Positions 1 to 41,710 of a stretch of DNA of 41,710 nt are shown here, one piece after another (the stretch's first letter is position 1; each line of letters opens with the position of its first letter). A program made the translations under genes and the position numbers. This DNA is from Clostridia bacterium (GTDB lineage Bacteria; Bacillota; Clostridia; Oscillospirales; CAG-272). The notes under the pieces were generated by a model, which made no database searches, was not told the origin of the DNA, and was given only the letters and a program-made list of their open reading frames with translations. The stretch lies in assembly GCA_017472305.1 (NCBI GenBank), contig JAFUQP010000009.1, forward strand, positions 1 through 41,710, written 5' to 3'.

Positions 1-246
1 GGCGATAAATTTTCGTGCCTTTTACCGCACCCCGCCTCGTAAAGTCCGCACTTGACTTCGGCAAGCTGCGGCAAAATTCTCTAAAAATTTCTTCGCCGTA
101 TGGTGCACAGCAGTTTTGAGTGAGCGGATTTTTTCATAGACGAATCGATTTTTTTGAAGAATATGCGGATATTTAAGAAAAAATCGGTGAAGTATATGGG
201 AAAATCCGCCATTCAAAACCTTGTGCGTTCGATTCCGCTACGGCTA
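1..246 (-). repeat. Structured dispersed repeat, copy 1 (left-truncated)
   Basis: Bases 1-53 are the exact reverse complement of 7094-7146. Bases 113-219 form a long interrupted hairpin: GCGGATTTT (124-132) pairs with AAAATCCGC (201-209), CGATTTTTT (146-154) with AAAAAATCG (178-186), and AATAT-gcgg-ATATT (160-173) is the tip. The outer arms GTTTTGA/TCAAAAC (113-119 and 213-219) pair with one end mismatch-free core. Its right terminus, GTTCGATTCCGCTACGGCTA (227-246), nearly matches the terminus of copy 2 at 7160-7179. Relative to copy 2 it is inverted. About 33 bp of the other end should lie left of the window. No open reading frame in it looks real. Whether it acts as RNA or as a DNA element is not known. 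Confidence 0.8.
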
Positions 247-363
247 TCCATTTCAGTATACACAATTCCGATGCGTTTGTCAATACCAAAGTCCCCTTTA
301 TTGGACAAATCGCCATTTGTTTTGCAAGGCATAGTTTACTTTACAACGTCCCGTACGGCGGAC

Positions 364-396
364 AAAAAATGCCTTGGAAACCCAAGGCATTTTTAG
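364..396 (-). terminator. Rho-independent terminator of gdhA
   Basis: A perfect 10-bp stem (AATGCCTTGG at 368-377 with CCAAGGCATT at 382-391) is flanked by A and T runs, so on the minus strand it ends in a T tract just past the gdhA stop codon. It could also stop rightward transcripts. Bases 247-363 hold nothing else that I recognise. Confidence 0.9.
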
Positions 397-418
397 ATAT
401 TTGGAATTTATACCGAAA

Positions 419-1768
419 TTAAACCACACCCTGCGCGAGCATTGCATCAGCTACCTTAAGGAAGCCTGCAATGTTAGCACCTGCTACAAGGTTGCCCTCC
501 ATGCCGTACTTCTTTGCAGCGGCAACGGAACTTTCGTAGATGTTCTTCATAATGGTCTGAAGCTTTGCATCAACCTCTTCTGCCGACCAGCTGTAGCGCA
601 TAGAGTTCTGCGACATCTCAAGGCCCGAAACCGCAACGCCGCCTGCGTTAACCGCCTTAGAGGGAGCTACGACTACGCCGTTCTGCATAAGGTATGCAAC
701 TGCCTCGTTTGTGGTGGGCATATTCGAAACCTCAACGTAATACTTGACACCGTTTGCAACAATCTTCTTTGCATCCTCCATGCCAACCTCGTTCTGAGTA
801 GCACAGGGCATAATAACGTCAACCTTAACGCCCCATGGCTTCTCTCCCTTGAAGAAGGGAACGCCGAACTTATCAGCATAGTCCTCAACTCTGTTACGGC
901 AGGATGCGCGCATCTCAAGAAGGAAGTCAACCTTCTCCTGAGTGGAGATACCGTCCTTATCGTAGATATATCCGTCGGGACCGGAAATGGTAACAACCTT
1001 ACCGCCGAGCTGGTTAATCTTCTGCACGGTACCCCATGCAACGTTACCGAAGCCCGAGATAGCGAAGGTCTTGCCCTCTACAGACTCACCGAAGGACTTA
1101 AGCATCTCAACGGTGTAATAAACCGCGCCAAAGCCTGTTGCCTCGGGACGGATAAGCGAGCCACCGTAGGGTCTGCCCTTGCCGGTAAGAACGCCTGTGA
1201 ACTCGTTTCTGATTCTCTTGTACTGACCGTAAAGGTAGCCAATCTCTCTTGCGCCTACGCCGATATCTCCTGCGGGAACGTCGGTATCAGCACCGATGTA
1301 CTTGCAAAGCTCGGTCATAAAGCTCTGGCAGAAGCGCATAACCTCCGCGTCGCTCTTGCCCTTGGGGTCGAAGTCGGAGCCGCCCTTACCGCCGCCCATA
1401 GGAAGGCTTGTAAGAGAGTTCTTGAAGGTCTGCTCGAAGCCGAGGAACTTAATGATGCTCTCGTTAACCGAGGGGTGGAAGCGAAGACCGCCCTTGTAAG
1501 GACCTATCGCGCTGTTGAACTGAATACGGAAGCCGCGGTTAACCATAACCTTGCCGTCATCGGCAACCCACGGAACGCGGAACTTGATAATTCTCTCGGG
1601 CTCAACCATACGCTCAACGACACCCGAGGTAATATACTCGGGGCTCTGCTCGAGAACGGGCTCGATAGACTCGAGAACCTCACGTACGGTCTGATGGAAC
1701 TCGGACTCGCCGGGGTTTCTCTTTATAACGGTTTCCATTAAATCGTTAAGATACTGGGACTTGAACAT
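419..1768 (-). CDS. gdhA: NADP-type glutamate dehydrogenase
   Basis: Catalyses reductive amination of 2-oxoglutarate to glutamate, the ammonium-assimilation route. The 449 residues match the usual length of the hexameric bacterial/fungal GDH family. The substrate-binding segment with GGLRFHPSVN and PMGGGKGGSDFDPKGKS lies at about residues 90-137. The Rossmann-fold nucleotide site follows (ISGFGNVAWGTVQK), and the C-terminal part has VEVSNMPTTNEA. Cofactor preference for NADP is inferred from overall similarity to the anabolic subfamily. A promoter with TTGATT and TATATT sits upstream at 1802-1830 and the start has the ribosome site AGGAGA. It is transcribed alone, ending in the hairpin at 364-396. 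A long open frame on the opposite strand is only a shadow. Confidence 0.96.
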   Translation of the reverse strand: MFKSQYLNDLMETVIKRNPGESEFHQTVREVLESIEPVLEQSPEYITSGVVERMVEPERIIKFRVPWVADDGKVMVNRGFRIQFNSAIGPYKGGLRFHPSVNESIIKFLGFEQTFKNSLTSLPMGGGKGGSDFDPKGKSDAEVMRFCQSFMTELCKYIGADTDVPAGDIGVGAREIGYLYGQYKRIRNEFTGVLTGKGRPYGGSLIRPEATGFGAVYYTVEMLKSFGESVEGKTFAISGFGNVAWGTVQKINQLGGKVVTISGPDGYIYDKDGISTQEKVDFLLEMRASCRNRVEDYADKFGVPFFKGEKPWGVKVDVIMPCATQNEVGMEDAKKIVANGVKYYVEVSNMPTTNEAVAYLMQNGVVVAPSKAVNAGGVAVSGLEMSQNSMRYSWSAEEVDAKLQTIMKNIYESSVAAAKKYGMEGNLVAGANIAGFLKVADAMLAQGVV

Positions 1769-1801
1769 AACTTTTTCTCCTAAAAATAAATTGGCATTTT
1801 A

Positions 1802-1830
1802 AATATATCACAAATTGAAAATAAAATCAA
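1802..1830 (-). promoter_or_regulatory. Sigma-A-type promoter of gdhA
   Basis: On the minus strand, TTGATT (1825-1830) and TATATT (1802-1807) are separated by 17 bp, with gdhA starting about 30 bp downstream. Confidence 0.7.
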
Positions 1831-1960
1831 TAGCTTTTGCAGGATTTTCTCACATTTCTTGCAAATTTTATTTCCAAAACGCCAAATCGGTGCATTTTTA
1901 TTTAAATTTTGACAAAAATTTATCAAAAATTGTCGGACGGGGATAAAACAGAGGTCGAAA

Positions 1961-3403
1961 ATGAAGCACACGGATAACCAAACCAAAAACAGGAGAGAGG
2001 GGCGCGCGGCGCTCGTTACACCAGCCAGAGCAAGCCTCGTTTACACTCTTTCAAGCCTTGTCGGCAAGTCCTCGTCGGTTTTCACTCTACCGCTTTTCAC
2101 AAGAATTCTCTCACCCGAGGAGCTGGGGCTATACACTCTTTATATGTCGGTGCTTGGGCTATGCTCGGTCACCCTCTCCGTTTGGTACTCGGGTAACGCC
2201 ACTTACAAGGGGATTATCTCATTCAAGGCACGCGAGTGGGAATACATTTCGTCGAGCTTTGGGCTTTATATCGTATTTTCACTTCTTACTTTGCTCGGAC
2301 TTTTTCTTTTCCGCTTTGCACTCGGTATAAGCCTTGCCTTCGTATTCCTTATATACCTTCAGCTACTTCTTGACGGGGCTGTGGGCCTTTATCTCACCTC
2401 GCTTCGCTCAAGATACGAATACAGGCTCTCCACAGTCCTGACGCTTATGCTCGCTCTTCTGCCTCCTCTCGTCTCGATAATTCTTATCCGTGTCTTTTCC
2501 TTCGGGATATACGGCAGAATATTCGGACTGCTTTCGGTAAGCCTTGCTGTTGGCATACCTATTATTATACTGCTCTTAGGTCGCTCACCTAAAATCTACG
2601 ACAGAGAGCTTTGGCGCTTTTCCCTCTCGCACGCCCTGCCGCTTTTGCCGCAGGGAATATCCTCCGCCCTCTCGCACGAGTGCGACAAGCTCGTTATCTC
2701 CGCCTCTCTCGGCGCGGCGGCGCTTGCGAAATATTCGGTAGCTCATTCGCTTGGCGGCTCTCTCTCATTTCTTACGGTGGGAGCAGGCTACGCGCTCTCG
2801 CCCTGGATAATGCGAAAGCTTGCCTCAAATGACACGGGGAGAGCCTCTCGAGTATCGGTGCTTCTTTTACGAATTATGGGGGCGGCTACAGTATTTCTCG
2901 TCGCACTCTCGCCAGAGCTTATGCGCCTGCTCGCCCCACGTGGGTATTCCGTAGCAACAGTCGCGGTTCTACCTATCGCGCTCTCGGTTATTCCGTCCTT
3001 CTTCTCGTCAAACGCCTCGTCGGCAATAGTCCACCGCGGAAGGTCCGGAGCTGTGACTCTATCATCTCTTACGGGTGCCGCGGTAAACGTTTTACTCTCG
3101 TTTCTCCTTATACCGATACTTTCTTATCTCGGCGCGGGGCTGGCCCTGCTCTTTTCTCTCTCTGCATCTGCCTTTCTGACGGCAGTTATTATGAAGCGAG
3201 AGGAAATTCCCGAGCTAATCCCAAGAAAAGCGCTTGCCGTGACTTTAGCCTTCTCGGGTGCTCTCTCAGGTGTCGCACTGCTCCTATATAACTATGCGGC
3301 GGCAAGAATAATGCTGCTAATTCCGCCCGCGCTCACCGCCCTTTCCGCTTTGCTTTCTTTAAAGGAGCTTGTGCTTGAGAGAAAAGATGCAAAGCTTGCA
3401 TAG
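1961..3403 (+). CDS. Polysaccharide flippase-like membrane protein (MOP superfamily)
   Basis: A 480-residue, very hydrophobic protein with about 12-14 membrane segments, as in Wzx/RfbX or MurJ-like members of the multidrug/oligosaccharide-lipid/polysaccharide (MOP) exporter superfamily. The N-terminal stretch with VYTLSSLVGKSSSVFTLPLF followed by TRILSPEELGLYTLY is characteristic of polysaccharide biosynthesis proteins (PF01943/PF13440 types). It probably moves a lipid-linked glycan unit across the cytoplasmic membrane. The start is chosen for an AGAGG ribosome site 6 nt upstream. No glycosyltransferase genes are adjacent, so the substrate cannot be guessed. It converges on the ABC operon across a bidirectional terminator. 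Confidence 0.85.
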   Translation: MKHTDNQTKNRREGRAALVTPARASLVYTLSSLVGKSSSVFTLPLFTRILSPEELGLYTLYMSVLGLCSVTLSVWYSGNATYKGIISFKAREWEYISSSFGLYIVFSLLTLLGLFLFRFALGISLAFVFLIYLQLLLDGAVGLYLTSLRSRYEYRLSTVLTLMLALLPPLVSIILIRVFSFGIYGRIFGLLSVSLAVGIPIIILLLGRSPKIYDRELWRFSLSHALPLLPQGISSALSHECDKLVISASLGAAALAKYSVAHSLGGSLSFLTVGAGYALSPWIMRKLASNDTGRASRVSVLLLRIMGAATVFLVALSPELMRLLAPRGYSVATVAVLPIALSVIPSFFSSNASSAIVHRGRSGAVTLSSLTGAAVNVLLSFLLIPILSYLGAGLALLFSLSASAFLTAVIMKREEIPELIPRKALAVTLAFSGALSGVALLLYNYAAARIMLLIPPALTALSALLSLKELVLERKDAKLA

Positions 3404-3448
3404 AGGTCATAAAAAGGGGCTATCGCATTTAGGCGGAACCGAATAAAA

Positions 3449-3486
3449 AACGGCAGAAGCATTGTAAAAACAGTGTTTCTGCCGTT
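3449..3486. terminator. Bidirectional rho-independent terminator
   Basis: AACGGCAGAA (3449-3458) pairs with TTCTGCCGTT (3477-3486), and an inner CATTG/CAGTG stem extends it. A runs lie on the left and T-rich sequence on the right, serving the convergent flippase gene and ABC operon. Confidence 0.88.
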
Positions 3487-3533
3487 TCTTTATGGGGATT
3501 GCTCTCCGCCTTTAAGCTGCGCGGTTTTTCTCG

Positions 3534-4448
3534 CTACAGAACGACAGCATAGGCTGACACGGTAACGATAAAGAGAACGAGAGTTGCCGCGGCAAGCGAG
3601 GCAATAAGAATTAAGAGCCTTCTGTATTTTTTGCCAAACCTCGGCAAGAGGATAAGCGAGGTTATAAGCGAAGCAAGCGGTATCGCGCCAAATATGAAGG
3701 CGAGCACCGCAAGAAGGAGCATAACAAGAATTCCTTCGCCGAGCTGAGGAGCTATGGGGTCGTCCGATTTAAGCTTTTCGAGGAGCTCTGTATCGGTTAT
3801 CCGCCATACGGTCAGATTTCCGTGAAGCGGCGGAAGAAAGTCTTCCGAATCGGTGCCAATCAAGGAATAGTCAAGGAAATAGGCATCGCCATCTGAGGTA
3901 ATAATATATTCCCCCGCATCTCTTTCAAGAAGCCCGTCTGCGCTGACCTCTGTAACCGGCACGGCGCTGTAGCGAATATATTCCGACGCGGGTAGCGTCA
4001 CTCTCTCGGAAAGAAGCTCTGCCGCGCTCATCTCAACAATGCCGCCAAAGCTTCCGAACGTGGTATAAAGCCCCGAGCCTTCAGCAAGAAAGTCGGCAAT
4101 CCGCCCTTCACTTCCGACACGAAGGTAATATAGCGAGCGATAGCCGCCGTCAACGAAGGTGATATCGAGGTTGATTGCGATATCAGAAGAAAACACCTCA
4201 TAATAGTCAATCGCCTCAATTTGCTTATCGGATAGGGTGACGTCGGCATCAAGATATTCAAGTCCCGAAAGATACACCTCAGACTCATAGTAGTTAAAGA
4301 GCCTGTAGACCTCGCCCCTGTATTCCAGCTCGGTATAGTCCTCTGAGAGCGCGACTGTGTTATCATCAGCGGCACTCACCGACAGGGAAAGCGGTAACGC
4401 AAGGCAGAAAACAAGGACAAAAGCATACAAAAGTTTACATTTTCTCAT
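3534..4448 (-). CDS. Membrane protein of unknown function in ABC operon
   Basis: Not a recognised family. The 304 residues begin with a signal peptide or first membrane anchor (ALPLSLSVSA region, residues about 8-26). A mostly polar extracytoplasmic domain of about 200 residues follows, and two strongly hydrophobic segments lie near the C-terminus (about residues 240-265 and 280-302). It is the last gene of an operon with an ABC permease, whose stop codon lies 12 nt upstream. The ATG at 4448 is preferred over an upstream GTG because GGGGGTG is placed 6 nt before it. From context it may be an accessory or sensing subunit of the ABC system, which is inference only. Confidence 0.75.
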   Translation of the reverse strand: MRKCKLLYAFVLVFCLALPLSLSVSAADDNTVALSEDYTELEYRGEVYRLFNYYESEVYLSGLEYLDADVTLSDKQIEAIDYYEVFSSDIAINLDITFVDGGYRSLYYLRVGSEGRIADFLAEGSGLYTTFGSFGGIVEMSAAELLSERVTLPASEYIRYSAVPVTEVSADGLLERDAGEYIITSDGDAYFLDYSLIGTDSEDFLPPLHGNLTVWRITDTELLEKLKSDDPIAPQLGEGILVMLLLAVLAFIFGAIPLASLITSLILLPRFGKKYRRLLILIASLAAATLVLFIVTVSAYAVVL

Positions 4449-4460
4449 ATTTCCCACCCC

Positions 4461-5264
4461 CTACGAAAGATTAAGGTGTTTGTCGAGTATACGGTATTCT
4501 GCGGTATACGCGACAGCGCAGAGCATAAAAAGCAGCAGGTCAACAGTCAGAAGCATAAGTGCTGATAGCCAATCCTGTACTACCGCATCTAACCCTGCAA
4601 GCATATCGATAATACTCCTTGAGCCAAAGCCGAAGGCGAAGCTGAACAGCATACTCAGTGCCCCCGAAAGCAGGTACGCGACGATAACTCCGATAATAAT
4701 CCTATGCTTTTTCTTAAGCATCGAGGAGAGCGAAATAAAGATAAAAACTAAAAGCGTTACAAGCACCGCAGCGGCAAAAACGAGAGTCACCCCTTCGACA
4801 AAATATATCACCGAGAGAAGCGGACTTCTCGGGTCCTGTACCGTCGTACCGCCCGAGCTTTCAAAGCCCTCGCCTATTGCTATCATAATAACAATATCGA
4901 TAAACAGAATTACCGTAGATACCGAGAACACAGCAATACCCGAGATAAGCTTCGAGAGAAGAAGCTCCGACTTCTTGACGGGGAGCGTGAAGGTAAGATA
5001 GCCTTCGTCGGTATAGAAATTCTGATTAAATCTGTAAAAGATAAATACCGCCGAGGCAAGGGCGAACGCCGACAGCACCAGAACGGCTATCATTATGCCG
5101 ATTACACCGAGGGCTATAAGGTCGCCGCCAAGTCCCGATACGCTGTTATTGATAAGCTTTATTGAAAAGCCGCCGATAAACGCACCTCCAAGCGATGCTA
5201 CGGCAAGTATCCACAGGTATCTCATTACGTAGCGAAGGTCGTATTTAATAAGCTTACCTAGCAT
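4461..5264 (-). CDS. ABC transporter permease (ABC-2 like)
   Basis: A 267-residue integral membrane protein with about six hydrophobic segments. It begins MLGKLIKYDLRYVMRYLW, a form typical of ABC-2 type permeases in Bacillota. The hydrophilic segment FNQNFYTDEGYLTFTLPVKK, with conserved TLPV near residue 90, is typical of membrane-spanning permeases next to BcrA/YtrB-like ATPases. It overlaps the ATPase gene by 11 nt, showing tight translational coupling. The start at 5264 is selected because the longer upstream extension runs into the ATPase coding sequence. Likely substrates are peptides or antibiotics, but nothing in the sequence proves this. Confidence 0.85.
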   Translation of the reverse strand: MLGKLIKYDLRYVMRYLWILAVASLGGAFIGGFSIKLINNSVSGLGGDLIALGVIGIMIAVLVLSAFALASAVFIFYRFNQNFYTDEGYLTFTLPVKKSELLLSKLISGIAVFSVSTVILFIDIVIMIAIGEGFESSGGTTVQDPRSPLLSVIYFVEGVTLVFAAAVLVTLLVFIFISLSSMLKKKHRIIIGVIVAYLLSGALSMLFSFAFGFGSRSIIDMLAGLDAVVQDWLSALMLLTVDLLLFMLCAVAYTAEYRILDKHLNLS

Positions 5265-5961
5265 TTCTGAACACCTCCCTGAAGGATTCGTCAAGCGTCA
5301 TTCCCGATTCCTCTCTAGCCGCCTTGACGTCGCCCGAGGCGATTATCTTACCGTTTTGCGATAAGAACACGTAATCGTCGAGTATCTCCTCTACGTCGGA
5401 AATAAGGTGGGTTGTAATAACCACCGTCGCACCCTCGTAGTACGAGGAAATTATCGTTGAGAGTATATATTCGCGCGCGGCGGGGTCAACTCCCGCTATC
5501 GGCTCGTCAAGCAGATAAAGCTTTGCCCTGCGTGACATAACGAGGATAAGCTGCACCTTTTCCTTTGTTCCCTTTGATAGCGTTTTCAGCTTTGCCTTCA
5601 TATCAATGCCGAGGCGCGAGCAAAGCTCCTCAGCACGGGCGCGGTCAAAGTCCAGATAGAAATCCGCAAAGAAGTCGAACAGCTCCGACACCCTCATCTG
5701 CGGATTGAAGTACGGTCTTTCGGGAAGGTAGGAAATCAGCGCCTTGCTCGCCTCGCCGACAGGCTCGCCGCCGACAAAAATCTCGCCCGAGTTCGGGACG
5801 AGCAGCCCCGCAACAAGCTTCATCAGAGTGGATTTGCCGCAGCCGTTAGGACCAAGCAGCCCAACGATTCTGCCCTCAGGCAACGTAAGGTTGAAGTCCT
5901 CAAGGACGTATTTCCCCCTCTTGTATGCTTTAGAGAGCGACTTGCATTCGAGTATATTCAT
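5254..5961 (-). CDS. ABC transporter ATP-binding protein
   Basis: A 235-residue ATPase that powers the adjacent permease. The Walker A motif is GLLGPNGCGKSTLMK (about residues 31-45), the signature is LSKGTKEKVQ, Walker B is LYLLDEPIAGVDP and the switch histidine lies in TTHLISDVEE. This is the BcrA/YtrB-type exporter ATPase layout. The ATG at 5961 is chosen because AGGGG lies 7 nt upstream; an ATG two codons earlier is too close to that ribosome site. It is the first gene of a three-gene operon read leftward from the promoter at 5996-6024. No GntR-type regulator is adjacent. Confidence 0.93.
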   Translation of the reverse strand: MNILECKSLSKAYKRGKYVLEDFNLTLPEGRIVGLLGPNGCGKSTLMKLVAGLLVPNSGEIFVGGEPVGEASKALISYLPERPYFNPQMRVSELFDFFADFYLDFDRARAEELCSRLGIDMKAKLKTLSKGTKEKVQLILVMSRRAKLYLLDEPIAGVDPAAREYILSTIISSYYEGATVVITTHLISDVEEILDDYVFLSQNGKIIASGDVKAAREESGMTLDESFREVFRNAR

Positions 5962-5995
5962 AGGCATTCCCCTTTCATTCGGTATTTCTATTTTA

Positions 5996-6024
5996 ATAAT
6001 ACAGTATAACAGTGGGTAAGTCAA
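5996..6024 (-). promoter_or_regulatory. Sigma-A-type promoter of ABC operon
   Basis: On the minus strand TTGACT (6019-6024) and TATTAT (5996-6001) are spaced by 17 bp, about 30 bp before the ATPase start. Confidence 0.78.
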
Positions 6025-6064
6025 TAATATACTGAATATTTTTACAATTATTAATATTTTTGGA

Positions 6065-6104
6065 GTATTTAAAAATAAAATCACCGCCAATAGCTTGACG
6101 GTGA
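6065..6104 (-). terminator. Terminator of catalase-like gene
   Basis: A 10-bp stem (6081-6090 with 6095-6104) with loop TAGC is followed on the minus strand by a T-rich tail at 6065-6080, 12 nt past the stop codon. Confidence 0.88.
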
Positions 6105-6115
6105 CCTTTGGTTAT

Positions 6116-6778
6116 TCAGTTAAACGACGGCGCGTGAGTTTCGCCCGTGGCAAAGGTATTGGGGCCGGGCTCTGACATCGAGAAATACATCTTTGCCGCC
6201 TTGGTTGTACCGAAATCGCGGTTGGAGCCCGTTTTCTGCACCTTGTTGAAGGCATCGCGGAACATCTGATTGTGCGCTTCCTCACGGTTGAGAAGAAAAT
6301 CAATGGTTTCTCTTACCTTCTTGTCATCTATCTGACGGTAAAGGTATTCGTATACCACCTTTGCTCTCTGCTCAGACGCGATATTTGAGAGCAAATCGGC
6401 ACACAGGTCTCCTGTGACTGTAACATAATCCGCCGTCCAAGAATATCCCGAGGAATTGATTAGTCCCGGGTTGAGGCCGAGCAGAACGTGTGTCTGTACC
6501 TCGCCTGCCTGCACCTTGTTTGCATCTACGTCGTGACCGTTAAGCAGATTGATTGTTTGCGCTACCATCTCCATATGACCCAGCTCCTCGGCAGCTATGT
6601 CGAGGAAAAGGTCCTTGATTTCGGGGTCTTTAATGCGAAAGCTCTGCGACATATATTGCATTGCCGCCTTAAGCTCACCGTTGCCGCCTCCAAGCTGCTC
6701 CTGAAGGAGAACGGCATACTGCGGATTAGGTCTTTCTACCTCTACGGGATGGAATAGCATTTTTTCGTGTTTGAACAT
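6116..6778 (-). CDS. Manganese catalase / CotJC-family protein
   Basis: A 220-residue four-helix-bundle protein of the manganese catalase family (PF05067), which includes the spore coat protein CotJC. Di-metal ligands fit the pattern: LLQEQLGGGNGE (about residues 21-32), AAEELGHMEM (about 62-71), SEQRAKVVYEYLYR and NREEAHNQMF. The length lies between CotJC (about 190) and full catalases (about 270-300). The start is set by GGAGG 6 nt before the ATG at 6778. It is monocistronic, with no cotJA or cotJB next to it. A role in peroxide detoxification is more economical than a coat role, but the sequence alone does not decide. No consensus sigma-A promoter was found upstream. Confidence 0.85.
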   Translation of the reverse strand: MFKHEKMLFHPVEVERPNPQYAVLLQEQLGGGNGELKAAMQYMSQSFRIKDPEIKDLFLDIAAEELGHMEMVAQTINLLNGHDVDANKVQAGEVQTHVLLGLNPGLINSSGYSWTADYVTVTGDLCADLLSNIASEQRAKVVYEYLYRQIDDKKVRETIDFLLNREEAHNQMFRDAFNKVQKTGSNRDFGTTKAAKMYFSMSEPGPNTFATGETHAPSFN

Positions 6779-6903
6779 ATATACCTCCGTTTTTTGGTGT
6801 TCGCAATTATTATTTCCCAAAGTAAGGCAAAATAATTGAGTGTCTGCAAAAAAACAGTAGGTAAAAGAAACAAAAAGCGGGTAGGAGCACAGAGCTGTGC
6901 CTC

Positions 6904-7179
6904 TAGCCAATGCCAACCTAAATCGAACCCGTTTTAAGAGGCGTATTTTCCGCGATAATGCGCCGAAAAGCTTCGTAATATCCGCATATTACTTCACCTT
7001 TTTGGCTTTTCTCGCGAAAAATTCGTCCTCTTAAAATAATTCTTACCTAAAGTGCCGAAAATTTGATGATATTTTTTGAAAGGGAGCGAAGCCAAGTGCG
7101 GACTTTACGAGGCGGGGTGCGGTAAAAGGCACGAAAATTTATCGCCGTAGGGCTTATGTGTTCGACTCCGCCACGGCTA
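6904..7179 (+). repeat. Structured dispersed repeat, copy 2 (complete)
   Basis: This 276-bp intergenic element starts with TAGCC and AATCGAAC (6904-6928). It contains a 105-nt interrupted hairpin (6932-7036; outer arms TTTTAAGAGG and CCTCTTAAAA, tip GTAATAT-ccgc-ATATTAC). It then has the 53-bp block identical to bases 1-53 (7094-7146) and ends with GTTCGACTCCGCCACGGCTA (7160-7179). That end resembles, in inverted form, the start expected from copy 1. The element lies between the catalase gene and the MATE stop codon, ending 10 bp short of it. Nothing in it looks protein-coding. A MITE-like element and a structured RNA are both possible. Confidence 0.8.
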
Positions 7180-7188
7180 GCCGTTTTT

Positions 7189-8559
7189 TCAGTTATCGGT
7201 AGAATCGATTTTTTTCAAAGCCCTTTTGAATTGGAATATGAACAGTATTGCCGTGAAGGTCACCGCAATAACGTCTGCAATGGGCTCTGCCATATATACG
7301 CCGAGGGTAGGGTCGCTAACCAAATTCGGCATAATGAATATCAGCGGCAAAAGAAGCACAAATTTACGCATTACTGCCACGATAACAGACGAGGGAGCGT
7401 TGCCCAGTGATACGAAGGTCATCTGGCAGGCTATCTGAATACCGAATAAAAGCATGCCCGCAAAATAGATGCGAAGTGCCTTTGAGGCAAACGAGATAAG
7501 CTCAGGCTCAGGGGTAAAAATTGAAACGAAGACACTCGGGAACAGCATAACCGCAGCCCAAACCGTTACCGAATACGCAAGACAGGTTGTCAGCAGAAGC
7601 TTGTAGGTCCGCTTTACGCGTTCGGCGTTTTTCGCGCCGTAATTATAGCTCAGAATAGGTTGCGCCCCCTGTGCAAATCCCTGTGTCGGAAGCATTGCAA
7701 ACTGCATAACGCTAGTCAGAATCGTCATAGCTCCAACAGCGATATCTCCCCCGTATTTCAGTAGCGAGGAATTGAAGCACACCGAGATTACACTCTCGCT
7801 CGCCTGCATAATGAAGGTTGCCGTACCAAGAGCTATGCAGGGCAAAATTATTCTCGGGACAGGAATAAAATACCTCGGCTTGAGCTTGAGAATGCTTTTC
7901 TTACTGCTCAGAAAAGCAATTACCCATACGCAGGAAAGCGCCTGAGAGATAACCGTTGCAAGAGCTGCACCCTTGACTCCCATACCAAGTCCGTATATAA
8001 AAATGGGGTCTAAAATAATATTAGCTACAGCACCCACAACGACGGATATCATAGATATTCCGGTGAAGCCCTGTGCTGTTATAAAGGCATTCATACCGAG
8101 AGTCAGCTGGACAAAGACCGTGCCTATAGCATAAATGCTCATATAATCCGCGGCGTATTCTACGGTATTATTGCTTGCGCCGAAGGCTAAAAGAAAATCC
8201 CTGTTCCAAATCAACAGTACTACAGTAAGGATAGCGGAAACGATGATTTGCAAGCCAAAGCAGGAGCCGAGCGTTCTTTCGGCGCTGTCTATATCCTTTT
8301 TGCCCATAAAAATTGAGGCTCTCGGCGCGCCTCCGGAGCTGACAAGTGCACTAAACGCCGATACAATCATTATAATAGGCATACATACGCCCACACCCGT
8401 CAAGGCGAGGTCACCAACCTCAGGCATATGTCCTATATATATTCTGTCAACGATGTTATAGAGCATATTGATAAGCTGTGCTACTACGGTAGGCAGCGCG
8501 AGCCTAAACAGCAGCTTACCTATGGGGGCACTTCCCAGAATTTCCTTTTGATTTGTCAT
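7189..8559 (-). CDS. MATE family efflux transporter
   Basis: A 456-residue cation-coupled multidrug/toxin exporter with about 12 membrane helices arranged as two six-helix bundles. The N-terminus, with IGKLLFRLALPTVVAQLINMLYNIVDRIYIGH, is typical of the MepA/DinF-like MATE branch of Clostridia. A repeat-like motif, with LPTQGFAQGAQPILSYNYGAKN, begins the second half. Start ATG at 8559 is preceded by a GGAGA ribosome site. A promoter lies at 8602-8630. It is transcribed alone and divergently from the B12 locus. Substrate unknown. The repeat element ends just beyond its stop codon. Confidence 0.93.
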   Translation of the reverse strand: MTNQKEILGSAPIGKLLFRLALPTVVAQLINMLYNIVDRIYIGHMPEVGDLALTGVGVCMPIIMIVSAFSALVSSGGAPRASIFMGKKDIDSAERTLGSCFGLQIIVSAILTVVLLIWNRDFLLAFGASNNTVEYAADYMSIYAIGTVFVQLTLGMNAFITAQGFTGISMISVVVGAVANIILDPIFIYGLGMGVKGAALATVISQALSCVWVIAFLSSKKSILKLKPRYFIPVPRIILPCIALGTATFIMQASESVISVCFNSSLLKYGGDIAVGAMTILTSVMQFAMLPTQGFAQGAQPILSYNYGAKNAERVKRTYKLLLTTCLAYSVTVWAAVMLFPSVFVSIFTPEPELISFASKALRIYFAGMLLFGIQIACQMTFVSLGNAPSSVIVAVMRKFVLLLPLIFIMPNLVSDPTLGVYMAEPIADVIAVTFTAILFIFQFKRALKKIDSTDN

Positions 8560-8601
8560 GGCAAATTCTCCATAAAAAAATTAAAATCGAAACAAGTAAT
8601 C

Positions 8602-8630
8602 ATTATAACATACTTTTATGAACTTTTCAA
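8602..8630 (-). promoter_or_regulatory. Sigma-A-type promoter of MATE gene
   Basis: On the minus strand TTGAAA (8625-8630) and TATAAT (8602-8607) are 17 bp apart. Confidence 0.8.
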
Positions 8631-8749
8631 CCGATTTTACATTTATCTGAAAAAGAGACATATTAAAATGCGCTTTGATTGTCGGCACGTATCAGTGCGA
8701 TTTTATTATACCGTTCCGCAAATTCCGCCATACATGGTTCAAATTATTG

Positions 8750-8778
8750 TTGACACTGTAAAAATAATGTGCTAAAAT
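8750..8778 (+). promoter_or_regulatory. Sigma-A-type promoter of the B12 locus leader
   Basis: TTGACA (8750-8755), 17 bp, TAAAAT (8773-8778). The next gene starts about 500 nt downstream, so the transcript has a very long 5' leader. Confidence 0.85.
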
Positions 8779-8854
8779 ATATTTACAAAAGAATAACGCG
8801 TTGGGCGGGGCGATTTTTTCGCCTCGCGTCGGGCGGTGAAGGATTTGCAGGCAA

Positions 8855-9150
8855 GCTTTTGAGCGAGGCCTTGTGCTTCGGCTCTCTCAAGGCTTTCCTT
8901 GATTTCGTCCTCGCTCGGGGGTAAGGAAACCGTGTGAAAATCACGGGCAACAGCCATTACCGTAACTCCTTTTCTTTTGTGATGCTTCCCCACCCTCGGT
9001 GCGGCGCGCGGTGCTGCCGCGGCGAGCAACGTATACACCGGGACACGCTCTTGGTTTATGGCTCTGATAAAAATGAACGTCGCCTTCTTGGCAACAAGGA
9101 AAACATCACAACAAGGAACAGGTCAAGTCGGAATGCTTACTACGGCGTGA
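8855..9150 (+). ncRNA. Cobalamin riboswitch (probable)
   Basis: The B12-box-like core reads AAGGAAACC, GTGTGAAAATCAC, GGGCAACAGCC, ATTACCGTAA at 8923-8965. This follows the cobalamin riboswitch order GGGAA, GGTGnAAnnCC, GCnGnCCC, GCnACTGTnA with some substitutions. A second conserved stretch, AAGTCGGAATGC at 9125-9136, resembles the 3' AGTCAGGA segment. A P2-like arm precedes the core (GAGCGAGG / CCTCGCTC, about 8859-8914). A peripheral stem TTGTGATG / CATCACAA closes at about 8977-9113. It lies between a strong promoter and an attenuator, ahead of a DUF4430 lipoprotein and an ECF S component, which fits B12 control. Exact ends are estimates. Confidence 0.72.
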
Positions 9151-9226
9151 ACATAAGAGGCTCTTGGGCAATTCGGGGAGTGTCGGCGATTTTTCACGCG
9201 GGATTTTTCGCGTGGCTTTCACTGTT

Positions 9227-9254
9227 GCACCCTCGGGAAGGGTGCTTTTATTTT
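9227..9254 (+). terminator. Attenuator terminator of the cobalamin leader
   Basis: GCACCCT (9227-9233) pairs with AGGGTGC (9239-9245), followed by TTTTATTTTA, 35 nt before the lipoprotein start. With no gene between promoter and hairpin, it is best read as the riboswitch expression platform. A further CACGCG/CGCGTG hairpin sits just upstream at about 9195-9214. Confidence 0.82.
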
Positions 9255-9288
9255 ATCCTTTTGAAAACCGAAAAAGAAAGGATATTTT

Positions 9289-9717
9289 ATGAAAAAAACA
9301 CTGACAGCACTGCTCGCGATGCTGCTAATTCTTGCGAGCGTATTCACCCTCTCTGCCTGCTTTGATACGGTTGATGCCGAGGGGCTATGGGAAAACGCTA
9401 CCTACCGACGCGATATGAGCTTCGGCAATGGCGAAAAGACTGTCAAAGTCGAGGTAAAGGTCGGCGAGGACTCTGTAACCTTTACCGTGAAGAGTGACGA
9501 GAAATACCTCGGTGATGCACTCGCGGAGCATGGACTGATTGAGGGAGTAGAGAGCCAGTTCGGCCTTTATATCAAGAAGGTCAACGGCATGCTCGCCGAC
9601 TACGATGTAGACAGGAGCTGGTGGGGATTCTACAAGAACGGAGAATATCAGATGCTCGGCATTGACCTCACGGAATTTGCCGACGGAGAGCACTATGAGC
9701 TCGTCTATGAGAGCTAA
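9289..9717 (+). CDS. DUF4430 (transcobalamin-like) lipoprotein
   Basis: A 142-residue exported lipoprotein. The signal peptide ends in lipobox LSAC with the lipidated cysteine at residue 24. The rest matches the DUF4430 fold, related to the C-terminal domain of transcobalamin/intrinsic factor, with the typical LGDALAEHGLIEG and SWWGFYKNGEY segments. It probably captures corrinoid outside the membrane and hands it to the ECF transporter. Its stop overlaps the S-component start by 23 nt, so the two are translationally coupled. The cobalamin-riboswitch-like leader supports the substrate. The ribosome site GAAAGGA lies 8 nt before the ATG. Confidence 0.85.
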   Translation: MKKTLTALLAMLLILASVFTLSACFDTVDAEGLWENATYRRDMSFGNGEKTVKVEVKVGEDSVTFTVKSDEKYLGDALAEHGLIEGVESQFGLYIKKVNGMLADYDVDRSWWGFYKNGEYQMLGIDLTEFADGEHYELVYES

Positions 9718-10246
9718 CAGAACGAGAGCCTCAGCGACGGTGCGCGACACTGCGATTTTTGCAATGCTCGGCGCTTTAATGTTCGCATCTAAGATTGCGT
9801 TTGAGGTTCTTCCGAACATTCATATACTCGGAATGCTAATAATTGTTTACACTTTGGTGTATAGAGCACGCGCTTTGATACCGATTTATATTTTCGTGGC
9901 ACTGACGGGTGTGTACGCGGGATTCAGCTATTGGTGGGTTCCCTACCTCTATATCTGGGCGGTGCTTTGGGGCGCGACAATGCTCTTACCGCGGAATATG
10001 CCGAAAAAGGTTGGGGCTATTGTTTATCCCCTGCTCTGTGCTATTCACGGACTCGGATACGGTGTACTTTACGCGCCAACGCAGGCTTTGATGTTCGGCT
10101 TGAATTTTGAACAGATGCTTATATGGATTGCCACGGGATTTCCGTTTGACGTAGTACATTCAATCGGCAATTTCGTATCGGGACTGCTGATTATTCCTCT
10201 TTCCGAGCTTCTCTTTAAGCTCGAGAGAGGTTTTTTAAGACAGTAA
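9695..10246 (+). CDS. ECF transporter S component, probably cobalamin-specific
   Basis: A 183-residue membrane protein with about five to six helices. It opens with TVRDTAIFAMLGALMFASKIAFEVLPNIHILGM, typical of ECF substrate-binding (S) subunits. These subunits need a shared energising module (EcfA, EcfA', EcfT), which is not in this window, so it would be a group II system using a module encoded elsewhere. The riboswitch-like leader and the DUF4430 partner point to vitamin B12 (CbrT-like role). The ATG at 9695 is favoured by GGAGAG 4-6 nt upstream; the ATG at 9707 is an alternative. Substrate specificity is inferred from context, not from residues. Confidence 0.85.
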   Translation: MSSSMRANRTRASATVRDTAIFAMLGALMFASKIAFEVLPNIHILGMLIIVYTLVYRARALIPIYIFVALTGVYAGFSYWWVPYLYIWAVLWGATMLLPRNMPKKVGAIVYPLLCAIHGLGYGVLYAPTQALMFGLNFEQMLIWIATGFPFDVVHSIGNFVSGLLIIPLSELLFKLERGFLRQ

Positions 10247-10286
10247 AAGGCTAGAGTCGTCCGAGTGGCGACGGAAGGAGTGGCTT

Positions 10287-11195
10287 ATGAGGTCAGAGTT
10301 TGACGTTAAGGGAAAAACACAGCCCGACCCCTTTGTTTTCGAGGACGGGGGCAAATTTTATATGTACGTTACCGCTACAGAGGGGGTTGAGGCTTACTCC
10401 GCGGACGAGCCCTTCGGGCTTTGGCATTACGAGGGGATTGTCACCGATATGCCCGAAGGAAAAAGCTTCTGGGCTCCGTCGGTTATTCGTTACGAAGGAA
10501 GGTACTATATGTACGTTTCCTGCGAAAGCTTTGGGAATTATCAGAATATGCACGTGCTCTCGTCAGACTCGCCGCTCGGCCCCTACAGAAGCCCCAAGAG
10601 GCTGTACTCCGAGTTTTCGATTGACTCGCACGCGGTAGAAACCGAGTGCGGGCTTTTCCTACTTCTGGCAATGAACAAGCGCTGTGGCAAGCGACACGGC
10701 ACGCGTGTGTTTGTTGACAGGCTTCTTGACCCCTATACTCCCGAGGGCAAGCCGAAGGAGATTATTCCGCCTACGTTAGACGAGGAGCAGTTCACTCCGC
10801 AGTGCTCCGAGGACTACAAGTGGCATACCGTCGAGGGCCCGTTCTGGTTCTACGAGGGCGGTTATCACTACGTAATGTATAGCGGTGGCTGCTATCAGGA
10901 CGACACCTATCACGTAGGCGTTGCCGTAGCAAAAACCGAGGAGCAGGATTTAACGAAAATCAACTTCAAAAAGGCTTGCGACGGCAAGAAATTTGCACCC
11001 GTGCTCATAAAAAACGACCAAGAGGGCGGCACCGGACACAATTCCGTGATAAAGCACCGCGGCAAGTATTATGCCTTTTATCACGGGCGCGACCTGTCGT
11101 GCGCCGAGGGCTATGACGAGGATTACGTCGAGCAACGCACCGCAAGATACTGTGAGCTTGAGGTCGGGGACGGCAAAATTTCAGCAAAGCGATAA
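10287..11195 (+). CDS. Glycoside hydrolase family 43-like protein
   Basis: A 302-residue five-bladed beta-propeller enzyme of the GH43 type (beta-xylosidase/alpha-L-arabinofuranosidase group). The expected acidic residues are visible: Asp in QPDPFVF (about residue 14), Asp in FSIDSHA (about 113) and Glu in VEGPFWFY (about 183). There is no signal peptide, so it should act on imported oligosaccharides in the cytoplasm. Repeated FYMYV, YYMYVS and YHYVMYS strands fit the blades. The start has AAGGAG 8 nt upstream. It lies 40 bp behind the ECF gene and may be read from the same promoter, though its function is unrelated. It ends beside the palindromic element at 11209-11590. Confidence 0.85.
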   Translation: MRSEFDVKGKTQPDPFVFEDGGKFYMYVTATEGVEAYSADEPFGLWHYEGIVTDMPEGKSFWAPSVIRYEGRYYMYVSCESFGNYQNMHVLSSDSPLGPYRSPKRLYSEFSIDSHAVETECGLFLLLAMNKRCGKRHGTRVFVDRLLDPYTPEGKPKEIIPPTLDEEQFTPQCSEDYKWHTVEGPFWFYEGGYHYVMYSGGCYQDDTYHVGVAVAKTEEQDLTKINFKKACDGKKFAPVLIKNDQEGGTGHNSVIKHRGKYYAFYHGRDLSCAEGYDEDYVEQRTARYCELEVGDGKISAKR

Positions 11196-11253
11196 ACTTC
11201 TTTTATACAAAAAACGGATTTGGTTAGCGTAGTGCCCTTAAGGACACTACGCA

Positions 11254-11429
11254 GCGATATAAATCCCTTGCGGGATTTGCGATATTCCCTTGCGGGAGCG
11301 ATATAAGGCTACGCCTTGCGATATGCCCTCTCGGGCGTGAGGGGATTTATATCATATCGCATTGGAGTGAAGCGACAATATATCGCACGAGCAAAGCGAG
11401 TATATCGCGTTTGCTTGCAAACATATCGC
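11254..11429. repeat. GCGATAT/ATATCGC nested palindrome with mini-hairpins
   Basis: Four GCGATAT units start at 11254, 11279, 11298 and 11318. Each is followed by a small hairpin (AAATCCC-ttgc-GGGATTT; TCCC-ttgc-GGGA; AAGGC-tac-GCCTT; GCCC-tctc-GGGC). Then come four ATATCGC units at 11354, 11380, 11402 and 11423, separated by further short inverted repeats such as GTTTG-cttg-CAAAC. GATATAAATCCC near 11256 pairs with GGGATTTATATC ending at 11353. The whole can fold as one large branched structure in DNA or RNA. Confidence 0.85.
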
Positions 11430-11440
11430 CAAAAAAAATA

Positions 11441-11460
11441 GCATCTGTGAGCACAGATGC
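11441..11460 (-). terminator. Second terminator after kinase gene
   Basis: A 9-bp perfect stem GCATCTGTG/CACAGATGC with a 2-nt loop is followed on the minus strand by TATTTTTTTT. Confidence 0.75.
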
Positions 11461-11476
11461 AGTGCTTGTCAAGAAA

Positions 11477-11512
11477 AGAGGACAGAGAGTATAAAAACAT
11501 TCTCTGTCCTCT
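11477..11512 (-). terminator. First terminator after kinase gene
   Basis: The stem AGAGGACAGAGA/TCTCTGTCCTCT (11477-11488 with 11501-11512) is followed on the minus strand by TTTTCTT. It lies about 100 bp past the stop codon. Confidence 0.8.
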
Positions 11513-11611
11513 TCCTGTCGGTAGGTACTAACTTATCTGTTGAACTTAAAGCTAACCTTAAGAGTACCGACCGTTCCAAATCCGTTTTTTATTATTTGCC
11601 AGATTTATTAA

Positions 11612-13669
11612 TTAAGAATATTTCTTAACTATAGCGCGCATTTCGGGGAGAGCCTTCTCCATATCCGAAACGAGCTTGAACTGGTTGCGCGCTCTGTCAA
11701 GGTTGTGCTTCTCGCGGGAAATTCTGAAGTAGGTATCGCCCGATAGGTAGTCTGTGAGGAAGCGCATTCCGCACTCGAAGGTCATCATCATAGCACCGAT
11801 GGGAAGAAGCTCCAGCTCTCCCTCGGAGAGTCCGCCCTTTGCTCCCTCGATAAAGCCCTTAACGTAGAGCTCGTAGAGGGATATATCGAAGTTAACCTTC
11901 GAGAGGTCTGCCTCGTCCTCAAGTGCCGTGGTAGCGCCGAAGCGGATAGAGTCACCGAAATCGTTTACCGAATAGCCGGGCATTATAGTATCAAGGTCGC
12001 ATACGCAAAGCGCCTTGCCGGTGTTCTTATCAAAGAGAATGTTGTTGAGCTTTGTGTCGTTGTGTGTAACCTTAAGAGGAAGTCTGCCCTCGGCGTGAGC
12101 CGCCTCGAGTGTACCCGCGAACTCGCGTCTTGCCTTACAGAACTCAACCTCCGCTTCAACCTCCGAAAGTCTTCCGCACACGTCGCGCTCCACAGCCTCC
12201 ATAAGCTGGCGGTAGCGGTCGGGGGTGTTGTGGAAGTTCTTTATGGTTTCGTGGAGAGTTTCTGCGGGATAGTCCTTAAGAAGGTACTGGAAGTTACCGA
12301 AGGATACAGCACTGTCGTAGAACTGCTCGGGACGCTCAACCTTATCGTAGCTCATACTGTCGGTAACGAAGTTTACAAGTCTCCAGTATTCGCCCTCAGA
12401 GTCCTTGTGATAGTTCGCGCCGTCCTTGGTCTTTATTACGCTCAGGGTTTCACGCTCGGGGTCGCCGCCATTCTTCTTGATAATCTCGCGAAGATAGGAG
12501 GTTACAGAGTCATAGTTCTCCATAAGCTCGGCGGGATTCTTGAATACGTTCTTGTTGATTTTCTGAAGTATGTATTCATGCCTTATGCCGTTCTTCTTGA
12601 CAACCACGTATTTGGTGTCATTGATATGGCCGTTGCCATAGGGGATAGCGGTGACAACGTCGCCGTCTATTGCAAAATGCGAAAGCAGCTCTCTTGCGTC
12701 ATTCTTCATTTTTGCGAGTTCCTCCTGCATACCTAAAAGTGCGCCACCAAGAATGCCGGCGTCATTTCTGAATTTTGCCGCTACAAGACGGCTTCTATGC
12801 TCCTTCGTTCCGAAGGAAAGTCTTTCAACCTCCTCGCGAAGCGGACGCATAAGGCGCTCGCCCTCGCCGGATATGCCGCCGCCTATGCAGACGACGTCGG
12901 GCTGAAGGATATTAATAACGTTGGATACGCCGATTGCAAGGTACTTAATGAAGGAATCAACGACAAGGCGCGCGGCCTTATCGCCCCTCGCCATAGCCTT
13001 GAAGGGCACTATTCCGTTAATTTTTCCGACGTCGCCGTCGGCAAGCTGCCACATAAGGCTGTCGGGATAGAGACCCGCAACCCTGCGCGCCTCTGAAACG
13101 AGAGCGGTAGCCGAGGCATACGCCTCAAGACAGCCGCGCTTACCGCAGCCGCACTTTCTTCCGTCTACGTCTATTATCATATGTCCGATTTCAGCGGCAA
13201 AGCCGTTGGAGCCCTCGACAATTTCGCAGTCTACGACAATTCCGCCGCCGACTCCCGTGCCGAGAGTAATCATAGCAAGTGAGCCCGCACATTCGCCCGC
13301 ACCCCACATAGCCTCGGCATAAGCCGCAGCGTTAGCGTCGTTTGCAACGAAGGTGTTACCGCCCGTAAGTCTATTGAGAATGCCTGCAAAATCGTCGTTA
13401 TTCCAGCCGAGGTTGCTCGCGGAAATTACGACGCCGTTCTTTACGATACCCGGGGTAACCACGCCTATCCACTTCATATCGGAAAGCGAAAGATTCTCCG
13501 AGGCGCAAAGGCTCTCGCAGAGGGCGACAATATCACGGCTGATATCCTCGCAGGGACGGGGAGCGTTAGTTTTTATGCTCGCCTTTCTTACTATCTTCTT
13601 CGCATGGAGGTCAACTATTCCTGCGGCAATATTGGTTCCGCCAAGGTCTACACCGATACAGTAGTTCAT
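11612..13669 (-). CDS. Fused ROK sugar kinase and NahK-like phosphotransferase
   Basis: A 685-residue two-enzyme fusion. Residues 1 to about 320 are a complete ROK kinase: ATP loop DLGGTN (8-13), catalytic Asp in NDANAA (111), EIGH (160-163) and the zinc motif CGCGKRGC (173-180). Residues about 325-685 are an APH-fold kinase most like N-acetylhexosamine 1-kinase NahK: GNGHINDTKYVV near 345-356, catalytic HNDTKLNN (536-543) and metal-binding CDLDTIMPG (557-565). The halves have the sizes of free-standing enzymes. Each half thus appears intact. One polypeptide could phosphorylate a sugar at C6 (ROK) and C1 (NahK), or two different sugars; neither specificity is readable. The promoter is divergent from the PocR-AraC gene; the ribosome site is GAGGA. 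Confidence 0.9.
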   Translation of the reverse strand: MNYCIGVDLGGTNIAAGIVDLHAKKIVRKASIKTNAPRPCEDISRDIVALCESLCASENLSLSDMKWIGVVTPGIVKNGVVISASNLGWNNDDFAGILNRLTGGNTFVANDANAAAYAEAMWGAGECAGSLAMITLGTGVGGGIVVDCEIVEGSNGFAAEIGHMIIDVDGRKCGCGKRGCLEAYASATALVSEARRVAGLYPDSLMWQLADGDVGKINGIVPFKAMARGDKAARLVVDSFIKYLAIGVSNVINILQPDVVCIGGGISGEGERLMRPLREEVERLSFGTKEHRSRLVAAKFRNDAGILGGALLGMQEELAKMKNDARELLSHFAIDGDVVTAIPYGNGHINDTKYVVVKKNGIRHEYILQKINKNVFKNPAELMENYDSVTSYLREIIKKNGGDPERETLSVIKTKDGANYHKDSEGEYWRLVNFVTDSMSYDKVERPEQFYDSAVSFGNFQYLLKDYPAETLHETIKNFHNTPDRYRQLMEAVERDVCGRLSEVEAEVEFCKARREFAGTLEAAHAEGRLPLKVTHNDTKLNNILFDKNTGKALCVCDLDTIMPGYSVNDFGDSIRFGATTALEDEADLSKVNFDISLYELYVKGFIEGAKGGLSEGELELLPIGAMMMTFECGMRFLTDYLSGDTYFRISREKHNLDRARNQFKLVSDMEKALPEMRAIVKKYS

Positions 13670-13723
13670 AAAAAAATCCTCTGACTTTATAAAAATTTGA
13701 CGAGTTATGCCCCATCCGACTAT

Positions 13724-13752
13724 ATTATATAAAATCAGGTTGACTTTTTCAA
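13724..13752 (-). promoter_or_regulatory. Promoter of the ROK-NahK gene
   Basis: On the minus strand TTGAAA (13747-13752), 17 bp, TATAAT (13724-13729). Its -35 box interleaves with that of the divergent promoter. Confidence 0.78.
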
Positions 13753-13768
13753 TGGAAAATAGTATAAT
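13740..13768 (+). promoter_or_regulatory. Promoter of the PocR-AraC regulator
   Basis: TTGACT (13740-13745), 17 bp, TATAAT (13763-13768). The -35 box lies within 2 bp of the divergent -35 box, so both promoters cannot easily hold polymerase at once. Confidence 0.8.
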
Positions 13769-13822
13769 GTTTTGTAGAATAGTTCAGTATGTGCGAACAT
13801 TTTACAAATTGGCGGTGACTGT

Positions 13823-14656
13823 ATGAACAGAGAAGAAATTATAACCGTGCTATCGGAGCTACACAAAATTACAGGCTTCAGAATTTCGCTTCACGGCACT
13901 GATTTTGAGGAAATTGCGGCGTATCCGGACTCGCCTCTCCCCTTCTGTGCTGCGGTAAACTCGATAAAGAGCGAGCACGAAAGGTGCCTTGAATGCGACA
14001 GAATTGCCTGCCGCCGCGCCGTGGAGACCAAGAAAACTCACGTATACAGATGCCGCTACGGGCTTACCGAGGCGGTGAGTCCTCTATACAATTTCGGAAT
14101 ACTGACCGGCTTTCTTATGATGGGCCAGGTCGCCGAGTGCGATGAGGACAGAGCACGTGCAGATAAGATGCTCCATAGACTTACGGACTCCTACACCGAA
14201 GAGAATTTTTCCGAAAAAATTCCCCTTGTAGGGGGAGAAATCGTAAGCTCGTATTTCAGAATTATGACGATTTGTGCACAATATCTGACACTGTCAAACG
14301 CAATGCACGGCAGGCGCGCAAGCTTTGCCGAGGATGCGATGAAATACATACGCGATAATCTGACGAAAAAAATCACCGTCGCGGATATTTGCCGTGCAGT
14401 GGGATGCTCAAAGTCCACGCTGCTCGTTGGGTTCAAAAAAAGCTTCGGCATAACCGTCGGTGATTATATCACCGAGCAGCGTCTGAAGGCAGCCGAGGAG
14501 CTGCTTTGCGGAAGCGAGCGCTCGATAAACGAGATTGCTCTTGACACAGGCTTCTCCGACCAGTCCTACTTCTCAAAGGTGTTCTCGCAAAGTCGGGGAA
14601 TGTCACCAAAGGAATTCCGTATAAAGAACACCGAAGAAAAAATTTCAAAATTGTGA
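13823..14656 (+). CDS. PocR-domain AraC family transcriptional regulator
   Basis: A 277-residue regulator. Residues 1 to about 150 form a PocR-type sensory domain (PF10114) with a cysteine-rich patch (Cys 42, 55, 58, 63, 77 in CAAVNSI, ERCLECDRIAC and YRCRYG). Residues about 170-272 are an AraC DNA-binding domain with two helix-turn-helices (VADICRAVGCSKSTLLVGFKKSF and INEIALDTGFSDQSYFSKVF). PocR domains sense small hydrocarbon-like ligands in characterised cases. It is divergent from the ROK-NahK kinase gene, with interleaved promoters, so it probably controls that gene and itself. Its stop codon overlaps the 3' end of rnpB by 2 nt in the convergent sense. Confidence 0.92.
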   Translation: MNREEIITVLSELHKITGFRISLHGTDFEEIAAYPDSPLPFCAAVNSIKSEHERCLECDRIACRRAVETKKTHVYRCRYGLTEAVSPLYNFGILTGFLMMGQVAECDEDRARADKMLHRLTDSYTEENFSEKIPLVGGEIVSSYFRIMTICAQYLTLSNAMHGRRASFAEDAMKYIRDNLTKKITVADICRAVGCSKSTLLVGFKKSFGITVGDYITEQRLKAAEELLCGSERSINEIALDTGFSDQSYFSKVFSQSRGMSPKEFRIKNTEEKISKL

Positions 14657-15021
14657 CCGAGCTTGTAAGCCGGGTTCTGTCGCTTGCGCGCAGCAATCAT
14701 CTATCTTCACTGCACGTTACCGTACAGTTCAAGCCTTGCGGCTCTGCCACCATAAATATAGGGACGGGCAGCCCCTCGGTATAACCCGAAATTTAAGGTG
14801 TTGCATCGGATAGGGTTTACAGCGAGCCTATGTTACCATAGGTTCGGGTGAGCTCTTACCTCGCCTTTCCATCCTTACCGCTTCTGCGGCGGTTTATTTC
14901 TGTTGCACTTTCCCTGAGGTCACCCTCGGCGGACGTTATCCGTTATCCTGCCCTATGATGCCCGGACTTTCCTCACCGTAATACCTTTCGGCACAATACG
15001 GCGCGATTGCCCCACTCGGTC
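14655..15021 (-). ncRNA. rnpB: RNase P RNA (class A type)
   Basis: The catalytic RNA of RNase P, which trims the 5' leaders of tRNA precursors. On the minus strand the 5' part has GAGGAAAGTCCGGGC (conserved region I) and the 3' part has ACAGAACCCGGCTTA (conserved region V). Helix P1 closes the molecule: GACCGAG at 15015-15021 pairs with CTCGGTC at 14655-14661. The resulting 367 nt is the usual size. A consensus promoter at 15028-15056 places the start at the first base of P1. The 3' end touches the stop codon of the convergent AraC gene. Confidence 0.97.
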
Positions 15022-15027
15022 TTTAGT

Positions 15028-15056
15028 ATTATACTAAATATTTATACATTTGTCAA
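15028..15056 (-). promoter_or_regulatory. Consensus promoter of rnpB
   Basis: On the minus strand TTGACA (15051-15056), 17 bp, TATAAT (15028-15033): a perfect sigma-A consensus, 7 bp before the RNA start. Confidence 0.92.
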
Positions 15057-15129
15057 GAAAAATTTACGCGCTTCATATTATTTAATAAAGGCGCTTTGTT
15101 GTATTTTTGTAAATTTTGCTCGCTACGTC

Positions 15130-15158
15130 TTGACGGGCGCCTGTGAAATTATTATAAT
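15130..15158 (+). promoter_or_regulatory. Promoter of murD
   Basis: TTGACG (15130-15135), 17 bp, TATAAT (15153-15158). The ATG at 15176 is only 18 bp past the -10 box, so the mRNA leader is about 10 nt. Confidence 0.82.
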
Positions 15159-15175
15159 ATTAAGAGGCGCTTTTT

Positions 15176-16528
15176 ATGGCAGATATCAGAAAATCGCGGT
15201 TATTCGGTGCATCGAGCATCGGCTTTTTCGGAGTTGGCAAGACAACGCTCGCACTGGTAAATCTTTTAAAAAAGTGGAACACGTGTGCAAAAATTACGCT
15301 ACGCTCGGAGCAATACGTGAACAGAAGCGCCCTTCCCGAGGGAATAAACGCTCGGATACTTGACGGTGCGCGCGCATTCGACTCGCCCTACGAGGAGCTG
15401 CTCGTTTGCTCGCCGTCTGTAAGGCGGGAGCGCAGGGAGCTCTCTCCGTTTATTGTGTCCGGCACGCACCTCACGTCCGACTGTGAGCTGTTCTTCGAAA
15501 TATGCAACAAGCCGACGCTTGCCGTAACAGGCTCTGACGGTAAAAGCACCACGGTAACGCTTGCTCATAAAATACTGACCAGCGCCGGGAGCTCGTCTAT
15601 GCTGATAGGTAATATCGGTGTGCCGATGCTGCCGACTGTCGGGTGCTCGGATGCCTACGTATGTGAGCTTTCAAGCTTCAACCTACATTACCTGAAGGCG
15701 AGCTTCAAGCGCGCGGCAGTAACCAATATTACCCCCAACCATCTGAATTTCCACGGTACGATGGAAGAATATACCGAGGCAAAGCTCTCACTCCTTCGCT
15801 CCGCCGATGAGCCGATTGTTTTCGATGACGGAGATCTGCTTTCCGACTACGCAAAAGCCTCACCCGTGTATGCAATTTGCAGCTATACCCGTGACTGGCG
15901 GGAGTTATCCAAAAGCTACGGCGCAGATGTGATATACACCGTTTCAGGCGGTTACATAATGCGCTGCGGAGAAAGGCTCATACCGATTTCAGCCTTCGCT
16001 TCACCGAGCGAAAACCTGATAAAAAATTTCACGGTCGCAGCTGCGCTTACCGAAGGGCTCTGCGGCGCAGAGGATTTAATGCGCGTTGCAGGTGAATTTT
16101 CGGGGCTGCCACACCGCGCCGAATGCTTCCTTAGGGTTGACGGCAAGGAGTTTGTAAACTCGTCTATAGACACAAGCCCCGCAAGGAGCGTCACTACAAT
16201 CAAGGCGCAATCACGCCCGACTGTAGTTATGCTCGGCGGCCGAGGAAAGGGTGTCAGCTACGCGCCTCTAAGAGAGGCACTTATCGGAAGGGCAAGGCTT
16301 GCAGTGCTATTCGGCGAGGACAGACTGTTAATCAAAGAGGCGATAGGCGACTCTGTCCCCTGCATTTCTGTCGAAGGCTTTATTGAGGGGGTGGAATGCG
16401 CCCTGTCGGTTTTAGGCGAGGGCGAGGTGCTGCTTCTCTCTCCCGCGGCTACAAGCTACGACGAATTCTCCTCATTCGAGGAGAGAGGAAATTTGTTTAA
16501 GAAAATTATTACAGAACATTATTCTTGA
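15176..16528 (+). CDS. murD: UDP-N-acetylmuramoyl-L-alanine--D-glutamate ligase
   Basis: A cytoplasmic peptidoglycan-precursor enzyme that adds D-glutamate to UDP-MurNAc-L-Ala using ATP. The 450 residues have the Mur ligase order: an N-terminal Rossmann domain, the ATP loop TGSDGKSTT (118-126), the central domain with CELSSFNLHYL and ITPNHLNFHGTMEEY, and the C-terminal domain beginning near HRAECFLRV with NSSIDTSPARS and MLGGRGKG. These are MurD features rather than MurC, E or F. The N-terminal glycine loop reads GFFGVGKTTLAL, unusually similar to a P-loop. It stands alone rather than in a dcw cluster. A very short leader precedes it. Confidence 0.93.
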   Translation: MADIRKSRLFGASSIGFFGVGKTTLALVNLLKKWNTCAKITLRSEQYVNRSALPEGINARILDGARAFDSPYEELLVCSPSVRRERRELSPFIVSGTHLTSDCELFFEICNKPTLAVTGSDGKSTTVTLAHKILTSAGSSSMLIGNIGVPMLPTVGCSDAYVCELSSFNLHYLKASFKRAAVTNITPNHLNFHGTMEEYTEAKLSLLRSADEPIVFDDGDLLSDYAKASPVYAICSYTRDWRELSKSYGADVIYTVSGGYIMRCGERLIPISAFASPSENLIKNFTVAAALTEGLCGAEDLMRVAGEFSGLPHRAECFLRVDGKEFVNSSIDTSPARSVTTIKAQSRPTVVMLGGRGKGVSYAPLREALIGRARLAVLFGEDRLLIKEAIGDSVPCISVEGFIEGVECALSVLGEGEVLLLSPAATSYDEFSSFEERGNLFKKIITEHYS

Positions 16529-16565
16529 GTAAAAATATACGGAAATGTAAAAAGGAGTTTACAAA

Positions 16566-17660
16566 ATGAAGAAATTATCAGCTCTGTTCTTGCTTCTTAT
16601 CACAGTGCTTTTGTTCGCTACATCCTGCTCGCAGGGCGACGGAGCACCCGAGGGGCTTGAGGTAATAATTGACGGTGACGATGGCTTTGTGCTATACGGA
16701 CCCGAGGGCTGGACAAATATTACCGCGGGATATTCAAAGGACAAAAGGGTATACGGCTCGAAGCTTTCTAACACCTCCAAAACTTCTATGACCTTTATCG
16801 AAGCCGAGATGCCTACCTTGGATTATAACGAGTATTATAACGCAGAGCTTGCAAAGTTCCCTGTGGCATACGCGGCAACTACAGTCAGAGCTCCCGAGAA
16901 GGCAAGCTTCGGCAATGCGTCTGAAGCTTATCGCGTAATTTACAGCTTCAAGCACGAGGCGTACAGCTATGAGTCGGGCGAGGACGAGCTTACAGACTTC
17001 ACAACTCTTCAGTTCTATATCAAAAACGGCGGTCGCTTCTACATTTTCACCTATACCGCAAAGGGCAGCGCAGACGACGAGATGGGTGATTACCTTAAGT
17101 ATCTTGATTTGATTTACAAAGCAGTCGAAAGCTTCGAATTCACCTCACCGAGCGGCAATTCAGGAGCGCCCGATTATGAAGAGGATAGCGACGGATATCT
17201 TCTTGTCAGCGACAAGGTTCTTTCCGGATTTGAGTGCTATATACCTAAGGACTTCTCGGTAATTAATTCAAGCGGCAGCCTTGACGTTTCTGTAAGCGAG
17301 GGCGCGGCGTTCTCTCTTTCCAAGATTTCCTCGGCAGGTGCCAAGGGCTTCGTTGATTATTTTGACACAAGAATTTCAGAGCTTTCCGAAACCGTCACCG
17401 ACATTAATGTAATCGCTCGCGAGCTGACTAACGTGGGCGTGAGCTCGGGCACTAAAAAAATAGTGCTCGGTGACCTCGGCGAGAGCGCCGTTATGGCATT
17501 TGAGTACACCTACAGGTTTGAGGGTAAGGACTATCACGTATACCAGGTTATGGGTATGAATTCTGTGAACGCCTTCGTGTTCACGTATACCTCGCTTGAG
17601 GGCGAATATGCAAGTCACCTCAATGCAATAGACACGGTGCTTTCAAAAATCAAGTTCTGA
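16566..17660 (+). CDS. Lipoprotein with two PsbP/DcrB-like domains
   Basis: A 364-residue secreted lipoprotein. The signal peptide ends in ATSC, giving a lipidated cysteine at about residue 21. The mature part looks duplicated. Residues about 30-190 (LYGPEGWT ... FYIFTYTA ... VESFEF) and about 215-364 (FECYIPKDFSVI ... AFVFTYTSLEGEY ... VLSKIKF) each follow the pattern of PsbP/DcrB-like domains: a wing-like strand start, then an FYIFTYTA or FVFTYTS strand, then a terminal helix. Function unknown. It lies 37 bp after murD and may be cotranscribed; the ribosome site is AAAGGAG. Domain identity rests on pattern only. Confidence 0.8.
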   Translation: MKKLSALFLLLITVLLFATSCSQGDGAPEGLEVIIDGDDGFVLYGPEGWTNITAGYSKDKRVYGSKLSNTSKTSMTFIEAEMPTLDYNEYYNAELAKFPVAYAATTVRAPEKASFGNASEAYRVIYSFKHEAYSYESGEDELTDFTTLQFYIKNGGRFYIFTYTAKGSADDEMGDYLKYLDLIYKAVESFEFTSPSGNSGAPDYEEDSDGYLLVSDKVLSGFECYIPKDFSVINSSGSLDVSVSEGAAFSLSKISSAGAKGFVDYFDTRISELSETVTDINVIARELTNVGVSSGTKKIVLGDLGESAVMAFEYTYRFEGKDYHVYQVMGMNSVNAFVFTYTSLEGEYASHLNAIDTVLSKIKF

Positions 17661-17763
17661 TGCCCTGTTTCCTACCAGCAGCAATGCCAATAGTTGTTTA
17701 CAAAAAATAAGGTCTATTAACAAAAAATGCACACGGGTATAGCTTTTGTGCAAAAGAGGACGT

Positions 17764-18942
17764 ATGACTAAAAGACAGATATATCTTGACAACAGCGCAA
17801 CAACCAGGATATGCCCCGAGGCCCTTGACAAATACGTTGAGGTGTCAAGGGAGCATTTCGGCAACCCCTCCTCGCTACACACACTGGGCTTTGATGCCGA
17901 GAAGATACTTGATTTGGCAAGGGGTGAGATACGCCGCGCGCTTTCGTTTGACAAGGGCGAGGTTATTTTCTGCGCCTCCGGAAGTGAGGCTAACAACCTT
18001 GCAATTCTCGGCAGAGCCTACGCAAAGGACAGATATAAGCGCGGAGCGAAAATTATCACTACCGACAGCGAGCACGCGTCGGTAAACGAGCCACTTGAAA
18101 AGCTCTCGCGCGAGGGCTACAAAATCGCGCGTATCCCCACCCTCGGCGGTGTTCTTGACCTCGAGGCTCTCGCTCGCGAGCTGACGGCAGACACAGTGCT
18201 GGTTACTCTTATGCTCGTCAACAATGAAACAGGCGCGCTCTATGACGTTTTGAAGGCGGCAAAGCTCGTGCACGCAAGCTGCCCCGATGCGCTCGTTCAT
18301 ATAGATGCTACCCAGTCTTTTCTTAAGGTGCCAATGAACAAGACCGCGCTCGGCGCGGATATGATTACCGTTTCTTCTCATAAGATTGAAGGGCCCAAGG
18401 GCGTTGGCGCACTCGTCGTTGACGAGAAAATTATGAAGGCAAAGGGGCTCTCTCCCGTTATTTTCGGCGGCGGTCAGGAAAAGGGGCTTCGCTCCGGCAC
18501 GGAAAACGTCCCGGCGATTGCGGCATTCGGTGAGGCGGTACGTGTTGGAAGAGCTTCGCTTGACTTGAACCGTGAAAAGCTATCTATGCTTCGCGCCCTT
18601 CTTATCGAAAGAATTGCCTCGGACTCAAGGCTTGCGGAAATTTCTCCGACGCTTCCGCCTGTCTGTGCGCCGCATATTCTCAACATTACCCTGCCCTCCA
18701 TCAAGAGTGAAACAATGCTCCATTATCTTTCCTCATACGGCATTTTCGTATCGAGCGGGTCTGCCTGCTCGTCTAATACGCGCTCTCATTCTGGTGCTCT
18801 TGTGGCATACGGCAGAAGCGAGGCAGAAGCCGACTGCTCTATACGCATAAGCTTCTCGCACACAAACGAGCCTGAGGATGTGGACGAGCTTGTAGAGGCT
18901 CTCGCCTCGGGGCTTCAGACGCTTCAAAGGAAGAAAAGATGA
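17764..18942 (+). CDS. Cysteine desulfurase (NifS/IscS family)
   Basis: A PLP enzyme that takes sulfur from cysteine for iron-sulfur clusters or thio-modified tRNA. The 392 residues include LDNSATTRICPEAL at the N-terminus, CASGSEANNLAILG, DSEHASVNEP, the PLP lysine in SSHKIEGPKGVGAL (about residue 206) and the catalytic cysteine in SSGSACSSNTRS (about residue 328). The ATG at 17764 is used because GAGGA immediately precedes it and the protein then begins MTKRQIYLDNSATT as in the family. Its last codons overlap rlmH by 4 nt (ATGA), so the pair is coupled. No IscU/NifU scaffold or ThiI gene is adjacent, so the acceptor is not known. Confidence 0.93.
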   Translation: MTKRQIYLDNSATTRICPEALDKYVEVSREHFGNPSSLHTLGFDAEKILDLARGEIRRALSFDKGEVIFCASGSEANNLAILGRAYAKDRYKRGAKIITTDSEHASVNEPLEKLSREGYKIARIPTLGGVLDLEALARELTADTVLVTLMLVNNETGALYDVLKAAKLVHASCPDALVHIDATQSFLKVPMNKTALGADMITVSSHKIEGPKGVGALVVDEKIMKAKGLSPVIFGGGQEKGLRSGTENVPAIAAFGEAVRVGRASLDLNREKLSMLRALLIERIASDSRLAEISPTLPPVCAPHILNITLPSIKSETMLHYLSSYGIFVSSGSACSSNTRSHSGALVAYGRSEAEADCSIRISFSHTNEPEDVDELVEALASGLQTLQRKKR

Positions 18943-19418
18943 CTCAGATTACAGTAATAACCGTCGGAACGCTTAAGGAAAAATATCTGATTGATGCCTG
19001 CGCGGAATATAAAAAAAGACTCTCGCAGTTTGCGAGAGTTAACGAAATTTCCCTGAAGGAAGAAAGAATTGCCGACGAGGACGACAAAAGCGCTGTGCTT
19101 CGCGCACTTGACTCCGAGGCCGACGCGATACTCGAAAAAGTACCGTCCGATGCTATAAAAATCGCACTCTGCGTCGAGGGCAAGGAATACTCCTCCGAGG
19201 AGCTTGCCTCACTCGTTTCGAGCGCAGAGGACGAAAGAGGAAAGATTGCACTAATTATAGGCTCCTCTCACGGACTCTCCGAGAGAGTAAAACGCGAATG
19301 TCGGGTAAGGCTTTCCTTTTCGAGAATGACCTTCCCGCATCAGCTTATGAGAGTAATACTCTACGAGCAGCTCTACAGAAGCTATACCATTATTCATAAT
19401 AAGAGGTATCATAAATAA
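18939..19418 (+). CDS. rlmH: 23S rRNA pseudouridine-1915 N3-methyltransferase
   Basis: A SPOUT-fold methyltransferase acting on the 70S ribosome at position 1915 in helix 69. The length (159 residues) and the C-terminal knot segment (IGSSHGLSERVKRE, SFSRMTFPHQLMRV, ending YRSYTIIHNKRYHK) are diagnostic. It starts inside the stop of the cysteine desulfurase gene (ATGA). Its stop codon directly abuts the stop codon of the convergent CYTH gene, with no base between them and no terminator visible. Confidence 0.97.
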   Translation: MTQITVITVGTLKEKYLIDACAEYKKRLSQFARVNEISLKEERIADEDDKSAVLRALDSEADAILEKVPSDAIKIALCVEGKEYSSEELASLVSSAEDERGKIALIIGSSHGLSERVKRECRVRLSFSRMTFPHQLMRVILYEQLYRSYTIIHNKRYHK

Positions 19419-19925
19419 TTAAAGCTCTTCGGGAAAGGCTCGGGACATACCTGCGTTTGAGTACCGCTTATCTCCCGTAACCTCGGTGAGGACTCGGATA
19501 AAGTCGGGAAAAGTCGGCTTCTCCTCGCGAGAGGCAAGCTCGACCTCGAGTATTGCCGTTCTTGTCCACTCGGGGTAGATATCTATTTCAAGAAGCCAGT
19601 CGCCGTGCGGAAGAGTTATACGCTTCTTTATTATCGGACGAGTGCCCTTGGCAATAAGCGAGGCAAGGCGCTCGTATTCCACCTTATCTATCTTTCGCTC
19701 CTCTTCAATTGCCGAAAGCTTATCAACGCGTGTTTTTTTGGTTTCGGTGTAGACGGTCACGCCCTCGGAGCTGCGCGCTCTTATCCTATGTGTGACCCTC
19801 ATTTCCGAGGAGAGATAGGTCTGAACAATATCGCTCTCGGTATAGCCGTCAAGGGTTGAAAGCAGTTCGAGCGAGGGTCTCTCTATTATAAATTTCCGTT
19901 CAATTTCAATCTGTGTTTTCTTCAT
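19419..19925 (-). CDS. CYTH domain protein
   Basis: A 168-residue triphosphate-tunnel metalloenzyme of the CYTH superfamily (class IV adenylate cyclase CyaB, thiamine triphosphatase and inorganic triphosphatases). The defining ExExK motif is IEIERKFII at residues about 7-15. Alternating charged strands follow (VTHRIRARSS, VYTETKKTR, RPIIKKRI, WLLEIDIY, AILEVELAS), as in a tunnel of basic and acidic residues. The substrate cannot be read from the sequence; an inorganic or nucleotide triphosphatase role is most likely. Promoter at 19975-20003. Gene end abuts rlmH. Confidence 0.88.
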   Translation of the reverse strand: MKKTQIEIERKFIIERPSLELLSTLDGYTESDIVQTYLSSEMRVTHRIRARSSEGVTVYTETKKTRVDKLSAIEEERKIDKVEYERLASLIAKGTRPIIKKRITLPHGDWLLEIDIYPEWTRTAILEVELASREEKPTFPDFIRVLTEVTGDKRYSNAGMSRAFPEEL

Positions 19926-19974
19926 TTTTACTCTCCAAGGTGCCTGATGGGTAATTCTTTTTGATTATACGTTT

Positions 19975-20003
19975 ATTTTATCATATCAAGAGGATTTAAT
20001 CAA
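19975..20003 (-). promoter_or_regulatory. Promoter of CYTH gene
   Basis: On the minus strand TTGATT (19998-20003), 17 bp, TAAAAT (19975-19980). Confidence 0.72.
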
Positions 20004-20041
20004 GGAGTTTTTAAACTTATGTGAATTTGTTAAATTTACTC

Positions 20042-20070
20042 TTGACTTATCGGCATTTTTGTGTTAAAAT
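20042..20070 (+). promoter_or_regulatory. Promoter of the 68-residue membrane protein
   Basis: TTGACT (20042-20047), 17 bp, TAAAAT (20065-20070), 60 bp before the start codon. Confidence 0.8.
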
Positions 20071-20129
20071 ATTATACAGAAAATTATGTACGGAATTTTC
20101 TTATTACGTTTTAGCGAAAGGTTGCCGAT

Positions 20130-20336
20130 ATGGGAGCAGTTAAGGAAGTATTCAACAAGTGTATAGATTGGGTTAAGACTACATATAAGAAGTGCTATAA
20201 TTGGACCGCCGAGAAGCTCTCGAAGGTTAACTGGAAGGTTGTTTGGGATAAGTTTACCACAGGTCTTCTTATCTTCCTTATGGCTTCTCCCTTCCTTGTT
20301 CTTGCATACATTCTTCTTTGGTTTGTTTTCAGATAA
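20130..20336 (+). CDS. Small single-pass membrane protein
   Basis: Not a recognised family. The 68 residues have a basic, tryptophan-rich amphipathic N-terminal half (WVKTTYKKCYNWTAEKLSKV and WKVVWDKF). A single hydrophobic helix follows (residues about 43-66, TGLLIFLMASPFLVLAYILLW), ending FVFR. The gene is convincing despite its size. It has its own sigma-A promoter, an AAAGG ribosome site and a strong terminator 15 bp after the stop. It is monocistronic. A membrane-associated regulator or a bacteriocin-like peptide are both possible, and no evidence favours either. Confidence 0.82.
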   Translation: MGAVKEVFNKCIDWVKTTYKKCYNWTAEKLSKVNWKVVWDKFTTGLLIFLMASPFLVLAYILLWFVFR

Positions 20337-20350
20337 TTTTACATATTTTA

Positions 20351-20384
20351 AAAGGGCATCACAGCGTGATGCCCTTTTTCTTTT
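20351..20384 (+). terminator. Terminator of the small membrane protein gene
   Basis: A perfect 12-bp stem AAAGGGCATCAC/GTGATGCCCTTT (20351-20362 with 20366-20377), then a T tract. Confidence 0.92.
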
Positions 20385-20445
20385 CTCGTTGTAAAAAATT
20401 CAGTATTGAGCTAACGGAGAATTTAGGGTGTTGAAGGTGCTTTGA

Positions 20446-21276
20446 TTACTTTCTGATACCCGTCCAGCCGTTATCGTCACTGTTGCCGCCACCGCCGAGC
20501 GTTCCGTCATCTCCCGGCTGCTCCTCAGTCTTCTCGGTATAGCGAGCAAAAAGCGCAAGCTCACCGCCTGCACCGATGCTCTCGGGTACAAAGCTCTCTG
20601 TGTCAAACCTACGTTCCCACAGCAGATTGTCGAAATACCAGCCGTCGAAAACATACCCCTCCTTCTTTGGCGCGGTGGGGGCGTTTGGCTTCTCGTTGAA
20701 ATCAAGTATTTCCTTATAGGCATACTGATTATCAATATAATAAAACACGGTGTAGACAGAAATATATCTCGCGTAGAGCTTAAAGCTGCCGTCGGCAGCA
20801 TCTGCCGTAGGGTCAAAGCTGTTTATATCGAACTTTTTCTGCCAGGTGTCCTTATCGTAATACCAACCTGCAAAGCGGTGACCGCCTCTCTCGGGAGCTG
20901 TAGGCAAAGTCGGCAGCTTATCGTAGGTCAGGGACTGTGACGTGTGGACGGTGTCAACCGAGATAAACTCTACGGTATAGGTGGGGATAAGCTTTGCATA
21001 AACCGTAAGGCTGCCGTCTACGGTATCACGCTCGGGCGAAAACTCCGATAGAACAAAGGGGCTCCCGTTGTCGTAATACCAGCCCAAAAAGGCATAGCCC
21101 TTAACGGTGGGGTTCTTCACAACGGCGGGAAGAGTGTCCATAGGCAGCGTTTCGGTTTTGTACGTGTCGTCAAGAACCTTGAAGGTTATCGTATACTCCT
21201 GCTTTTTTTCGCAGGAGAACAAAAGAGCGAGCAGCGATAGGAGGACCATCGCAAGAAAAACGGTACGCTTTTTCAT
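20446..21276 (-). CDS. Lipoprotein with three InlB B-repeat-like domains
   Basis: A 276-residue surface lipoprotein. The signal peptide ends in LLFSC (lipidated Cys at about residue 22). Three tandem repeats of about 65-70 residues of the Listeria-Bacteroides/InlB B-repeat type follow, each with a YTxxF start, LPxxPTxxG-like turn and a hallmark GWYYD or GWYFD. They lie at about residues 28-95 (AFLGWYYDN), 98-170 (RFAGWYYDKD) and 172-240 (VFDGWYFDN). The C-terminus is a polar, glycine-rich tail (DDGTLGGGGNSDDNG). These repeats are beta-grasp-like modules in adhesins. Promoter at 21307-21335, ribosome site AAAGGAG. Confidence 0.88.
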   Translation of the reverse strand: MKKRTVFLAMVLLSLLALLFSCEKKQEYTITFKVLDDTYKTETLPMDTLPAVVKNPTVKGYAFLGWYYDNGSPFVLSEFSPERDTVDGSLTVYAKLIPTYTVEFISVDTVHTSQSLTYDKLPTLPTAPERGGHRFAGWYYDKDTWQKKFDINSFDPTADAADGSFKLYARYISVYTVFYYIDNQYAYKEILDFNEKPNAPTAPKKEGYVFDGWYFDNLLWERRFDTESFVPESIGAGGELALFARYTEKTEEQPGDDGTLGGGGNSDDNGWTGIRK

Positions 21277-21306
21277 TTTCTTCTCCTTTCCGTTATTTAC
21301 CCATAT

Positions 21307-21335
21307 ATTTTAGCACATTTTCAGCCTTATGTCAA
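21307..21335 (-). promoter_or_regulatory. Promoter of InlB-repeat lipoprotein
   Basis: On the minus strand TTGACA (21330-21335), 17 bp, TAAAAT (21307-21312). Confidence 0.85.
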
Positions 21336-21387
21336 TCAGATTTTTTTGATATACAGATAATCTATGCTTGATACCGTTTCAACACAG

Positions 21388-21422
21388 AAAAAAGAGCAGA
21401 TGCGCGCATCTGCTCTTTTTTC
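21388..21422. terminator. Bidirectional terminator after tsf
   Basis: A near-continuous palindrome (AAGAGCAGATGC / GCATCTGCTCTT, about 21391-21417) is flanked by A and T runs, 15 bp after the tsf stop codon. Confidence 0.92.
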
Positions 21423-21435
21423 TTATATGAATGAA

Positions 21436-22353
21436 TTAGCCCTTCATCATCTTGGCAATCTCTGCGCCGAAGTCCTCTTCGCGCTTCTGAATGCCCTCGC
21501 CCTTGTCGTAACGAACATAGCCGGTAACCTTGATGGAGCCGCCGAGTGCCTTTGCGGTAGTGTCGGTGTACTTGCCAACGGTCATAGAGTCGTCCTTAAC
21601 GTAGAGCTGGTCAACAAGGCAGTTGTTCTCGAAGAACTTGCCAAGCTTACCCTTAACGATGTTCTCAAGCACCTGTGCGGGCTTGTTTGCCATCTTGGGG
21701 TCTTCTTTCATCTGGTTGATAAGAATGTTCTTCTCCTCCTCGAGTACGGAAGCGGGAACGCTGTCTCTGTCGAGGTACTGTACGGGCATTGCCGCAGTCT
21801 GGAGAGCGACGTTCTTTGCATACTCTGCAAAGCCGTCCTTATCAGCAACGTCGGTTGCGAAGCTTACGATAACGCCGGTTGCGCCCATACCGTGAATGTA
21901 GGTGGATACAACGCCCTCAACGATGTTGAAGCGGCGAATGGAGAGCTTCTCTCCGATTTTGTAGGTGTTCTCTGCAAGCGCATCTGCAACGGTGCCATCG
22001 CCTGCTGCGAAGGGAGATGCGAGAAGTGCATCGATATCTGCGGGCTTGCTTGCGATAATCGACTTAAGAACGTCCTTAACGAACTCCTTGAAGGTTGCGT
22101 TCTTTGCAACGAAGTCGGTCTCGGAGTTAACCTCAACTATAGCGGTAACGTTATCGATAGTCATAACGTCAACAAGTCCCTCTGCTGCAATACGGTCAGC
22201 CTTCTTTGCTACAGCGCCCATACCCTTCTCACGAAGGTACTTGATTGCAGCGTCGAAGTCGCCGTTAGTCTCGGTAAGAGCCTTCTTGCAGTCCATCATA
22301 CCGCAGCCGGTCTGCTTTCTGAGCTCGGCTACGTCTTTAGCTGTGAATGCCAT
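21436..22353 (-). CDS. tsf: Elongation factor Ts
   Basis: The nucleotide exchange factor for EF-Tu in translation elongation. The 305 residues start with a UBA-like domain (MAFTAKDVAELRKQTGCGMM), then the signature DCKKALTETNGDFDAAIKYL (residues 21-40). The core domains with VEVNSETDFVAKN and VASFATDV-like elements (VIVSFATDVADKDGFAEYAK) follow. The length fits the long EF-Ts form. It lies 62 bp downstream of rpsB, in the usual rpsB-tsf operon, with ribosome site AGGAGA. Confidence 0.98.
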   Translation of the reverse strand: MAFTAKDVAELRKQTGCGMMDCKKALTETNGDFDAAIKYLREKGMGAVAKKADRIAAEGLVDVMTIDNVTAIVEVNSETDFVAKNATFKEFVKDVLKSIIASKPADIDALLASPFAAGDGTVADALAENTYKIGEKLSIRRFNIVEGVVSTYIHGMGATGVIVSFATDVADKDGFAEYAKNVALQTAAMPVQYLDRDSVPASVLEEEKNILINQMKEDPKMANKPAQVLENIVKGKLGKFFENNCLVDQLYVKDDSMTVGKYTDTTAKALGGSIKVTGYVRYDKGEGIQKREEDFGAEIAKMMKG

Positions 22354-22415
22354 ATTTGTAATCTCCTGTTATTTTATTTGTTTGCCTCTTTGGGCACTGA
22401 ATTTCCTCTCGGAAA

Positions 22416-23159
22416 TTACTCTGCAGACTCCTCTGCTGCAGCCTCAGCCTCTGCCTCCTCGACAGTCTCCTCGGTTGCGCCGCCGTGAGCCTCGATAACT
22501 GCGTTTGCAAGTGCGCCTGCGATAAGCTTGATAGCGCGGATTGCATCGTCGTTACCGGGAATGATGTAGTCAGCATCGTCGGGGTCACAGTTGGTGTCAA
22601 CGATTGCAACTACGGGAATGCCAAGCTTCTTAGCCTCGAGAACCGCGTTTCTCTCCTTGCGGGTATCTACGATGAATACGCAGGAAGGAAGGGTCTCCAT
22701 ATCCTTGATACCGCCGTAGGACTTCTCAAGGTCCTCCATCTCCTTAAGCTTCTTGGCAACTTCCTTCTTAGGAAGAAGGTCGAAGGTGCCGTCTGCCTGC
22801 ATCTTCTCAAGGTCCTTAAGACGCTTGATGGACTTACGGATGGTCTTGAAGTTGGTGAGCATTCCGCCGGGCCAACGTACGTTTACGTAGTACATTCCGC
22901 ATCTCTGTGCCTCTTCCTTAACGGTCTCGGCAGCCTGCTTCTTGGTACCTACGAAGAGAACGGTACCGCCCTGCTGTGCAAGCTCGGATACGTAGTTGTA
23001 GCTCTCCTCAAACTTCTTAACGGTCTTCTGAAGGTCAACGATGTGAATACCGTTTCTCTGGGTGAAGATGTACTCTGCCATCTTCGGGTTCCACTTCTTG
23101 GTAGGGTGACCGAAGTGAACGCCTGCTTCAAGCAACTGCTTGATGGTGATTTCGAACAT
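22416..23159 (-). CDS. rpsB: 30S ribosomal protein S2
   Basis: The 247-residue small-subunit protein S2. It starts [19 protein letters not shown], followed by [46 protein letters not shown], and [27 protein letters not shown] near the C-terminus. The ATG at 23159 is chosen because GGAGG is placed 9 nt upstream and the protein begins as in the family. The C-terminal 25 residues are an acidic Glu/Ala tail. First gene of the rpsB-tsf operon, from the promoter at 23282-23310 with a leader of about 115 nt that may carry feedback control. Confidence 0.98.
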
Positions 23160-23275
23160 TTTATGTTCCTCCTTGGTTTTTTCCGCCACGGCGACACATC
23201 GCTGCGACGCTGACGCGCACCTGCAACGAACACACTCGCCGTGTGAGATATAATATTTGCTACTTTTTGAGCAGC
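23160..23275 (-). promoter_or_regulatory. rpsB leader with hairpins
   Basis: About 115 nt between the promoter and the rpsB start. CACAC-ggcga-GTGTG and a GC-rich segment able to form GCGA-tgtg-TCGC can fold. S2 autoregulates its operon in some bacteria, so this may be a protein-binding leader. I do not recognise a named Rfam class. Confidence 0.4.
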
Positions 23276-23281
23276 CTTATT

Positions 23282-23310
23282 ATGATAGCACATACGCGCG
23301 AGAAATGCAA
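23282..23310 (-). promoter_or_regulatory. Promoter of rpsB-tsf
   Basis: On the minus strand TTGCAT (23305-23310), 17 bp, TATCAT (23282-23287). Confidence 0.72.
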
Positions 23311-23423
23311 GAATTATTTTTGATTTCCGCAAAAGTTTACAGAAAGTTCAAAATTACATTTGAACAAGACCCCGAATAATCCGTATTTTTTCGACTCTTA
23401 CAGCCCTTTGTCCCGAAAAGCAC

Positions 23424-23452
23424 TTGATTTCAAGGCTTCTATGTGTTAAAAT
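23424..23452 (+). promoter_or_regulatory. Promoter of the esterase operon
   Basis: TTGATT (23424-23429), 17 bp, TAAAAT (23447-23452), about 60 bp before the membrane protein start. Bases 23311-23423 show nothing else. Confidence 0.7.
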
Positions 23453-23514
23453 TGTATTTACTATAGTCTTAATTAGCCAAAAGTAACCGTTAGACTAGAT
23501 ATAAAGGATTTGTT

Positions 23515-24294
23515 ATGACTAAAAAGAAACTACTGTATTTATTTTCGGCGGGCTACTCGGTAATTAACCTCTCGCTTATGCTTATGTTCCATATTCCGTT
23601 GAACATTATTGGCGAGTCGAGTGCCGCATACGACTATTTCAGATATTTTCTGACCGAGGCATTTGAGATGCTGATGCCGACTGTGGGGGCTGCGCTGCTA
23701 TTTGCTCTCTATCACGAAAGAAGGGCATCGGAGCTTCTCATACCCACTCTCGCATTCAGCCTGCCTCGAGTATTCTACCTTCTTCCGTATTATTATCTAT
23801 ACGCTACATTCAACGGAAACGACTGGCAAGAAAGCCTCGGTATTTCTCTATTAATTACTGTACTCGGAGTTGCCATAAGCTTCGGTGTGACCTACGGTCT
23901 TTCAATGCTCATACGGCTCGTCACAGTACGTTCGCTCGCGAGTGAGATTTGCGACACCGCAGAGGCTCCCAAAGCTAAGGATAAGGAGAGCCGAAGAAGG
24001 CTTACCGAATCCGCAAGGAAGCTTTTGCCCGAGAGAGTTGGCGAGCGTGGACTCTTTGACCTTTCCGCCCCTGCAACGCTCGGTGTGTTCGTATCGGCGG
24101 CGGCGGTGTTCCTCTATTCGCTTCTCTTTGAGATTTACGAAATTATAGCCTTTCTTGCCGAATACGGCAGCTTCTACGCGGGTGAGATTGTTTACACGGT
24201 CGGAAAGCTCGTGTTTGTTTTTTGTATGCTTTTCATTACCCATACTGTATGCTACTTTATGAAAAAACTCCCCGGAGGTGTCATTGATGAGTGA
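23515..24294 (+). CDS. Integral membrane protein of unknown function
   Basis: Not recognised. The 259 residues have about six hydrophobic segments: roughly 7-30, 55-66, 75-97, 107-133, 185-207 and 225-250. A charged cytoplasmic-type loop lies in the middle (AEAPKAKDKESRRRLTESARKLL, about 150-172). It has no signal peptide and no enzymatic motif that I can see. It is the first gene of an operon and overlaps the following alpha/beta hydrolase by 8 nt, which suggests a functional link, perhaps transport or membrane anchoring linked to an acylated substrate. That link is inference. Confidence 0.72.
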   Translation: MTKKKLLYLFSAGYSVINLSLMLMFHIPLNIIGESSAAYDYFRYFLTEAFEMLMPTVGAALLFALYHERRASELLIPTLAFSLPRVFYLLPYYYLYATFNGNDWQESLGISLLITVLGVAISFGVTYGLSMLIRLVTVRSLASEICDTAEAPKAKDKESRRRLTESARKLLPERVGERGLFDLSAPATLGVFVSAAAVFLYSLLFEIYEIIAFLAEYGSFYAGEIVYTVGKLVFVFCMLFITHTVCYFMKKLPGGVIDE

Positions 24295-25099
24295 GAAGGT
24301 GTTGCTTTGGAACGGCGAAATTCCCGGTTACATAGAGGGAGCTGACGTACCCGCGATTGACTATTACGAACCCAAAGTATTTCAATCCGACGCCGCAGTT
24401 GTTATCTTTGCGGGCGGAGGCTATCGGCATCGTGCAAGCCACGAGGGAGCGGGATACGCAAAATTCCTGTCGGAAAACGGAATTTCAGCATTCGTGGTTG
24501 ACTACCGCGTTAAGCCTACGACGCACCCCTACCCGCTTCTCGATGCAAGACGTGCAGTAAGATACGTCCGCGCAAACGCAGATAAGTACCGAATTGACCC
24601 CAAAAAGATTGCGGTTATGGGCTCGTCTGCAGGAGGTCATCTTGCGGCTCTCGTTTCGACCTACAAGGGTGTAATTGACGGTGAAGGTGCTGACGGACTT
24701 GATGAGGTTGACCCTATGCCGAATATGCAGCTACTCTGCTATCCAGTGCTTGATATTCTCGGGCACTCCGGCTCCTTCTTCAATCTCCTAGGGGAGAAAA
24801 CTCAAGCGCTTCACAGGCTCGTAACTCCTTATCTGATTGCCGAGAAGGACGCTCCACCCATGTTTCTCTGGCACACTGCCGCGGATACGTCGGTTGATAT
24901 AAACAGCTCCTTCCGCTATGCGACAAGGCTACACGAGCTCGGCATTCCGGTTGAGCTTCACATTTACAGAAACGGACCTCACGGGCTCGGGCTTGCAGAC
25001 GGCGAAAAGCACGATTTTCCTTACGTAAGAGGCTGGGAGAGGCTATTGCTTCGGTTCCTTAAGGCGAACGGATATTACGAAAAAGAGGTTTTACAATGA
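24287..25099 (+). CDS. Alpha/beta hydrolase, acetyl-esterase/BD-FAE type
   Basis: A 270-residue cytoplasmic esterase of the BD-FAE/Aes (dienelactone hydrolase-like) group. The oxyanion segment is FAGGGY (41-46), the nucleophile serine lies in GSSAGG (Ser114), the acid is an Asp in HTAADTSVDINSS (about 207) and the histidine is in NGPHGLGL (about 241). Members remove acetyl or feruloyl groups from plant oligosaccharides. The start at 24287 has CGGAGGTG 6 nt upstream. It overlaps both neighbours, by 8 nt upstream and 4 nt downstream, so it is part of a tightly coupled three-gene operon. Confidence 0.92.
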   Translation: MSEKVLLWNGEIPGYIEGADVPAIDYYEPKVFQSDAAVVIFAGGGYRHRASHEGAGYAKFLSENGISAFVVDYRVKPTTHPYPLLDARRAVRYVRANADKYRIDPKKIAVMGSSAGGHLAALVSTYKGVIDGEGADGLDEVDPMPNMQLLCYPVLDILGHSGSFFNLLGEKTQALHRLVTPYLIAEKDAPPMFLWHTAADTSVDINSSFRYATRLHELGIPVELHIYRNGPHGLGLADGEKHDFPYVRGWERLLLRFLKANGYYEKEVLQ

Positions 25100-26010
25100 A
25101 AAGCATCAAAATATTAACCTTCGGTAACAGCTATTCTAACGACGCCTACGAGTGGCTTTATCCCATTTTCAAGAGTGCGGGCTACGACGACGTCGTACTC
25201 GGTCACGTACTGAACGGCGGCTGTAACATCAACAATCACTGGTCAAACGTTGACGGGGATACCGAGAACGATTTCGGCGCTGCATACTGCGAAATCTATA
25301 ACGGAAAAAGGCTCCCCGAGCTAAACCGCGAGAAAATGCCGCTTCGCGATATGTACGTGCACGCAGTTTCAGCTCACGAGTGGGATTACGTGGTAATTCA
25401 GCACGGACCCAAGCACGTGGAAGTACGCGATACCTATTCGCACCTTCGTGACTTTCTCGATTTTATTAAGGCTCACCTTAAAAGCGACAAAACGAAATTT
25501 CTCTATCAGATGATATGGAAATACAACGACAACGTTGCAGGCGGAAGCACCGCGGCGGTGTATGAGGATATAGTAGATATCACAAAGAATATAATTCTTT
25601 CCGAGCCCGAGTTCTCGGGTGTGATTCCCGCGGCAACGATGAGGCAAAACATTATGTCCTCGTATCTGTGCGACAAGGATATTTCACGCGACTACGGACA
25701 TATGAGTCTGGGACTTGGCAGATATGCGCTCGGACTGCTTTGGTATACTTATATTTCGGGTGGCAGAATTGAGGACGTAAGCTATGTACCGACGCTTGCC
25801 GACGTTCGCCCTGCACTGCTTGAAAAATATAAGTTCGACGGCGTTCGTCCCGAGTATATGCCGATAGTTAAAGAGGCTATTGAAAACGCGCTCGAGAAGC
25901 CTTATACCATTACGCCCTCGCGCTTTGTGAGCCTTGATAAGGCGGACACCGCAGACGGCGGTGACATCAACGAGAGAATTGCTGCCGTTGGCGGCGAGCA
26001 GGTTGAGTAG
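25096..26010 (+). CDS. DUF4886-type SGNH hydrolase-like protein
   Basis: A 304-residue protein of the DUF4886 type, an SGNH/GDSL-esterase-like fold. Block I is ILTFGNSYSND (residues 6-16) with the likely nucleophile Ser12. The glycine and asparagine of later blocks may be the GGCNINNHW region (about 41-49). YVVIQHGPKHVE (about 96-107) corresponds to the block III region, and a late DxxH-like pair is not obvious. There is no signal peptide. Starting inside the stop of the preceding esterase (ATGA), it probably removes another acyl group from the same substrate. A strong terminator follows. Confidence 0.82.
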   Translation: MKSIKILTFGNSYSNDAYEWLYPIFKSAGYDDVVLGHVLNGGCNINNHWSNVDGDTENDFGAAYCEIYNGKRLPELNREKMPLRDMYVHAVSAHEWDYVVIQHGPKHVEVRDTYSHLRDFLDFIKAHLKSDKTKFLYQMIWKYNDNVAGGSTAAVYEDIVDITKNIILSEPEFSGVIPAATMRQNIMSSYLCDKDISRDYGHMSLGLGRYALGLLWYTYISGGRIEDVSYVPTLADVRPALLEKYKFDGVRPEYMPIVKEAIENALEKPYTITPSRFVSLDKADTADGGDINERIAAVGGEQVE

Positions 26011-26039
26011 TTTCCATTTCGGACATGTTTTATAAAAAA

Positions 26040-26079
26040 ATGTCCTCTGTGTTCGTTGACACGGAGGGCATTTTCTTTT
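26040..26079 (+). terminator. Terminator of the esterase operon
   Basis: A 12-bp stem with two G-T pairs (ATGTCCTCTGTG / CACGGAGGGCAT at 26040-26051 and 26060-26071), then TTTTCTTTT. Confidence 0.9.
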
Positions 26080-26114
26080 ATAATGAAGAAAATACTCAGG
26101 GGGAGGATGTTATA

Positions 26115-27077
26115 ATGGCTGCTTATCTTAACGAGAAAGACCTTGAGGCAATAAAAATACTCGACGGCTTTCTTCCTGACAGAATATTCGACGCTCATAT
26201 GCATCTGTCAAACTATCGGTTCGGCGCAGACGATTACTTCGGATTTGAGGAATATTACCGAGACGTAAAAGATTATTTCGGCAACCGTCAGGTAAGGTGC
26301 ATGGCTCTTGCGACTCCCACAGCCGAACAAAAATGCAAGGATAAGCATATATCCTCGATAAAATTCCTCGGAGAGCAGCTTGACGGATATCCCGAATGCG
26401 TAGGAGCAATACTCGTCAAGCCCGAGGAGAGTGCCGAGGAAATATCCTCTCACCTAATTCACAAAAGCATACGCGGTTTGAAGTGCTACCATATATACTC
26501 AAAAAGGTCGGATACCTTCAACGCGGATATCCACGAATATCTGCCCGAGTCGGCACTCGAGGTGGCAAACAGTCGCAGCATGACGGTAACACTTCATATG
26601 GTAAAGGATGCCGCGCTCGCCGACCGAGAGAATATGCGACAGATTAAGGATATTTCAAAGCGCTATTCAAATATGCGGCTTGTGCTTGCTCACGCAGCTC
26701 GCTCGTTTGCCTCTTGGACGGCTATCGAAAGCGTTACGGAGCTTATGCCGTACGAAAATATATTCTTTGATTTCTCTGGCATCTGCGAGTCACCCGCTAT
26801 GATACGTATACTGAAAAAATTTGGTGTATCAAGATGTATGTGGGGCTCGGACTACAACGTGTCGAAGATGCTCGGCAAGGCAGTGTCGCTCGGCGACGGC
26901 TTCTATTGGATAGACAAGGACGACGTAGCGGCAATCGACAAAAAGGCGAGCGTAAGGGCGCGCCACGTAGGAACCGAAAACCTGATGGCAGTAAGAGAGG
27001 CGGCGATTATTTCAGAGCTTACGACACGTGAGATAGAAGAGCTGTTCTACGGTACGGCCTGCAAGGTTTTTAAATAA
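26115..27077 (+). CDS. Amidohydrolase family metal-dependent hydrolase
   Basis: A 320-residue TIM-barrel hydrolase of the amidohydrolase-2 type (PF04909). Metal-ligand positions fit: DAHMHLS (about residues 24-30), VTLHMVKD (about 161-168), LVLAHAARS (about 194-202) and the terminal Asp in MWGSDYNV (about 250). Substrates of this family include uronates, decarboxylated aromatics and cyclic amides, so none can be named. The start at 26115 is set by GGGAGGA 9 nt upstream. It lies behind a terminator, so it is its own transcription unit; its promoter was not located with confidence. Confidence 0.85.
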   Translation: MAAYLNEKDLEAIKILDGFLPDRIFDAHMHLSNYRFGADDYFGFEEYYRDVKDYFGNRQVRCMALATPTAEQKCKDKHISSIKFLGEQLDGYPECVGAILVKPEESAEEISSHLIHKSIRGLKCYHIYSKRSDTFNADIHEYLPESALEVANSRSMTVTLHMVKDAALADRENMRQIKDISKRYSNMRLVLAHAARSFASWTAIESVTELMPYENIFFDFSGICESPAMIRILKKFGVSRCMWGSDYNVSKMLGKAVSLGDGFYWIDKDDVAAIDKKASVRARHVGTENLMAVREAAIISELTTREIEELFYGTACKVFK

Positions 27078-27087
27078 TGCAAAGAAA

Positions 27088-27127
27088 AGCACCGATTTTG
27101 TAAACCTTTATTTACGAAATCGGTGCT
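27088..27127. terminator. Bidirectional terminator
   Basis: AGCACCGATTT (27088-27098) pairs with AAATCGGTGCT (27117-27127), with an inner TAAA/TTTA stem. It separates the convergent amidohydrolase and mnmM. Confidence 0.88.
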
Positions 27128-27135
27128 ATGTTTTT

Positions 27136-27732
27136 CTATTTAGAATTATCCGTCTTGCCGACATAGGGTGTTGTTCTCGGGGTTTTCTCGACGAGGAAGA
27201 AGTAGGGAGAGGTCGGGGAGTTGAGTATATGGAACTCCGAAGCACAAATTTGAAACCTCGATAGGGTTTTGAAATACTCGCGGAGCATATCTCCCTCGAG
27301 CGCGCCCTCCTCGTGCCCAGGGTAAATCGCTATAATCAGCGCTCCGTCGGGTTCTAAAAGCTCGATTGCCGCTTCTACTGCGGGCATTGTTGTTTCGCGC
27401 ATTGTCGTGACGGTTTTCTTACCGCTTCTCGGAAGGTAGCCGAGGTTGAACATTCCCGCCTTGATGGGCTCCTTTACAAATTCCTTAACCCTGTGGTGGC
27501 TTGCACAAATCAAGGTGTAGTTCTTGGGTGCGCCCTCTGCAACGAGGTGCGCCTCGGTGGACTCGAGTGCCTCGCTTTGTATATCGAATGCGTAAACCTT
27601 CCCCGTCGCGCCGACGGTACGCGAGAGAAAAAGCGTATCATTACCGTTACCCATAGTGAAGTCTACGGCAACCTCTCCCTCTCCGAGATGCTCGAGAATA
27701 AAATGCTTGTGAAGTCCTACTAAATCTACCAT
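27136..27732 (-). CDS. mnmM: tRNA wobble-uridine methyltransferase MnmM (YtqB)
   Basis: A 198-residue SAM-dependent methyltransferase of the YtqB/MnmM family, which makes the final methylation of the 5-aminomethyl-2-thiouridine wobble base. SAM-binding motif I is VDFTMGNGNDTLFL (about 23-36) with AFDIQSEALE next. The family-specific MFNLGYLPRSGKK (about 94-106) and IAIYPGHEEGALE (about 153-165) are present. It lies 40 bp downstream of rqcH, presumably in the same transcript. The gene order RqcH then MnmM links two translation functions. Confidence 0.93.
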   Translation of the reverse strand: MVDLVGLHKHFILEHLGEGEVAVDFTMGNGNDTLFLSRTVGATGKVYAFDIQSEALESTEAHLVAEGAPKNYTLICASHHRVKEFVKEPIKAGMFNLGYLPRSGKKTVTTMRETTMPAVEAAIELLEPDGALIIAIYPGHEEGALEGDMLREYFKTLSRFQICASEFHILNSPTSPYFFLVEKTPRTTPYVGKTDNSK

Positions 27733-27772
27733 AAATAGCCTCTTTCGGTACGCTTATCGGTACGCTTGTCCG

Positions 27773-29521
27773 TCATTCTGTCTTGAAGTTCGACAGGTCG
27801 AGCGGACGCTTTACGTATGCTGTGTAGTTTGTTTTATAAATGACATACCCCGGCTTTGAGCCCTGCGGCTTCTTCACGTTCTTTACACGCGTGTAATCAA
27901 CCTCGACGCCCTCGCCCGTGGCGGTGGAATGATAGGCGGCAAGCTCTGCTGCCTCGGTGTAGTCGCGGTCGGTGGGCTCCTCTCCCTCGGTAACGAGTAT
28001 TACGTGTGAGCCAGGCATATCCTTGACGTGGAACCAGATATCGCCCTTGTCGGAGAGCTTGAAGGTAAGATAGTCGTTCTGGGTGTTATTTCTGCCGACG
28101 AGAACGGTCTTACCGTCTGTTGTCAGGAATTGTTTCGGGGCTATCTTCTTCTGCTTATCGGGCTTGTAGCCGCGAAGCCGTGAGGCGTATCCCGAACGGT
28201 AAAGCTCGTCGCGTATCTCGAGGACATCCTGCTCACACTCCGCGCGAGAAAGGGCATCTCTGACACTTGAAAGATAGGAAAGCTCACGCTCCCAAATAGA
28301 TATTTGCTCGGTGAGAACTACCTTTGCGGTCTTGCATTTGTTGTACTGCTTATACATTTTCTGCGCGTTCTGCGACGGATAGAGTCTGGGGTCAAGCTTA
28401 ATCTCTATCTCGGGGCAGGACTCGTCGTAATAATCGGTTGCGGTGAAGCTATCCATTCCGCGCTCGAGGCGGTAGAGGTTTGCCGTAATCAGGTCGCCAA
28501 GCTTCTTATATTCCTCGCCGCGCTCGCTGTCGATGAGGGCTGCGCGCTGAATTCCAAGCTTCTTCTCGGTTCTCGCTACCGCGTTATTTAAGAGCGTTGT
28601 TATATCTCTTGCGCGCTGATTTATGTGCTCGAGTCGGTCACGCTCCTCAAAGTATGCGTCAAGCAGCTCCGAGAAGCTCTCATAATGCAGCTTTTTCATA
28701 CTGTCACCGAGGTAGGTGATATCCATATAGGAATAATCGGTGGGCTTACCCTGTGTGTCTATTACAAGAGTTGGGGTATAGTCGCGGTTTATCAAGAGCC
28801 GCTGCCACTCCTCGAACACAGAATAAAAGCCTTCTGTGTCTATATTGCAAAGCGGAACGTCAACGTCGCCCGTTGCCCTGTAAACAAGCTCATGCGCTAT
28901 CTGGGTAGCAATGCCCGAGTAGGTTGAGGTAATGAATTTCTCTCCCGTACGCTCGGTGGGAAATGCCGAGAGCTTTTCAAAGAACGCAGCTCTGTCGAGT
29001 GTCAGCGGGTGAAGCTTTTCCTGCATTGCGGGCACCTGGTATTTCAGCCCCGGAAGGACCTGCCTTACGGTACTTGCCGCGAAGTCGATAACCTTAAGAG
29101 CTGCAAGCACCTTGTCCTCGCTGTCAAGCACTATAAGGTTTGCGTACTTGCCCATTATCTCGCAGACTATATACTTAAGCTCTCTGAAGCCCATCTCGTC
29201 ATAGCAGGATACGCCTATTCTTGCTATTCTGTCAAAATGCGGCTGCTCTACCGACACTATGCGAGCTCCCGTGAAGTATTTACGGAGCAGCATACAGAAG
29301 TTCGGGGGTGTCTTGGGGTTTTCCTTTGCCCTCTCGGAGAGCTGAAGCCTCGGTGCGTTAGGTCCAACGTTAAAGACGAGGCGCGCCGAGCGCTTTCCCG
29401 AATGAAGCTGCATATCTATCTCGTCGTTTCTCGGCCCCAGCACCTTCTCTATTCTCGCCTCGGGCATAGCCGAAGAAAGCTCGTCCAGCACACAACGCAT
29501 CATACAAGCATCAAATGCCAT
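27773..29521 (-). CDS. rqcH: RqcH, NFACT family ribosome quality control factor
   Basis: The bacterial Rqc2/NEMF homologue, which binds 50S subunits carrying stalled nascent chains and recruits Ala-tRNA to add an alanine tail. The 582 residues have an NFACT-N domain (1 to about 240), a coiled-coil arm (about 280-430) and a C-terminal NFACT-R domain (about 450-565, GRNNTQNDYLTF, WFHVKDMPGSHV). The DR pair needed for tRNA recruitment is exactly at 97-98 (PHFDRIARI), so the protein should be active rather than a degenerate fibronectin-binding type. Promoter at 29554-29582. Confidence 0.96.
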   Translation of the reverse strand: MAFDACMMRCVLDELSSAMPEARIEKVLGPRNDEIDMQLHSGKRSARLVFNVGPNAPRLQLSERAKENPKTPPNFCMLLRKYFTGARIVSVEQPHFDRIARIGVSCYDEMGFRELKYIVCEIMGKYANLIVLDSEDKVLAALKVIDFAASTVRQVLPGLKYQVPAMQEKLHPLTLDRAAFFEKLSAFPTERTGEKFITSTYSGIATQIAHELVYRATGDVDVPLCNIDTEGFYSVFEEWQRLLINRDYTPTLVIDTQGKPTDYSYMDITYLGDSMKKLHYESFSELLDAYFEERDRLEHINQRARDITTLLNNAVARTEKKLGIQRAALIDSERGEEYKKLGDLITANLYRLERGMDSFTATDYYDESCPEIEIKLDPRLYPSQNAQKMYKQYNKCKTAKVVLTEQISIWERELSYLSSVRDALSRAECEQDVLEIRDELYRSGYASRLRGYKPDKQKKIAPKQFLTTDGKTVLVGRNNTQNDYLTFKLSDKGDIWFHVKDMPGSHVILVTEGEEPTDRDYTEAAELAAYHSTATGEGVEVDYTRVKNVKKPQGSKPGYVIYKTNYTAYVKRPLDLSNFKTE

Positions 29522-29553
29522 TTGTTACCGCTCCTTTCTTTTTTTACTATAGT

Positions 29554-29582
29554 ATTGTAGCACAAGGCAAAAAAATAGTCAA
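29554..29582 (-). promoter_or_regulatory. Promoter of rqcH-mnmM
   Basis: On the minus strand TTGACT (29577-29582), 17 bp, TACAAT (29554-29559). Confidence 0.82.
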
Positions 29583-29591
29583 GTGCCGATA

Positions 29592-29620
29592 TTGACAAAG
29601 AGAGGATTTCGGGGTAAAAT
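29592..29620 (+). promoter_or_regulatory. Promoter of GNAT gene
   Basis: TTGACA (29592-29597), 17 bp, TAAAAT (29615-29620). A leader of about 90 nt separates it from the GNAT start; I recognise no riboswitch in it. Confidence 0.85.
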
Positions 29621-29714
29621 ATATAGAAAAGCCCCAGTGGCAAACCTACCGAGAGGCGGCAAGAGCTGTTTAGCGCTGTGGCTTCGCTCTCAAGATATAT
29701 AAAACGGAGTTATT

Positions 29715-30197
29715 ATGACTGTAAGAAAAGCGACTGCCGCGGATATCGGCGAGATTTTGGAAATATACCGCTCGGCAAGAGAATTTATGAGAGCAACCGG
29801 AAACCCCACGCAGTGGCAGTCGGGCGGCCCGTCGGAGGAGAGCCTCTCTGCCGATATTGCGGAGGGCTGCTCTTACGTGCTGTGCGAGGGCTCGGAAATC
29901 CTAGCGAGCTACTTTTTCAAGGTTGGAAATGACAAAGCCTACGGCAAAATATACTCGGGCGAGTGGAAGTCCGACGAGCCCTATGCCGTAATACACAGAG
30001 TTGCCGTAAAGCACCGAGGCAGGGGACTTGTCGGGGCGTGCTTTGAGGAATGCAAGCGGCAATTTTCCCACCTTCGGATTGATACGCACAGAGATAATAT
30101 TCCTATGCAAAGGGCGCTGATTAAAGCAGGCTTTGAATACTGCGGAATTATTCACCTTGAGAGTGGCGACGAGAGGCTCGCCTACGAGGCATACTAA
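29715..30197 (+). CDS. GNAT family N-acetyltransferase
   Basis: A 160-residue single-domain acetyl-CoA-dependent transferase. It begins MTVRKATAADIGEILEIYRSAR, the usual N-terminal strand and helix. Motif A is VIHRVAVKHRGRGLVGACFEEC (about 95-116), carrying the RGRGL acetyl-CoA loop. Motif B is LRIDTHRDNIPMQRALIKAGFEYCG (about 119-143), the dense DxxNxxxxxxxxxxGF pattern. The acceptor is unknown. It has its own promoter divergent from rqcH. The next gene follows after 78 bp and may be cotranscribed. Confidence 0.92.
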   Translation: MTVRKATAADIGEILEIYRSAREFMRATGNPTQWQSGGPSEESLSADIAEGCSYVLCEGSEILASYFFKVGNDKAYGKIYSGEWKSDEPYAVIHRVAVKHRGRGLVGACFEECKRQFSHLRIDTHRDNIPMQRALIKAGFEYCGIIHLESGDERLAYEAY

Positions 30198-30275
30198 GAG
30201 TAAACACGCAAATTTTATTAAGTCTTTAACGAAAAAATAATACAGAAAAGGCATAGGTTGCCTTAGGAGCTTGTA

Positions 30276-31226
30276 ATGACCAGACGAAAGAAAATCACGG
30301 TTTTAATAATATCGGCTGTAGCTTTATTATCAGCCGTCATTCTGTCCTTATTCTTCCTCTTACCCGAGAGATACCCAACCGACAGTATAACCATAAAAGA
30401 CACCCTACCCGACGGCGGCGGCAAGGAAGCGACGGTTATTATTCTCGGCGGTCAGTCGAATGCCTCGGGCGCCAGCCTTGACGAGTATTTGCGAAAAAAC
30501 GTCACGCCCGAGAAATACGGGGAGTATGAGAGGGGCTTCGATAACGTTTATATCAATTACGTATCGGGACCCAAGACCTCTGACGAATTTGTAAAATGCG
30601 GTGTATGTCAGGGGGAGCTTGACGGCGGCTTCGGTCCGGAGCTTGGTATCGCGGATAAGCTTAACGAGCTGTATCCCGACCGCACGTTTTTCATTATCAA
30701 GTGCGCCTTTGGCGGCTCTAACCTATACGACCAGTGGCTCTCGCCAAGAAGCTTCGGCAAAACCGGTAGTCTTTATAAAAGCTTCGCGTCCTTCGTTAAC
30801 GCGAGCCTTGAATATCTTGAGAGCAAGAATTACAACCTAAAAATTGAGGCAATGTGCTGGATGCAGGGCGAGTCTGACGCGTTGAGCGTTGATAATGCCG
30901 AGGACTACGCAAAGCACCTGAAAAATCTTATTAAGGACGTACGCGAGGAGTTTGGTGACTATGCATCGGACGACGGAATAGCCTTCGTTGACGCGTATAT
31001 AGCCGCGAACCCTGCATACTGGGTGCATTACGCTTTGGTGAACGAGGCAAAGAGGACGGTAGCGGAGTTATCCGATATGAATACGGTAATTGATACGGTA
31101 GCTCTCGGACTTTCCTGCTCAGAGGAGCCGCCGGAGAATCCCGACCTCGCGCATTACGACTCGTTAAGTGAACTGAAGCTCGGGGCTACCTTTGCAGAGG
31201 AAGCAATAAAATTCTTCGACAGATAG
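30276..31226 (+). CDS. Membrane-anchored SGNH acetylesterase (sialate O-acetylesterase-like)
   Basis: A 316-residue carbohydrate esterase of the sialic-acid acetylesterase type (PF03629). An N-terminal hydrophobic helix (residues 8-29) should anchor it facing outside. Block I is IILGGQSNASGAS with Ser61, then KCAFGGSNLYDQW (glycine block), CWMQGESDAL (about 193-202) and a late AHYDS with the likely catalytic histidine (about residue 292). It should deacetylate host or plant glycans at the cell surface. It follows the GNAT gene by 78 bp. No sialidase lies nearby, so the link to sialic acid comes from the family only. Confidence 0.88.
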   Translation: MTRRKKITVLIISAVALLSAVILSLFFLLPERYPTDSITIKDTLPDGGGKEATVIILGGQSNASGASLDEYLRKNVTPEKYGEYERGFDNVYINYVSGPKTSDEFVKCGVCQGELDGGFGPELGIADKLNELYPDRTFFIIKCAFGGSNLYDQWLSPRSFGKTGSLYKSFASFVNASLEYLESKNYNLKIEAMCWMQGESDALSVDNAEDYAKHLKNLIKDVREEFGDYASDDGIAFVDAYIAANPAYWVHYALVNEAKRTVAELSDMNTVIDTVALGLSCSEEPPENPDLAHYDSLSELKLGATFAEEAIKFFDR

Positions 31227-31294
31227 GTCGAGATTATCTGCTTTCAGAACGTTTTTCTCTCGATAACGCTCCCAAAATCTTGTGGAATAAGCGC

Positions 31295-31906
31295 TTATTT
31301 TGATATGAACATCTGTGTCCAATAGCTGCCGTCGGCAATATAGCCGACACCTATGTGAGTAAAGGATTTATTAAGTATATTTGCCCTGTGGCCCGAGGAG
31401 TTCATCCACGCGTTGACTACTGCCGCAGGGCTTTTTTGTCCCTTCGCTATGTTTTCACCTGCCGACCGATAGGAAATGCCGAAGCTCCTCATCATCTCAA
31501 ACGGAGAGCCGTAGGTCGGGCTTGTGTGCGAAAAGTAGCCGAGATTTCTCATATCCTCGGATTTGTATCTGGCAACGCGCGAAAGCTGCCAATCCTCGGT
31601 AAGGTCAGCGAGCCCTGCCTTTCGTCTTTCTATATTGACAAGCCTTATAACCTCTCGCTCGTAGGACGAGGCGGCGCTATCGCGCTCGGGGATGTTGATT
31701 TTATCACCCGGGTAAATAAGGTCGTAGTTTTTAATATGGGTGTTCGCGCTCTTGATTTCGGATAGACCGACCTCGTATTTTACGGCTATTCTCCAAAGCG
31801 TGTCGCCGCGTACGACGGTATGCACCGAGCCCGCCGCTAAAGCCGAGAGAGCCGATACTGAAAGCGCCATAACGGCACTTATAATTACTGTTAATACTCT
31901 TTTCAA
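31295..31906 (-). CDS. Secreted LysM plus CAP domain protein
   Basis: A 203-residue exported protein. The signal peptide ends at about residue 25 (SALAAG). A LysM peptidoglycan-binding motif follows (HTVVRGDTLWRIAVKYEVG... YPGDKINIP, about 29-73). The C-terminal CAP/SCP-like domain of the YkwD type occupies about 82-203, with VIRLVNIERRKAGL, FSHTSPTYG, SAGENIAKGQ, WMNSSGHRANIL and HIGVGYI. Such proteins sit in or on the cell wall; in Clostridia several are spore or wall associated. Their biochemical role is unsettled. Transcription starts at a strong promoter 160 bp upstream, leaving a structured leader. Confidence 0.93.
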   Translation of the reverse strand: MKRVLTVIISAVMALSVSALSALAAGSVHTVVRGDTLWRIAVKYEVGLSEIKSANTHIKNYDLIYPGDKINIPERDSAASSYEREVIRLVNIERRKAGLADLTEDWQLSRVARYKSEDMRNLGYFSHTSPTYGSPFEMMRSFGISYRSAGENIAKGQKSPAAVVNAWMNSSGHRANILNKSFTHIGVGYIADGSYWTQMFISK

Positions 31907-32062
31907 ATTTTTTCTCCTTTTTCTGTTTTTCCGTGTCGCAAGGACAGTTTTTCTTTTCCCCCCTTCCTATTAATTCTTCTTTTCGAGCAGAGCTCGAAAA
32001 ACAAAAACGGCTCGGGACCCCAGAAGGACGTCTCGCAGCCTGCCACAAGCCTCTTGTGACAG
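31907..32062 (-). ncRNA. Structured leader of LysM-CAP gene, unknown class
   Basis: The mRNA leader of about 150 nt carries three hairpins in order: CTGTCACAAG/CTTGTGGCAG (32040-32062), a GGCT/AGCC-closed stem with inner GAC/GTC (32009-32040) followed by TTTTTG, and a perfect 9-bp TTTTCGAGC-tct-GCTCGAAAA hairpin (31980-31999). A GGAAGGGGGG purine tract follows before the ribosome site. The second hairpin plus U-run could act as an attenuator. I do not recognise it as a known riboswitch. Confidence 0.5.
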
Positions 32063-32066
32063 GTAT

Positions 32067-32095
32067 ATTATAGCAAATTTTGCTCCGAAAGTCAA
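32067..32095 (-). promoter_or_regulatory. Promoter of LysM-CAP leader
   Basis: On the minus strand TTGACT (32090-32095), 17 bp, TATAAT (32067-32072). Confidence 0.88.
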
Positions 32096-32160
32096 ATGCA
32101 ATATATGGAAAGAAAGCTGCTAGAACCCAAAAGAAGTACCACCATAAAGCAGTTTGATAT

Positions 32161-32288
32161 GCAAAAAAAGAGCACGGGCGTTTTCTTCTTGCTCCTTTTC
32201 ACACGCCTTACCCTGCAAGGTATAGTATGTTACATTTCTGGGGTACTCTCGGGCGGCAAAGAGGCTCCCTTTACAACAAGGGAGCCTC
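32161..32288 (-). other. Intergenic hairpin and pseudoknot-like terminator region
   Basis: On the minus strand, a perfect 11-bp hairpin (32261-32271 with 32278-32288) is followed about 50 nt later by an interleaved pair set: GGCGT (203-207 of 32xxx), GAGCA (190-194), ACGCC (177-181) and TGCTC (170-174) then seven T. It lies downstream of the DUF6304-like gene and can end its transcript. It also resembles the kind of repetitive intergenic sequence that gives spurious reading frames. I see no real gene in 32096-32368. Confidence 0.5.
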
Positions 32289-32368
32289 TTATATTGTTCA
32301 ACTATGATTTGTAGTATTCCTGACATATACTGGTTTGGTGGACAAAAACCAATATTAGTTGTCAACTT

Positions 32369-32812
32369 TTAATGATTTAGATAGTATAAGTAGTCATTAT
32401 AGGTGTAGTATTTTTCATTAGAAGCATCATATTGCTCACAATACTCAAAAGAAGATTTTTTATTATCCCTTGCACCCACTTTGTCGAGCCAATCAATCAC
32501 ATCGTCCTTGTTATTGATTACGGCATTTTTAGAACAAAGTATATAATCAGGAATATTTCCGTACGGACACATTGTCCCATGTTTGCACGTCATACAACAT
32601 TGAATACTTACGCCATCCGGTAGCGACCTTTGAAGATTCGCAAAGGCATCTGCCCAATCTAGGCTTTTTCCTATTCCTATATATGTATTTTCTCTGTAAA
32701 CTATTTCAATAACAACTTCTGCACCAACGTTCAGTTCCTTATGCGTAACAACAACAGGCACATCTATTAGTTCACCAAACGCTGATAAATTCAAAAACCC
32801 TCGATATTCCAA
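32369..32812 (-). CDS. DUF6304-like protein of unknown function
   Basis: A 147-residue soluble protein. The middle, with IGIGKSLDWADAFANLQRSLP then IQCCMTCKHGTMCPYGN, resembles the DUF6304 family as I remember it: a two-strand N-terminal part, then a CCxxCxxxxxxPYG motif. The four cysteines (about residues 82, 83, 86 and 92) may bind metal. The start codon appears to be TTG at 32812. The mRNA carries GGAGGTGAT, an almost full anti-SD match, 7-11 nt before it, while an in-frame GTG overlaps that site. AT-rich compared with its neighbours, and with the SLOG gene it looks like acquired accessory DNA. Confidence 0.65.
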   Translation of the reverse strand: MEYRGFLNLSAFGELIDVPVVVTHKELNVGAEVVIEIVYRENTYIGIGKSLDWADAFANLQRSLPDGVSIQCCMTCKHGTMCPYGNIPDYILCSKNAVINNKDDVIDWLDKVGARDNKKSSFEYCEQYDASNEKYYTYNDYLYYLNH

Positions 32813-32843
32813 TCCCTTTATCACCTCCGTACCTTTGAAATTT

Positions 32844-32872
32844 AGTATATCACAAATATAATAGAATGTCAA
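32844..32872 (-). promoter_or_regulatory. Promoter of DUF6304-like gene
   Basis: On the minus strand TTGACA (32867-32872), 17 bp, TATACT (32844-32849). It overlaps the tail of the SLOG terminator. Confidence 0.83.
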
Positions 32873-32917
32873 GAAAAACGGCTAAAACGCAAGGTTTAGT
32901 TTGCATTTCAGCCGTTT
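32873..32917 (-). terminator. Terminator of SLOG gene
   Basis: A 17-bp stem with two mismatches (32876-32892 with 32901-32917; outer AAACGGCT/AGCCGTTT), followed on the minus strand by TTTTTCTT. Confidence 0.85.
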
Positions 32918-32967
32918 AATTATATCGGTTTAACATCACCCCGATTGTGCTCTTGCCTATTATTCTT

Positions 32968-33450
32968 TTATATGCAAAAGCGTTGCAGCGCTTCTTCGTC
33001 AGCAAGATTGATGACCGTCTTATTCTTCCCAATGGCATACCGATAGGTTTTATATGCTCCGCCGTACGTTTTTCTTATGTAGGCAATCACAACATCCGCG
33101 CTATCAATCATTGCCCTGTTTCTATACGTAATTGCGAACCTTAAAGGCTTATCCTCTATCTCCGGATAAAGAATACAGTCGTATCGTTCTTTTTCATATT
33201 GCAAACGTGTTCTCTGATACTCCTCGGTAACGTAAGGTGTAACGAAAACAAGATTACAACGCTTGTTATTAAGCTTATATTTTCTGCAACACTCATACGC
33301 AAAGCTATCAAAATTCCCATATCCGCCCAAATAGAAATCAACAGCTTCCTCTCCGATTATTGCCTTTAACAAATGCATCATTGTTGACTCGTATTCCGCC
33401 CAGCCAATAAAATCAGAATGTCCTAAAAAAGCTATCACCATATTATCCAC
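32968..33450 (-). CDS. SLOG-family protein
   Basis: A 160-residue Rossmann-like protein that I assign to the SLOG superfamily (DprA/YpsA/LOG-like nucleotide-binding proteins). It opens VIAFLGHSDFIGW, has FYLGGYGNFDSFAYECC (about 40-56) as the glycine-rich loop, and ends with YRNRAMIDSADVVIAYIRKTYGGAYKTYRYA (about 108-138), the second loop. Members bind nucleotides or nucleotide-derived signals and often occur in phage or conflict contexts. It is divergent from an XRE repressor, with a perfect palindrome at its transcription start, so it is probably repressed by that protein. Followed by its own terminator. Confidence 0.82.
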   Translation of the reverse strand: MDNMVIAFLGHSDFIGWAEYESTMMHLLKAIIGEEAVDFYLGGYGNFDSFAYECCRKYKLNNKRCNLVFVTPYVTEEYQRTRLQYEKERYDCILYPEIEDKPLRFAITYRNRAMIDSADVVIAYIRKTYGGAYKTYRYAIGKNKTVINLADEEALQRFCI

Positions 33451-33458
33451 CTCTATTT

Positions 33459-33480
33459 ATATGTAGGTACGCCTACATAT
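33459..33480. promoter_or_regulatory. Operator-like palindrome at SLOG promoter
   Basis: ATATGTAGG-tacg-CCTACATAT is a perfect 9-bp inverted repeat (33459-33467 with 33472-33480). It overlaps the -10 box of the SLOG promoter and its start site. Likely site for the adjacent XRE regulator. Confidence 0.75.
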
Positions 33481-33507
33481 TATATCACCGTTTGACGGAA
33501 ATTTCAA
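33479..33507 (-). promoter_or_regulatory. Promoter of SLOG gene
   Basis: On the minus strand TTGAAA (33502-33507), 17 bp, TATAAT (33479-33484). Confidence 0.82.
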
Positions 33508-33514
33508 GCCCCAT

Positions 33515-33570
33515 TATGTAGGTATACCTTCTTATAAATCGTAAAAAATACTGCTACAATATATATGTAG
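33515..33570. promoter_or_regulatory. Secondary operator half-sites and XRE promoter
   Basis: TATGTAGG recurs at 33515-33522 with a degenerate partner arm after the same 4-bp gap. CTACA/TGTAG arms flank 33554-33570. A plausible plus-strand promoter, TTATAA (33532-33537), 17 bp, TACAAT (33555-33560), is embedded here and would be controlled by these sites. Confidence 0.55.
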
Positions 33571-33611
33571 CGATTTTTCGAACGTTAAAAATTACCGTTC
33601 GGTGATAGGGG

Positions 33612-33866
33612 GTGACGGAATTGACAGTAAACTCTGCGGTTGCAAAGCGCATATCAAAGCTCTTGAAAGAGAAAAATATGACACAGTACCGCCTTGAGCA
33701 AAACTCGGGAATTCAACACGGCAGTATGCAGTGTATAATGAATAACAGAAACAAGACTGTCACATTAAGCACACTTATTCTGCTCGCCCGCGGATTTGGT
33801 ATACCGTTAACCGAATTTCTTAATGACGAGCTCTTCACATCGGACGACCTCGAAATTGAACAGTAA
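33612..33866 (+). CDS. XRE-family HTH transcriptional regulator
   Basis: An 84-residue Cro/C1-type DNA-binding protein, little more than the helix-turn-helix domain. VAKRISKLLKEKNMTQYRLEQNSGIQHGSMQCIMNNRNKTVTLSTLILLARGFGI covers residues about 9-64. A short acidic tail follows. The start is uncertain: GTG at 33612, or TTG at 33621, which is better placed behind GGGGGTG. It is divergent from the SLOG gene; the palindromes between them make it the likely repressor of both. A strong terminator follows the stop. Confidence 0.85.
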   Translation: MTELTVNSAVAKRISKLLKEKNMTQYRLEQNSGIQHGSMQCIMNNRNKTVTLSTLILLARGFGIPLTEFLNDELFTSDDLEIEQ

Positions 33867-33895
33867 AAGCCGCCTTATGCAAGGCGGCTTTTTTG
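33865..33895 (+). terminator. Terminator of XRE gene
   Basis: A perfect 12-bp stem AAAAGCCGCCTT-atgc-AAGGCGGCTTTT followed by T; it overlaps the stop codon. Confidence 0.92.
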
Positions 33896-33950
33896 TTTCT
33901 TAAATGTGTTTCGCTTCTATCGAGAATTCAATCCTAAGCGTAAAGCTCTT

Positions 33951-34397
33951 TTAGTCCTCAACGGTAACCGTTCCGTCTGCCTCTACGCTTATCTTCATTC
34001 CGTCCTTGATGTACTCGAGGAACTCGTCGCCAAGAGAGTCAACGACAGGCATAGACACGCCGTCGAGCCACACGTCGGCAAGAATTGCTCCCGCTGCGGC
34101 AAGCGAGTCTATGGGCTTCGAGAAGAGCATACACGCAGGCTGTCTGCCCATTGAGCAGGCGCAGTAAAGCACCATTCCACCTGTGGTAGAGCCTATCGTC
34201 TGAGGAAGGCAGAGTGCCTTGCCGCAGAGCTCCTTACCGTAGAGGTCGGGGTTGCTCTGGTCGCCGCAGGTTGCCTTCTTATCTCCGAACTGGAGCGCCT
34301 TCTGAAGAGAAGCGAGGGTGTTAAATCCGCCGTGAGTTACTACTGCCTCGGCGCAAGCCTTTCCGGGTGCTATAGGTCTTCCTTTAAACTGTTTCAT
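33951..34397 (-). CDS. Aconitase X swivel (small) subunit
   Basis: The 148-residue DUF126/swivelling domain subunit of an aconitase X enzyme. It opens KQFKGRPIAPGKACAEAVVTHGGFN (about 2-26) and has QTIGSTTGGMVLYCA (about 66-80) with the GSTTGG loop that contacts substrate. In many bacteria the small and large parts are fused; here they are separate genes 13 bp apart, large subunit first. AcnX enzymes are hydrolyases: cis-3-hydroxy-L-proline dehydratase in bacteria, mevalonate-5-phosphate dehydratase in archaea. Confidence 0.9.
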   Translation of the reverse strand: MKQFKGRPIAPGKACAEAVVTHGGFNTLASLQKALQFGDKKATCGDQSNPDLYGKELCGKALCLPQTIGSTTGGMVLYCACSMGRQPACMLFSKPIDSLAAAGAILADVWLDGVSMPVVDSLGDEFLEYIKDGMKISVEADGTVTVED

Positions 34398-34410
34398 TTT
34401 TCGCTCCTCC

Positions 34411-35679
34411 TTATTTCGTCGTTATGGTCTTGAGTATCTCGTCGTCGGTCATATACTTCGCGGTGGTGTAGGTGCGGAGCTTATTAGACGAGGTGATAAC
34501 CGGCATCTTTGCACAAAGAGGATTGTTCATATACATAAGAGGACAGATATACGAGGTTATTACGCCGATTTTTTCAAGTCGCTTTGCATACTCGGTTTCC
34601 TCGAAGGCACGGAGCACTGCGGGAGCAGAGGTAAATACCGTGGGGATAGTTACCTTAGCATTACCCGACTCGGCAAGTGCCGCCTCGAGCTTCTCGGTCC
34701 AGCTCTTAAGCTGCTCGAGTGTCATATGAGGACAGCCCATAAAGCAGAGCTTAGGACGTGCATCGGGCTTCTTCCAGATTACCGGGTAGCTTGCCTTTAC
34801 TCTCTCGAGCTCGGCGTCGTCAATTACGTACACCTCAGCGCCATCAAGTATAAGCGAATCGCCAAGGTCCTTTGCCTCGGGGGTGAGGTTCTCTATGTGG
34901 TAGAGTCCTACCGCGCCGTTAGATGCGGTTGCGGCGCCGAAGTCCTTTAGGTAGGTGCAGGTTGCCTCGTCGAGCTCTGTGCCGAGCCACTTGTCAAGCC
35001 CCTTGATATAAGGAACGGCTTCCATAACCTTCATTCCTATCGCCGAGCCGAGCAGCTGTGCTTCGGGCTTCTTCTCGGTCTTAATCTCAATTACAAAGCT
35101 CGCGCGTCTGCCCTCGTCGGTAAGGAGTCCGAATTCCGGAACAACTCCCGCAACCGAGCCCATAATATCTATGATACCGGAGTTTCTGTTACAGCGAGCG
35201 CCGAGCACTGAGTTCGCGTATACAACGGCAGAGGACTCCGCCCAAGAGAGGATATCGCCTCTTTTCGGGGTATTGCCGACCTCGTTTAAGTAGCAGGCGC
35301 AGGTAAAGGCGTCCTTATCCTTAAGTCCGAGGGTGGTAAGCTGTCCCTCGTAGAAGTCCTGCTTCGTATACATAAATTTATTGAAAATAAGCTTCTGTAG
35401 GAAGTTTGCGGGAACCTTCGGGTCAACGGGACGGGGGTCAACCGAGAATTTCTGAGTTGAGAGAGCGCCCGCCTCGATAAGCTTGTTCATAAGCTCGTAT
35501 ACAGGGCCTATAAGTTTAAGTCCGAAGGAGGTTACAAGATGGTTATATTCAGACGTGACCGGAACGAGTCTTTCGGCACCGAAGGCATCTCCGTACATAA
35601 CGAGGGTCTTCATAACCTTCGCCATAGTTTCGCCTTCCTTGCCGTCAAGGATTGCCTGTTCTCTTTCTGTAAGCTTCAT
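34411..35679 (-). CDS. Aconitase X catalytic (large) subunit
   Basis: The 422-residue catalytic part of an aconitase X (PF04412). MKLTEREQAILDGKEGETMAK at the start, then ACYLNEVGNTPKRGDILSWAESSAVVYANS (about 130-159), LGARCNRNSGIIDI (160-173), VAGVVPEFGLLTDEGR, FMGCPHMTLEQL (about 316-327) and YICPLMYMNNPLC near the end. Cysteines in these blocks are candidates for the iron-sulfur cluster. It lies 13 bp after the flavoprotein gene upstream and 13 bp before the small subunit, so all three form one operon. The true substrate is not fixed by sequence; hydroxyproline or a related hydroxy acid is the leading idea. Confidence 0.92.
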   Translation of the reverse strand: MKLTEREQAILDGKEGETMAKVMKTLVMYGDAFGAERLVPVTSEYNHLVTSFGLKLIGPVYELMNKLIEAGALSTQKFSVDPRPVDPKVPANFLQKLIFNKFMYTKQDFYEGQLTTLGLKDKDAFTCACYLNEVGNTPKRGDILSWAESSAVVYANSVLGARCNRNSGIIDIMGSVAGVVPEFGLLTDEGRRASFVIEIKTEKKPEAQLLGSAIGMKVMEAVPYIKGLDKWLGTELDEATCTYLKDFGAATASNGAVGLYHIENLTPEAKDLGDSLILDGAEVYVIDDAELERVKASYPVIWKKPDARPKLCFMGCPHMTLEQLKSWTEKLEAALAESGNAKVTIPTVFTSAPAVLRAFEETEYAKRLEKIGVITSYICPLMYMNNPLCAKMPVITSSNKLRTYTTAKYMTDDEILKTITTK

Positions 35680-35692
35680 ATTATTTACCTCT

Positions 35693-37762
35693 CTATATCT
35701 TCATAGCTACGTCCCACGCGCCCCAGATTACCGTGCGAAGGCTTCCGACTGCGTCGGCATCGCCTATTACGTGAACGTGCTTCGATTTCTTTGCTACGGG
35801 TGCGGGATTGTATCCTACAGACATAATTACGCTGTCTGCGGCTATCTTCTTTTCCTCTCCCGACTTATCGGCAATCTTAACGCCGTCAGGCTCTATCTCA
35901 AGAAGTCTTGCCTCAAGGTAGGTCGGAACCTTGTTCGCCGCGAAGAAGTCGCGAAGGAACGAGGAGTTCGGGAACGGAACCTTTGCCGATACGATAAGGT
36001 CACCCTTCATCTCGACAATCGTTGGCTTCTTACCCTGAAGGTAGAGGTCGTATGCAATCTCACAGCCTGTAAGTCCGCCGCCGACGATTACTACGTTATC
36101 GCCAACCGATTTTTCTCCGAGAAGATACTCGCACGCCTCAACCGCAAGCTCTGCGCCCTTGACGGGTATGCGCTTCGGGGTAGCACCCGTTGCGACTATT
36201 ACCTCGTCGCAGTCGAGCTCTGCGATATTCTTAACCTCGCAATTCATATTAACGGTTATCGGATATTTTGAAATCTCGCGGATATACCAAGCGATAAGCG
36301 CCTTGTCCTTCTCCTTGAACGAGGGAGCTGCCGCCGCGATAAATACACCTCCGAGCTTATCGGTCTTTTCGTAAAGGGTGACGGTGTGACCGCGCTTCGC
36401 GCATACGAGAGCCGCCTCCATACCGCCGATACCGCCGCCTATTACGGCTACCCTCTTTACCTTCTTCGCGGGCTCGAGCCTGTACTTATCCGACTGCATC
36501 ACTCTCGGGTCGAGAGCACATCTTGCTATATGGCTTGCATCGTAGATGGACTGCGCGTTTGCAACGCCCTTGTAGTGCGCCATATTGAAGCAGGCGTTGT
36601 GACAGCAGATACAGGGTCTGATGTCCTCGAGTCTGTTCTCGATAAGCTTGGTTACCCACTCCGCGTCGGCAAGGAACTGACGGGCAACGCCCATAGCGTC
36701 AATTCTGCCCTCGGCTACCGCCTTCGCTCCGACCTCGGGGTCCATTCTTCCCGCGCATACCACGGGAATGTCAACGAACTTCTTGATGTGTGCAACGTCC
36801 TCAAGGTTGCAGTTCTCGGGCATATACATCGGGGGATGCGCCCAATACCAGGAGTCGTAGGTTCCGTTATCGGCATTAAGCATATCGTAGCCTGCGTCCT
36901 GAAGGTACTTTGCCGCGCGCTCGCTCTCCTCCATATCTCTGCCTATCTCGGTAAACTCCTCACCGGGAACTGCGCCGACGCAGAAGTCCTTTACGTAGGA
37001 TTTAACCGAGTAACGGAGAGATACGGGATAATCCTTACCGCACTCCGCCTTAATAGCCTTGACTATATCGGTTGCGAAGCGGTAACGGTTCTCAAACGAG
37101 CCGCCGTACTCGTCGGTACGCTTGTTGGTGTATTCGTGAGTGAACTGGTCAAGAAGGTAGCCCTCGTGAACTGCGTGAACCTCAACGCCGTCAACGTCGG
37201 CTTCCTTAAGAAGCTTTGCAGTCTTGGCGAAGGCATCGACTATCTCGGCAATCTCCTTCTTGGTAAGAGCGCGTGTAGTCACCTTATCCGACCATCTAGA
37301 GGGGAGAGGCGAGGGGCTTGCCGACTGATATGGGATATTGATTATAGGCTTGATAATATCGCGTACCACGGGCATATTGTGAAGCATAACGAGGGGGGTG
37401 GGAATTGCCCATGAGCGTCCCATTCCTGCGGTTATCTGCACGAACAGCTTTGCGCCGTAGCTATGTATCTCCTTCATAAACTCCTTAAGCTCGGAGAACA
37501 TTTTTTTATTTTTGTAGAGCCACTGTCCCATAAAGGTGCTCTTGATGGGAGCTATTCCGGGAATAATAAGTCCGACGTTGTTCTTTGCCTTTTCGATAAA
37601 GAACTTTGCCGCTTCCTTGTCGAAGTGATTACCCGTATGCTCCATCCAGCCAAAGAGCGACGTGCCGCCCATAGGACAGAGGACGATACGGTTCTTGATT
37701 TCTACGTTTCCTATCTTCCAGGGGGTGAGTAGGGCTTCGTATTTCTTATCAACTGCTTGCAT
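35693..37762 (-). CDS. NADH:flavin oxidoreductase, enoate reductase/BaiCD type
   Basis: A 689-residue FMN, FAD and 4Fe-4S enzyme of the 2,4-dienoyl-CoA reductase/enoate reductase family. Residues 1 to about 370 are the Old Yellow Enzyme barrel (VEVHAVHEGYLLDQF, TNKRTDEYGGSFENR). The cluster motif is CICCHNAC (about 378-385) plus a later Cys in ARCALDPR. An FAD domain follows (VAVIGGGIGGMEAAL, about 440) and an NAD domain (VVIVGGGLTGCEIAY, about 545). It reduces an activated C=C bond, moving electrons from NAD(P)H. It is the first gene of an operon with AcnX, so it may reduce the dehydrated product. Promoter at 37797-37825. Confidence 0.92.
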   Translation of the reverse strand: MQAVDKKYEALLTPWKIGNVEIKNRIVLCPMGGTSLFGWMEHTGNHFDKEAAKFFIEKAKNNVGLIIPGIAPIKSTFMGQWLYKNKKMFSELKEFMKEIHSYGAKLFVQITAGMGRSWAIPTPLVMLHNMPVVRDIIKPIINIPYQSASPSPLPSRWSDKVTTRALTKKEIAEIVDAFAKTAKLLKEADVDGVEVHAVHEGYLLDQFTHEYTNKRTDEYGGSFENRYRFATDIVKAIKAECGKDYPVSLRYSVKSYVKDFCVGAVPGEEFTEIGRDMEESERAAKYLQDAGYDMLNADNGTYDSWYWAHPPMYMPENCNLEDVAHIKKFVDIPVVCAGRMDPEVGAKAVAEGRIDAMGVARQFLADAEWVTKLIENRLEDIRPCICCHNACFNMAHYKGVANAQSIYDASHIARCALDPRVMQSDKYRLEPAKKVKRVAVIGGGIGGMEAALVCAKRGHTVTLYEKTDKLGGVFIAAAAPSFKEKDKALIAWYIREISKYPITVNMNCEVKNIAELDCDEVIVATGATPKRIPVKGAELAVEACEYLLGEKSVGDNVVIVGGGLTGCEIAYDLYLQGKKPTIVEMKGDLIVSAKVPFPNSSFLRDFFAANKVPTYLEARLLEIEPDGVKIADKSGEEKKIAADSVIMSVGYNPAPVAKKSKHVHVIGDADAVGSLRTVIWGAWDVAMKI

Positions 37763-37796
37763 AACTCGTCCTTTCGGTTTGATTTAATACAACTAT

Positions 37797-37825
37797 ATTA
37801 TATATTCTGTAGCCGAAAAAGTCAA
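37797..37825 (-). promoter_or_regulatory. Promoter of flavoprotein-AcnX operon
   Basis: On the minus strand TTGACT (37820-37825), 17 bp, TATAAT (37797-37802). Confidence 0.85.
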
Positions 37826-37849
37826 GAAAATTAATTTTCTCAATATCTA

Positions 37850-37878
37850 TTTACAAATCTTCCGATTTGTGATATACT
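37850..37878 (+). promoter_or_regulatory. Promoter of pseudouridine synthase gene
   Basis: TTTACA (37850-37855), 17 bp, TATACT (37873-37878). Confidence 0.78.
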
Positions 37879-37881
37879 ATT

Positions 37882-37922
37882 TAGCCGTAAGGAAATTGAA
37901 CTGACAAGGCTCCTTACGGCTA
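37882..37922 (+). promoter_or_regulatory. 5'-terminal hairpin of pseudouridine synthase mRNA
   Basis: TAGCCGTAAGG (37882-37892) pairs perfectly with CCTTACGGCTA (37912-37922) around a 19-nt loop. It begins within a few bases of the predicted transcription start and may protect the 5' end or bind a regulator. No T tract follows, so it is not a terminator. Confidence 0.6.
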
Positions 37923-37958
37923 GGCGCAATTTTTCAACCCGAAAAGGACAGGAGCTTT

Positions 37959-38666
37959 ATGAGGATTGATAAATTTATTTCCGAGCTTGGTATAGCCTCG
38001 AGAAAGGAAGCGTCGCGTGCGGCACGCTCGGGCGGTGTAACCGTTAACGGTGCTGCCGTTTCCGACCTGTCGCGGCATATTAACCCCGAGTGTGACGTTG
38101 TGTCGTATCTTGGGAGAGTGCTCGAATATAACAAATTCGTATACGTTATGCTAAACAAGCCCGCGGGCTACGTAAGCGCAACCGACGATAAAAATCTGCC
38201 GTACGTTACCGAGCTTCTGCCGGAGGAATACAGGCGGCGCGAGCTTTTCCCCGTCGGACGGCTTGACAGAGATACCGTAGGACTTATGATACTTACAAAC
38301 GACGGAGAAACGGCGCACAGAGCTCTTTCCCCGAAGCACCACGTAAAAAAGCTTTACCGCTTTGAGGCGGCAGAGCCGCTCGCCGAGGGGGCAGAGGAGA
38401 AATTTCTCTCGGGTGTGACGCTTGCCGACGGATACGAGTGCAAAAGCGCGGTTCTGAAGCTTGACGAGGGCAGAAGGAGCGGCACGGTTGAGCTTACCGA
38501 GGGCAAATATCACCAGATAAAGCGTATGATAGCCTCTACCGGAAACAGGGTGACCTTTCTTGAGCGCATTGCCTTTGCAGGCATCACGCTTGACGAAAGC
38601 CTTAAGAGAGGCGAGTGGCGGGAGCTGACAGAGGACGAGGCCCGACAGCTATGCTCCAAGGAGTAA
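37959..38666 (+). CDS. Pseudouridine synthase, RsuA/RluB family
   Basis: A 235-residue rRNA pseudouridine synthase. Residues 1-60 are an S4 RNA-binding domain (MRIDKFISELGIASRKEASRAARSGGVTVNG). The catalytic domain has GYVSATDD (about 69-76) and the catalytic aspartate in FPVGRLDRDTVGLMILTNDGE (about 95-115). KKLYRFE and the late EGKYHQIKRMIASTGNRV (about 180-197) are typical. The length and YHQIKRM motif favour RsuA (16S position 516) over RluB, but I leave the symbol open. Tex follows after 89 bp. Confidence 0.92.
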   Translation: MRIDKFISELGIASRKEASRAARSGGVTVNGAAVSDLSRHINPECDVVSYLGRVLEYNKFVYVMLNKPAGYVSATDDKNLPYVTELLPEEYRRRELFPVGRLDRDTVGLMILTNDGETAHRALSPKHHVKKLYRFEAAEPLAEGAEEKFLSGVTLADGYECKSAVLKLDEGRRSGTVELTEGKYHQIKRMIASTGNRVTFLERIAFAGITLDESLKRGEWRELTEDEARQLCSKE

Positions 38667-38755
38667 ACAACACAGTTAATAAAAATTAAATAGCGGAATT
38701 CGGGCAGTTAATATCTGCCGCGTTTACCGTAAGGTAAAAAGTATAGGAGAAAAAA

Positions 38756-40936
38756 ATGGATATTTTAAAGACTTTAGCAGAGGAATTTAAAATCAAGGAG
38801 GAGCAGGTAAAGGAAACCGTAGCTCTTATCGACGAGGGCAACACCATTCCCTTTATTTCGAGATACCGTAAGGAGGTTACAGGCGGTCTTGACGACGCAA
38901 CGCTCCGTGACCTTAACGACAGGCTCAACTATCTTCGCAAGATGGACGAGCGCCGTGCGGAAATTTCCTCGCTTATCGAGGCGCAGGAAAAGCTAACCCC
39001 CGAGATTACCTTCGCTCTTAACAATGCAAAGACGCTCGTTGAGCTTGAGGACATATATCTTCCCTTCCGTCCTAAGAGAAAGACACGTGCCTCTGTGGCA
39101 AGGGATAAGGGACTTGAGCCTCTTGCCAATTACATTCTCGAGCAGCGCGACGCATACGACGTTTCTATCGACGAGTATGCCGACAGCTTCATATCTCTCG
39201 AGGAGGGCAAGGAGGTTAAAACCCGCGAGGACGCTCTCCAGGGCGCATCGGATATAATCGCCGAGGATATTTCCAACAATGCAGAAATCAGAAAGCTGCT
39301 CCGTGAGTTCACAATGAAGTACGGCAGTCTTACCACCAAGGGCACTACCGAGGAAAGCTCGGTTTACGAGAACTACTACGATTTCTCCGAGCCGATTAAG
39401 AAGCTCAAGGGCCACAGAGTTCTTGCAATCAACCGCGGAGAAAAAGAGGATTTCCTCAAGGTTGCGGTTACTCTCCCTGAGGACGACGGAATTGCACAGC
39501 TTGTATCGAAGGTTGTTACAAACAAGAAGTCGGCAGCGCTTCCCTACCTTATGAACACTATCAAGGACGCATACGAAAGGCTTCTCTTCCCCGCTATCGA
39601 GAGAGAGGTCAGAGCGACGCTCTTCGACGACGCGTCAGAGGGCGCGCTTAAGGTATTCTCCGAGAACCTTCGTAACCTTCTTCTTGCATCGCCTCTCAAG
39701 GGCAAGACCGTTCTCGGATACGACCCCGGCTACGCTCACGGCTGTAAGCTTGCGGTTGTTGACAAGACCGGTAAGGTGCTTGACACAGACGTTATCTACC
39801 CCGTAAAGCCCAGAGAAAATATCGAGGGCTCGAAGGAAAAGGTGCTTCGTCTTATCACAAAGTGCAAGGTTGACGTTATCGCTATCGGCAACGGCACCGC
39901 ATCGCGCGAGAGCGAGCAGTTTATCGCAAGTCACGTTCTTCGCGACCCGAGATGTCCGAAGCACGTTAAGTATACCATCGTTTCCGAGGCAGGCGCTTCG
40001 GTTTACTCGGCTTCAAAGGTTGCAACCGAGGAATTTCCCGACTACGACGTTATGCAGCGCTCGGCAATTTCTATTGCAAGACGCTTGCAGGACCCCCTTG
40101 CGGAGCTCGTTAAAATCGAGCCTAAGGCTATCGGTGTCGGACAGTATCAGCACGATATGAAGCAGGCACGCCTTACCGAGGCACTCGGCGGCGTTGTTGA
40201 GGGCTGCGTTAACGGTGTTGGCGTTGACGTAAACACTGCGTCCTACTCACTTCTCTCCTACGTATCGGGCATCAACACGACGGTTGCAAAGAATATCGTT
40301 AAGTACAGAGAGGAAAACGGCGAATTCAAGACCCGTGCACAGATTCTCAAGGTTCCGAAGCTCGGTGACAAGGCGTTTACCCAGTGTGCAGGCTTCCTTC
40401 GTATTCACGACGGTAAGGAGGTATTCGACTCCACCGGAGTTCACCCCGAGTCCTATGCAATTGCCGAGGACCTTCTTCGCCGCTTCGGCTTTTCTACCGA
40501 GGACGTCAGAGCCGGCAATCTTGCACTTCTCCGCTTCAAGGCTACGCAGTACGGAACAGCAAAGCTTGCGCGCGAGCTCGGCTGCGGCGAGCCCACCCTT
40601 GAGGATATTATCTCCGAGCTTGAAAAGCCCGGCAGAGATATCCGTGACGACGCGCCCGCGCCTGTTCTCTCGACCGACGTGCTTGACATAAACGACCTTA
40701 AGCCCGATATGCAGCTCAAGGGTACCGTCAGAAACGTCGTTGACTTCGGCTGCTTTGTTGACATCGGCGTTCACCACGACGGACTTCTTCACATCTCCGA
40801 GATGAGCGACCGCTTCGTAAAGCACCCGTCGGAGCTCTTCAAGACCGGCGACGTCATCGAGGTACGAATCAAGGACGTTGACACCAAGAAATGCCGCATT
40901 TCTCTTACGAGAAAGGGCATGAGCTCAAATAAGTAA
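38756..40936 (+). CDS. tex: Tex-family RNA-binding transcription accessory protein
   Basis: A 726-residue Tex/YhgF protein. An N-terminal helical domain (VKETVALIDEGNTIPFISRYRKEVTGGLDD, about 21-50) is followed by the YqgF/RNase H-like domain near 325-450 (VLGYDPGYAHGCKLAVVD, VIAIGNGTASRESEQF). Then come the helix-hairpin-helix region (about 480-560) and a C-terminal S1 RNA-binding domain (LKPDMQLKGTVRNVVDFGCFVDIGVHHDGLLHISEMSD, about 647-720). Tex proteins bind nucleic acid and affect transcription and toxin expression in some pathogens. Full length; ribosome site TAGGAG. Confidence 0.97.
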   Translation: MDILKTLAEEFKIKEEQVKETVALIDEGNTIPFISRYRKEVTGGLDDATLRDLNDRLNYLRKMDERRAEISSLIEAQEKLTPEITFALNNAKTLVELEDIYLPFRPKRKTRASVARDKGLEPLANYILEQRDAYDVSIDEYADSFISLEEGKEVKTREDALQGASDIIAEDISNNAEIRKLLREFTMKYGSLTTKGTTEESSVYENYYDFSEPIKKLKGHRVLAINRGEKEDFLKVAVTLPEDDGIAQLVSKVVTNKKSAALPYLMNTIKDAYERLLFPAIEREVRATLFDDASEGALKVFSENLRNLLLASPLKGKTVLGYDPGYAHGCKLAVVDKTGKVLDTDVIYPVKPRENIEGSKEKVLRLITKCKVDVIAIGNGTASRESEQFIASHVLRDPRCPKHVKYTIVSEAGASVYSASKVATEEFPDYDVMQRSAISIARRLQDPLAELVKIEPKAIGVGQYQHDMKQARLTEALGGVVEGCVNGVGVDVNTASYSLLSYVSGINTTVAKNIVKYREENGEFKTRAQILKVPKLGDKAFTQCAGFLRIHDGKEVFDSTGVHPESYAIAEDLLRRFGFSTEDVRAGNLALLRFKATQYGTAKLARELGCGEPTLEDIISELEKPGRDIRDDAPAPVLSTDVLDINDLKPDMQLKGTVRNVVDFGCFVDIGVHHDGLLHISEMSDRFVKHPSELFKTGDVIEVRIKDVDTKKCRISLTRKGMSSNK

Positions 40937-40965
40937 TTAAAATATTAAAGGCAGAGCCTGAATGT

Positions 40966-41001
40966 AAAAGACCTAGGATTAAAAACAATCCTAGGTCTTT
41001 T
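40966..41001. terminator. Bidirectional terminator after tex
   Basis: A perfect 15-bp stem AAAAGACCTAGGATT/AATCCTAGGTCTTTT with loop AAAAAC. It overlaps the stop of the next, convergent gene. Confidence 0.95.
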
Positions 41002-41224
41002 CTTCTATAATTCTCTGATATTCGCTTTTAGTTATCAACGGACGCTGATTCTTGTCGAAATAGCCCTTTTCTATTGCAGTATCAATAAGAAGTGCAGCTT
41101 TACCGAAGGTTGACTTCAGTAGCGTTTGGACGCGCGCATGAGAAAGATGTCCGTAATCTATAGCATCAAGTATGACTGCATCCTCCTCGGAAGAAAAATC
41201 GTTTGTCTTTGAGTATGTAATCAT
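40991..41224 (-). CDS. Small protein of unknown function
   Basis: Not recognised. The 77 residues start MITYSKTNDFSSEEDAVIL and hold two likely helices, SHARVQTLLKSTFGKAALLIDTAIEKGYF (about 28-56) and ITKSEYQRIIEEK (about 63-75). The spacing of small and basic residues could fit a winged-helix fold, which I cannot prove. The gene has a promoter (41279-41307), a GGAGG site and a terminator overlapping its stop, so it is expressed. It is divergent from the Fic-family gene, which makes a role in the same regulatory pair possible. Confidence 0.72.
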   Translation of the reverse strand: MITYSKTNDFSSEEDAVILDAIDYGHLSHARVQTLLKSTFGKAALLIDTAIEKGYFDKNQRPLITKSEYQRIIEEKT

Positions 41225-41278
41225 ATCCCCTCCGTTTTCACACAAAAGCTACATGTTATTAATAGGTTGTACGGATTT

Positions 41279-41307
41279 ATTATACCATAACAGCCAAAGT
41301 AAATCAA
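41279..41307 (-). promoter_or_regulatory. Promoter of 77-residue protein
   Basis: On the minus strand TTGATT (41302-41307), 17 bp, TATAAT (41279-41284). Confidence 0.82.
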
Positions 41308-41326
41308 TATGTTTTTATAAAGCAAA

Positions 41327-41379
41327 TTTAAAGTGCAGCTTTAAAGTGCAAAAAGTTGCACTTTAAGTATTGCACTTTA
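41327..41379. promoter_or_regulatory. Four-half-site operator array before the Fic gene
   Basis: Two TTTAAAGTGCA copies (41327-41337 and 41340-41350) are followed by two inverted copies, TTGCACTTTA (41356-41365 and 41370-41379). The last one contains the -35 box of the Fic promoter. A repressor binding here would block transcription. Confidence 0.8.
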
Positions 41380-41398
41380 GAAACAAATGTGGTATACT
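41370..41398 (+). promoter_or_regulatory. Promoter of Fic-family gene
   Basis: TTGCAC (41370-41375), 17 bp, TATACT (41393-41398), about 30 bp before the ATG. Confidence 0.8.
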
Positions 41399-41429
41399 AT
41401 ATGTGTGAAATATGTTTTGGGAGTGCTAT

Positions 41430-41710
41430 ATGAAAGACGAAATATTTGAAGAGTATTCAAGAGAAAAAGAACCGACTAAATATTATAAGACTTACGCGTG
41501 GAAAACCGCAATAGGACTGCAAAAGGTTGACGGACTTGAGCCTTCTGAATACCTCATAAAAACCGCTGAGCAGCACATTGACGGTGACATAAGCTTCGAT
41601 GATGCACATAAGCTCATAACTTCATATTACAAAGAGTATAAGGTGAAGTCGGAGCATGCGGAAGAAGCAGACAAGGTGTCTGTACGTATAGCCGAGATTA
41701 TATCCGAAAA
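41430..41710 (+). CDS. Fic-family protein, N-terminal part (partial)
   Basis: The open frame runs off the right edge, showing 93 residues. YYKTYAWKTAIGLQKVDGLEPSEYLIKTAEQHIDGDISFDDAHKLITSYYKE followed by EEADKVSVRIAEIISE matches my memory of the N-terminus of clostridial Fic/DOC proteins. There a VbhA-like antitoxin helix (HIDGDISFDDAHKLI) precedes the AMP-transferase domain. The catalytic HPFxxGNG motif should lie beyond the window, so the enzyme class is not proven here. The ribosome site TTGGGAG is weak. Its promoter is buried in an operator array, as expected for a toxin-like gene. Confidence 0.72.
   Translation, partial: MKDEIFEEYSREKEPTKYYKTYAWKTAIGLQKVDGLEPSEYLIKTAEQHIDGDISFDDAHKLITSYYKEYKVKSEHAEEADKVSVRIAEIISE

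Follow-up and report, generated by a model that had tools for sequence, protein, structure and literature searches.

REP palindromes are short and carry a GTAG/CTAC foot. For REPINs, the length of the spacer and its capacity to form a hairpin appear critical and compensatory changes are common, according to the part of the source available to us (PMC3116915). Bacterial MITEs such as Correia/NEMIS, ERIC, RUP and QMITE2 are described, in the accessible portions of two articles (PMC2229807, PMC10969869), as elements of ~100-200 bp with end-to-end pairing that derive mainly from IS elements. IS elements also insert into REP palindromes (PMC1525189, PMC8450116; each source available in part).

The element analysed here occurs in the window, by which we mean the whole stretch of 41,710 nt that was analysed. 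As far as the accessible REPIN text goes, it resembles REPIN/RAYT systems in being intergenic and non-autonomous, in its symmetric inverted ends and in keeping length and hairpin capacity with compensation, and REPINs are closest to it in working style. Unlike them, it measures ~278 bp and contains a pair of long internal hairpins as well as a terminal stem that closes it. With the bacterial MITEs, in the same portions of the literature (PMC2229807, PMC10969869), it shares terminal inverted repeats, a stable fold and an intergenic position, TA termini being found in several of them; in contrast to MITEs, it shows compensated drift of both arms and ends from genus to genus, and the search revealed no IS. 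The CIR elements of Caulobacter, in the excerpt at hand (PMC2229807), likewise have two long hairpin arms with a linker, a terminal-loop motif and a phylogenetically conserved structure, but they belong to another phylum and are without terminal inverted repeats, whereas our element has a 27-bp closing stem. Palindromic targets recall the insertion of IS elements into REP sequences (PMC1525189, PMC8450116, in the parts available), although here the inserted element is short, no gene was seen in it, and it lies in the loop of a terminator-like stem in one sublineage only. Within the open-licence PMC literature, titles and the opening parts of abstracts held nothing that we recognised as this element. 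Given the likenesses to REPINs, MITEs and CIR and no counterpart recognised in the literature, we place it as a new, structure-conserved form of non-autonomous mobile DNA, and we consider it probable that it is mobile DNA of ~278 bp on which selection keeps the folded shape more than the sequence. Judged by the tests made so far, it is no IS630 MITE; as for REPINs, the search for a RAYT gave a mixed picture, and the short tagged palindrome of the REP type is missing, since its ends mostly read TAG...CTA and its hairpins are ~105 nt long.

The ~278-bp element has 27-bp terminal inverted repeats at its two ends and, between them, two hairpins of ~105 nt each, hairpin 1 coming first and hairpin 2 following after a short spacer; the whole adopts a three-armed fold. 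Hairpin tips usually lie ~78 nt in from their own element end. The intact copies fall into two subfamilies: A is 280 bp long, with L002 as its type copy, and B is 276 bp long, with L028 as its type copy. Both fold into a closing terminal stem with two hairpins at -119 to -134 kcal/mol. The spacer (A1 columns 137-149) reads CTGCTTCGCACC, or close to it, in subfamily A and in many outside elements, and forms a tiny, sequence-conserved hairpin.

Copy 1 (positions 1-246) belongs to subfamily A, runs hairpin 1-first on the minus strand and has copies that are 98-99% identical elsewhere in the genome. Its positions 1-219 match covariance-model positions 28-252, and it is truncated by the contig start, with ~34 of 280 nt gone, the other terminal repeat included. 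The terminal inverted repeat that it keeps lies at 220-246 (minus strand; pattern match with 0 mismatches), hairpin 1, with the loop CCGC, at 113-219 (minus strand; it folds, and a self-complementary hit spans 113-219), and hairpin 2 approximately at 1-100 (minus strand; fold of window 1-260). Copy 2 (6904-7179, plus strand, from a covariance-model match over the same positions) is a hybrid whose left part belongs to subfamily B and whose right part belongs to subfamily A: it has 2 mismatches to a B copy in its first 203 nt, and approximately its last 90 nt match an A copy. The overlap of the B and A matches puts the junction in a stretch common to both subfamilies at the tip of hairpin 2 (7087-7106, plus strand). 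Hairpin 1 of this copy, of subfamily B, is intact by folding (6932-7036, plus strand). The B-type terminal repeat at 6904-6930 (plus strand; pattern match 6904-6927, end read from the sequence) is mismatched with the A-type repeat at 7153-7179 (minus strand; pattern match with 1 mismatch). The whole copy folds poorly (z -1.5; -79.8 and -85.3 kcal/mol on the two strands), and its parts other than hairpin 1 pair poorly. A third, miniature remnant of 41 nt at 37882-37922 (plus strand) has two facing ends only; it was identified by a pattern match at 37882-37908 with 2 mismatches and from its sequence.

Element ends are mostly TAG...CTA with variable neighbours, and CA...TG ends are also present. 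We observed the motif TTCGA, as in the T-loop of tRNAs, in element ends, mostly 18-19 nt from the end (for example at window 220-246 and in L267); it was present in an end of 23 of 58 elements, against 4.4 in shuffles. ARAGORN detected no tRNA in the window, L052, L266 or L267.

An earlier note on this DNA had reported two long hairpins with differing stems that both pair. The hairpins were located as claimed, 113-219 being 107 nt and 6932-7036 being 105 nt, and their pairing was confirmed by folding each against dinucleotide shuffles. The z values on the two strands were -8.0 and -11.0 for 113-219 and -6.5 and -7.9 for 6932-7036, and in each of the four folds (two hairpins on two strands) 0 of 200 shuffles folded as well. 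Pairwise alignment of the two hairpins gave 70 identities in 109 columns, so they are related sequences in which both arms have changed; as the hairpin of copy 1 is of subfamily A and that of copy 2 of subfamily B, this first comparison was one of an A hairpin with a B hairpin. The long hairpin is real, but it is only one arm of the larger ~278-bp element. The 14-nt tip that had been described as shared is identical in both hairpins (a search allowing at most 2 mismatches gave 4 hits in the window, namely these two sites on both strands, against 0.44 expected) but is not invariant across the wider family. The compensatory pattern extends past the two copies. When 25 elements were aligned, RNAalifold gave 95 pairs, and for 70 of these at least one element had a double change that preserves pairing. 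Simple palindromic duplication without a shared alignment, named by the earlier note as the result that would speak against it, was not what we found, as the copies align and unpaired stretches recur across genera at the same distance from the apex.

Covariation was assessed with a script imitating R-scape, using the G statistic with average-product correction, on 46 genus-level elements aligned by MAFFT without structure; the hybrid, elements shorter than 265 nt and near-identical elements were excluded. As a null, Fitch-placed substitutions were redealt along the branches of a FastTree tree in 30 null alignments. Significant covariation (E<0.05) was detected at 11 of 37,128 column pairs, and all 11 were among the 75 consensus pairs (7 in the terminal stem, 3 in hairpin 1 and 1 in hairpin 2). 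Covariation above this tree-based null supports selection on folding, as the paired changes had been taken to mean.

The same picture was obtained with 58 non-redundant elements drawn from 119, after dropping the hybrid, the 19 of 119 without a clear apex in one hairpin and elements at least 80% identical to one kept; in this set the search for the apex was confined to 74-83 nt from the end. Hairpin arms were 76% and 74% paired, compared with 55% and 54% with shuffled arms, and the left arms of different elements had a median identity of just 51% and 41%. Terminal repeats were 89% complementary, yet only 41% identical between elements. The length was 275-282 in 56 of the 58 elements, a constancy that partly reflects ascertainment, since the model used to find members outside the genus itself had this structure and length. 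In an unrestricted palindrome search 40-120 nt from the end, the longest palindrome started 76-80 nt in on 97 of the 119 sides with hairpin 1 and on 73 of the 119 with hairpin 2. At 21-23 nt from the hairpin 1 apex just 5-12% were paired, which makes this a recurrent unpaired stretch.

Long quasi-palindromes undergo template-switch correction of one arm from the other. The complementarity of the arms might then be renewed by mutation, with template switching correcting one arm, and not by selection; the hybrid copy 2, which switches subfamily inside a 20-nt stretch at a hairpin tip, fits such a process. Mutational renewal should, however, erase mismatches, whereas unpaired stretches recur in elements of different sequence, and their fixed distances argue against arms merely copying each other. 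Terminal repeats ~220 nt apart also covary, with 7 of the 11 significant pairs. We therefore consider renewal by mutation an unlikely source of the complementarity.

Strong covariation of the kind seen in RNA would also be expected if the element were the gene of a transcribed structured RNA, such as a small RNA or a retron- or OMEGA-like guide, repeated by chance, possibly with kissing between its two loops. Selection on a single RNA strand should make G-U better tolerated than A-C along the whole of it. We counted wobbles on the hairpin 1-first strand with symmetric scoring, only in columns paired in at least 70%, with p values in which relatedness is handled by 80% clustering only. Hairpin 1 had 70 A-C against 42 G-T (p=0.010), hairpin 2 had 63 G-T against 20 A-C (p=2e-6), and the terminal stem had 49 G-T against 33 A-C, which was not significant (p=0.10). 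The sign was opposite between the hairpins inside the genus and outside alike. An excess of wobble on opposite strands in the two hairpins means that a single RNA strand does not explain both. In either hairpin, wobble is tolerated on the strand that leads outward to the nearer terminus, which is what symmetric recognition of two DNA ends would give, a moderate and not decisive indication. A G-U excess from RNAalifold had pointed to a bias towards a single RNA strand; it was discounted because the RNAalifold pairs come from a model rewarding G-U, and under symmetric scoring the sign differs between the hairpins.

In 15 of 58 elements the two loops were reverse complements over their full length, where permutation gave 3.7 (21 of 58 when G-U is allowed), which speaks for the RNA reading, but complementarity was missing in the other 43, and within the GNCA/TGNC class it was found in 6 of 15 against 4.3 expected (p=0.21). 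We treat kissing loops, suggested by reverse-complementary loops in the window's subfamilies, only as a possibility. Nothing on the element reached an Rfam gathering score: the sole match above it in the window was RNase P, and in a search of 8 loci at E<=5 it was reached by nothing but a tRNA located outside the element. Window 14650-15022 is a bacterial RNase P class A RNA gene. The neighbours of the element are variable, and neighbouring reading frames run in mixed directions at 39 loci with long flanks, which also argues against an RNA gene. The retron- or OMEGA-like guide suggested by the earlier note is not supported, given that Rfam gave no match above a gathering score, that the two hairpins have their G-T excess on opposite strands, that the copies are dispersed in the manner of a MITE, and that no partner was seen: among the ten window proteins searched in Pfam there was neither a reverse transcriptase (retron partner) nor an IscB/TnpB (OMEGA partner). 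An RNA function is a weaker reading than one based on DNA, possible yet improbable.

In its own genome (2.03 Mb, 42 contigs), searches at E<=0.01 gave 24 matches with copy 1 and 37 with copy 2 as query, figures that include partial and opposite-strand hits of one copy and are not copy numbers. Many of these matches were 96-100% identical, and many were at contig ends, as expected of repeats, which break assemblies. A sequence search of 98 genomes, the window's own included, found subfamily A in 20 and subfamily B in 18. With a covariance model based on 25 full elements, matches were obtained in 34 of the 69 genus genomes at E<=1e-5 and, in a search that scored at most 4 candidates per genome, 80 of 394 sampled genomes of the order at E<=1e-6, spanning 39 of 168 genera. 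A second model search used 66 of 68 order loci (L289 and L324 were excluded), and all its matches within 97,913 bases landed on an element. The near-complete genome G304 carries the element at 15 places. Scanning named genomes for the B end returned 18 stretches, all of them from Clostridia MAGs of roe deer or goat gut, while viral contigs, plasmids and phages, queried with a single end pattern or a single A element, gave no match.

Small size, terminal inverted repeats and many dispersed copies are features of MITEs, and the element shows all of them. Among the suggestions of the earlier note, a transposition hairpin proved the best fit, in view of the near-identical dispersed copies and the terminal inverted repeats, and it is further backed by abutting copies with a common TA and by very short derivatives. 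Abutting copies with one common TA were found at G040:C47, G021:C2, G024:C51, C71 and C46, G007:C6 and G012:C7, the arrangement expected if one copy inserts at another's terminal TA. The short derivatives have two facing ends and measure 31-52 nt. We observed that the side-by-side copies sharing a TA belong to different subfamilies, repeatedly and in several genomes.

The TA at both ends, common to abutting copies, may mark a target site, though CA...TG ends occur too, and together with the terminal inverted repeats it would suit an ordinary IS630/Tc1-mariner MITE with a TA target. However, none of 20 genomes, including 12 carriers, had a match to DDE_3, the domain of the IS630 type (as a control, the profile matched in 3 of 14 control genomes), and terminal sequences vary between lineages. 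We regard this origin as highly improbable.

A second, putative kind of insertion site was seen in a sister lineage of GGCG-ended elements, a class defined only after the pattern had been seen in G304. Here 19 of 27 flank pairs scored at least 8, compared with 3.8 expected with swapped flanks, and 15 scored at least 10, compared with 1.7 expected. The pairing of these flanks resembles that of an intrinsic terminator stem, with the element as if in the loop. The 19 pairing flanks come from 11 copies in G304 (within L335-L348) and from eight copies in eight other genomes (L305, L308, L309, L311, L315, L316, L318 and L322), and within 35 nt all 19 have at least 4 T to their right or at least 4 A to their left, an uncontrolled count. 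G304 also has two isolated ends, solo ends of 31-34 nt that lie within terminator-like stems. The flank set comprised 134 elements, after duplicates and elements without 25-30 nt on a side had been dropped, and within it pairing was at chance level in the window's genus (2 of 50, 2.0 expected) and in the other elements from outside the genus (2 of 57, 1.4 expected).

A further alternative is mobilisation by a RAYT or another Y1 transposase, in a REPIN-like system. REPINs keep spacer length and hairpin capacity with compensation, according to the available part of PMC3116915. Y1_Tnp (PF01797, E<=0.001) matched in 4 of 12 carriers, namely G303, G370, G332 and weakly G304, the first three having stronger, partly broken matches, and in 2 of 8 non-carriers, G005 and weakly G036. 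RAYT-like proteins (NF047646, below the curated cut-off) were found at L361, L367 and L362 in G304, G303 and G036, respectively; they correspond to the weak Y1 matches of G304 and G036 and to one of those in G303. The RAYT-like gene of G304 is ~2.1 kb from an element. These finds in carriers favour a REPIN-like mover, but eight carriers (G000, G040, G037, G024, G047, G007, G249 and G412) had no Y1_Tnp match at E<=0.001, an absence that is not firm, as the RAYT-like genes themselves score just 1e-4 to 8e-4 with this profile. None was found in the 6 tested carriers of the window's genus, the non-carriers G005 and G036 have one, and in the stretches fetched around the RAYT-like genes of G304, G303 and G036 the sole match to the element was 29 nt at 83%. 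Across the 20 genomes tested Y1 transposases do not track the element, which is a further difference from REPIN/RAYT systems, and we think it unlikely that the element is moved in this way.

An autonomous element with the same ends was sought among facing end pairs, picked by eye in 13 genomes (two end patterns) and 4 genomes (one pattern). Four facing pairs 0.7-4.3 kb apart contained no recognisable transposase, and all four were rejected as autonomous elements. By Pfam, the ends of L163 (4.3 kb) hold CinA, SecG, methylase and phosphoesterase genes, those of L164:118-828 (G035:C24; 0.7 kb) a Coat_F gene, and those of L369:247-1978 (G000:C39, in the window's genome; 1.7 kb) an acyltransferase gene; the ends of L370 (1.5 kb) hold a phosphodiesterase-like frame, recognised by reading the sequence only. 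In L164, the ends consist of a terminal repeat and half of hairpin 2 around ~550 bp, so that the gene lies as if in the hairpin loop, and in L369 an end with half of hairpin 2 faces a degenerate end.

Returning to mobile DNA kept by its shape, we propose that a transposase or recombinase acting in trans would recognise the ends in folded form, either as single strands or as cruciforms, through their terminal bases and a hairpin at a fixed distance from them. Only copies that still fold would then be moved, so that the arms would stay complementary while the sequence drifts. In the window's lineage the element probably lands at TA, judging from its ends and the abutting copies. In the sister lineage, the same architecture is in the loop of terminator-like stems, with flanks that pair, which suggests that the mobiliser may also read hairpins at the target. 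A more far-reaching proposal, which we make tentatively and consider rather doubtful, is that these elements form a separate class of non-autonomous mobile DNA that inherits a three-armed shape with fixed dimensions, and not a sequence, as its identity; a hairpin-reading recombinase would move them in the form of folded single strands, with one lineage targeting terminator loops, where the folded insert would let the terminator arms meet.

Small mobile repeats are usually defined by their sequence, and this element could be traced through an order of bacteria by its structure and length even where most of its sequence had changed. It provides a well-replicated natural record of which parts of a fold matter in mobile DNA. 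With no transposase visible, finding its mover becomes a well-defined task, and in the terminator-loop sublineage it should be possible to test cleanly whether hairpin DNA is recognised at the target as well as at the donor.
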